From Chitinophagales bacterium (GTDB lineage: Bacteria > Bacteroidota > Bacteroidia > Chitinophagales > UBA2359): 39,914 nt of DNA. A program made the position numbers and the translations under genes. Positions 1 to 39,914 of this stretch are shown here, piece by piece. The stretch spans positions 1 through 39,914 of the forward strand of contig JAEUUX010000047.1 in NCBI GenBank assembly GCA_016787295.1, given 5' to 3'. Each line of letters opens with the position of its first letter. Position 1 is the first letter of the stretch. Below the pieces are notes generated by a model, which was not told the origin of the DNA, did no database searches, and saw only the letters and a program-made list of their open reading frames with translations.

Positions 1-86
1 TTCCACCTCTTCCCATTTCGAACAGAGCAGTTAAGCTCCCCAGCGCCGATGGTACTACGTAAGTGGGAGAGTAGGTCGCCGCCAAC
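1..86 (+). rRNA. rrf: 5S ribosomal RNA, 3' part
   Basis: The first 86 bases match the 3' two thirds of a bacterial 5S rRNA: the loop-B/helix-III segment TTCCCATTTCGAACAGAG, then GCCGATGGTACTAC, then the closing GGGAGAGTAGGTCGCCGCC. The 5' part lies outside the window. 5S normally ends the rRNA operon in the order 16S-23S-5S, so the rest of the operon should lie to the left. A terminator follows directly. The exact 3' end is uncertain by a few bases. Confidence 0.95.
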
Positions 87-96
87 CTTATTATTA

Positions 97-130
97 GCCT
101 CGTCAAAGTCTTTACTTTGATGGGGCTTTT
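97..130 (+). terminator. Terminator of the rRNA operon
   Basis: A 12-13 bp stem (arms 97-109 and 113-125, with two G-U pairs) encloses a very short loop and is followed by CTTTTG. It lies about 10 bases after the 5S gene and fits an intrinsic terminator of the rRNA transcript. Confidence 0.75.
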
Positions 131-202
131 GAGGGTTTTGGGGAGCAAGAGAGTTATGAAATATATACAAAAACACCACTAAACTCCCATTTAAGGTCAA
201 GT

Positions 203-1063
203 TTAATGGTGTTTTTGCTCAAAATAGTGTCTAACTTTTCTCTTGAAAATCCATTGGTTTTTGAAGAAATTATCCCATAGCCTTTGTTGTTCTTTATTAT
301 TGTCATAATAAGGTTCTGAGAACAATAATTGTAGACCATGACTCTTTGTTTTGTTTTGGTAATATGAAATGAATAACTTTTCTTGGTCTAATGTGTCATG
401 TGTTATACTGATTTGTTTTATCGGAATCAATTTTTCTTGTTGCCATTTATATAAAGTCTTTGAATAGTCCATATACCAACTTCCTCCATAAGTCTCTTGT
501 ATTTGTTTTCTATGCCTTTTGATAACAAAATCAGTTGAGAAAGTTCCTGCGTATTTTATGGTATTTGTTTTCTTTGAATAGGAATAAACACTTTGCCAAG
601 TATTTCCATTCATATTGTGAGCTGTTGAGGCTACAATTTCGTTGTTAGTATCTCCATTTAACTCTTCAAAACTAAATTTGTAGATAGGTATATCTGTATT
701 TTCGCAACCTATTAGATTCCAAGTTTCATTATCCAATTTATAGAAGTTGACTATTGTGTCTTGCCAATTGAGTTCTATTGCAATTATTAATTCATTATTA
801 ATGAACTTTCCAACCAATAAATGTCGAAAGAGGCTATCCTCTTCAATAGTATTATTGCCATAATAAAAGCGAGTATTATTTTTGGAGGCTAATTGAAAAC
901 TGTTTGGTAGCAAATTTTCAAGAATTTGCTTGCTTGTTTTTGTGCTATCGCGCACTTCTTGCAAAAAAATATCATTGAAAGAATCGGTAGTAAATTTATA
1001 ATTTTTGTGGAGATGGCTGCAAGAACAAAAACATAATAGTAGTATTATAAATCGTGCATTCAT
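203..1063 (-). CDS. Hypothetical lipoprotein
   Basis: I do not recognise a family. The 286-residue protein starts at an ATG and has a short hydrophobic signal followed by CFCSCS, a plausible lipobox with cysteines at about residues 12-15, so it is probably lipid-anchored. The mature part is polar. Around residues 125-155 it has DGNxDG-like text (ELNGDTNNEIVAS) resembling an FG-GAP/VCBS calcium loop in a beta-rich domain. The gene stands alone, convergent to the rRNA operon, with no clear promoter box upstream. Its base composition is more AT-rich than that of neighbouring genes. Confidence 0.7.
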   Translation of the reverse strand: MNARFIILLLCFCSCSHLHKNYKFTTDSFNDIFLQEVRDSTKTSKQILENLLPNSFQLASKNNTRFYYGNNTIEEDSLFRHLLVGKFINNELIIAIELNWQDTIVNFYKLDNETWNLIGCENTDIPIYKFSFEELNGDTNNEIVASTAHNMNGNTWQSVYSYSKKTNTIKYAGTFSTDFVIKRHRKQIQETYGGSWYMDYSKTLYKWQQEKLIPIKQISITHDTLDQEKLFISYYQNKTKSHGLQLLFSEPYYDNNKEQQRLWDNFFKNQWIFKRKVRHYFEQKHH

Positions 1064-1446
1064 TTTGTGTATGAGGCTTATTATGGTTAATATTCAACTA
1101 CGAAAGCAAAACAAATCATAGAATATACAAGTATTCTATTTTTTTGCATTGAAATTAAAGTTTGGAATGGGGTAAAGTAGATATTGGTAAATTGATGACT
1201 AAAATAAGGATACTATTGAGTTGGTGTTTGTTGTATAGTTTTTATAAACACCTCCCTATATTTTACTGTTCGTTCAACCAACCAATTAAGTGTTTATTTA
1301 ATTTCACCATGTATTGTAGAGCAAAGTTAAACAAAATTGCCAAAATGACGACTGTTTATCAATATAAAATTCGCTAAAAAACGAGATTTTTTGTCAGTAT
1401 TTAAAAAGGCGAGTTTTGTGCCAAAAATTTTATTTCCCAATAGAAA
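1064..1446. other. Intergenic region without a supported gene
   Basis: This AT-rich stretch separates the start of the lipoprotein gene from the terminator of the aminotransferase operon. The only open frame of any size (1162-1377, plus) begins with TTG and has an atypical composition, so I do not call it. I see no RNA gene, repeat or mobile element remnant here. Confidence 0.5.
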
Positions 1447-1488
1447 AATAACCCATCTAAAAGAGAATAATCCTTTAGATGGGTTATT
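1447..1488 (-). terminator. Terminator of the aminotransferase operon
   Basis: A perfect 15 bp inverted repeat (arms 1447-1461 and 1474-1488) with a 12-base loop. On the minus strand the second arm runs into TTATTTTTC. It lies 30 bases after the stop of the aminotransferase gene. Confidence 0.85.
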
Positions 1489-1517
1489 TATTTGTCCAAT
1501 GGTATTTGATATTGTGG

Positions 1518-2681
1518 TTAGGACGATTTAGGCGTTTGACCTGAAAAAAAAACTCTTACCTTCTCAATAACGTAATCCTGCTCTGAGTCGGTCAAAGCAT
1601 GATACATTGGCAGACTTAGGCAGCGGCTGTAATAGTATTCGGCGTGGCGATAATCACCCTCGCGCCAGCCTTGTTGTCTGTAGTAAGGGTGCAGATGGCA
1701 AGGTACATAGTGGACTTGCACATAGATTTGTTGTTGGTGCAAATAATCATATAGCGCTTTTCGTTGGTCGGTTTGAATGACAAATAAGTGGTAGGCGTGT
1801 TGAATGTCTTCGGGTACGTGAGTATATTCGATAGGCAGGTCTTTGAAAGCAGCTATGTAGCGTTGTGCGATGATTTGTCGGCGTGCTAAATTTTCATCGG
1901 CACGTTGTAGTTGTGCATTACCCAAGGCTGCCAAAATGTCGGGCATACGATAGTTGTAGCCCAAGGTAATCATTTCTTGATACCAACCGCCTTCGTTTCG
2001 CTGCATTTGAGCAGGATTTTTGGTAATGCCATGGGTTCGCAATAAGAGCAGTTTTTCATACACATCGCTGCGATTGGTGGTTATCATGCCACCTTCGCCA
2101 CAAGCGATGTGTTTGACTGGGTGAAACGAAAAAATAGCTGCATCTGCCAACCCATTGCCACATGTTTGTTTTTGTTCTTTGGAGTCGGTGAAATAACCGC
2201 CCGGAGCATGGCAGGCATCTTCCAACAAAAATACGCCAAATTCGTCTGCTAAAGCTCGAAAGGCTTCCATATCAACAGGATAGCCTGCAAAGTCGACGGG
2301 TACGATGCCTTTATAGGTGCCTTTGGGAAAAGATTCGAGCAAGAATCTTACCCTTCGGAGGTCTAAGGTGAGAGTGTCGGGATTGATGTCGGCAAAAGCC
2401 AATTCGCCGCCTACGTATCGGGCGCAGTTGGCGGAGGCGGCAAAAGTGATGGGTGTGGTGATGATGCGACCGCCTGCCTCCAAACCCAATGCCATGACTG
2501 CCAAATGCAAAGCAGCAGTACCATTGCTCACCGCAACAGCATAACGGCTACCTACATAGCGAGCAAAATTTTGCTCAAATTCGGCTACAGCGGGACCTTG
2601 GGTGAGATAGTCGGACTGAAGAGTAGAGACAACAGCAGCGATGTCTTGTTCGGTGATTTGTTGTTTGCCATAAGGAATCAT
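1518..2681 (-). CDS. pseC: PseC-type UDP-sugar aminotransferase (DegT/DnrJ/EryC1/StrS)
   Basis: A PLP-dependent sugar aminotransferase of 387 residues, the usual family length. The N-terminus MIPYGKQQITEQDI, followed by SDYLTQGP, is typical of PseC, which aminates the 4-keto sugar intermediate on the way to pseudaminic acid. SNGTAALHLA (52-61) fits the cofactor phosphate-binding region. EDACHAPGG (154-162) carries the aspartate that contacts the pyridine nitrogen. Lys190 in SFHPVKHIACGEGGM is the expected Schiff-base lysine. The gene lies 35 bases after the AI-2E family gene and is probably co-transcribed with it. No other pse genes lie in the window, so the exact sugar is inferred. A related 4-keto-sugar aminotransferase remains possible. 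Confidence 0.85.
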   Translation of the reverse strand: MIPYGKQQITEQDIAAVVSTLQSDYLTQGPAVAEFEQNFARYVGSRYAVAVSNGTAALHLAVMALGLEAGGRIITTPITFAASANCARYVGGELAFADINPDTLTLDLRRVRFLLESFPKGTYKGIVPVDFAGYPVDMEAFRALADEFGVFLLEDACHAPGGYFTDSKEQKQTCGNGLADAAIFSFHPVKHIACGEGGMITTNRSDVYEKLLLLRTHGITKNPAQMQRNEGGWYQEMITLGYNYRMPDILAALGNAQLQRADENLARRQIIAQRYIAAFKDLPIEYTHVPEDIQHAYHLFVIQTDQRKALYDYLHQQQIYVQVHYVPCHLHPYYRQQGWREGDYRHAEYYYSRCLSLPMYHALTDSEQDYVIEKVRVFFSGQTPKSS

Positions 2682-2716
2682 AATGACTTATTTTGGGGTG
2701 TGTGAACAATATTAAT

Positions 2717-3772
2717 TTAACCTTCGAGCAGTTTGCCGTAGGGGTGCAGGGATTCTACATTGTCGCATACCATTTTGGTGATGGCTAACAGTGGTACAGA
2801 CATAATCATGCCCAAGGCTCCCCAAACCCATCCGCCAATAGATAAAAAGATGATAATGGCTAAGGGGTTTAGGCTTAGGCGTGACCCCATGATGTAGGGA
2901 GTGATGAAATTGCCTTCGAGAAATTGGACAATGGAGTTGACAATGATTACGCCTGCGGGATACCACAAAGAGTCGGTCGTTAGCAGGGCATAGATGGCTG
3001 CCAAAACGGCACCAATCAATATTCCGAAATAGGGAATAATGGCTAAAGACGAAATAAGTATCCCAAAAAATATGGCGTAATTGATACCTACTAACAAAAA
3101 TCCCACACAGTTGAGAGCAGCGACAATGGCAATCACGCTCAAAAGACTAACCACATATTGGTTGACAACTTGTTTTAGGTTGTTGCTGATGTGGAGAGCG
3201 TTGTCGCGTTGCTCTTCGTCGACCATCTCTAAGAGGAAATTCTGAAAACGTTCGGAATAGAACAACATCAAAAAGACATAGAAAGGAACAATGCTTAGGT
3301 AGAAAAAAATACTTGAGGCTGCATTGACTGTTGTTCCAACCATAGATGCTCCTGCACTAAAAAACTGGTTTAAGCCGTTGCGCACCAATTGAAATTGCTC
3401 TTCGGGAGCAATGCCAAAGTATTGCTCCACCATATCCTGTAAATTGAGTAATAGGGTGTTGAATTTTTGGGTGAGATTAGGCATGTCGGCGGCTAATCTG
3501 GTGATTTGTGAACCTGCTAAGGTAATGGCAGCCGCTAAAAATAATACCACTATAAATATGGCACACAAAATAGCACCTGATTTGCTAAAAAGTGGTTTTT
3601 TGCGAAATTGTTTTTTTCCTAAATACTCCACTAAGGGGTGTATGGCTAAGGCAAGCATTATCGAAATAGCAATAGGCATCAAAATGCTGCTGCCATAGAT
3701 GATAATGACAAAAAATGCTATAATGCTGACCAAAAAATTGGCAAGAGCAGGAAAAGGAAATATCTTTTGCAT
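2717..3772 (-). CDS. AI-2E family transporter (PerM/TqsA-like membrane protein)
   Basis: A 351-residue polytopic membrane protein of the AI-2E transporter family (PF01594). The N-terminal hydrophobic pair (about residues 8-60) is followed by a soluble segment with GSQITRLAADMPNLTQKFNTLL, then a C-terminal membrane block. That block includes NYAIFFGILISSLAIIPYFG and the family-typical VQFLEGNFITPYIMGSRLSLNPLAIIIFLSIGG region. Family members have been linked to autoinducer-2 export or Na+(Li+)/H+ exchange. The substrate here cannot be told from sequence. It is the first gene of a two-gene unit with the aminotransferase and has a promoter-like box 34 bases upstream. Confidence 0.88.
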   Translation of the reverse strand: MQKIFPFPALANFLVSIIAFFVIIIYGSSILMPIAISIMLALAIHPLVEYLGKKQFRKKPLFSKSGAILCAIFIVVLFLAAAITLAGSQITRLAADMPNLTQKFNTLLLNLQDMVEQYFGIAPEEQFQLVRNGLNQFFSAGASMVGTTVNAASSIFFYLSIVPFYVFLMLFYSERFQNFLLEMVDEEQRDNALHISNNLKQVVNQYVVSLLSVIAIVAALNCVGFLLVGINYAIFFGILISSLAIIPYFGILIGAVLAAIYALLTTDSLWYPAGVIIVNSIVQFLEGNFITPYIMGSRLSLNPLAIIIFLSIGGWVWGALGMIMSVPLLAITKMVCDNVESLHPYGKLLEG

Positions 3773-3805
3773 AGTTTTTATCTTTGTTGCTCAAAAATAA
3801 TGCTG

Positions 3806-3836
3806 CAAAAGTACAACAAAAAAAACGGAAAACCAA
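3806..3836 (-). promoter_or_regulatory. Bacteroidota-type promoter for the AI-2E/pseC unit
   Basis: On the minus strand TTGG (3833-3836) is followed after 19 bases by TACTTTTG (3806-3813), matching the TAnnTTTG -7 box and its usual spacing. It is placed 34 bases before the ATG. Confidence 0.6.
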
Positions 3837-3865
3837 GTGTATTTAGTCTCGGATTTATAAAACTA

Positions 3866-3906
3866 CAAAAACTGCCTACCAAAGCTTGTTGGTAGACAGT
3901 TTTTGT
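3866..3906 (-). terminator. Terminator after the T9SS cargo gene
   Basis: A 16 bp stem with one mismatch (arms 3866-3881 and 3891-3906) closes an 8-base loop with AAGCTT at its centre. Runs of A and T flank it on both sides, so it could act in either direction. It lies 48 bases after the stop of the minus-strand gene above it. Confidence 0.75.
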
Positions 3907-3953
3907 GGATATAGCAAGGCATATTGAACTATTGTATGCACAAAATTCAAGAA

Positions 3954-4916
3954 TTAATAGTTAAATTTCGCTAATTTTAGTACTTTTGTGCCTTGATTGT
4001 TCGTTATGTGGCAATAGTAGATGCCATTGGGCAGTTCCTCGACGCTCCACCTCAATAACCACCGTCCTGCTTCGTGTTTTGTGGGCGATAATGGTTGGTC
4101 TATCAAGCGTCCGTCTGCTCCATACAACTGCACACTTACATATTCGTTATCGGAACTGTTATATTCCAAAGCCACTTGTCCTTGTGTTGGATTTGGATAT
4201 AAAGCATATTCTTCTCTGTCCAATATCACCTCATTTTCTTCCGTTTTGTTGGTTGAGGTGGCGCAATCTATGCGGGTTCGGGGAGCAGTAATTTTAAAGT
4301 TAGGGCTAGTGCCAGAGGTAATAGAAATTTTGTACAACGTTTTGGGGTTGCCCCAGCATATACATTGCCCCGGTAGTAAAGAATAGCCACTGACTTCCAA
4401 TACGCCAGTCGAATCGTTTTTGATGTCGACCTTCACCGATTTCACGGTATCTAAATTGCATATATAGAGCGGTCCTAATTCCTTAATGGCTGTAACACCT
4501 GTGGCTTTTCGCTCCAAATTGACAATAGCTGCATACGAATCGGGACAACTTGAAAGGGCAGCAACAGGAGGACTTTCCACCAATGGGTTGGTGCTACAAA
4601 TACGGCGCACTCGAATCAGATAGTCCGTAGCCGGTTCTAAACCATCGAGGGTTGTGTTAAAAATGCTACCCGTTGTTCCACCTGTTTGCGCAATGCTACT
4701 CATTGCTTGTCCTGTAGCCAAGTTGGTGCGCGTTATTCGATACTGAGGAGCAAGAGCTGTCCCTACTTGTTCCATAATTGTAATATGCACAGCTCCCGCG
4801 TTATTGGCATTACATTCTGTAAACACCTTGAAAGGAGCGGGGCAGGTTTGTGCTGATATTTCTTGTTGTAATGAAAACAACAAGATGCTCGCTAAAAAAA
4901 GTAGTTTTTTCTGCAT
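3954..4916 (-). CDS. Secreted protein with fibronectin III-like and T9SS sorting domains
   Basis: A 320-residue secreted protein. A signal peptide (MQKKLLFLASILLFSLQQEISAQ, cleavage near residue 22) is followed by a fibronectin type III-like domain (about 25-117) with the typical LDGLEPATDYLIRVRRIC segment. A middle domain with paired cysteines covers about 120-220. The C-terminal region (about 235-320) is a type A T9SS sorting domain: YALYPNPTQGQ near its start, then VQLYGADGRLI, LPNGIYYCHI and a final KVLKLAKF. Type IX secretion would carry the protein across the outer membrane and usually remove this domain. No enzymatic motif is seen, so adhesion or binding is the safer guess. Confidence 0.88.
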   Translation of the reverse strand: MQKKLLFLASILLFSLQQEISAQTCPAPFKVFTECNANNAGAVHITIMEQVGTALAPQYRITRTNLATGQAMSSIAQTGGTTGSIFNTTLDGLEPATDYLIRVRRICSTNPLVESPPVAALSSCPDSYAAIVNLERKATGVTAIKELGPLYICNLDTVKSVKVDIKNDSTGVLEVSGYSLLPGQCICWGNPKTLYKISITSGTSPNFKITAPRTRIDCATSTNKTEENEVILDREEYALYPNPTQGQVALEYNSSDNEYVSVQLYGADGRLIDQPLSPTKHEAGRWLLRWSVEELPNGIYYCHITNNQGTKVLKLAKFNY

Positions 4917-4996
4917 ATAGAATAGTTTTATGGTATAAAAAATAAGAAAAATCGCAAATTTTGTGTTTCTAATTTGCTTTGACAGGTTTGCAACTG

Positions 4997-5028
4997 CAAA
5001 TATACCGCTTTTGCGCCGATTATCACAA
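4997..5028 (-). promoter_or_regulatory. Promoter of the T9SS cargo gene
   Basis: Minus strand: TTG at 5026-5028, a 21-base spacer, then TATATTTG (4997-5004), which fits the TAnnTTTG -7 box. It leaves an 80-base leader before the ATG at 4916. Confidence 0.5.
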
Positions 5029-5095
5029 TAAAAAAATATAATGTTAAAAAATTACGCTACCCAACGACTTATGACACTCTTATTATGATAGGTTT

Positions 5096-6640
5096 ATGCA
5101 TGATAGTCGTTTATTGCGTTTGTTAGAGGCTTTGTTGTCCGAAGCCGAATTGTATGGCATGACCCGCCGTCAACTACAGAATGAAATTCGTCGTTTTGTG
5201 GTATCGCCTTATTTTATCTATGAAAAAGACAAACATGTTGTTGCACTTTTTGATTATATTGTTCAGTATTTACCCAAATTGGATCATCACGATTTAGGCA
5301 GACAGAAAGTGATGCAAGCACTTTTTCCTGACCAAACTATCAACGAAAAAACCTATACAGACTTGCGCCGCAATATGGCAGACCTTAATGATTTAATAGA
5401 AAAATATATTATTTATCGCCAAGTTAATTCCAAAAGTGTCATACACAACCAAGCTTTATTGGATTTTTATAATCGAAATAACATAGATAGCGAAGCCCGA
5501 TTCCAACATTTGATAACCGAAGCCCAACAACTTAACAACCAACAAAACCGAAGCCAGTCGTATTATTATACCAACTATCTTATCAGTACCGAAAAAGCTA
5601 AATATAATTCATTTAAGCCTTTTGACGAAGCACATTATGTAGCAGAACTACAGCAAAGTCTGCTCGATTTAGAAAGCCATTATCTTATTGCCAAATTGCG
5701 CCTTTATTGCCACTTATTGAGTTTGCGCCAAACCACTTCTGCTGGTACCGAACTAATAGTGCCGCCTGAATGGATACAATTTATACAACATAGTAACTAT
5801 TTATCTATTCCTGCTGTCAAGACCTATTATCATGCTTTTATGCTGTTGTATGACCAAGACAAAGAATTACATTTTCCTATCCTTAAACAGCTTTTGACTG
5901 ATAATGCAGCTATTTTTGATGCTATCGAAATCAGGAATTTCTATATTCATGCCGAAAATTTTTGTGCTATCCAAATCCTATCGGGCAACAACGAATACCG
6001 CAAAGCCTTGTTTGCACTCTATACCGAACAATTGGAGCGCGGAATGCTTTACCACAACAATACTTTAGACATCAGAAAGTTCAAAAATATTGTTACGTTG
6101 GGCGTATGGTTGCAAGAGTTTGATTTTACCAAAAAATTTATTGATGAAAACCATGAATTGGTGCGCGACCAATACCGCGACGAAGTTTATCATTACTGTT
6201 TGGCATATTGGTATTTTGGGCAAAAAAACTATGACAAAGTAAGAGAACACCTCGATTTGGCACAGCAACAAAAACGTTTCTACAACATTGCCTACCGCAC
6301 CGATAGTCACAAATTGCAAATCAAAACCTACTATGAATGTGGAGAGGAAAGGTTGTTAAGCGCCAAACTGAACACCTTCACCGCTTTTGTGCGCAACAAC
6401 GAGCAAATGGCTGCCAATTCGCAACGTGCCAACAATAATTTTGTGAAAATTGTTAAAAAATTATTTGCCATCAAAACACTACCCCAATTGTTTGGCTACG
6501 AAAAAACAAATGAACAAAAAAAACAAAAACTACTCAATGAGGTAACCGAAGTTTTACAAAAAGAAGCACTAATAGCCGAACGTACTTGGGTTATTGACCA
6601 ATTGCAACAACTCCAAAAAAAACTTCCAAACCAAACATAA
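5096..6640 (+). CDS. Unrecognised helical protein, possibly TPR-like
   Basis: I do not recognise a named family. The 514-residue protein has no signal peptide or membrane segment and is predicted by eye to be almost entirely helical. It is rich in Leu, Tyr, Gln and Asn. Regularly spaced aromatic pairs (YHYCLAYWYFGQKNYDKVREHLDLAQ, about 362-387) look like a TPR or similar helical hairpin repeat. The C-terminus (about 465-514) is charged and could form a coiled coil. The ATG at 5096 is the first in frame. It is alone on the plus strand between a divergent T9SS gene and a glycosyl transferase gene 121 bases downstream. A cytoplasmic scaffold role is possible but unproven. Confidence 0.8.
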   Translation: MHDSRLLRLLEALLSEAELYGMTRRQLQNEIRRFVVSPYFIYEKDKHVVALFDYIVQYLPKLDHHDLGRQKVMQALFPDQTINEKTYTDLRRNMADLNDLIEKYIIYRQVNSKSVIHNQALLDFYNRNNIDSEARFQHLITEAQQLNNQQNRSQSYYYTNYLISTEKAKYNSFKPFDEAHYVAELQQSLLDLESHYLIAKLRLYCHLLSLRQTTSAGTELIVPPEWIQFIQHSNYLSIPAVKTYYHAFMLLYDQDKELHFPILKQLLTDNAAIFDAIEIRNFYIHAENFCAIQILSGNNEYRKALFALYTEQLERGMLYHNNTLDIRKFKNIVTLGVWLQEFDFTKKFIDENHELVRDQYRDEVYHYCLAYWYFGQKNYDKVREHLDLAQQQKRFYNIAYRTDSHKLQIKTYYECGEERLLSAKLNTFTAFVRNNEQMAANSQRANNNFVKIVKKLFAIKTLPQLFGYEKTNEQKKQKLLNEVTEVLQKEALIAERTWVIDQLQQLQKKLPNQT

Positions 6641-6716
6641 AGGCAATTTTAACACTAAAATTAGCTATTTTGAGGCATTTTTTGCCGATTATTAACAACA
6701 AACCAAATTTGTTGCC

Positions 6717-6724
6717 TAAATTTG
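6717..6724 (+). promoter_or_regulatory. Possible -7 box before the phosphoglycosyl transferase gene
   Basis: TAAATTTG matches TAnnTTTG and lies 37 bases before the ATG at 6762. No convincing -33 box is seen at the right distance. Confidence 0.35.
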
Positions 6725-6761
6725 CACTTCCAAGAGTTATACATAATTTTTACAAAACTAT

Positions 6762-7862
6762 ATGCCCATTTTTGCCGCCCATCCTCCCTACATCTGGATA
6801 ACATTATTGGTATATTTTATCATCGCTTTTGCTTTATCGGTGCTTGCCAATGCATTGTTTCTACGGCTTTTGCGCCATCTTGGCACCACTCGTCCAGCAG
6901 GGAAAGAAACTATTCGATGGGCTGCCCAAAGCAAACCCACCATTGGCGGTTTTGGTTTTTTCATCGTTTTTACTGTGGCTTGTTTGTTTGGAGCATTGTG
7001 GATTATGCGAAAAAACGAACCGATTACCACCGAAATTTTGGGTTGTTATATTGCCACCTTAGTTGGTTTTATGGTCGGATTGATAGACGATTTACAACAT
7101 ACTTCGCCCTATTTTAAATTAGTTGGGCAGGTTGTTTGTGCATTAATCCTCCTACTCACCGGTGTTGTTATTCCATTAAGCAGTATTTTTTGGCTCAATG
7201 CTATTGTCACTATTGTTTGGGTAGTTGGTATTATGAATGCCATCAATATGCTCGACAATATGGACGGCATCACCGCCAGCGTGTCGGTAATGATTATTGT
7301 GGCAGTTATGCAAGTCTTAATCCAACAAGGATTATTCACTTCTTTCTATTCTGTGGTGAGTTTGGGAGTGCTTGGAGGCATTCTGGGCTTTCTCTATTTC
7401 AATTGGCACCCGTCGCGACTATATATGGGCGATTCGGGTAGCCAGTTTCTGGGTGTTTTTTTGTCATTTATCAGTATCAAATACCTTTGGTCTTTTCGTC
7501 CTGCCCCCGATTCACTATTTGCCCTACAGCAGTTTTTATTACCCGCAGTAGCTTTTTTGTTACCTATTGTCGATACCACAACAGTAGTTTTTCGTCGTAT
7601 GGCACGCAGGCAGTCACCTTTTCAAGGCGGGCGCGACCACACTACCCACCATTTAGCCTATTGTGGTTTAAATGACCGTCAAGTTGCCCAAACCTTTGTT
7701 GTTTTGTCTGCTATATCGGTGCTAATTGCCACTTGGATAACTATGGAATTGCTGGCAAACAAATGGAACAATTTTAAAACAGCTTTGATTGTTGGATATA
7801 TCATGCTTGTTTTTGTTGTTATGCAGTATTTTTACGAAAAAGGTAAACAAAAAAGCCGCTAA
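6762..7862 (+). CDS. WecA/TagO-like polyprenyl-phosphate sugar-1-phosphate transferase
   Basis: An integral membrane enzyme of the MraY/WecA/TagO family, 366 residues with about ten or eleven hydrophobic segments. It would move a HexNAc-1-phosphate from a UDP-sugar to undecaprenyl phosphate, the first step of a surface polysaccharide. Visible motifs are SKPTIGGFGFF (57-67), the acidic pair in GLIDDLQH (D109, D110), NMLDNMDGIT (162-171), GDSGSQFLG (223-231) and the histidine-rich cytoplasmic loop GGRDHTTHHL (289-298). MraY is less likely because the loops resemble the WecA/TagO branch. The ATG at 6762 gives a normal family N-terminus. The nearby sugar aminotransferase and flippase are compatible with a polysaccharide pathway but lie in separate units. 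Confidence 0.9.
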   Translation: MPIFAAHPPYIWITLLVYFIIAFALSVLANALFLRLLRHLGTTRPAGKETIRWAAQSKPTIGGFGFFIVFTVACLFGALWIMRKNEPITTEILGCYIATLVGFMVGLIDDLQHTSPYFKLVGQVVCALILLLTGVVIPLSSIFWLNAIVTIVWVVGIMNAINMLDNMDGITASVSVMIIVAVMQVLIQQGLFTSFYSVVSLGVLGGILGFLYFNWHPSRLYMGDSGSQFLGVFLSFISIKYLWSFRPAPDSLFALQQFLLPAVAFLLPIVDTTTVVFRRMARRQSPFQGGRDHTTHHLAYCGLNDRQVAQTFVVLSAISVLIATWITMELLANKWNNFKTALIVGYIMLVFVVMQYFYEKGKQKSR

Positions 7863-7916
7863 AACATATAATACATTGATTTTTTGGGCGTTTCCCTGCG
7901 GGTCGGGCTGCTACGG

Positions 7917-8001
7917 GCTTCGCTTTGCTTCGGTGCTTCGCAAGCTCCGCACTGGCTAACGCCACCCTCCGCATCCCTAACGCGCTTCGCCATTCGAACA
8001 G
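7917..8001 (+). repeat. Dispersed intergenic repeat, copy 1
   Basis: A GC-richer block containing CTTCGGTGCTTCGCAAGCT, CGCACTGGCTAACGCCACCC and ATCCCTAACGCGCTTCGCCA, ending near a TTCGAACA. The same block occurs in opposite orientation at the right end of the window (39831-39914), with only a few substitutions. The block runs through a minus-strand open frame (7859-8191) that should not be called as a gene. Bases 7888-7916 may also belong to the element, but the second copy is cut by the window edge. Confidence 0.85.
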
Positions 8002-8096
8002 ATATATCGTTATTTTTTTTACGACAAAAACAGCTCTTTTCCGACAAAATAAATAAAATAGAACAATAGTACGCTAAAAATAGACTAAAAATAAAA

Positions 8097-8125
8097 AAAA
8101 GGCAAACTACACTGTAGCTTGCCTT
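8097..8125. terminator. Shared terminator between converging genes
   Basis: GGCAAACTAC / GTAGCTTGCC form a 10 bp stem with one mismatch and a 3-base loop, with an A-run on the left and a T-run on the right. It lies between the converging glycosyl transferase and substrate-binding protein genes and could stop transcripts from both sides. Confidence 0.8.
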
Positions 8126-8144
8126 TTTTATTTTTGTTCGATAA

Positions 8145-9908
8145 TTATTGTGCTGCATTAGCAGCCTGACCAACACTAAAACCTTGTACATTAAAACCTG
8201 GACGTGCTACCGACGAATTAGCATTACTAAAGCGTTTGTGAATGGCAATACGTTCTTTCAACGACACCAAGAAAATATAAGGTTGTTCATCGTATATTAT
8301 CTCTTGGATTTTGTAGTACAATTCTTTACGTTTGTTGTTGTCGAGAGTTGTTCTAATTTCTTCGATGATTTTATCTGTTTCGGCATTTCCAAAACCACAG
8401 TAGTTTGAACCATCTCCTACCATAGAACTTGTATGCCATATTTGTTTCAAGTCGTCGGGAGTAGGGTCTTGTACCCAACCCAAAGCACACAAATCAAAAT
8501 CATGTCTTTTTACTTCTTTCAAATACACCGACCATTCGCGCGCCAATACCTCAATTTCGATACCTGCTTTTTTGGCATTAGCTTGCAATAAAAGTGCATA
8601 ATTTTTGCGACGTTCGTTGCCATTGTTATATTTCATCGTGATTTTGAACGGAGTATTGACCCCATCAATATCTTTATCCAAAATGCCATCACCATTACTA
8701 TCTTTCCAACCCGCTTCGGTCAATAGTTCTTTGGCTTTATCTATGCTAAACTCTATATCTTTCAAGTTGGTGTTATAATAGGATTTGGTGGGGTGGATAG
8801 GTCCATTAACCGATTCGCCAAAACCATATAACAAAGAGTTAATGATTTCGGGTTTATTGACCAAATGTGCCAAAGCACGACGTGTGCGTTTATCACTTAG
8901 TTTGGAGTTTCTAGTATTAATGCCGATGTAGTCATATTGCATAGCGATGGGCGTATGCAAATTGAACAATTTATTGAAACAGTCGTTGTGTTTTAGTTGG
9001 TCAAAATCTGGAATATTGATACCGTATGCCACATCGATAGCCTCGCCTTTCATGGCACTAATGACAGCATTCCAGTCGGTCATGATTTTGTAGGTAATAA
9101 CCGTTGGATTGGCGGTCAATTGCGGAGCATCTTTTATTTTATCGCCCCACCAATTTTTTTTGCGGCGCAATTCTATGCGTTGGTCAGTAATCCATTCTAC
9201 AAACTCATAAGGTCCCGACCCCACAATAGTGCCTTTTTCGCGGTCGTGTTTGGTGTTGAACACATCAGCAAATGTTTTTAGGATAGGGTTGTTGTTGGTA
9301 GAATCTTTGAGTGAGGCAATGTTTACTTTGGTTAATAATTTGTTGGGATCATAGATGTATTCGGGCAAAACATAGTTCAGTCCCATTGCTTCTGCCAAGA
9401 AGTATCGCTCATCGGAGTAGATGGTGAATTTCTTAGGATTGCTTGGGTCTGGGACAATTTCATCGATGAAATCATAGGACGGGCGTGATGATTCGGAGGT
9501 TACTTTGGGATTTAGCACAGCTTTAACCGTAAAAATAACATCAGCCGCTGTGATAGGTGCGCCATTATCCCATGTTGCTTCTGGGCGTATTTCGTATGTC
9601 AAACTCATACCGCCTTTATATTTACCATCATTGATTTCTTGAATCTGCGGACGGTCAACCGCCAAAAGTCCCACTGGTTGTAGGGTTTTGAAATCGGTGA
9701 GCAATAGAGATTGAAAAATATTGGCTTCTACATAGCGCGAATTAGCCGAAGAGGAGATAACGGGGTTGATTTTATCGGGATTGCCCAAGTCGTGTACCAC
9801 AACAGTAGGGTCGTTCCCTTTGGTAGATGTGCCACAGTCTTCTGTACAAGACGAAAAATACAACATCGTTGCCGCAATACTTAAGAATAGTAGAAAACGG
9901 TCGTACAT
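8145..9908 (-). CDS. Peptide ABC transporter substrate-binding lipoprotein (SBP_bac_5)
   Basis: A 587-residue extracytoplasmic solute-binding protein of the OppA/DppA family (SBP_bac_5, PF00496). The signal ends in LYFSSC with the lipobox cysteine at residue 21. The family pattern is clear: LTYEIRPEATWDNGAPITAADVIFTVKA near the start of the domain, then GSGPYEFVEWITDQRIELRRKKNWWGD, then NSKLSDKRTRRALAHLVNKPEIINSLLYG, and near the end IQEIIYDEQPYIFLVSLKERIAIHKRF. It probably captures oligopeptides for import. No permease or ATPase gene is next to it. The permeases at 22.6-25.1 kb come with their own binding protein. The promoter is shared with a divergent epimerase gene. Confidence 0.92.
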   Translation of the reverse strand: MYDRFLLFLSIAATMLYFSSCTEDCGTSTKGNDPTVVVHDLGNPDKINPVISSSANSRYVEANIFQSLLLTDFKTLQPVGLLAVDRPQIQEINDGKYKGGMSLTYEIRPEATWDNGAPITAADVIFTVKAVLNPKVTSESSRPSYDFIDEIVPDPSNPKKFTIYSDERYFLAEAMGLNYVLPEYIYDPNKLLTKVNIASLKDSTNNNPILKTFADVFNTKHDREKGTIVGSGPYEFVEWITDQRIELRRKKNWWGDKIKDAPQLTANPTVITYKIMTDWNAVISAMKGEAIDVAYGINIPDFDQLKHNDCFNKLFNLHTPIAMQYDYIGINTRNSKLSDKRTRRALAHLVNKPEIINSLLYGFGESVNGPIHPTKSYYNTNLKDIEFSIDKAKELLTEAGWKDSNGDGILDKDIDGVNTPFKITMKYNNGNERRKNYALLLQANAKKAGIEIEVLAREWSVYLKEVKRHDFDLCALGWVQDPTPDDLKQIWHTSSMVGDGSNYCGFGNAETDKIIEEIRTTLDNNKRKELYYKIQEIIYDEQPYIFLVSLKERIAIHKRFSNANSSVARPGFNVQGFSVGQAANAAQ

Positions 9909-9945
9909 AATTGAAAAACAGTTTTTTTATTGGTGTAAAAAGACG

Positions 9946-9953
9946 TACCTTTG
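9946..9953 (+). promoter_or_regulatory. -7 box for the epimerase-flippase unit
   Basis: TACCTTTG, a perfect TAnnTTTG box, lies 29 bases before the epimerase ATG. A -33 element at the usual distance is not obvious. Confidence 0.5.
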
Positions 9954-9967
9954 CGTAAAATAAAGCG

Positions 9968-9975
9968 CAAAAGTA
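9968..9975 (-). promoter_or_regulatory. -7 box for the substrate-binding protein gene
   Basis: On the minus strand TACTTTTG lies 59 bases before the ATG at 9908. It is 14 bases from the opposing TACCTTTG box, so the two divergent promoters would overlap and could interfere with each other. Confidence 0.4.
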
Positions 9976-9982
9976 CTACAAA

Positions 9983-10915
9983 ATGTCTAATATTGTTGCT
10001 ATAGACCGTATAAAAACTGTATTAATTACAGGAGGGACGGGTTTAATCGGTAAAAAACTGAGTCAACTGCTTACCGACAAGGGATATGAGGTGTGGCATT
10101 ACAGCCGAAAACAACGCCCAAACTCTCCCTATCGCACTTTTTTGTGGGATGTAGAAGAAGGTACGATAGATACAACACCTCTGTCAGAAGCCGATGCTAT
10201 TATCCATTTGGCGGGAGAAAGTGTGGCAGAATCTCGCTGGACAGAACAACGAAAACGCGAAATCATTAACAGCCGCACCAATAGCCTACGTCTACTCCAC
10301 GACTCGTTGCGCGATGTGCAACACCAAGTCCAATGTTTTGTATCTGCCTCTGCTATTGGTTACTATGGTAATCATTATGGCGAAGTATTGACCGAAGAAA
10401 GTAGCCCAACTAACGAATTTTTGAGCCGTACTACCCAATGGTGGGAAGATGCCGCACAGCAAATAGCCAACATGAATATTCGTACTGCTATTTTGCGCAT
10501 TGGCATTGTGTTATCTGCCGAAGGCGGAGCTTTGCCGCTTACTGCCTTGCCGCTCAAATTCAGAGTTGGTACTTATTTTGGCAATGGTGGTCAGTATTAC
10601 TCATGGATACACTTAGACGATATTGCCAATATGTTTGTTTATGTTATGGAAAATAATTTAACAGGCATATATAATGCTGTTGCACCCGAACCTGTGACTA
10701 ACAAAGAATTTGTGCGAAATATCGCTGTTGCCCAAAATCGTCCGTCGATTTTTGTGCCTGTACCTGCTTTTGCGTTGCGGGCGGCTATGGGCGAAATGGC
10801 AGCCATTGTTTTGGATAGCGCTTTTGTTTCGTCAGAGAAAATACAAGATGCGGGTTTCCGTTTCAAATATCCCAAATTGGGATTGGCACTCAAAGCCATT
10901 TATAAACACTCCTAA
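9983..10915 (+). CDS. TIGR01777 family epimerase (extended SDR, YfcH/SDR39U1-like)
   Basis: A 310-residue NAD(P)-binding Rossmann protein of the extended short-chain dehydrogenase class. The dinucleotide motif TGGTGLIGKKL (about 16-26) is followed by IIHLAGESVAESRWTEQRKREIINSR, which is very typical of the TIGR01777 subgroup, and by SASAIGYYG, which carries the active-site tyrosine. RIGIVLSAEGGAL and YYSWIHLDDIANMF are further family signatures. A C-terminal DUF1731-like segment (VPVPAFALRAAMGEMA, then GFRFKYPKLGLALKAIY) completes the usual length. The cellular substrate of this family is not firmly known. The gene is 15 bases upstream of a flippase and probably co-transcribed with it. Confidence 0.93.
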   Translation: MSNIVAIDRIKTVLITGGTGLIGKKLSQLLTDKGYEVWHYSRKQRPNSPYRTFLWDVEEGTIDTTPLSEADAIIHLAGESVAESRWTEQRKREIINSRTNSLRLLHDSLRDVQHQVQCFVSASAIGYYGNHYGEVLTEESSPTNEFLSRTTQWWEDAAQQIANMNIRTAILRIGIVLSAEGGALPLTALPLKFRVGTYFGNGGQYYSWIHLDDIANMFVYVMENNLTGIYNAVAPEPVTNKEFVRNIAVAQNRPSIFVPVPAFALRAAMGEMAAIVLDSAFVSSEKIQDAGFRFKYPKLGLALKAIYKHS

Positions 10916-10930
10916 AAAAGTAGGTGTATC

Positions 10931-12367
10931 GTGCAAAAACTCTATTCATCGGCATTGCTCTACACTTTTTTATCGTTCTTGCAGGGGTTTATTGGTTTAT
11001 TGTTGCAGCCGCTATATACCCATTATTTTAGCAGTTCCGACTATGCCGTTTTTTCTTTGCTCAACAATTTGGGCAGTATTTTGGGTGTGATGGCTACTTT
11101 GAGTTTGGGCAATACTGTTTTTACGTTCTATTACGACTATGTGGGAAAACCGCTTGAAATTGAGCGTTTTCTGGGGCAAATTGTAGGTTGTATCCTCTTA
11201 ACAAGTGCATTTTCGTTGTTATTGTTGCTATTAATAGGCAATAATTTGTTCGGGATTTTATTCAAAGACACTGCTTTTAGGTTTTATCCTGACGGTATAG
11301 CTGCTTTTTTGATAGGTGTATTTGGCAATATTATGGTGCCTTACATGGCAGTACTGCGCAACGAAAAAAACATTCGGGCTTTCGCCGTTTTGTCTATTGC
11401 TACGGTGGTATTAGGATTGGGTTTTCAGTGGATAGCCATTGCAGGTATGGGAGCTGGAGTGAGTGGAGCTTTGATAGGGCGCAGTTTGGGCAATGCCATA
11501 GTTATTCTATATGTGTTGTATCGTATGCGATATGTGTTGAGTTTTCGATTAAAAAAAAACTATTTATATGCTCCTTTGTCTTATGCCATTTTTTTGTTAC
11601 TCAACAATATTTTGGAATGGACAAGCGCTTATAGTGACCGTTTTTTTATAGAACAATGGTTCGACACCCATTTATTGGGCAACTATAGCCTCCTAAGCAC
11701 ACTCATTGCTATCATAGAGATGGGATATTGGGCAGTGACAATGGCAATACAACCTTTTTTGTTTGATTATTTAAAAGCAGCACAAAATAAATACATACCC
11801 GATTTGTATAATTTCTATTTATCGGTTGTGGTGTTGATTGTTGCAGGAGTCGTTTTTCTAATCACCCAATTAGAGTACTTTATTAGCAATACAACCTACT
11901 TGACTATTAAACCTTATAGTTTTTTATATGGTTTAGCGTATATTTTTTCGGCTTTGAGTAATTTGTTTTTATTACATTTTCACTACGAAAAAAACTCTCG
12001 CATCAATTTCTACCGCACCCTGATTATGTTGTGCTGTAGTTTGGCGCTTAATGCCTATTTAATTCCGTTGTATGGTTTGTGGGCGGCTATTTTTGCTGCT
12101 TTGATAGCTCGTTTGGTCACTATGTTGGCGCTACTATATTGGAAACCACAATTAATGCAATATTTTAATGCCAAATTGTATTTCCTATTAATAGGCGCTG
12201 TTGTCCTACTAATGGTTTGCCACATTACCTATCAACAAAACCTATATAGCGCCAATTTGTTGGGCTATATGCAATTGATTGGCATGTTGTTGTTGGTAAT
12301 AACTGTAAATATTGATAAACTACGATATATTATCCAGCAAAAAAAAGAAGCATGGAACAATAAATAA
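10931..12367 (+). CDS. Oligosaccharide flippase (Wzx-like, MOP superfamily)
   Basis: A 478-residue membrane protein with about twelve to fourteen hydrophobic segments and an N-terminal LYSSALLYTFLSFLQGFIGLLLQPLYTHYF, the usual opening of polysaccharide flippases (Polysacc_synt, PF01943/PF13440). Such proteins move lipid-linked oligosaccharides from the inner to the outer leaflet of the inner membrane. The start is GTG at 10931, since the next in-frame methionine (about residue 54) would remove the first helices. It follows the epimerase after 15 bases. Its last codons and stop form the left arm of a perfect hairpin shared with the opposing htrA gene. Confidence 0.88.
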   Translation: MQKLYSSALLYTFLSFLQGFIGLLLQPLYTHYFSSSDYAVFSLLNNLGSILGVMATLSLGNTVFTFYYDYVGKPLEIERFLGQIVGCILLTSAFSLLLLLLIGNNLFGILFKDTAFRFYPDGIAAFLIGVFGNIMVPYMAVLRNEKNIRAFAVLSIATVVLGLGFQWIAIAGMGAGVSGALIGRSLGNAIVILYVLYRMRYVLSFRLKKNYLYAPLSYAIFLLLNNILEWTSAYSDRFFIEQWFDTHLLGNYSLLSTLIAIIEMGYWAVTMAIQPFLFDYLKAAQNKYIPDLYNFYLSVVVLIVAGVVFLITQLEYFISNTTYLTIKPYSFLYGLAYIFSALSNLFLLHFHYEKNSRINFYRTLIMLCCSLALNAYLIPLYGLWAAIFAALIARLVTMLALLYWKPQLMQYFNAKLYFLLIGAVVLLMVCHITYQQNLYSANLLGYMQLIGMLLLVITVNIDKLRYIIQQKKEAWNNK

Positions 12368-12388
12368 CTATATGCTTATTGTTCCATG
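12351..12388. terminator. Hairpin spanning the flippase stop codon
   Basis: A perfect 13 bp inverted repeat (arms 12351-12363 and 12376-12388) with a 12-base loop. The left arm encodes the last residues of the flippase, and the TAA at 12365-12367 is in the loop. The hairpin lies between converging genes. No strong T-run follows on either strand, so termination is plausible rather than certain. Confidence 0.5.
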
Positions 12389-12406
12389 ACACTTACTCGT
12401 TCAATA

Positions 12407-13954
12407 TCATTCCATCGTAAAAGGGAACATTTTGGGACGTTGTCCAGAGCCAGGATAAATACCTTCAAATGTAATCATGTCTCCTTTTTTGCTTGCTCGA
12501 ATCAACATTGCTAACTCGTTAATGCTTTTTATCGGCAAATTATTGATGCGCAATACCACCAAACCTTGTTTGATTTCGGTAGTTCGGCGCAGCAGACCGT
12601 CCTCCAATACTCGTGCTATACGAATGCCCGATTTGAGACCCATATCGGACAATTCTTTGGGAGTCATTGTCTCAAAGTCGGCTCCCAAAATTAACCTAAG
12701 TTCATCTATAGGTGAATTAATGGTGCCGGTTTCTTTCTTAATGTTTTTTAGGATAGCATTAAGAAATAGTGTTTCTTTTTTGCGCAAAATAGTGATACTA
12801 ATTTTTTGTCCAGGATTGAATCCTGCTATTTTTTCTTGTAACTCTGGCACCGAATTGACTTTGGAGCCATTAATTTCGATGATAATATCACCTTTTTTGA
12901 TTTTGGCATCGTCGGCAGTACTACCGGGAGGCACATAGTCTACATAGACACCATTCATTGAAGGTAAATTATTTTTTTCGGCAATTTCGGGTGTAATATT
13001 GCGCGTATTGGCACCCAAATAGGCACGTTGTACAGCACCATATTGTTTTATGTCATTATATACTTTTCTAATCATATTGCCGGGAATAGCAAACGAATAA
13101 CCTTCGCTTATACCCGAATTGCTGGCAATGGCTGTCGTAATACCCACCAACGAACCCTCCAAATTGACCAAAGCCCCACCACTATTGCCCACATTAACTT
13201 CTGCATCGGTTTGTATAAAAGCTTCGATGGCATTTTGTTGGTCTAACAAGTTGATATTGCGGGCTTTGGCACTTACAATACCAGCAGTTACCGTAGAACT
13301 CAAATTGAAAGGATTGCCTACTGCCAACACCCACTCGCCAACATTGAGCGAATCAGAATTGCCAAAATTAAAGTATTTAAAGGAGCGCGGAATAGCAGCA
13401 GGTTTGATTTTTAGAACTGCCAAATCTGTGCTAGCATCAGCTCCGACCAACAAAGCGTCATAAACACTCTTGTCAAATAGGGTAACTTTTATGCTCGTGC
13501 CTCCTGCCACAACGTGGTTATTGGTCATCACATAACCATCGGCACTCACCAAAACTCCCGAACCCGACGAACTTGGTTTGCGTTCAATATCGTCAGTCCC
13601 GTAGTTTCGCCCAAAAATATCGTTGCCGATGTTGTTATTTGCATTAAAAGCCGATTCGGTTTCTACCTTAATATGCACCACTGCGGGGACAGCTTTTTTG
13701 GCAGCTAATGTAAAGAGGTCGTTCATAGGATTTTTGACTCCCGCTAAATGAGGTTCATCGTCATTCATAATAGCAGGAAAATTAATGTCACCTCCGTTGT
13801 CCATGCCTGTTGGGTATATGTTTGCAGCAAAAGAAGCATCGGTAATATCGAGCTTATGCCCAAACAAATCAAAGTGAATAGGGTGTGTTAATATATAGGT
13901 AGTTGTTGCAGCGCTAATAACAGCCACTGCAATCACAAGGAGTAGGTTTTTCAT
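12407..13954 (-). CDS. htrA: HtrA/Deg family periplasmic serine protease with two PDZ domains
   Basis: A trypsin-like protease and chaperone for misfolded envelope proteins. From the ATG at 13954 the product has 515 residues. An N-terminal signal anchor (MKNLLLVIAVAVISAATTTYIL) precedes the protease domain, with His147 in MTNNHVVAGG, Asp177 in ASTDLAVLKI and Ser258 in NVGNSGGALV forming the catalytic triad. PDZ1 covers about 310-405 (YLGANTRNITPEIAE, then IKKGDIIIEINGSKV). PDZ2 covers about 420-500 (GIRIARVL, then IKQGLVVLRINNLPI). A longer frame reaches 14071 but begins with TTG and adds 39 residues before the signal, so the internal ATG is chosen. The gene converges on the flippase gene and diverges from dapF. 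Confidence 0.95.
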   Translation of the reverse strand: MKNLLLVIAVAVISAATTTYILTHPIHFDLFGHKLDITDASFAANIYPTGMDNGGDINFPAIMNDDEPHLAGVKNPMNDLFTLAAKKAVPAVVHIKVETESAFNANNNIGNDIFGRNYGTDDIERKPSSSGSGVLVSADGYVMTNNHVVAGGTSIKVTLFDKSVYDALLVGADASTDLAVLKIKPAAIPRSFKYFNFGNSDSLNVGEWVLAVGNPFNLSSTVTAGIVSAKARNINLLDQQNAIEAFIQTDAEVNVGNSGGALVNLEGSLVGITTAIASNSGISEGYSFAIPGNMIRKVYNDIKQYGAVQRAYLGANTRNITPEIAEKNNLPSMNGVYVDYVPPGSTADDAKIKKGDIIIEINGSKVNSVPELQEKIAGFNPGQKISITILRKKETLFLNAILKNIKKETGTINSPIDELRLILGADFETMTPKELSDMGLKSGIRIARVLEDGLLRRTTEIKQGLVVLRINNLPIKSINELAMLIRASKKGDMITFEGIYPGSGQRPKMFPFTME

Positions 13955-14119
13955 TAACTGCGATTTATAGAAAAGTGGGCAACACAATATGCCCAAAGAC
14001 AGTACACCAACAGTAGTTCTGTCTTGACTATAATAGGTTTTAAGGTTTTTGTGGGTTCTGTTGGTATTCAACTAACATTATTACTGTCATAAACATTGTA
14101 CAAATACCATACCGAAAAA

Positions 14120-14935
14120 ATGACCATACCATTTTTAAAATACCATGGAACGGGTAACGACTTTATACTTGTCGATAATCGTTCGTCAAGTTTGTTGCGC
14201 TATGCACCTTCCCAATATGCGGCATGGTGTCATAGACGTTTTGGAGTAGGTGCCGATGGACTTATTTTTGTCCAACAACATGCGGATTATGATTTCGAAA
14301 TGGTCTATTATAATGCCGACGGATATGAAGGTAGTATGTGTGGCAATGGCGGACGTTGTGCCGTAGCTTTTGCCCAACGATTGGGCATTATCAAGAACCA
14401 AACCACTTTCATGGCTGCCGATGGAGTGCATCATGCCTTGATTGATCAACAACGAATTTCGCTACAAATGAAAAATGTTGACCACATTGAGCAATTTGGC
14501 AATGATTTTGTATTAGATACAGGTTCGCCGCATTATGTATCCATAATTAACGACATTAAGGCTGTTAACATTGTGGAACAAGGCAAAAAAATACGCTATA
14601 GTCCCGATTTTTGCGAAAAAGGCATCAATGTTAACTTCATTGCCCCGCATCATCAGTTAGCAGATGTATTGACCTTAGCTACATACGAGCGTGGTGTGGA
14701 AGACGAAACATGGTCGTGTGGAACAGGCACCGTAGCCAGCGCCATTGCTTGGGCATATAAACGCCAACAACTATCAGACGAACATCAATATGCTATTGAC
14801 TTGCACACCAAAGGCGGTATGTTGGGTGTATCGTTTCGTGTAAGAAGCATACCAACACCACAGCAATGGCAATTCTATGATGTCTGGCTACATGGTCCTG
14901 CTGTCGAGGTATTCGAAGGACACATTTTGTTGTAA
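14120..14935 (+). CDS. dapF: Diaminopimelate epimerase
   Basis: Converts LL- to meso-diaminopimelate in the lysine and peptidoglycan pathway, without a cofactor. The 271-residue product has the usual family length. FLKYHGTGNDFILVDN (5-20) is the family opening. The two catalytic cysteines are Cys74 in SMCGNGGRCA and Cys200 in ETWSCGTGTVASA. The substrate-binding GVEDETWSCGTG and the HTKGGMLGV near the C-terminus are also present. A frame reaching 14096 begins with TTG and adds eight residues, whereas the ATG at 14120 matches the family start. corA follows after 52 bases on the same strand. Confidence 0.97.
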   Translation: MTIPFLKYHGTGNDFILVDNRSSSLLRYAPSQYAAWCHRRFGVGADGLIFVQQHADYDFEMVYYNADGYEGSMCGNGGRCAVAFAQRLGIIKNQTTFMAADGVHHALIDQQRISLQMKNVDHIEQFGNDFVLDTGSPHYVSIINDIKAVNIVEQGKKIRYSPDFCEKGINVNFIAPHHQLADVLTLATYERGVEDETWSCGTGTVASAIAWAYKRQQLSDEHQYAIDLHTKGGMLGVSFRVRSIPTPQQWQFYDVWLHGPAVEVFEGHILL

Positions 14936-14987
14936 TAAAACCCTTATTGGCTGATATTATTTTTTACCATCAATTTTGAATTAACTT

Positions 14988-15959
14988 ATGATACGATACT
15001 ATAAAAAAAGCAGTAATCAGCCATATCTTGAGCTACAACGTGCTGAAAAAGGTTGTTGGATTAATATATATCCCCCTTTCGACAACGAAGAAGTGCGCAA
15101 AGTAAGCGAAGAGTTGGATATTCCCATAGAGTTTTTTGTAGATGCACTCGACGTTGATGAACGAAGCCGCTATGAACAAGACGATGGTGTGCAGTTTATT
15201 GTCTTGAACGTGCCAATTAAAAACCAAATCAATACCAACGAAGCTCAATATCAAACCATTCCGCTTGGAATTGTCGAAAACGACGACTATATTTTGACCA
15301 TTACGGCTGCCGAAAATCCTATCATAGACTCCTTGCTTTCGCCTGCCATGAAATCTTTAGACACCACAGACCATAGCCGTTTTGTGTTGTTTATGCTAGA
15401 AAAAACCGTGTATTTTTTCTTGCAATACCTCAAAAACATCAATGTACAACGCATGTTGTATGAAAAAGAACTACGCAATTCAAGCAGAAACGAAGAACTT
15501 TTTAAAATGATGGATATTCAAAAAAGTCTGGTGTATTTCGTAACCAATTTGCGTGACAATGAATTGATGTTTTTGCGAATGCAGCGTACCGATTTTCTCA
15601 ATATTAGGAAGCGCGAAGATTGCAACGACTTTTTTGAGGATATTATTATCGATATAAGCCAAGCACAAGAGATGGCACGCATCTATACCGACATCTTAAA
15701 CGCCACACTCGATACTTTTGCTTCTATTATTTCGAACAACCTCAATACGGTTATGAAACGGCTCACATCTATTACCATTATTTTGATGGTACCAACTTTG
15801 GTATCAAGTTTTTTTGGTATGAACGTCCCTTTGCGTGTGCCTTTTACAACGTTCGAAGTCAATGCAAGTCATGGAAATGCTTTTATAATAATTATTGTTT
15901 TTTCGGCTATTCTAACAGCTTGTTTATTCCTGTTTTTCCGACGCAACAAATTGTTTTGA
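14988..15959 (+). CDS. corA: CorA family Mg2+/Co2+ transporter
   Basis: A 323-residue divalent cation channel of the CorA family. A large cytoplasmic N-terminal domain (about 1-260) with the long helix containing NRxDE-type charged text (LRDNELMFLRMQRTDFLNIRKRED) is followed by two closely spaced C-terminal membrane helices. The first (about 265-282) runs into FFGMNVPL, the GMN signature that forms the selectivity filter. The second ends in a positively charged FFRRNKLF tail, typical of the family. It follows dapF on the same strand and ends just before a good terminator. Selectivity among Mg2+, Co2+ and Ni2+ cannot be told here. Confidence 0.93.
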   Translation: MIRYYKKSSNQPYLELQRAEKGCWINIYPPFDNEEVRKVSEELDIPIEFFVDALDVDERSRYEQDDGVQFIVLNVPIKNQINTNEAQYQTIPLGIVENDDYILTITAAENPIIDSLLSPAMKSLDTTDHSRFVLFMLEKTVYFFLQYLKNINVQRMLYEKELRNSSRNEELFKMMDIQKSLVYFVTNLRDNELMFLRMQRTDFLNIRKREDCNDFFEDIIIDISQAQEMARIYTDILNATLDTFASIISNNLNTVMKRLTSITIILMVPTLVSSFFGMNVPLRVPFTTFEVNASHGNAFIIIIVFSAILTACLFLFFRRNKLF

Positions 15960-15978
15960 TATTGACCACCCAAAAAAC

Positions 15979-16024
15979 AGCGCGGCTTCTATCCAGTAGG
16001 GGTAGAAACCGCGCTTGCTTTTTT
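15979..16024 (+). terminator. Terminator after dapF-corA
   Basis: A 15 bp stem (arms 15979-15993 and 16001-16015, with one mismatch and one G-U pair) closes a 7-base loop and is followed by TGCTTTTTTA, 20 bases after the corA stop. The opposite strand begins with an A/T-rich flank, so it could also serve mscL. Confidence 0.88.
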
Positions 16025-16052
16025 ATATAGTGTTTGTTAACAACAAGAAGCT

Positions 16053-16460
16053 TTATTTTTTCAATAAATCGCGAATTTCGGTCAACAAAACTTCTTGAGC
16101 AGGTGGTGGTGGTGGTGCAGCAGCTTCGGCTTTTTTCATTTTGTTGATAGTTTTGATGACCATAAACATCACAAAAGCCACGATTAAGAAATCAAGAACG
16201 TTGGTCAAAAAGGTGCCATATTTAATAGCTACCGCAGCAGCGGTTTCTTTGCCGTCAGGACCCAATACTGCATCTTTCAAGACAATTTTCATGTCAGAAA
16301 AATCTTGACCGCCACTTAACATACCAACAGCAGGCATTACCATACCGTCAACAAAAGCAGATACAATTTTGCCAAATGCAGCACCCATTACAACACCGAC
16401 AGCCATGTCGATAAGATTGCCTTTCATGGCAAACTCTTTAAACTCTTGGATCATCCCCAT
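16053..16460 (-). CDS. mscL: Large-conductance mechanosensitive channel
   Basis: A stretch-activated channel that releases solutes on hypo-osmotic shock, 135 residues from the ATG at 16460. [38 protein letters not shown] (5-44) is the canonical N-terminal helix and pore-lining TM1 with its hydrophobic gate. TM2 (about 83-103, [24 protein letters not shown]) is followed by a [14 protein letters not shown] linker and the conserved C-terminal helix [13 protein letters not shown]. The frame extends to 16514 but begins there with TTG. The gene lies downstream of tRNA-Glu on the same strand, separated by a strong terminator, so it probably has its own promoter or depends on read-through. Confidence 0.96.
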
Positions 16461-16510
16461 AAATAGTAAGTAAATTTTTAGGTAATAAAAATAAAATTTG
16501 CAATTGTGAC

Positions 16511-16559
16511 GCAAAAAAAAAAGAAAGTCACAAAAAAATGATTTTTTTGTGACTTTCTT
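16511..16559 (-). terminator. Terminator of tRNA-Glu
   Basis: A nearly perfect 39-base palindrome (16521-16559) with arms of about 18 bp. On the minus strand it is followed by a run of about ten T. It begins 14 bases after the 3' end of tRNA-Glu. Confidence 0.9.
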
Positions 16560-16573
16560 GTGAAAAGAAGAGG

Positions 16574-16645
16574 TAGCCTGTACGGGAATCGAACCCGTGT
16601 TTCATCCGTGAAAGGGATGCGTCCTAACCCCTAGACGAACAGGCC
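16574..16645 (-). tRNA. tRNA-Glu (anticodon UUC)
   Basis: The minus strand folds into a normal cloverleaf. The acceptor arms GGCCTGT and ACAGGCT pair with one G-U. The anticodon loop CTTTCAC presents UUC, read as glutamate, and the T arm is CGGGTTCGATTCCCG. The CCA end is not encoded. A phylum-type promoter lies upstream and a strong terminator follows. Confidence 0.96.
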
Positions 16646-16694
16646 TTGTGCATTAAGTAAGGCTTATGGGTATGGGTTGTTGTCAAAAGCGGTG

Positions 16695-16725
16695 CAAAGG
16701 TACGGCTTTTTTTTTATACTGCAAA
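16695..16725 (-). promoter_or_regulatory. Promoter of tRNA-Glu
   Basis: Minus strand: TTTG (16722-16725), 19-base spacer, TACCTTTG (16695-16702). The -7 box and the next 14 bases are identical to those at the tRNA-Asn promoter. The leader to the mature tRNA is about 40-45 bases. Confidence 0.8.
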
Positions 16726-16786
16726 TTTTTGTGCAACTTTTTTTTATTTTTTTTCAATTTTCTTTTTTATACGGCATAAAAGAGAA

Positions 16787-16822
16787 AAAAGTTTGCATAA
16801 CTCGCAAGTTAAGCAAACTTTT
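16787..16822 (-). terminator. Terminator after the phasin-like gene
   Basis: Arms 16787-16796 and 16813-16822 pair perfectly over 10 bp and continue with a mismatch and 5 more pairs. On the minus strand a run of six T follows. It lies about 115 bases after the phasin-like stop codon. The stretch between (16823-16938) shows no gene. Confidence 0.65.
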
Positions 16823-16938
16823 GGCGGGTTGATAAGCTATTTTGCAGGGTGAGTCGCAACCCAAATGAAAATAGTTGTAGGAGTTTGTGCAATGGTGTGA
16901 GGAAGAGAAGCAGTTCGTTGAGCCTCAGCCTTTTTTAA

Positions 16939-17370
16939 TTAGCCGACTACTTCTTCTTCCTCTACCAAAGCGGCTTTAACTTTTTTTGCTTTTGTTTTGG
17001 TTGTTTCCACAGCCTCAACTACGGTTTCTTTCACATCGGTGATAGCATCTGCAACAGCATTCACTACACTATTGCCTTCTAATTGATCTTCCAATTCGTT
17101 GATACGTTTTTGCAAGACATCTACTTCTTCTTTTGATAAGAAATCAAAACGTTCTGCCAAACTATCAGTAATTTTGCGAAGACGGGTTTCAAACTCACCT
17201 CTTTTTACTTCGGTAGATTGAACAAAATCGTCAACGATTTTTTTGCCTTCTTCTTCAGAAATTTTGCCTTGTTGTACAAGGTCTTCCACCAATTTTTGGG
17301 TTTTGTCTACTGCCAATGCAATTGCACCAACACCTACGTAGAATACTTTTTTTAGGATTTCGGCTGCCAT
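16939..17370 (-). CDS. Phasin-like coiled-coil protein
   Basis: A small protein of 143 residues from the ATG at 17370. It opens with a short hydrophobic helix (MAAEILKKVFYVGVGAIALAVDKTQKLVEDLV), continues with an EEEGKKIVDDFV segment, and then has a heptad-like coiled coil (SKEEVDVLQKRINELEDQL, about 82-100). The C-terminus is Lys/Ala/Glu-rich. This layout matches the phasin family of PHA-granule or regulator-like proteins (PF05597/phasin_2 type), which coat polyhydroxyalkanoate granules or act as small envelope-associated helpers. No PHA synthase lies nearby, so the function is inferred only. A longer frame to 17421 begins with TTG and is not preferred. Confidence 0.75.
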   Translation of the reverse strand: MAAEILKKVFYVGVGAIALAVDKTQKLVEDLVQQGKISEEEGKKIVDDFVQSTEVKRGEFETRLRKITDSLAERFDFLSKEEVDVLQKRINELEDQLEGNSVVNAVADAITDVKETVVEAVETTKTKAKKVKAALVEEEEVVG

Positions 17371-17672
17371 GATAATATGGTATTTAAAAAGTTTAAAAAT
17401 AATTTTGAAAAATAATAACAAAAACCTTTACGGAATTTTGTAGCTCGTTTGGGCAACAAAGCAGGCTACAGAATGCGGTAGGGGATTAGCTACATTTATC
17501 AAACTATTGGGAACACAACACCCGCAGGAGCAATGTTCAGTATAGTTTTATTGTTAAACTGTTTTTGCGATTTTTTTTGTTTTTTTAGTAATACTATGTT
17601 ACTCCGATATAATCCTATAATCAAATGCTATGCCAAACCTTCAAAACGACATTCTGTCCAACGAATAGGCTG

Positions 17673-17718
17673 ACTATTGAATTAAAAACAGTCTTTTTGT
17701 CAGTTTTTAAGCAATAGT
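17673..17718 (-). terminator. Hairpin after the DAHP synthase gene
   Basis: ACTATTG...TTAAAAAC (17673-17689) pairs with GTTTTTAA...CAATAGT (17703-17718), giving 15 pairs around a small internal loop. It begins 46 bases after the DAHP synthase stop on the minus strand. No long T-run follows, so this is a moderate call. The rest of the 17371-17764 gap shows no gene. Confidence 0.5.
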
Positions 17719-17764
17719 TGTGCTGTCATATTGACTTGTTTGGCATAACAAATAATAGGTTTGT

Positions 17765-18862
17765 TTAATCGTGGTTCATAACATTGCCTTGATGTCTAAT
17801 AGACTCTTTGTGGATAGCATTGAGCCATTCGAACATAAATTCGGCAGACAATCCTTGTTGGATACCAATTTCGCTGCGTTGACGGATAATTTCGTCCCAG
17901 CGGTCGGCTTGCAGGATTTTGATATTATTGTTGCGTTTATATTCGCCAATTCTTTCGGAGATTTTCATGCGTTTTGCCAATAGCGCTACTAATTCGCGGT
18001 CGGCATTATCTATCATTTCGCGCAAATCTTCGAGGTTGTGCAAAAAAACAGGGTCTGTGGAGGTTTCGTTGCGCAACACCAAACTGTCTATCAACACGCC
18101 AAAAGCGGTGGGTGTAACTTGTTGTTCGGCATCGCTAAGAGCTTTTGATGGGTTGTTATGTGATTCTATCATCAAACCGTCAAAGGACAAGTCCATTGCT
18201 TTTTGAGCTACGGTTTGCAATAGGTCGCGCCGTCCGCAAATGTGGCTGGGGTCGCAAATGACAGGCACATTGGGCATTTGGCGCATAAACTCGATGGGGA
18301 TTTCCCACTGTGGGCGGTTGCGGTATTTGCTTTTTTCGTGACTCGAAAAACCGCGATGTATGGCTGCCAATTTGGTAATACCTGCTTTGTTGAGGCGTTC
18401 AAAAGCGCCCATCCACAAGGCTAAATCGGGATTAACAGGGTTTTTGACCATCACAGGAATATCGACACCTTGCAGGGCATCGGCAATTTCTTGTACCGAA
18501 AAAGGATTTACGGTGGTGCGAGCGCCAATCCACAATACATCTATACCCATTCGCAAGGCTTCGTAGACGTGTTTTACGTTGGCAACCTCGACGGTTACAG
18601 GCAGATTAGTGGCTTTTCCTGCTTCTTTTATCCATTTCAAACCAATGCTACCAATGCCCTCGAAACAATTGGGACGTGTGCGCGGTTTCCAGATACCTGC
18701 ACGTAGCATATTGACACTGCCATGCTTTGCCAAATCTACGCAAGTATCCATCACTTGTTCTTCTGTTTCGGCACTACAAGGTCCCGAAATGATAAGTGGT
18801 CGGTCGGTGGGAAACTGAAAACCCCAGTCATTTAGTGGGGTGATGTTTAATTGTATTTCCAT
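17765..18862 (-). CDS. Bifunctional DAHP synthase / chorismate mutase (type II)
   Basis: Catalyses the first shikimate step, joining phosphoenolpyruvate and erythrose 4-phosphate, and also rearranges chorismate to prephenate. The 365 residues divide into a DAHP synthase barrel (about 20-262) and a C-terminal AroQ-type chorismate mutase (about 273-358). Barrel motifs include IISGPCSAETEEQV (24-37), RAGIWKPRTRP (54-64), VMVKNPVNPDL (138-148), AAIHRGFS (166-173), CDPSHICGRRD (203-213) and the metal-site text MIESHNNP (231-238). The mutase has LREMIDNADRELVALLAKRM and IGEYKRNNN with its conserved Arg, Lys and Glu. The fusion is known from Bacteroidota and usually couples the two activities to prephenate feedback. 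It lies 56 bases after the PD-(D/E)XK-like gene. Confidence 0.95.
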   Translation of the reverse strand: MEIQLNITPLNDWGFQFPTDRPLIISGPCSAETEEQVMDTCVDLAKHGSVNMLRAGIWKPRTRPNCFEGIGSIGLKWIKEAGKATNLPVTVEVANVKHVYEALRMGIDVLWIGARTTVNPFSVQEIADALQGVDIPVMVKNPVNPDLALWMGAFERLNKAGITKLAAIHRGFSSHEKSKYRNRPQWEIPIEFMRQMPNVPVICDPSHICGRRDLLQTVAQKAMDLSFDGLMIESHNNPSKALSDAEQQVTPTAFGVLIDSLVLRNETSTDPVFLHNLEDLREMIDNADRELVALLAKRMKISERIGEYKRNNNIKILQADRWDEIIRQRSEIGIQQGLSAEFMFEWLNAIHKESIRHQGNVMNHD

Positions 18863-18918
18863 ACTATTTGGAGAGTAATATAAGCGATATTTTTTTAAAA
18901 AAACAATAAAGTGTGATT

Positions 18919-19572
18919 TTAATCGCCATTTTTAAGCCGATTTTCGATGATTTGTTTTTGCTTTTTTAGTATTTGGGCAATGGCGAGCAAATCATTCATT
19001 TTTAAGGCATCATAAGCAGGAGTTTCGGCAAATAGACCTTCCTCATAAACCACAAAAAACCACATACGCCCTTGTACCAACGTGCCATAGATAGGTTGAG
19101 TAGGTGTTTGATTAAATTGAGCAGCAACAAGCATAGCGGCTAACAATTGTCCGCGTGCATCAATTTCTTTTGCTCCTTCGGGTTTATATTCGTGAATAAA
19201 AAAATAAAGTTTTTCGGGATATTGAAATCCACGCGCCACCAACCAATCGATATAACCATGCAAGCTAATGTGTTGTATTTGTGCTGACAGATATCGTTCG
19301 GCAAAGGTGTGACAATTGTGTTCTTCAAACTCGAAATCGATAAGTTCGAGAATTTTGATAATAAATTTTTCGTGCAATTCGGTCGCGTTCCAATTGTTGA
19401 GGTTGCGGTGCGATTTGTGGAGCAATTGTGTTAGAAAAGCTGTTTCGTTGGTTGTTAGTTCGGTTTGTTGCACGTCTGTCCAATGAGTGAGTGCCGCTAA
19501 GGAATCGGTTTGTGGTATGTTAAAATTGTTTTTTAGCTCCTGTCGTGTCCAATGTTTAAACGATTTTTTCAT
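18919..19572 (-). CDS. Hypothetical protein with a PD-(D/E)XK nuclease-like core
   Basis: I do not recognise a named family. The 217-residue soluble protein has a helical N-terminal half. Its centre resembles the PD-(D/E)XK fold: an early Glu in a helix (E65 or E68 in NATELHEKF), GYIDWLVARG (Asp109), a strand ending in FIHEYKPEG (Glu128-x-Lys130), and then GQLLAAMLVAAQ with Gln142 in the helix where many such enzymes carry a Gln. Another strand, YGTLVQGRMWFFVVYE, follows. If active it would be a metal-dependent nuclease. The lone placement between lolD and a biosynthetic gene argues against a restriction system. The ATG at 19572 gives a sensible start. Confidence 0.78.
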   Translation of the reverse strand: MKKSFKHWTRQELKNNFNIPQTDSLAALTHWTDVQQTELTTNETAFLTQLLHKSHRNLNNWNATELHEKFIIKILELIDFEFEEHNCHTFAERYLSAQIQHISLHGYIDWLVARGFQYPEKLYFFIHEYKPEGAKEIDARGQLLAAMLVAAQFNQTPTQPIYGTLVQGRMWFFVVYEEGLFAETPAYDALKMNDLLAIAQILKKQKQIIENRLKNGD

Positions 19573-19630
19573 ACGCTAATTTATTGGTGGTTTGGATTAG
19601 ATTAATGAGATAGCTGTTTGCATGAATGCT

Positions 19631-20281
19631 TTAAACGACTTGCCCATCGCGCATCACGATTTTTCTATCGCTCATATTAGCAAGTTCTTCGTTGTGTGTG
19701 ACAATGACAAAGGTTTGTTGCAAATCTTTTCGCAAGTCAAAAAAAAGTTGGTGCAATTCACGGGCTTTATCTGAGTCTAAATTACCCGAAGGTTCGTCGG
19801 CAAACACCACATCGGGTTGATTGATAAGCGCTCTTGCTACTGCCACACGCTGCTGCTCGCCACCCGACAGTTGGTTGGGTTTGTGGTGCAGGCGGTTGCC
19901 AAGTCCTAAGCGTTCGAGCAATTGTTGCGCGTTTTTTTGGCTTGTTTTTTCGTTTCTGTTACCCAAATAAGCGGGCATACACACATTTTCTAAAGCTGTA
20001 AATTCGGGCAAAAGGTGATGGAATTGGAACACAAAACCGATGTGTCGGTTTCGGAACAAGGCTAATTGTTTGGCAGAAAGCCCTTGTATGCTTCTGCCAT
20101 TAATTTCAATTTCGCCCGCATCAGCTTGGTCTAACAAGCCTAAAATGTGGAGCAAGGTTGATTTGCCAGCTCCCGAAGCTCCCACGATAGAAACGATTTC
20201 ACTTTTCTCAATCTGAATGTCCACCGATTTGAGAACAACTAAATCTTGATAAGATTTTTTGATACCTTTGCCTATAATCAT
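19631..20281 (-). CDS. lolD: LolD-type ABC transporter ATP-binding protein
   Basis: A 216-residue ATPase of the LolD/MacB group, which powers lipoprotein release from the inner membrane or related mechanotransmission exporters. Walker A is GASGAGKST (34-42), the Q-loop lies in FVFQFHHLLPEF (83-94), the signature is LSGGEQQRVAVARA (138-151), Walker B is DVVFADEPSG (157-166), and the switch histidine is H196 in VTHNEE. FQFHHLLPEFTALENV is characteristic of LolD. No LolC/LolE membrane gene is adjacent, which is common in Bacteroidota. A frame reaching 20308 begins with TTG inside the promoter box, so the ATG at 20281 is chosen. Two further genes follow at 56-58 base gaps. Confidence 0.9.
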   Translation of the reverse strand: MIIGKGIKKSYQDLVVLKSVDIQIEKSEIVSIVGASGAGKSTLLHILGLLDQADAGEIEINGRSIQGLSAKQLALFRNRHIGFVFQFHHLLPEFTALENVCMPAYLGNRNEKTSQKNAQQLLERLGLGNRLHHKPNQLSGGEQQRVAVARALINQPDVVFADEPSGNLDSDKARELHQLFFDLRKDLQQTFVIVTHNEELANMSDRKIVMRDGQVV

Positions 20282-20305
20282 GCTATATAGATACAATTTA
20301 GGAGG

Positions 20306-20337
20306 CAAAGGTACGCAATATTGCTGACATAGACAAA
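20306..20337 (-). promoter_or_regulatory. Promoter of the lolD unit
   Basis: Minus strand: TTTG (20334-20337), 20-base spacer, TACCTTTG (20306-20313), 24 bases before the ATG at 20281. This is one of the clearest promoters in the window, and it excludes the TTG-initiated upstream frame. Confidence 0.8.
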
Positions 20338-20498
20338 AAAAACACTTTTGTTTGTCCTAAATTGACATTGTTCTAAAAAAAAAACAAGAGAATCGAACGG
20401 CTTTGACTCTATTTGATAAATAATTACTACTTTTGTGGCTAATTTGTTGGCACACAAAAAATAGTGAATGTGCATGAGATTTTTGTCGAAAACACTAA

Positions 20499-20529
20499 TT
20501 GGAGCATACAGCAACAAACGCTATCTTTG
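20499..20529 (+). promoter_or_regulatory. Promoter of the peptide importer operon
   Basis: TTGG (20499-20502), 19-base spacer, TATCTTTG (20522-20529), leaving a leader of about 70 bases before the ATG at 20608. A second box TACTTTTG at 20428-20435, with TTTG 22 bases before it, may be a further upstream start. Confidence 0.65.
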
Positions 20530-20607
20530 TAGCCAATTTTGAGGCTATACAACCATCAGGGGTTTTCTCAAAGTGTAAATAAATAACTAAAAAACATAAA
20601 ATTTCAG

Positions 20608-22530
20608 ATGAACAAAAAAAACTTAACTTATTTAGTAGCGCTTCTGCTATGTGTTGGTAGCAGCTGGCTCACAGGTTGTGGCGGTGGCATGGAAGAACCC
20701 AAAGTCATTGTTAACAATAATGGCAGTACAACAACAAGTAACGGAGGCGATTTTTCATCTTTACCCGATTCGTTGGGGGGCAACGGCTTCGAGGCATGGG
20801 CAGGTAGCCATGGCTGGGAAACCAATAGCGACTTTAAAGTGTATGCCGACCCTGCTGCCAAAAAAGGCGGAAGTATTACGATGGCACTCAACGAATATCC
20901 TATTACTTTGCGCCCTATTGGCAAAGATTCGCGCTTTCAGGTGGTTTCTATCATTACTTCTTTTGTATATGAAACCTTGTTGTCTTTAGATGGCGAAACA
21001 CAAAAATATATTCCTGTTTTGGCAACGCATTGGAAAATTTCGGACGATAAAATGACCTATTATTTTCGTTTAGACCCGCGCGCGCGTTGGAGTGACGGCA
21101 AACCCTTGAGTACCGACGACATAATAGAATCATTTAAATTACATATAGATAAAGGCATCGAAGACCCTGCCAACAACACACGTTTTGGCGAAGGGTATGA
21201 AATACCCGAAAAAGTAAGCGACCTTGTATTTAAAGTGAAATCTAAAAAAGAGAGCTGGCGTAGTTTTATGGATTTTGGCTCTGGTTGGCAAATTTTCCCT
21301 GCTCACTATTTGAAAAAACTCAATGGAGGCAAAGACTTTTTGACTACCTATCAGTTCCAAATGATGCCCGGTACAGGTCCTTATCAACTTGATGATGCCA
21401 AAACCAAACAAAACGAATTGTTGGTACTCAAGCGCCGACCCGACTATTGGGCAATGAATGACAAAGCCAATGTGGGTACTTATAATTTTGATGAAATTCG
21501 CTTTATTTTTGTGTTAGATGACAAATTGATGTTGGAAAAATTCAAAAAAGGCGAATTTGATTTCTACAGCATCAACCGAGCTAAATGGTGGGTAGAAGAA
21601 TTTGATGCTAAAAATAATGATAATGTAAAACGTGGTTTAATACAAAAAGTAAAAATATTTAACTATAATCCCAAAGGCATTTCGGGTTTAGCGTTCAACA
21701 CCCTTGAAGAACCATTTAAAGATATTCGCGTTCGTGAGGCTTTTACTATGTTGTGGGACATTGAACAACTTCGCAAAGAATTGTTTTATATGGAATATGA
21801 CCGCTTTAAATCTTATTTCCCCGGTAGCGTGAACGAAAACAAAAGCAATAGTTTTGTAGCCTATAACCCACAAAAAGCTTTACAACTTTTGTCCGAAGCA
21901 GGCTGGAAAAAACAAGGACAATGGCTTACCAAAAATGGCAAAATATTTGAATTAGATATTGCTTCTGACCCAAGTTTGGAGCGCATAATAACTCCCTTCC
22001 AGCAAGATTTAGCCGAAGTAGGCATCAAACTCAATTTGGTACCAACAACAGCTCAAGCTGGTTTTGAAAAAGTAATGAAACGCCAATTCAAAATCCATCA
22101 ACAAAGTTGGACAGGCACCACTTTCCCTGACCCGAAAGAAATGATGGGGTCTGAAAGCGCCGATAAAAAAGAAAGTGGCAACATCACAGGTTTGAAAAAC
22201 AAAGAAATCGATGCCCTTGCCGCACAATACGAAAAATCGTATGACCCCGCAGAACGCATTAAATTGTTGCAACAAATAGATGCTATTGCCGTTAAACAAC
22301 ACCAATATGCCTTTGGCTGGGTAGCTCCTTATACGTTCAGAGGTGCAGTTTGGAACAAATTTGGCATTCCCAAAGCCGCATTAGGCTACTCTGCCGACTG
22401 GAACGCAGCCTTAGCTACTTGGTGGTATGACGAAGCTAAAGAGAAACAAGTGGAAGACGCAAAGCAAAACAAATCGGCTAACATTCCTACTATTCCTGTG
22501 GATAACGATTTCTTTGGTTTGCACAAATAA
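20608..22530 (+). CDS. Peptide ABC transporter substrate-binding lipoprotein (YejA-like)
   Basis: A 640-residue solute-binding lipoprotein of the SBP_bac_5 family. The signal peptide ends in LTGC with the lipobox cysteine at residue 24, followed by a low-complexity Asn/Ser/Gly linker (about 32-50). FKVYADPAAKKGGSITMALNEYPITLRPIG and the later YYFRLDPRARWSDGKPLSTDDIIESF mark the family core. Other core segments are DIRVREAFTMLWDIEQLRKELFY and LLSEAGWKK. The length and the FxxYADPxAxKGG pattern resemble YejA, the binding protein for microcin C-type and other peptides. It is the first gene of an operon with two YejB/YejE-like permeases. The 95-base gap to the first permease contains a strong hairpin. 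Confidence 0.92.
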   Translation: MNKKNLTYLVALLLCVGSSWLTGCGGGMEEPKVIVNNNGSTTTSNGGDFSSLPDSLGGNGFEAWAGSHGWETNSDFKVYADPAAKKGGSITMALNEYPITLRPIGKDSRFQVVSIITSFVYETLLSLDGETQKYIPVLATHWKISDDKMTYYFRLDPRARWSDGKPLSTDDIIESFKLHIDKGIEDPANNTRFGEGYEIPEKVSDLVFKVKSKKESWRSFMDFGSGWQIFPAHYLKKLNGGKDFLTTYQFQMMPGTGPYQLDDAKTKQNELLVLKRRPDYWAMNDKANVGTYNFDEIRFIFVLDDKLMLEKFKKGEFDFYSINRAKWWVEEFDAKNNDNVKRGLIQKVKIFNYNPKGISGLAFNTLEEPFKDIRVREAFTMLWDIEQLRKELFYMEYDRFKSYFPGSVNENKSNSFVAYNPQKALQLLSEAGWKKQGQWLTKNGKIFELDIASDPSLERIITPFQQDLAEVGIKLNLVPTTAQAGFEKVMKRQFKIHQQSWTGTTFPDPKEMMGSESADKKESGNITGLKNKEIDALAAQYEKSYDPAERIKLLQQIDAIAVKQHQYAFGWVAPYTFRGAVWNKFGIPKAALGYSADWNAALATWWYDEAKEKQVEDAKQNKSANIPTIPVDNDFFGLHK

Positions 22531-22566
22531 TATTGCCTCAAAAACATAACAAATAATTTCACACCT

Positions 22567-22606
22567 ACAAATTCCGAAAGGGCAAAATCGCTTTTTCGGA
22601 ATTTGT
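22567..22606 (+). promoter_or_regulatory. Stable intercistronic hairpin
   Basis: A perfect 13 bp stem (arms 22567-22579 and 22594-22606) with a 14-base loop between the binding-protein gene and the first permease gene. No T-run follows, so it is more like an mRNA-stabilising or read-through hairpin than a full terminator. In several ABC importer operons such elements keep the binding protein in excess of the permease. That role here is inferred. Confidence 0.6.
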
Positions 22607-22625
22607 TACAACCCATTACGAAACT

Positions 22626-23975
22626 ATGATAAAATACATACTAAGAAGGTTATTGCTTATGCTACCTACCTTTTTTGCTGCTACTTTCATTGTGTTTTTG
22701 GTTATCAACAACGCCCCCGGTGGTCCTTTTGAGCGAGCAGTTATGCAGCTCAAAGCAGGACGAATGATGGGTGGTGGCGAGGGCGGAGCAGGAAGTAGTA
22801 ACGCACGCGGAAGTGGTAGCGAAACACTAACTGCCGAACAGTTGGAAGACTTGCGAAAACAATATGGCTTGGATAAACCCCTGCCTTTGCGCTATCTTAT
22901 TTGGCTTGGTTTATATCCACGAACAACCATCGAAAAAACAGTTGGCATTAACCAAGGTTTTAGAAACAATTTAAAATATGTCGAAGCTGGTGCTAAAGTA
23001 TACCGTCTACAACAATGGGTTCGTTTGGTAGAAGAAAACGGCACGATACAAGTACAAAAAAGTGGCGTTGGTAGTGACTTTAAATTTGCAGAAAATTATG
23101 ACGAATTGCCCGATATGGCACAAGTAGGACAATGGTATCCTTCCAATGATTTTGAGGTCGAAAAAACGGATAATGGACAATATATCATTCGCAAAAGAGC
23201 TTTTAGTGGTATTTTAACTGGCGATTTGGGCATATCAAGCGTCTATGACCGTCCTGTTATTGAACTAATAAAAGAACGCCTGCCAATTTCGTCTTATTTT
23301 GGTATTTTGGGTTTTTTGCTCACCTACATTGTCTGCATTCCGTTGGGAGTATCAAAAGCCATTCGCCACAATAGTGCTTATGATGTACTCACGAGTGCTT
23401 CGGTGTTTATCGGCTATGCCATTCCCGGTTTTGCTTTGGGTTCGTTGTTATTAGTACTTTTTGGTGGAGGTAGCTTTTGGGACATCTTTCCATTGGGCAG
23501 TTTCCATTCTCCATCGGCGATATGGACAACACTTTCTCCTATTGGCAAAGTGAAAGACTTGATTTGGCACACCATTTTGCCAATTATCTGTTATATGATA
23601 GGTTCTTTTGCCACTTTAACGATATTGATGAAAAACTCCTTGATGGAGAATTTAGGACAAGATTATGTACGTACTGCCTTTGCTAAGGGTTTGCCTCCCA
23701 ACCAAGCTATCTATAGACATGCCCTCCGAAACTCCCTCATTCCTGTTGTCGCACGTATTGGTACGTCTATTGGTGTGGTAATGGCAGGTGATTTTTTCCT
23801 CGAAAAAGTATTCAACATAGACGGACTCGGTATGTTGGGTTACAAAGCTATCATACAAGCCGACTATCCCGTTTTTATGGGCGAAACAGCTATTACAGTA
23901 GCTATCTTATTGATAGGCAACCTTATTTCTGACTTGATTTATGTGGCGGTTGACCCGCGTATTAAACTTAGCTAA
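22626..23975 (+). CDS. Peptide ABC transporter permease (YejB/OppB-like), enlarged
   Basis: An inner-membrane permease, 449 residues compared with about 310-360 for OppB/DppB/YejB. The opening MIKYILRRLLLMLPTFFAATFIVFLVINNAPGGP is typical. A Gly/Ser-rich stretch (about 49-66) and a long extracytoplasmic insert (about 97-192) separate TM1 from the rest. The family text resumes at GILTGDLGISSVYDRPVIELIKERLP. Five more membrane segments follow. The EAA loop that docks the ATPase is DYVRTAFAKGLPPNQAIYRHALRNSLIP (about 346-373). It is followed after 18 bases by the second permease. No ATPase gene is present in the operon. Confidence 0.92.
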   Translation: MIKYILRRLLLMLPTFFAATFIVFLVINNAPGGPFERAVMQLKAGRMMGGGEGGAGSSNARGSGSETLTAEQLEDLRKQYGLDKPLPLRYLIWLGLYPRTTIEKTVGINQGFRNNLKYVEAGAKVYRLQQWVRLVEENGTIQVQKSGVGSDFKFAENYDELPDMAQVGQWYPSNDFEVEKTDNGQYIIRKRAFSGILTGDLGISSVYDRPVIELIKERLPISSYFGILGFLLTYIVCIPLGVSKAIRHNSAYDVLTSASVFIGYAIPGFALGSLLLVLFGGGSFWDIFPLGSFHSPSAIWTTLSPIGKVKDLIWHTILPIICYMIGSFATLTILMKNSLMENLGQDYVRTAFAKGLPPNQAIYRHALRNSLIPVVARIGTSIGVVMAGDFFLEKVFNIDGLGMLGYKAIIQADYPVFMGETAITVAILLIGNLISDLIYVAVDPRIKLS

Positions 23976-23993
23976 CCTTTTAAAAAACTCATT

Positions 23994-25085
23994 ATGGCAA
24001 CTAAAACCAACGACTATAAGTCAGAATCCATCTTTCAAAGAAGGGTTCGGAATTTCAAAAAAATCAAAAGAGCCTATTATTCGCTCATTATCATCGTCAG
24101 TCTATATTTGCTCTCCTTTTTAGCACCTTTGTTGGTCAATAACAAAGCCTTGGCAGTACACTACAACGGAAGTACCTATTTTCCTGCCATAGGTGATTTG
24201 TTTTGGGAGTCCATTCCTGTTCAATATCACGATGCGAGCTTTTTTGGGCAAACAGCACAAGGAGAAGCCAACTACCGCGAATTGAAAAAACAATATGCCC
24301 AAGAAAACAAAGGAAATTGGGTGGTGATGCCTTTCTACCCTTATAGTCCCAACGAGGTTCTTTTGGGTGAAGTAAGTCAGCCACCTACAAAACCAGACAA
24401 TAAACATTGGTTTGGAACTGATAATAGAGGGCGCGACGTATTGGCACGCGTAGTCTATGGTTTCCAAATATCCATTACTTTTGCATTACTGCTCACCTTT
24501 TTTTCCTATTTGTTAGGAACTATTATTGGTGCCTGCCTTGGTTATTTCGGTGGAAAATTGGATATTTTTGGTATGCGTTTTATCGAAGTATTCGCGTTTG
24601 TGCCTGTCATGTTCCTTATTATGATACTCTCTTCTTTTATGAAACCCTCTATCATCAAATTGGTGGCATTGCTCACCATCTTTGGAGGTTGGATAAGTAT
24701 TACGTATTTTATAAGGGGTGAATATCTGCGAGAAAAATCGAAAGAATATACCGCCGCCGCCATTGCTATGGGTGCGTCCGATTTTAGCATTATGTTCAAA
24801 CACATCTTGCCCAATGCCCTGACACCCATCATCACCTTTGCCCCTTTCAGTATTATTAGCAATATCACGGCTTTGTTGAGCCTCGACTTCTTGGGCTTTG
24901 GTCTGCGACCTCCCACGCCGAGTTGGGGAGAACTCATCAATCAAGGCATGGGCGAAGACATTAGCTTTTGGTGGCTTATCGTTACTCCTTTGGTAATGAT
25001 GTTTTTCACCCTTCTCACCATCACCTTCATAGGCGAAGGCGTGCGTCAAGCCTTTGACCCGCGCGAATATGCCCGCTTGCAATAA
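23994..25085 (+). CDS. Peptide ABC transporter permease (YejE/OppC-like)
   Basis: The partner permease, 363 residues. TM1 (about 28-44) is followed by a periplasmic insert of roughly 95 residues containing ALAVHYNGSTYFPAIGDLFWES and NKGNWVVMPFYPYSPNE. This text resembles the YejE branch rather than the shorter OppC. HWFGTDNRGRDVLARVVYGFQIS (about 137-159) is the classical start of the permease core. The EAA loop is EYTAAAIAMGASDFSIMFKHILPNALTP. The C-terminus GEGVRQAFDPRE is also typical. With the YejA-like and YejB-like proteins it forms an importer that would need an ATPase encoded elsewhere. A terminator follows 40 bases downstream. Confidence 0.93.
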   Translation: MATKTNDYKSESIFQRRVRNFKKIKRAYYSLIIIVSLYLLSFLAPLLVNNKALAVHYNGSTYFPAIGDLFWESIPVQYHDASFFGQTAQGEANYRELKKQYAQENKGNWVVMPFYPYSPNEVLLGEVSQPPTKPDNKHWFGTDNRGRDVLARVVYGFQISITFALLLTFFSYLLGTIIGACLGYFGGKLDIFGMRFIEVFAFVPVMFLIMILSSFMKPSIIKLVALLTIFGGWISITYFIRGEYLREKSKEYTAAAIAMGASDFSIMFKHILPNALTPIITFAPFSIISNITALLSLDFLGFGLRPPTPSWGELINQGMGEDISFWWLIVTPLVMMFFTLLTITFIGEGVRQAFDPREYARLQ

Positions 25086-25124
25086 AAAAACAGCAAGAGG
25101 ATTATACTCGCTCGATAAGCATAC

Positions 25125-25177
25125 AATAGCTGCTATTGCAATCCTTTTTTAGGGTAGCAATAGCAGCTATTTTTTTG
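25125..25177. terminator. Terminator after the peptide importer operon
   Basis: A perfect 15 bp stem (arms 25125-25139 and 25157-25171) with a 17-base loop, followed by a T-run of about seven. It also lies between converging genes and could slow transcription from the minus-strand side. Confidence 0.9.
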
Positions 25178-25220
25178 TTCATTTTTTCTTACAAAACAGA
25201 AACGCTATTATCAAAAAACA

Positions 25221-26165
25221 TTATTCCGTTTCGTTAAGTAAACCCAATGCTTTCATTGTTGCCCTTTCATCACCACCTACTTCTATAGGCAAACCTTTGT
25301 CTAATTTAAAACGGTACAATGCCTTAGTAAAACTATGATCTGCTTGTTCATCAATATAACCCCTATAATAACCTTGCTCTTTCAAGACAGTTTTAATGGC
25401 AGAAATTTTAAAAATACTAGGATATTTACAAGGTGTTTCTACCCATCTACTCAAATATTTGTCCAACAAATAAGCTACTCTTTCTTTGGCAATAACGTTT
25501 GTTTTGATAACAATAGGTTTGAAAGCATAAATAGCATTGGCGCAAGAATTTGCCCTTAGTGTATCTACCCAACAATTGGTGTCTACACTTTCTACCTCTT
25601 CGTATAAGGGCGTAATAACCCATTCTTCATCGGGCAATAGTTGTTCTGATATACTAAGTCCCTTTGGTAGGGAGAGACTATCCACCATTATTCGTTTCAT
25701 TATGCGATACTCGGCAGGTAATTCTTTCAAACACCAGATTTTGTAGGTTTGTATAGGTTGTTGCATACACTCTTTGAGCGCTGCGGGAAGGGTGAATAAT
25801 AAACGTTTGGGGCGCACCAAAAGGTTTTCTGTTTGAGCCGTTAACTTGATTTTATTAAGCGCTTTTTGACTGATTTTCAAATCTATTGGCTTTTTAACCC
25901 CTTGTCTACGTTGCAATAAGAATGTCTTGTGGGCTTCTAAATGACTAATAGATTCAGGCTCAATTTGGTTAATCACTTCTGTCAATAATTGTTGTTCAGC
26001 TTTTGTTAAAACATTGTTTGTATCAACACTATCAATTATCGCAATGGCATAACACTTGCCAATCTGCCCCTGAAAAACAGGTACTTGCCAAATATAAGTA
26101 TCGTTTTGTGCTAATGCAACAATGCTTATAGCTTGAAATAAAAGGAAAAATAATTTTTTTATCAT
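25221..26165 (-). CDS. Secreted protein with a C-terminal peptidoglycan-binding-like domain
   Basis: A 314-residue secreted protein from the ATG at 26165. The signal peptide MIKKLFFLLFQAISIVALAQ ends at Ala-Gln. The middle has cysteine-containing strands without recognisable catalytic motifs. The last 55 residues (IKTVLKEQGYYRGYIDEQADHSFTKALYRFKLDKGLPIEVGG) follow the pattern of PF01471 peptidoglycan-binding domains: a helix ending in GYYRG.ID, then a second helix ALYRFKLDKGLP. A longer ATG start at 26204 would add 13 charged residues before the signal and is less likely. It lies 42 bases after the propeller gene and may share its transcript. I cannot name its function. Confidence 0.72.
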   Translation of the reverse strand: MIKKLFFLLFQAISIVALAQNDTYIWQVPVFQGQIGKCYAIAIIDSVDTNNVLTKAEQQLLTEVINQIEPESISHLEAHKTFLLQRRQGVKKPIDLKISQKALNKIKLTAQTENLLVRPKRLLFTLPAALKECMQQPIQTYKIWCLKELPAEYRIMKRIMVDSLSLPKGLSISEQLLPDEEWVITPLYEEVESVDTNCWVDTLRANSCANAIYAFKPIVIKTNVIAKERVAYLLDKYLSRWVETPCKYPSIFKISAIKTVLKEQGYYRGYIDEQADHSFTKALYRFKLDKGLPIEVGGDERATMKALGLLNETE

Positions 26166-26207
26166 ACTTTTTATTCGATTTTTTTTAAAGACATACAAAT
26201 TCATCTA

Positions 26208-28322
26208 TCAATCCCCTTCCTGCACCGAAACCAAACCTGCCACACCACCACTCCACTGCACCACAATTTGGTTGGTGTTTTGTCCGCTTACAATAGTGCC
26301 GCCCATAACCGTCCAAGCGTAGGTATGTCCTGCCACAAGAGGCGTTGAATAGGTGTGTAAATGGCTGTTGCAAGCTATGGTGCTACCTATGATGAATGGC
26401 GCAGGTGGCACACAAGCATCGGTCGTAAAACGCAATACGCGCGACGAAAATTTAAATTCGCCTACCCACAGTTGGTTATCATGGAAACAAACAGCACTTG
26501 GCATAAACAAACGGTTTTGCCCAATAGCAGGCTGATGCTCCTGCCAACTGCTCTGCCCCAATGCCACCACACTCGCCGTATTGCCCGCTTGGTTGATGTC
26601 TTGCCACAACAACACACTATTAAAACTGTTGTTTGCAATAGCCAAAGCACCGTTATAGGTAGTAGCCTCAGCAGGCAGGTTTAATAAGCCGGGTGTATTA
26701 ATGGTTTTCCAAGGTGTGAGGTTGCCTGCGGCTATGTCTGCTACCCGATGCACAAACACCGTTGCAGGACTTTGGCGCGCAATGCAAAAATACGTACCAT
26801 CGCTCGATAAACGATTAGTCAAAGTGCCTCCGCCCGAAGCTACATTAATCGTATATAGCGGATTGACGGAGACATTCGCTGGAATGCCTGCCCAAATATA
26901 AATCATGCCGTTGCGGTCGGCGAGGTAGAAAAATTGTGCGTCCAACGCCACGCCTTTTATGTCGCTCAAAACTGCTGTGCCGATGTTGCCATTAAAAGTT
27001 TGATTGGGAGGTAGCGTTAGAGCATTGGCATTATTCCATACCAAGACCCGATTGCCACCTCCCGCCACAAATTTGCCATTGTAACAAGCATTGTCCCATG
27101 GTGAAAAGTTGTAGGGCTGCAAACTCACCACCGTGTCAGGCATAACACCCGATTGAGTTGGCAGGTTGTTGTAGATATACAAACGGCGGTCAAAATCGGA
27201 AGTCAAAATCAAACGATTGTTGTGTATAGCAATAGCAGGATTTTGCACATAACCAATACTGTCCAAAGTGTTGTGCGTATGGTTGGCAACGCCCAAAGCA
27301 AACAGCGGATTGATACCATTGGCGGGAGTTTGGTCATATACCAATACATCATTGCCGTTATAGTTGTTTACATAAATTCTGTTGTTGATTTCCACTAAAT
27401 CTACCCCATCGCCGTTTTTGTAATAAGCAGGTGTAGCAACAATATCGGGATTTTGTGTGGCAGTGGTGGGCATGGCATTCCATGTATAAATATTCATCAA
27501 ACCCGAAGCTGCCAATTTTCCCGAAGTCAATTTAGTGCCTTTTATCCATTCGTTGCGATAAAAATCGTAGGGCTGATTGGTGTTTGTGGGGTAGCTGTTC
27601 CAGAAAAAAGTGCCGGGCATACCCGTAACAGTGGCATTGTGGTCTCCCACAAAAAAATAGGTACTGCCGTCGGTAGAAATGTTGCGCGGCGTTCCCATCG
27701 TAGCCAACGAGATGGTGTAATCGGGCGGCGTATTGTCAGCAGTTGGCAGGTTATTCCAAAACAATAGCGTTTTGCCCGATGTTGCCACCGCAACCAAGCG
27801 CGTGCCATCTGTCCAAACGCCCCAAGGCCAGCCCCATTGTTGCACCGAACCAGCAGGCGTGAGTGTGGGCAGGTGAATGGAGGTGTTGGCAGCTTGTCCG
27901 TTAAAAGTGGGAAAAGTGTTCCATATCAAAATACGGTCGTTGTCGGTGTCGGCTACGGCGAGTGTGCCATTAGCAGCCACCGAAGCATTGCCAACCCAAT
28001 TTAGTTTGTCTTTGTTGATGCCGGGATTATTGTCCGTAAAATTGATTTGCCCCAATACCAAATCGGGTGCATCATTCCAAGCTGTTGGCGGCGTATTCCA
28101 CACCAAAATGCGGTTGTTAAAACGGTCGCACACCAATAAGCGTGTGCCATCGGTAGCCAAACCGTTGGGGTGATTGAAGGTCAATGCTTCACCAGCATCA
28201 TTAAAACCAACACCCGAAATCATCAAATCGGCGTTTTGTCCGTTCTGAAACCAAGTTGTTTGCGCTATGAGCGGCATTGAGCTTAGTAAAAATAATGCCC
28301 AAAAGTGGTAAAATGGAGACAT
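26208..28322 (-). CDS. Secreted NHL-like beta-propeller protein with PKD-like tail
   Basis: A large secreted protein, 704 residues from the ATG at 28322. The signal peptide MSPFYHFWALFLLSSMPLIAQ is followed by repeated NHL-like blades built on text such as LLVCDRFNNRILVWNTPP and LAVADTDNDRILIWNTFPT, about 40-60 residues apart through most of the length. The C-terminal 70 residues (CVPPAPFIIGSTIACNSH, then HTYAWTVMGGTIVSGQNTNQIVVQW) form a PKD-like domain and stop at VSVQEGD with two adjacent stop codons. No T9SS sorting domain follows, although proteins of this build usually carry one. The frame extends upstream to 28475 but crosses the intergenic spacer, and the residues there are not signal-like, so the ATG at 28322 is preferred. 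Confidence 0.85.
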   Translation of the reverse strand: MSPFYHFWALFLLSSMPLIAQTTWFQNGQNADLMISGVGFNDAGEALTFNHPNGLATDGTRLLVCDRFNNRILVWNTPPTAWNDAPDLVLGQINFTDNNPGINKDKLNWVGNASVAANGTLAVADTDNDRILIWNTFPTFNGQAANTSIHLPTLTPAGSVQQWGWPWGVWTDGTRLVAVATSGKTLLFWNNLPTADNTPPDYTISLATMGTPRNISTDGSTYFFVGDHNATVTGMPGTFFWNSYPTNTNQPYDFYRNEWIKGTKLTSGKLAASGLMNIYTWNAMPTTATQNPDIVATPAYYKNGDGVDLVEINNRIYVNNYNGNDVLVYDQTPANGINPLFALGVANHTHNTLDSIGYVQNPAIAIHNNRLILTSDFDRRLYIYNNLPTQSGVMPDTVVSLQPYNFSPWDNACYNGKFVAGGGNRVLVWNNANALTLPPNQTFNGNIGTAVLSDIKGVALDAQFFYLADRNGMIYIWAGIPANVSVNPLYTINVASGGGTLTNRLSSDGTYFCIARQSPATVFVHRVADIAAGNLTPWKTINTPGLLNLPAEATTYNGALAIANNSFNSVLLWQDINQAGNTASVVALGQSSWQEHQPAIGQNRLFMPSAVCFHDNQLWVGEFKFSSRVLRFTTDACVPPAPFIIGSTIACNSHLHTYSTPLVAGHTYAWTVMGGTIVSGQNTNQIVVQWSGGVAGLVSVQEGD

Positions 28323-28477
28323 GAAATTGTTATTTGGGTTTGTTGGGGCAAATATACGCAAAAACAACAAAATAGGTTCTTTAAAAACAACAAAAAATTT
28401 TATCAAACAGAAATTTTGAACTACTTGAATGATGTTTTGAACTACAAAACCATGTAAGGGCTTGATTTTTATCACAA

Positions 28478-28512
28478 AAAAATAGCGTAGAGTATAATCC
28501 TACGCTATTTTT
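28478..28512 (-). terminator. Terminator of the PepSY-like gene
   Basis: Perfect 13 bp arms (28478-28490 and 28500-28512) with a 9-base loop. A run of T follows on the minus strand. It lies 120 bases after the PepSY-like stop and upstream of the propeller gene. Confidence 0.8.
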
Positions 28513-28632
28513 ATTTTTGGGAGTTTTACGGCAAATTTTGTGTGTACAAAAAAAGTGACGGGTTTAGGAAGTATTAAAAACTATTTTTTTACTTTGTGGT
28601 AAATGACAAATGGTGATGTAGCTATTTTGTTA

Positions 28633-29214
28633 CTAACTATCCTCGTTGGTATTGGTGGTTTCATCGCCTTTTGAGTCAAAATATTTCTCAACATGTTTGC
28701 CATCTTCGTTCAGTTCCACTTCATAGAACGTTCCTTGTGCGGTGTGTTCTATTTCGTATTCCTCAACGCTGGCTTTGGGAAATTTGGTCGCAATTTTTTG
28801 GCGAATATCGTAGGGGATATCCGTTTCGGCAACATGTTCAAATTCTGTTTCTAACCAATTACCGTTTTTATCGTATTCTACCTCTATTTGTTTGTTATTC
28901 TCAGTAAAAATTGCTTCGAAACCATAGTGTCGTTCCTCCCATTTCACCTGATTGATGGGGATTTGTGGGTGTCGTTTCATTAAATTGCCAATGGCTTGGT
29001 CACTCACAAAAGCAGGAATTTCGGCAGGTGTTGCATGGTCTGCATCGGGCGGAGCAGGTGGTGTGGGTGGCGTGGGTGGTGTAGTCGGCACCGCTTCTAT
29101 TGGCACTAATTCGGCTGGTGGTGTATCCGTTTTCATCTTAAAAAAAATATAACCTCCAATTAGCGCGGCAAACAACAATACCAAATTGAATGTTTTTAGT
29201 CTATAAGCTGCCAT
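28633..29214 (-). CDS. Membrane-anchored PepSY-like (DUF2874-type) protein
   Basis: A 193-residue protein from the ATG at 29214. An N-terminal membrane anchor (LKTFNLVLLFAALIGGYIFF) is followed by a proline/threonine linker (VPTTPPTPPTPPAPP). The soluble part contains two PepSY-like halves: QVKWEERHYGFEAIFTENNKQIEVEYDKNGNWLETE and VEEYEIEHTAQGTFYEVELNEDGKHVEKYFDSKGDE. This is the pattern of the putative beta-lactamase-inhibitor-like PepSY-like family (PF11396), which is common in Bacteroidota and of unknown role. A TTG-initiated extension to 29283 is not preferred. It stands alone, with tRNA-Asn upstream on the same strand. Confidence 0.82.
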   Translation of the reverse strand: MAAYRLKTFNLVLLFAALIGGYIFFKMKTDTPPAELVPIEAVPTTPPTPPTPPAPPDADHATPAEIPAFVSDQAIGNLMKRHPQIPINQVKWEERHYGFEAIFTENNKQIEVEYDKNGNWLETEFEHVAETDIPYDIRQKIATKFPKASVEEYEIEHTAQGTFYEVELNEDGKHVEKYFDSKGDETTNTNEDS

Positions 29215-29306
29215 AATTGATACAAAATATTTAAGGATGTAAATAGGTATTTTGCAATTGCCAACGGCAACCGCAAAATACAATATAATAGATAAAAAAT
29301 AAGAAA

Positions 29307-29359
29307 GCCCAATCCTTCAAGCACTATCGAAAAACGATAAAATGTTTAAAGGATTAGGC
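29307..29359 (-). terminator. Terminator of tRNA-Asn
   Basis: Arms 29307-29317 and 29349-29359 pair over 11 bp with one G-U, and a second small hairpin (ATCG/CGAT) forms inside. On the minus strand TTTCTTATTTTTT follows. It begins 24 bases after the tRNA-Asn 3' end. Confidence 0.7.
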
Positions 29360-29382
29360 AATTGTTTATTGTTATGAATAAG

Positions 29383-29456
29383 CGCCCCCTCTAGGACTCG
29401 AACCTAGGACCTGCGGATTAACAGTCCGTCGCTCTAACCGACTGAGCTAAGGAGGC
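29383..29456 (-). tRNA. tRNA-Asn (anticodon GUU)
   Basis: The minus strand forms a standard cloverleaf. Acceptor arms GCCTCCT and AGGGGGC pair, the D arm is GCTCAGTCGGTTAGAGC, the anticodon loop CTGTTAA presents GUU, and the T arm is CTAGGTTCGAGTCCTAG. No CCA is encoded. It begins about 20 bases after its promoter -7 box. Confidence 0.96.
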
Positions 29457-29475
29457 GTTGCTGTCAAAAGCGGTG

Positions 29476-29506
29476 CAAAGGTAGGCGCTTTTTTTGGAAA
29501 TACAAA
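29476..29506 (-). promoter_or_regulatory. Promoter of tRNA-Asn
   Basis: Minus strand: TTTG (29503-29506), 19-base spacer, TACCTTTG (29476-29483). The -7 box plus the following 14 bases are identical to those at tRNA-Glu, although the distance to the mature tRNA is much shorter here. Confidence 0.8.
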
Positions 29507-29558
29507 ATTTTTGCCAATTTTTTTTCGTTTTTTTTTGACTTTTTTTCGATTTAGCGTT

Positions 29559-31238
29559 TTAGACCACCAAAAACTGCTTTTTTTCTGCCAACCAAGTTTC
29601 TATTTCGGAGCATGACCAAGCATTAAAGGTCATTTGGGTAGGTAACATGGCTTTGTGGGCGACATACACCCCAAACCTAACGTCTTCGATTCCTGTTATG
29701 CTGTGTGCATCGGGGTTGATAGCAATTGGCACACCACGCTCCATGCAATAATCTATCCATCGCCAGTCGATGTCTAAGCGATAGGGACTTGCATTGAGTT
29801 CTATAACCACTTTGTTGTCGGCACAAGCATCGATGATTTTTCGGTGGTCAATTGGGTAGCCTGCTCGTGATAGCAACAAACGTCCTGTTGGGTGTCCCAG
29901 AATGGTGGTATAAGGATTTTCGATGGCTTTCAATAAGCGCGACATGGCTTTTTCTTCAGTCATTTTCAAATTGCTATGAACAGAAGCAATAATGAAATCG
30001 AAACTTGCCAACACATCGGACGCATAATCTAATGAACCATCGCTCAAAATATCCGATTCTATGCCTTTATAAATTTTGAAAGGTGCTAATTTTTCGTTCA
30101 GGCGGTCGATTTCGCGCTGTTGCTGGGCAATTTTTTCTTCATACAAACCACCTGCGTAAAAAGCAGATTTAGAATGATCGCTCACACCCAAGTATTCATA
30201 ACCCGCTGCTATACATGCTTGAGCCATGTCGAGCAAGGTGTTTTGACCATCGCTATAGGTGGTGTGGGCGTGAATGATGCCGCGCAATTGGTCGGTGCGA
30301 ATGCAGTTGGTAGGTAGTTGGTTTTGCTGGGCAAGGCGGATTTCCTGTCTACCTTCGCGCCATTCGGGTAAAATGTAGGGCAGTTGTGCTGTGGCATAAA
30401 TAGCCGCTTCGTCGGTGGCTTGTTCTGGAATGCTGCCAAGCGCAAGAAACTGTTCGAGATGTTTGGTGGTGGCTGTGGTTCGGAACAATTGTGCAGCGAG
30501 ACCGTCGGGCGAACAGCAATATAATACTACAGGCGCTCCCAATGGGGTGTAGCCATGCAGTTCGTTGTCATGCACACTAATGCCTTGCCATTCCCATTTG
30601 TTTGCCATTTGCAGCAATACTTCCATCGATGGACAGCAGACGACAAAAGCGATGTTTTCGACCACTTCCAAACGGCGGCGCATGGCTCCCGTGAGTTGTA
30701 CTTGCTCGATTCCTGCATATTGACTGATTTGTTGGAGCAACGTTTGGGCTTCGGCTTCGAGGGTGGCATACTTGAATTTTCCTGCATTAGCCATCACATA
30801 TTCGATGCTTTGCTTGATGTTGTTTTGTGTTTTTTCGCCAAAACCTTTCAATTCAATCAAGCGATTTTCGTTGCAGGCATACAACAATTCACCCACCGAT
30901 TCGATTCCCAAATCTTGCCAAAGTGATTTGATTTTTTTGGGTCCCAGCCCTTTTATCATCAGCAACTGCACTATGCCTTCGGGTGTTTTGTTGAGCAAAT
31001 TGTCTAAGACGGATGATGCGTTGATGGTGAGCAAATCCCAGACCACATCGCCAATACTCCGCCCAATGCCTTTGATGCTATAGAGATTTTCTAATGACAT
31101 CTGGCTCAACTGTGCAGGACAACGTTCGATGGCTTGTTGTGCAAAGCTATAAGATTTTATTTTGAACGGATTTTCATCGTGCAACTCCATTAAGTTGGTG
31201 ATGAGGCGCAAGGCGCGCACTATTTCTTTGTTCGACAT
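29559..31238 (-). CDS. polX: PolX-type protein: HhH/Pol-beta-like region plus PHP phosphoesterase
   Basis: A 559-residue PolX homologue of normal length and order. The N-terminal 8-kDa-like and helix-hairpin-helix region has IKGIGRSIGD (55-64), IKGLGPKKIK (95-104) and LKGFGEKTQNN (130-140). The nucleotidyl-transferase palm (about 160-260) is degenerate: GAMRRRLEVVENIAFVV (184-200) has Asn195 and Ala197 where active enzymes have the two aspartates, and the third aspartate (VDLR type) is replaced in PVVLY by Val238. The C-terminal PHP domain (about 315-555) keeps its metal ligands: HAH (323-325), SDH (353-355), Glu394, His421, GHP (449), and NPDAH (508-512). It probably has 3'-5' exonuclease or AP-processing activity without DNA synthesis. 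It lies 12 bases after the previous gene of its operon. Confidence 0.9.
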   Translation of the reverse strand: MSNKEIVRALRLITNLMELHDENPFKIKSYSFAQQAIERCPAQLSQMSLENLYSIKGIGRSIGDVVWDLLTINASSVLDNLLNKTPEGIVQLLMIKGLGPKKIKSLWQDLGIESVGELLYACNENRLIELKGFGEKTQNNIKQSIEYVMANAGKFKYATLEAEAQTLLQQISQYAGIEQVQLTGAMRRRLEVVENIAFVVCCPSMEVLLQMANKWEWQGISVHDNELHGYTPLGAPVVLYCCSPDGLAAQLFRTTATTKHLEQFLALGSIPEQATDEAAIYATAQLPYILPEWREGRQEIRLAQQNQLPTNCIRTDQLRGIIHAHTTYSDGQNTLLDMAQACIAAGYEYLGVSDHSKSAFYAGGLYEEKIAQQQREIDRLNEKLAPFKIYKGIESDILSDGSLDYASDVLASFDFIIASVHSNLKMTEEKAMSRLLKAIENPYTTILGHPTGRLLLSRAGYPIDHRKIIDACADNKVVIELNASPYRLDIDWRWIDYCMERGVPIAINPDAHSITGIEDVRFGVYVAHKAMLPTQMTFNAWSCSEIETWLAEKKQFLVV

Positions 31239-31250
31239 GGTGCAAAAGAC

Positions 31251-31661
31251 TTAGTAGTTTTTTTTAGTGGGTTGATTGTTTTTTGCTTGTTGCACAATTT
31301 GCATTAAAAATTGTGTTTCGATAATTCCATACACAATATAGAATGCAAAAAAGGGCAAGATAAAGCGCGGAGAAGTGGGACGCACAATAAGGGCATAAGT
31401 AAGAATCATAATGAGGCAAAACACAAATTTGATACCCATAGCACCCAATACAATGCCTACTGATTTTTGAGATGTGCTACTTTTGTTGGACATGGCAGCC
31501 AAACCCAAGACAAAAGGCGTGATAAGGGCAAAAAATGCCCAACAAGTCCAGGCAAAACTCGGATATTCGCCCAACATATTAAAATATTGTAGCACCAAGA
31601 GTAAAACGCCCACTAAGAGCGATAAAATGAAGGTGCGAAGATATAAAGTAGTTGTTTTCAT
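31251..31661 (-). CDS. Small membrane protein next to AtpZ (AtpI-like position)
   Basis: A 136-residue protein with four hydrophobic segments (about 7-26, 36-55, 68-92 and 98-120) and a charged Lys/Asn-rich tail. I recognise no enzyme motif. In many Bacteroidota a protein of this size and topology follows AtpZ and precedes atpB, occupying the place of AtpI in the ATP synthase operon. Here the expected atpB is not next: the polX gene follows after 12 bases. Its ATG overlaps the AtpZ stop (TAATG), so the two are probably translationally coupled and may work together. Confidence 0.75.
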   Translation of the reverse strand: MKTTTLYLRTFILSLLVGVLLLVLQYFNMLGEYPSFAWTCWAFFALITPFVLGLAAMSNKSSTSQKSVGIVLGAMGIKFVFCLIMILTYALIVRPTSPRFILPFFAFYIVYGIIETQFLMQIVQQAKNNQPTKKNY

Positions 31662-31882
31662 TATTTTTTTGGAATGCTTTTGATGATGATATACATGGCT
31701 ATACCCACACCCAACAACAAACCCAAGATGAGCAAAAGTGGATAGGTGTTGGTTATTTGGTCTAATCGATAGCCGATGTAGGTAAACAATAACATGGCAG
31801 CCAACATTTGGAACGCCATAGCAGAATAGCGCGCGTAGGCATTGCTGTTATTGGTAGAATTTTTGGGAGCGGATTTTTCCAT
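31661..31882 (-). CDS. atpZ: AtpZ/AtpI family protein
   Basis: A 73-residue membrane protein with two helices: AMAFQMLAAMLLFTYIGYRLD (about 22-42) and LLLILGLLLGVGIAMYIIIKSIPKK (about 49-73). The GYRLDxxxxTYPLLLILGLLLGVxxAMY pattern is characteristic of the AtpZ/AtpI (F0F1-ATPase subunit) family, whose members help assemble the c-ring or transport Mg2+/Ca2+. The gene lies 26 bases after the SPOR fusion gene and overlaps the next gene by one base. The ATP synthase structural genes are not in this window. Confidence 0.85.
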   Translation of the reverse strand: MEKSAPKNSTNNSNAYARYSAMAFQMLAAMLLFTYIGYRLDQITNTYPLLLILGLLLGVGIAMYIIIKSIPKK

Positions 31883-31908
31883 ATCGATGAAAAATTAGAG
31901 TTGTTAAT

Positions 31909-33336
31909 TTATTCAGCCAAAACCCAAGCTTCTTTGTGGATATTTTTTCGAATAGTGGGCAGGTCGTTTCGGGCTTCTGCCTCTGTGTTATAGCAACCTT
32001 TGACCACTCTATAGCGCCCTTTGGGGGCGGGCAAAACCTTGAGTGTGTAGCCTTTGGCGCGCCATTGTTTGACCTCGTTTTGGGCTTTGGTATCACTATC
32101 AAAACTGCCAATAACAATGGTCGCACCACAAGCAGATGAAGAAGGTGTGCTATTGTTGTTAGCGGTGGATTTGGGTAGATTAGTATCAACTGGGGAACTT
32201 GGTAGCGGTGGAGTTTTCACCTCTTTGACAGGCGGTGGTGCAGTGGTGATTAAGGCATCAGTGTTTTCGCGGTCTTTGAACACAAGGATATTACCACTAT
32301 AACAAGCCACCCAAATTTCGTTTTGTTGAGCATCATACGTAATACCGATGGGGTGATGTTTGGTCGAAATTTTTTCGCGGACGTGCATATCAGCGGTTGT
32401 AATTTTGCTAATGTTGTCATCACTATAGTTAACGGTATACAATACAGCGCCATTGTCCGAAATAACCATGCTACGCGGGTGTTTGCCACTTCGCACTTTT
32501 TTGATGACTTTGTTGGTTGTCAAATCTATTTTGGCGATATTACTTTCGTTGTTCAGAGTCACATATAGATAACGATTGTAAATAGGGTCGAGGCAAAGGT
32601 GTCGGGGACCCGAACCCACATGGTTTATCCAAGACAATTGCAAGTTGCGCAGGTTAAGAACGGCAATACGTCCTGCACCCATAACGGCAATATAGGCTTT
32701 TTCGGATTTTTTGTCTATGATAATGCCGCGCGGGTGCGAACCCAAGTCTAAACGCAATTGCTCTTTGCCTTTTGCTACATCAACCACACTCACGTCACCA
32801 CTACACCAATTGGTCACCAAAACATATTTGCCGTCGGGTGAGGCTGCCACATATTTCGGAACAGCACCCACTTCTATGGCTTGTTCGATAACAAAACTTT
32901 GGGTGTTGATTTTATATAGAAAACTGTGGTCATAACAGTCACTTTTGGGGCAATCATCTTCGCCTGCGTGGTTAAAACCTTCGCCATACATTTGGTAGTT
33001 CGATACCCAAGCATATTGTCCGTCGGGCGAAAAAGCAGCCTCGACCGGTGAGCCACGATGCGTGCCTTTGCTGTTCGCTATGCCATAATCTGCCAAATTT
33101 ACTTTGTCACTAATTGTTTTGACCAGCTCATATTGTCTGTTATAAACCGTTATGGTGTGGCGATACATCATGTTCTGGGCAAAAAATAAGCCATTGCCCG
33201 AATGAACTATCGATTTGGGTGAAATATCTCCCATAATTTGGCGTTGCAACACCAAATTAGTAGTACTTTCGTTGACAGTTTGAGCTAAAACGCTCCAATA
33301 AAAACCACAACAAAGCAAAAATACTATTTTTTTCAT
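31909..33336 (-). CDS. Secreted YVTN-type beta-propeller fused to a SPOR domain
   Basis: A 475-residue envelope protein. The signal peptide MKKIVFLLCCGFYWSVLAQ is followed by a YncE/YVTN-like propeller (about 35-355) with blades such as VPKYVAASPDGKYVLVTNWCSGDVSVVDVAKGK, HPRGIIIDKKSEKAYIAVMG and HPRSMVISDNGAVLYTVNYSDDNISKI. A Pro/Ser/Asn-rich linker (about 366-400) leads to a SPOR domain (401-475) with IVIGSFDSDTKAQNEVKQWRAKGY and GRYRVVKGCYNTEAEARNDLP. SPOR domains bind denuded peptidoglycan at division sites. This combination would place a binding or scaffold propeller on the cell wall. It is the first gene of the operon containing atpZ and polX. Confidence 0.88.
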   Translation of the reverse strand: MKKIVFLLCCGFYWSVLAQTVNESTTNLVLQRQIMGDISPKSIVHSGNGLFFAQNMMYRHTITVYNRQYELVKTISDKVNLADYGIANSKGTHRGSPVEAAFSPDGQYAWVSNYQMYGEGFNHAGEDDCPKSDCYDHSFLYKINTQSFVIEQAIEVGAVPKYVAASPDGKYVLVTNWCSGDVSVVDVAKGKEQLRLDLGSHPRGIIIDKKSEKAYIAVMGAGRIAVLNLRNLQLSWINHVGSGPRHLCLDPIYNRYLYVTLNNESNIAKIDLTTNKVIKKVRSGKHPRSMVISDNGAVLYTVNYSDDNISKITTADMHVREKISTKHHPIGITYDAQQNEIWVACYSGNILVFKDRENTDALITTAPPPVKEVKTPPLPSSPVDTNLPKSTANNNSTPSSSACGATIVIGSFDSDTKAQNEVKQWRAKGYTLKVLPAPKGRYRVVKGCYNTEAEARNDLPTIRKNIHKEAWVLAE

Positions 33337-33357
33337 GTCATAAAACTATGTGTCGTG

Positions 33358-33365
33358 CAAAAGTA
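33358..33365 (-). promoter_or_regulatory. Possible -7 box of the propeller-SPOR operon
   Basis: Minus-strand TACTTTTG fits TAnnTTTG and lies 21 bases before the ATG at 33336. No good -33 box is seen at 19-21 bases. Confidence 0.4.
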
Positions 33366-33506
33366 CGATTTTTTGCAGACAATATAGCGTTTTGGGGTTT
33401 CAAAGGCATAGCAAACATGATTAATTGGCTATCAATGCTGCTAATTTTTCCTAATAGATTAAAAATGTTTTAACAAAATTTAACTACTACCTATTAAACT
33501 TTTTCG

Positions 33507-33514
33507 TACCTTTG
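33507..33514 (+). promoter_or_regulatory. -7 box of the DUF1573 gene
   Basis: TACCTTTG followed by CGG, 81 bases before the ATG. A -33 element is weak (TTTA about 24 bases upstream). The leader is AT-rich and shows no stable fold. Confidence 0.55.
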
Positions 33515-33595
33515 CGGTCAAATTAAGAGCAAACTTTCCTTTGTATTAACTATATGAATACTAAGTAAATTATTTAATTCCAACCCACAAATATC

Positions 33596-34123
33596 ATGCG
33601 TAAATTATTCTTATCTATTGCGTTACTTGTTGCTACAACTGCTGGTTTAGTAGCACAAGAACAAGAAGTAACCAAAGAACTAACGAAAAGCGACATTAAG
33701 CCAGCTTCCTTTGTAATTGGCGAAGATGGTCAGTTACAAGAAACCACCGCTCCTGTTATTCAATTTACAGAAGAGACTTTCGATTTTGGCGAATTAGAAG
33801 AAGGTCCGCAAGTAACCCACGAGTTTAAGTTCAAAAACACAGGCAAAGAACCTTTGACTTTGAGCAACGTAAAAGCGTCTTGTGGTTGTACAACACCAGA
33901 TTGGCCCAAAACTCCTATCCTTCCCGGCGAAGAAAACGTGATTAAAGTAACCTACAACACTAAAGGTCGTATTGGTGCATTCAACAAAGCTGTTACTATT
34001 ACTTCTAATGCCTATACACCTACTGCACGTATCTATATCAAAGGTACAGTAAAAGCAGCTCCACAAGAGCAAACAACACCTGTTAAACCAGCCATTTCTC
34101 CTTTGTTGAAAGGCGACCAATAG
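33596..34123 (+). CDS. DUF1573 domain-containing secreted protein
   Basis: A 175-residue secreted protein with a signal peptide ending near VAQEQE (residues 20-22). Residues about 55-152 form a DUF1573 (PF07610) Ig-like domain: TFDFGELEEGPQVTHEFKFKNTGKEPLTLSNVKASCGCTTPDWPKTPILPGEENVIKVTYNTKGRIGAFNKAVTI is its standard pattern, with the conserved SCGCT. Family members are abundant in Bacteroidota and resemble ASPM/SPD-2/Hydin-type beta sandwiches. The specific role is unknown. It is a single-gene unit with its own promoter and a strong terminator. Confidence 0.93.
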   Translation: MRKLFLSIALLVATTAGLVAQEQEVTKELTKSDIKPASFVIGEDGQLQETTAPVIQFTEETFDFGELEEGPQVTHEFKFKNTGKEPLTLSNVKASCGCTTPDWPKTPILPGEENVIKVTYNTKGRIGAFNKAVTITSNAYTPTARIYIKGTVKAAPQEQTTPVKPAISPLLKGDQ

Positions 34124-34202
34124 TATTGCTATACAACAAACGAAAAGTTGACCAATAGATGTTAAGTTTTTCGGTTTTTTGTATATATTTTATTTTATTA
34201 CG

Positions 34203-34240
34203 CCTCCTTTCGTGCTTTTGTTCGAAAGGAGGTTGTTTTG
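34203..34240 (+). terminator. Terminator of the DUF1573 gene
   Basis: A perfect 10 bp stem (arms 34203-34212 and 34223-34232) with a 10-base loop and TTGTTTTG after it. A TTG-initiated upstream extension of the next gene would begin inside this T-run, which speaks against that start. Confidence 0.85.
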
Positions 34241-34261
34241 TATTTGCCTAAAAAAAAATGT

Positions 34262-34870
34262 ATGAATCCAACACCATTTGACCAAAATTATTGGGATACA
34301 CGTTACCAAAACCACGAAACGGGCTGGGATATTGGCTATGTGAGTACGCCCATAAAAGACTACATCGACCAGCTAACAAACCGCACTTGGCGCATATTGT
34401 TGCCAGGAGCAGGCAATAGTTATGAAGCAATATATCTATTGCAGCAGGGGTTTGAACAAGTACATATTTTGGATATTTCGCCAACTGTGTGCCAACGTTT
34501 GCAGGACGAACTGTCCGAATATATCGAGCAAGGCAGATTGGAGGTGCATTGTGAAGATTTTTTTGACCACCAAAATACCTACGATTTGGTGCTTGAACAA
34601 ACCTTTTTTTGTGCCTTATCGCCCGACTTACGCGCGGGATATATCCAAAAAATGCACGAACTTACCCGACCCACTGGACGCTTGGTGGGAGTGTTGTTTG
34701 ACCGCGTGTTTGACCATACCGACCGACCGCCTTTTGGTGGAAAAATATCGGAGTATGTGCCATTATTTGCACCTTATTTTGAGTTGCACACTTTTGCAAC
34801 TTGCTATAATTCTGTTCCACCACGAGCAGGAACAGAGTGTTTTATTAATCTAAGGCATTTGGAGGCATAA
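34262..34870 (+). CDS. TPMT-family SAM-dependent methyltransferase
   Basis: A 202-residue class I methyltransferase of the thiopurine S-methyltransferase family (PF05724). FDQNYWDTRYQNHETGWDIG at the N-terminus is the family signature. RILLPGAGNSYEAIYLLQQGF (about 45-65) is the SAM-binding motif I, with VHILDISPTVCQRLQ as the acidic strand. YDLVLEQTFFCALSPDLRAGYIQKMHEL (about 108-135) and GRLVGVLFD follow. Bacterial members methylate selenium, tellurium or thiol compounds, but the substrate here is unknown. The ATG at 34262 is chosen over a TTG at 34238. It converges on another methyltransferase gene across a shared hairpin. Confidence 0.9.
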   Translation: MNPTPFDQNYWDTRYQNHETGWDIGYVSTPIKDYIDQLTNRTWRILLPGAGNSYEAIYLLQQGFEQVHILDISPTVCQRLQDELSEYIEQGRLEVHCEDFFDHQNTYDLVLEQTFFCALSPDLRAGYIQKMHELTRPTGRLVGVLFDRVFDHTDRPPFGGKISEYVPLFAPYFELHTFATCYNSVPPRAGTECFINLRHLEA

Positions 34871-34921
34871 ATTGAACCACCATAATCAAGTGGCAAAGAA
34901 ACTTATACATAAAATTTTTAA

Positions 34922-34951
34922 AAAAACGTCCCAAACAAATTTGGGGCGTTT
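34922..34951. terminator. Shared terminator between two methyltransferase genes
   Basis: Arms 34922-34934 and 34939-34951 pair over 13 bp with one G-U, flanked by A-runs and T-runs. It lies between converging genes and can serve both. Confidence 0.8.
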
Positions 34952-34958
34952 TGGCGTT

Positions 34959-35729
34959 TTATTTGATAGCAATGGGCAACAAATCGAAACAAGTGTCAGA
35001 GGCAGGAGCAATGTGGTAATCATCGACCTTAATATCATCTACTAATTGGGTATTTTTGGACAACAACAAACGTCGATTCATACGGTTGAGCAGGTCATAT
35101 GGAATTTGCAGGACTTGGCGCGGCAAGCGATATTGAAGATTAAAAACATCGAATCGGGTGAATTTACTCACCGATTCTTTATTTCTATAGTAATAGTCTT
35201 CCACTTTTGCATTACCATACACGCCCATCATGTCTACCTTGCCAAAATATTGGCGCAACAAATTGTGTAGTCCTACAACAGTATATTCGCGAATATGCCA
35301 AGGGTTGCGGGTCAAAGACATTTTGATATTGGGTGTTGTCAAAATCAGGGAACCGCCCGGCTTTAGCACTCTACTCATTTCTGCTATCAAGGCTCGGTCG
35401 TTTTCGATGTGTTCAATGACCTGAAAACTCACTACAAAATCAAACGTATTGTCGGCAAATGGCAAAGGAGGCACGCTCATTTGTGCAAAACGCACATGGT
35501 CTAAACCTTGCGCATAACGGTCAATATCGGTGGCATATTTATCTATTGCCATATAATCGGAGGCATGGGGAGCTAAGATAGATACACCATAACCTTCGCC
35601 ACAACCTACTTCCAATACTTTGCCACTAATATGGCGAGCTGCTTCGTTGTAGGCAACCAGATGGCGCTGAAAAATTACATTATCGGAGTGTTCGTGTGAT
35701 GATACACGTTCGGCAGTTTGCATGGACAT
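34959..35729 (-). CDS. SAM-dependent methyltransferase (Methyltransf_11 type)
   Basis: A 256-residue class I methyltransferase. KVLEVGCGEGYGVSILAPHA (about 36-55) is SAM-binding motif I. DYMAIDKYATDID follows as the second strand. FDFVVSFQVIEHIEND (about 89-105) and LKPGGSLILTTPN complete the fold. The C-terminal third, with NPWHIREYT, is like methyltransferases that act near cell-surface sugar genes or on lipids, but the substrate is not known. The frame extends to 35873, yet the ATG at 35729 (MSMQTAERVSSHEHSDN) gives a normal start, and the extension would be an unusual aromatic stretch. A possible TAATTTTG -7 box lies upstream of this ATG. Confidence 0.88.
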   Translation of the reverse strand: MSMQTAERVSSHEHSDNVIFQRHLVAYNEAARHISGKVLEVGCGEGYGVSILAPHASDYMAIDKYATDIDRYAQGLDHVRFAQMSVPPLPFADNTFDFVVSFQVIEHIENDRALIAEMSRVLKPGGSLILTTPNIKMSLTRNPWHIREYTVVGLHNLLRQYFGKVDMMGVYGNAKVEDYYYRNKESVSKFTRFDVFNLQYRLPRQVLQIPYDLLNRMNRRLLLSKNTQLVDDIKVDDYHIAPASDTCFDLLPIAIK

Positions 35730-35949
35730 GAAAAAGTATTTTACAAAATTTGGCACAAAATTACGAAAAAACGCAAACAAAATAGACCAAATAAGAAATT
35801 TTGGGCGTTTGAGAGCAAAAAATATTATAATATAAACAAAAAAACTATAGGTATTTTGCCGTGATACGCCCATTTAAAGCTACTTAGCTCGATTTGGCAC
35901 AATTTTGGCTATACAAAGTGGGTTAAATTCCCTTAAAAATGTAGTTTTT

Positions 35950-37953
35950 ATGTTTCCACTTTTTCTATTAAGATGGACAAAAAGCATACCTATTTTCATT
36001 GTATTGATATGTAGTGCGTTTTTTAGTCTGTATAGTCAAGCCCAAAACGCTGATACCTATAACGCCGATGTTTTAGTGAAATACCATGATTTTGCCTTAA
36101 AACTTATTAGGGTAACACCTGGTTTTACACCGCCTGTTGCTTCGCGTGCGTTGGGCTATATCGGTTTGGGCAGTTATGAGTCAATAGTGCAAGGTATTCC
36201 AACTTATCAAACTGCTGATGGAGTGTTGTTAGGTTTGGGACCCAATGCCATCACCGACCCTGTTGGCACAGATTACCACTATCCAACTGTAGCCAATAAT
36301 GCTTTGGTATATTTGGTAGATAGTTTGTTTGCCAATATGTCTACTGCTAACCGCACAGCTCTCTATAATTTACGAGATAGTTTAAATACTGTTTATCAAA
36401 GCCAAACCACACCAACCAAATATAGTAATTCGGTGACGTGGGGCGGAGCTATTGGGGTAGATGTATTTAATTACTCCAAAACAGATGGTGGGCATAAGGG
36501 TTATACCACCAATTTTCCTGCCAGCTATACTCCACCCACAGGACTTGGACTCTGGGAGCCAACACCTGTCGCTTTCCAGCCCATTCCTTTGCAGCCATAT
36601 TGGGGCAACAACCGTCCTTTTGTGGCAGCCGACAACACAACCGAAGTGCCAACTGCCTTGCCCGTGCCTTTCTCTGATGTAGTGGGTTCGCCTTTCTACA
36701 ACTATGCCAAACAAGTGTATGATGTGGGTAATGCCTTAACCACAGAGCAAAATAATATCGCACTTTATTGGGCAGATGGTGGCGGAACGGTCACACCACC
36801 AGGACACAGCGTCTCGATGCTTACCCAACAAATAGTAGCCAATAACAATAATTTGACATTTGCTACTTTGGCGTATGCGAAATTGGATATGGCAATGACA
36901 GATGCATTTATCAATTGTTGGAAAACAAAATATACCTACAATTTGCTGCGCCCTGTTACCTATATTCAGGATTATATTAATCCGACATGGTTGCCAAGCA
37001 TTGCCACCCCACCTTTCCCTGAATTTACATCAGGACACTCCACGCAATCGGGTGCTTTTGCCGCTGTTATGGAGTCGCTATATGGTCCTGCTTATAGTTT
37101 TACGGACAATACTAATGGCACCAACTTTGGTGGTTCGCGGTCTTTTGCCAACTTTGATGCCGCCGCCGCCGAAGCCGCTGTTTCGCGCCTCTATGGTGGC
37201 ATACACTACGAATTTAGTAATGATAAGGGTGTAGATGTGGGCAATAATATTGGTAATAACATCAACGAATTGTTTGCTACCCAGTTGCGAACAAGTGCTA
37301 CTGCCGATGTTTCGCTGCAAATGGCGATTAGCCAATCACAAGCCAACGTTGGCGGGCAAGTGGTAGTAAGTGTTTATTTGGTAAACGACGGTATGACTGC
37401 TTTGGACAATGTGCAAATACAGGTGAATTTGGCAGACAGTCTCCAGTTTGTGAGTGCTACTCCAGAACTTGGCACTTACAATACATCAACTGGTATTTGG
37501 ACAATTCCACATATCGATGCTGGTGTGGCAGTAGTAGAACTGCAGCTATTAGCAACAATTATCGGTGATGGTATTCCCACTTCAACTGCCGAAGTTATTG
37601 CGATGACTGGCACCGATGCCGATTCTACTCCCAACAATCAAAATGTGGCTGAAGACGACCAAGCTACGATTTGTATGAGCGTGCCTGTGGTGATGTGCAA
37701 CATCAACGTTACGCTTGATGCACCTGCTGGTTATACTGAATATCAATGGTATAAGAGTACTGATAACGGACTTACATATCAGCCGTATGCCACTACACAA
37801 TCGGTCACCATCACCGAAGTGGGTTATTATACGGTGGGTGTGAATGGAGCGATATTGGGTAGTTGTGGTGACCAACTATGTTGCCCTTTGATAGTAGAAC
37901 AAAATTGTTGTCCTGCTCCAAAATGTGTTACTATTGGTTTTGTGAAACACTAA
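35950..37953 (+). CDS. Secreted vanadium-dependent haloperoxidase/PAP2-like protein with DUF11 domain
   Basis: A 667-residue secreted protein from the ATG at 35950. A hydrophobic signal (about 12-31) ends at YSQAQNAD. The catalytic region is of the vanadium haloperoxidase/PAP2 type, with all oxyanion-binding motifs: K327-x6-R334-P335 (KYTYNLLRP), SGH (361-363, in PEFTSGHS), and SR...H...D (R413, H419, D425 in SRLYGGIHYEFSND). Residues about 452-560 form a DUF11/CARDB-like beta domain. The last 80 residues contain an Ig-like GYTEYQWYKS stretch and a Cys-rich end with CCPAPKCV. It could oxidise halides or act as an acid phosphatase; sequence alone does not decide. The TTG-initiated frame from 35905 is not preferred. 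Confidence 0.9.
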   Translation: MFPLFLLRWTKSIPIFIVLICSAFFSLYSQAQNADTYNADVLVKYHDFALKLIRVTPGFTPPVASRALGYIGLGSYESIVQGIPTYQTADGVLLGLGPNAITDPVGTDYHYPTVANNALVYLVDSLFANMSTANRTALYNLRDSLNTVYQSQTTPTKYSNSVTWGGAIGVDVFNYSKTDGGHKGYTTNFPASYTPPTGLGLWEPTPVAFQPIPLQPYWGNNRPFVAADNTTEVPTALPVPFSDVVGSPFYNYAKQVYDVGNALTTEQNNIALYWADGGGTVTPPGHSVSMLTQQIVANNNNLTFATLAYAKLDMAMTDAFINCWKTKYTYNLLRPVTYIQDYINPTWLPSIATPPFPEFTSGHSTQSGAFAAVMESLYGPAYSFTDNTNGTNFGGSRSFANFDAAAAEAAVSRLYGGIHYEFSNDKGVDVGNNIGNNINELFATQLRTSATADVSLQMAISQSQANVGGQVVVSVYLVNDGMTALDNVQIQVNLADSLQFVSATPELGTYNTSTGIWTIPHIDAGVAVVELQLLATIIGDGIPTSTAEVIAMTGTDADSTPNNQNVAEDDQATICMSVPVVMCNINVTLDAPAGYTEYQWYKSTDNGLTYQPYATTQSVTITEVGYYTVGVNGAILGSCGDQLCCPLIVEQNCCPAPKCVTIGFVKH

Positions 37954-38818
37954 GTATACTAAATTGAATACAGTCTTCGGATTTTGTAAAATATTGACAG
38001 TCGAATAATTGTGGTCACAAAAACGTGTCTCTACGTACACTATTTTCGCTGTCCGAAATAGTGCTGTAGTCGGTCGTTGAGGCATGAAAGTGACGGCTAA
38101 ACAGACAAAGAATGATAAACTGCCTCAACGATTGCCTACATTTTGTGGTAGCTAATACAACAAAACAGACAATTTTCGCACCATTTTGCTTGCTACCACA
38201 AAATTAAGCAAAGACCACAGCACGCCGGACGAATCCACTCGAAAAAGAACACCTTTTTTTGCTTCTTTTTTGGGTGAGCAAAAAAGATGAATCACCATTT
38301 TTTACTTACGAAAGCAACATTTGGAGGAATGGCAAATGGTCGTTAATTGATGTTGCATTTTGAGATGAGTAAGTAACATCATTCATTTATCAAATCCGAA
38401 AAGTATTTTCAATTCAGTATAGATGCTATCTTATCTAATTTCTATAGGAAAAACTGCACTCTATTAGGAGAGCAGTTTTTTTGTTTTTAGGACAGACAGG
38501 AAAAACTATTAATAGTAGAGTTAAAATTTTGCTCAGGTTTTCAAATTAAAATTACGTAGTCATGAGCTATTTTTTTGCTGCAAAGGCAAGAAAAAAAATA
38601 GTTAATGAGCGTTTTGAGGTATCTTTTTTTCGAAAAAACGAACTATACAAACAAAAAGCTATTTTTTGAAATAGCATTTCTTCCATCGATAGAACAAAAT
38701 TTGTGGATTGCGTGTTTCATCAAGTTTGTTTTTTTTGTGTTCATGCTATTAAACGTTTGCCATAACAAACAGTCCAAAGAAAAGAACGCAACATTTACAA
38801 GATTAAACCCTATTCTCT
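37954..38818. other. Long intergenic region with several inverted repeats
   Basis: No convincing protein is encoded in these 865 bases. Three inverted repeats occur in a row: 38038-38063 (arms of about 10 bp), 38075-38084 with 38121-38130 (10 bp, perfect) and 38140-38152 with 38192-38204 (13 bp, perfect). This suggests a folded RNA or the remains of a small mobile repeat. A terminator-like hairpin lies at 38449-38482. The remainder is AT-rich spacer upstream of the DUF4476 gene. A 74-codon open frame at 38605-38829 runs into the next gene and is not called. Confidence 0.55.
38449..38482 (+). terminator. Terminator-like hairpin in the intergenic region
   Basis: AAAACTGC and GCAGTTTT pair, with further pairs inside, and a run of seven T follows on the plus strand. 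It could end a transcript that starts in the folded region upstream or reads through from the haloperoxidase gene. Confidence 0.65.
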
Positions 38819-39619
38819 ATGATAAATAAACTGTTAATTATTGCTGTTTTGTTGGGCGGTTTGTCTTTTTCTGTCTTTGCCCAAAAAACAAGTATTTTCC
38901 ACCTCAAAGTATTTAACAATGCACCTTTTGCGGTGGTGATGGACGGATTGTCTCCCCAAGAAGCGCGAGATATGTATACATTGCGCAACCTCCCGAAAGG
39001 TTTGCATCGTCTACAGGTTTTTCAACGTGTGGCAGGAGCAGGTGGCAACGCACAATCCGTTAAAATTGCCGACGAACGCATAGAAATTGACGGCAAACGC
39101 GAATATTTTGCATACATCGATAATAGAGGAAATTATAGAATTCATCAAATCGTTTTCCTCCATGACTATCCACAGAACCCATATATAACCCCAGAAACGG
39201 CTACGAATAACCCGTCTATTCAACCTTATACGCCTTCCACAAACCAAACCACCAATAATAATCAGCCGTCTAACAGTAATAACCCCCGTCCTAATACCAA
39301 TAATGCTACAACACCCAGCATTCCTGCTAACGCTATTGCTGCTGCTGATTTTGACAATTTGCGTAAAGCCGTCAAAGAAGCCGATTTTGATGATACACGT
39401 TTAGTAATTGCTAAACAAGGTATGAAAAATCGTAGTTTTAGCACCGCACAAATCCAAGCCTTATTAGAAGTTATTGGTTTTGAGTCTTCTAAATTGGACT
39501 TAGCCAAGTTTGCGTATGACTATACTTATGACCGTAGTAACTATTATCAACTGTATAGTGCTTTTAAATTCAGCACAAGTACAGACGAGTTGGCTAAATA
39601 TATTGCCAACAAAAATTAA
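38819..39619 (+). CDS. DUF4476 domain-containing secreted protein
   Basis: A 266-residue secreted protein. The signal peptide MINKLLIIAVLLGGLSFSVFAQ is followed by an N-terminal beta domain (about 25-115), where LRNLPKGLHRLQVFQRV resembles the small PEGA-like sandwich often paired with this family. A long Asn/Thr/Pro-rich linker (about 125-170) comes next. The C-terminal DUF4476 domain (PF14771, about 174-262) has AAADFDNLRKAVKEADFDDTRLVIAKQ and LDLAKFAYDYTYDRSNYYQLYSAFKF. The family is mostly Bacteroidota-specific and of unknown role. The ATG at 38819 gives the signal peptide. A strong terminator follows the gene. Confidence 0.92.
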   Translation: MINKLLIIAVLLGGLSFSVFAQKTSIFHLKVFNNAPFAVVMDGLSPQEARDMYTLRNLPKGLHRLQVFQRVAGAGGNAQSVKIADERIEIDGKREYFAYIDNRGNYRIHQIVFLHDYPQNPYITPETATNNPSIQPYTPSTNQTTNNNQPSNSNNPRPNTNNATTPSIPANAIAAADFDNLRKAVKEADFDDTRLVIAKQGMKNRSFSTAQIQALLEVIGFESSKLDLAKFAYDYTYDRSNYYQLYSAFKFSTSTDELAKYIANKN

Positions 39620-39652
39620 TGTCCTCTGAACCTATCCCAAAATTCTCCTCTG

Positions 39653-39685
39653 CCACCAGATAATAAACGGTCTGGTGGTTTTTTG
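39653..39685 (+). terminator. Terminator of the DUF4476 gene
   Basis: CCACCAGA and TCTGGTGG form an 8 bp perfect stem with a 10-base loop, followed by TTTTTTG. It lies 34 bases after the stop codon. Confidence 0.85.
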
Positions 39686-39830
39686 TGTCCATAGACGTAG
39701 AACTTTGGCGCTATGGTGTTTTTGTGGACAAGAGGCAATTTGTTGTGTGTTTACAAATATGAAGTTAGTGTTTCATTTTGGTTATTTTGTCGGAATGAAA
39801 TGCTATTATTCAGCACAATATCATCTCACT

Positions 39831-39914
39831 TGTTCGAGTGGCGAAGCGCGTTAGGGATGTGGCGGGTGGCGTTAGCCAGTGCGTAGCTTGCGAAGCACCG
39901 AAGCGGCAGCGAAG
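39831..39914 (-). repeat. Dispersed intergenic repeat, copy 2 (cut by window edge)
   Basis: Read on the minus strand this block repeats the element at 7917-8001: CTTCGGTGCTTCGCAAGCT, then CGCACTGGCTAACGCCACCC, then ATCCCTAACGCGCTTCGCCA and CTCGAACA. Four or five substitutions separate the two copies over about 80 bases. It is in opposite orientation to copy 1 and continues past the end of the window. Confidence 0.85.

What the first reader, a model, noticed from the sequence alone, without database searches (positions are those of the whole stretch)
30560..30690. PolX homologue has lost all three polymerase aspartates but keeps the PHP site
In the palm, GAMRRRLEVVENIAFVV has Asn195 and Ala197 where active PolX enzymes have two aspartates (GDxD or KDLD type), and Val238 sits where the third aspartate (VDLR type) is expected. 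The glycine/arginine frame around them is retained, so the alignment is secure by eye. The C-terminal PHP residues (H323, H325, D330, H355, E394, H421, H449, D510, H512) are all present. The likely outcome is a DNA-binding nuclease or AP-site enzyme without polymerase activity.
Basis: partly seen in the sequence, partly recalled or inferred. Interest (0 to 1): 0.55.

Follow-up and report, generated by a model that had tools for sequence, protein, structure and literature searches.

The report
Ordinary polymerase-dead bacterial PolX exonuclease
This gene encodes a DNA-repair protein that has lost the active site for making DNA but keeps a DNA-trimming nuclease site, a state already known to be common in related bacteria.

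Summary
The 559-residue ORF at 29559-31238 (minus) is a bacterial family X DNA polymerase (PolX). N195, A197 and V238 align with the three catalytic aspartates of Thermus PolX; all nine PHP metal ligands are present. The dNTP-binding motif is also gone and the fingers are shortened. An AlphaFold2 model (mean pLDDT 93.1) gives an intact PolX fold. Small additions: the lysine matching the recalled Pol beta lyase nucleophile is Val65 here, and no Ku or LigD match was found in the genome, so the published link to end joining is not seen here. Most likely a DNA-end-processing nuclease on an inert PolX scaffold. New member of a known kind, low interest.

The parts
29559..31238 (-). Whole gene: noncanonical (polymerase-dead) PolX, 559 aa
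   Evidence: ORF; NF006375 PolX equivalog 436.3 bits, over the 426 cut-off; PDB PolX matches E 4.6e-78 and 3.8e-69
31014..31238 (-). N-terminal 8 kDa HhH domain (residues 1-75); lyase-nucleophile position is Val65 (31044-31046)
   Evidence: Pfam HHH_8 at 1-71; alignment; coordinates; the identity of the lyase lysine (Pol beta K72) is recalled, not from a call
30759..31013 (-). Thumb-like second HhH region (residues 76-160)
   Evidence: Pfam HHH_5 at 91-143; mean entropy 1.38 bits over 110 proteins; boundaries set by me
30501..30758 (-). Degenerate palm (residues 161-246): N195, A197, V238 in place of D, D, D; G184, R187, R188 kept
   Evidence: boundaries set by me
30351..30500 (-). Shortened, degenerate fingers (residues 247-296: 50 residues against 65-92 in 24 intact-triad PolXs); dNTP motif YFTGSK..N replaced by R253-T-T-A256-T257-T258..L261
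   Evidence: boundaries set by me
29574..30284 (-). PHP nuclease domain (residues 319-555), nine ligands H323 H325 D330 H355 E394 H421 H449 D510 H512 present
   Evidence: Pfam PHP at 323-453; residues; 195 of 195 sampled phylum proteins

Best explanation
A noncanonical PolX: the Pol beta-like half is catalytically dead and serves as a DNA-binding scaffold (two HhH regions, conserved Gly/Arg frame), while the C-terminal PHP domain binds metal ions (Mn2+ in tested relatives) and removes nucleotides or blocked ends from DNA 3' ends, and perhaps cuts at AP sites, during repair. Shown here: sequence, alignment, predicted fold and conservation. Inferred from tested relatives: nuclease activity and lack of polymerase activity. 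Inferred only: the scaffold role and the repair pathway served, which in this organism cannot be Ku/LigD end joining if the assembly is complete.
For: Triad N195/A197/V238 against DDD. dNTP site lost: R-T for the Y-F steric gate, A-T for the G-S motif, T for K, L for N; fingers 50 residues against a median of 73 in 24 intact-triad proteins. Nine PHP ligands kept and invariant in 195 of 195 sampled proteins. In 110 proteins the PHP domain is the most conserved part (mean entropy 1.05 bits) and the palm the least (2.66). Model mean pLDDT 93.1, pTM 0.84, closest to Thermus PolX 3au6 (Z 44.6, rmsd 3.8 over 542) and Deinococcus PolX 2w9m (Z 39.8, rmsd 15.6 over 525). Published assays of two noncanonical members (PMC9226535 section 14).
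Against: The protein itself has not been assayed. The PHP domain could have a narrower substrate. One older report (cited in PMC9226535) claimed one-nucleotide extension by D. radiodurans PolX (triad AEE); the 2022 authors could not repeat it and suggest contamination. The published tie to Ku/LigD end joining is not seen in this genome.
Confidence: 0.9

Rival explanations
1. Residual polymerase: other acidic residues (E191, E194) bind the metals and some incorporation remains.
For: E191 and E194 lie close in sequence. 104 of 110 proteins keep one or two acids in the triad, though the window protein keeps none.
Against: E194 directly precedes N195 and in an alternating strand should face the other side (inference; the model coordinates could not be read). 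The dNTP site and fingers are also degraded. A published single triad mutant of B. subtilis PolX (D203A) lost its polymerase activity.
Confidence: 0.03
2. A decaying gene: the palm broke because the whole gene is drifting towards loss.
For: Palm entropy is high, and PolX is patchy: 46 of 99 related genomes have any match, 42 a strong one.
Against: The frame is intact at 559 aa, 9/9 PHP ligands are kept, PHP identity to 109 relatives averages 62%, and the broken state looks old: 2 label changes over a tree of 203 proteins built without palm and fingers.
Confidence: 0.03
3. Mainly an AP endonuclease or 3'-phosphodiesterase of base excision repair rather than a general 3'-5' exonuclease.
For: [quoted passage not shown] No nfo (endonuclease IV) match in this genome.
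Against: The genome has an exonuclease III (xth) match of 309.3 bits and a Pol I match of 945.9 bits, so base excision repair has other enzymes. The deinococcal relatives are efficient 3'-5' exonucleases.
Confidence: 0.25

Closest known systems
Noncanonical (altered) prokaryotic PolX, Prostova et al. 2022, PMC9226535
   Same: Broken triad, lost dNTP motif, shortened fingers, intact PHP consensus, HhH regions present; the paper says most Bacteroidetes PolXs are of this kind
   Different: All three acids lost here (so too in 17 others of 195 sampled). No Ku or LigD match in this genome. Lyase-position lysine replaced by Val65
Deinococcus radiodurans PolX (PDB 2w9m), triad AEE
   Same: Same domain plan; the paper gives it the full PHP consensus and no polymerase activity
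   Different: Keeps two glutamates in the triad; about 31% identical
Thermus thermophilus PolX (PDB 3au2, 3au6), canonical
   Same: Fold and domain order (Z 44.6 to 3au6)
   Different: Full DDD triad and longer fingers; a canonical polymerase
Actinobacterial PolX-like proteins (PMC12926913, passages read)
   Same: PHP kept, polymerase function absent
   Different: Those lack the polymerase region altogether; here it is kept in inert form

Membership tests
Noncanonical prokaryotic PolX (Prostova 2022) | PolX domain order HhH/8 kDa, thumb, palm, fingers, PHP | tested here: met
Noncanonical prokaryotic PolX (Prostova 2022) | One or more of the three palm acids replaced by non-acidic residues | tested here: met
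   N, A, V: all three replaced
Noncanonical prokaryotic PolX (Prostova 2022) | dNTP-binding motif degraded | tested here: met
   YFTGSK..N replaced by RTTATT..L
Noncanonical prokaryotic PolX (Prostova 2022) | Deletions in fingers and often palm (not in every member) | tested here: met
   Fingers 50 residues against 65-92 in 24 intact-triad proteins; palm 86 against 87-90, barely changed (my own domain boundaries, not the paper's)
Noncanonical prokaryotic PolX (Prostova 2022) | Nine PHP ligands kept | tested here: met
Noncanonical prokaryotic PolX (Prostova 2022) | No polymerase, Mn2+-dependent 3'-5' exonuclease in vitro | not testable with these tools
   Shown in that paper for two Deinococcus members
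Noncanonical prokaryotic PolX (Prostova 2022) | Co-occurrence with Ku/LigD end joining (a statistical trend, not a requirement for membership) | tested here: not met
   No Ku match (PF02735) and no LigD match (one model, TIGR02776) in the window's genome, 98.34% complete in 296 contigs; in 99 related genomes Ku occurs in 9 of 42 with a strong PolX match and 7 of 57 without, p = 0.27
Canonical PolX DNA polymerase | Three acidic palm residues | tested here: not met
   N195, A197, V238

The most novel reading that the evidence does not exclude
The N-terminal half has lost its polymerase triad, its dNTP site and also the lysine at the lyase position, leaving a pure PHP nuclease on an inert PolX clamp that works outside Ku/LigD end joining.
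Probability: 0.35. Interest if true: 0.25.

Novelty: new member of a known kind. Interest (0 to 1): 0.12.

Why it matters
It matters little as a discovery, because the class and its chemistry are in print. It is a clean example with no acid left in the triad, in a genome with no Ku or LigD match, and so could help test what polymerase-dead PolX does when end joining is absent. Automatic naming by model NF006375 as 'DNA polymerase/3'-5' exonuclease PolX' is misleading for this protein and probably for the 177 of 195 sampled proteins with a broken triad.

Tried and rejected
Lyase loss as a mark of the polymerase-dead class: rejected. The lysine column (Val65 here) is Lys in 106 of 177 broken-triad and in only 4 of 18 intact-triad proteins of the phylum, the reverse of what joint loss would give; six intact-triad proteins from plasmids outside the phylum all have Lys. 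Val65 is unusual only among the window's own nearest relatives: the 12 nearest in the tree all have Lys.

Gene neighbourhood: the four nearest same-strand neighbours (26208-28475, 28633-29283, 31251-31661, 31909-33336) and the two methyltransferases (34238-34870, 34959-35873) have no tblastn match (E <= 1e-3) in 134 PolX loci, whose flanks are up to 1.5 kb (54 loci) or up to 5 kb (80 loci). A DUF1573 gene occurs near PolX in 11 of 134; not pursued.

NHEJ partner: no match in this genome. Plasmid and phage collections held homologues in 114 and 14 records, all under 60% identity; the plasmid ones served as outside references. Full PHP consensus fails in two of the eight plasmid-borne proteins (L120, L122), both with an intact triad. 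A paper search for PolX with Bacteroidetes, AP endonuclease and exonuclease since 2022 listed none, but it missed even PMC9226535, which writes 'AP-endonuclease', so it shows little. The published list of 302 triad variants is in a supplement that I did not read, so whether 'NAV' is among them is unknown. Superposing candidate acids on the triad in the model was not done, because no coordinates were found in the script box.

Full report
What is there. The finding lies in a single ORF, 29559-31238 on the minus strand, 559 aa. It passes the cut-off of NCBI's PolX equivalog model (436.3 bits against 426). Pfam sees the N-terminal HhH domain, a second HhH region and the PHP domain; no palm model is listed, and the Pol beta thumb model is below its cut-off. 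The four distinct PDB sequences matched at E <= 0.001 are Deinococcus PolX (2w9m) and Thermus PolX. The nearest named genome records (80 kept of 466 confirmed) carry Bacteroidota names, so I take the window to be from that phylum.

Check of the residues. In the alignment to Thermus PolX, N195, A197 and V238 stand where the three aspartates are, and the GxxRR frame is kept. The dNTP-binding motif YFTGSK..N of canonical proteins is R253-T-T-A-T-T258..L261 here. The fingers have 50 residues against 65-92 in 24 intact-triad proteins, while the palm is nearly full length (86 against 87-90).

Structure. AlphaFold2, from an alignment of the window protein with 35 relatives, gave mean pLDDT 93.1 and pTM 0.84. 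The best structural matches are Thermus PolX 3au6 (Z 44.6, rmsd 3.8 over 542 residues) and Deinococcus PolX 2w9m (Z 39.8, rmsd 15.6 over 525, which I read as a different arrangement of domains); the PHP part alone matches YcdX (1m65, Z 28.0, rmsd 2.0 over 222). Of the triad positions, A197 lies in strand 196-201 with N195 just before it, and V238 in strand 236-242. By sequence the nearby acids are E191 and E194, neither at a triad column.

Relatives. Of 99 related genomes, 46 have a match and 42 a strong one, five of these partial. I compared 195 proteins of the phylum: the window, 29 relatives, 80 from named records, 25 more and 60 that I picked's list. Number of acids (D or E) in the triad: none in 18, one in 98, two in 61, three in 18. 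All 195 keep the nine PHP ligands. The 18 with all three acids are all among the last 20 that I fetched, distant matches and mostly in two pieces (L190-L207); the other two of those 20 have a broken triad. A tree built without palm and fingers from 203 proteins (195, two alphaproteobacterial and six intact-triad plasmid-borne ones) needs two changes between intact and broken, so the loss looks old; the splits that separate the two groups most cleanly have mixed support (0.14, 0.37 and 1.0). Across 110 proteins the palm is the least conserved domain and the PHP the most.

Known or new. Prostova et al. 2022 (PMC9226535; abstract, sections 11-16 and other passages read) described this class: 27.5% of prokaryotic PolXs in their set, most in one cluster mainly of Bacteroidetes and Deinococcus-Thermus, with 'most PolXs from these phyla' noncanonical. 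They assayed D. radiodurans and D. gobiensis PolX: no polymerase, Mn2+-dependent 3'-5' exonuclease, shown for D. radiodurans to depend on the PHP site. A 2026 survey (PMC12926913, passages read) agrees.

What differs slightly. The lysine column that I take for the dRP-lyase nucleophile (Pol beta K72, recalled) is Val65 here, while the 12 nearest relatives have Lys. Across the sampled phylum Lys is commoner in broken-triad proteins (106 of 177) than in intact ones (4 of 18), so its loss does not go with polymerase loss, and I read nothing into it beyond this protein. Neither Ku nor LigD (one model) was found in the genome (98.34% complete, 296 contigs), and in 99 related genomes Ku is not significantly commoner with PolX (9 of 42 against 7 of 57, p = 0.27). 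So the published association with end joining is not seen in this organism, and is not significant among these relatives. The genome has exonuclease III and Pol I matches but no endonuclease IV match.

Most likely mechanism. The inert Pol beta-like half holds gapped or broken DNA through its HhH regions, and the PHP domain trims or cleans 3' ends, perhaps also AP sites. The residues are shown and the fold is predicted; the activities are inferred from assayed relatives; the pathway is a guess.

Noticed in passing
L190-L207: 18 PolX proteins from more distant members of the same phylum have an intact DDD triad and keep YFTGSK (the following Asn in 16 of 18), so canonical PolX does occur in the phylum as grouped here, although the 2022 paper reports none in its non-redundant Bacteroidetes sample.
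   Followed up: partly
L192, L193 (genomes G406, G438): Both genomes show a further strong PolX-like match on another contig, so two copies per genome seem to occur; the two fetched copies have DDD.
   Followed up: no
window 33596-34123: A DUF1573 gene lies about 2.4 kb from polX, and DUF1573 genes occur near polX in 11 of 134 PolX loci, often within a few hundred bases of it.
   Followed up: partly
window 31909-33336: A beta-propeller (lactonase/cytochrome D1-like) followed by a C-terminal SPOR domain in one protein.
   Followed up: no
window 31251-31661: A 136-aa hydrophobic, probably membrane protein directly upstream of polX with no Pfam match at E <= 0.01.
   Followed up: no
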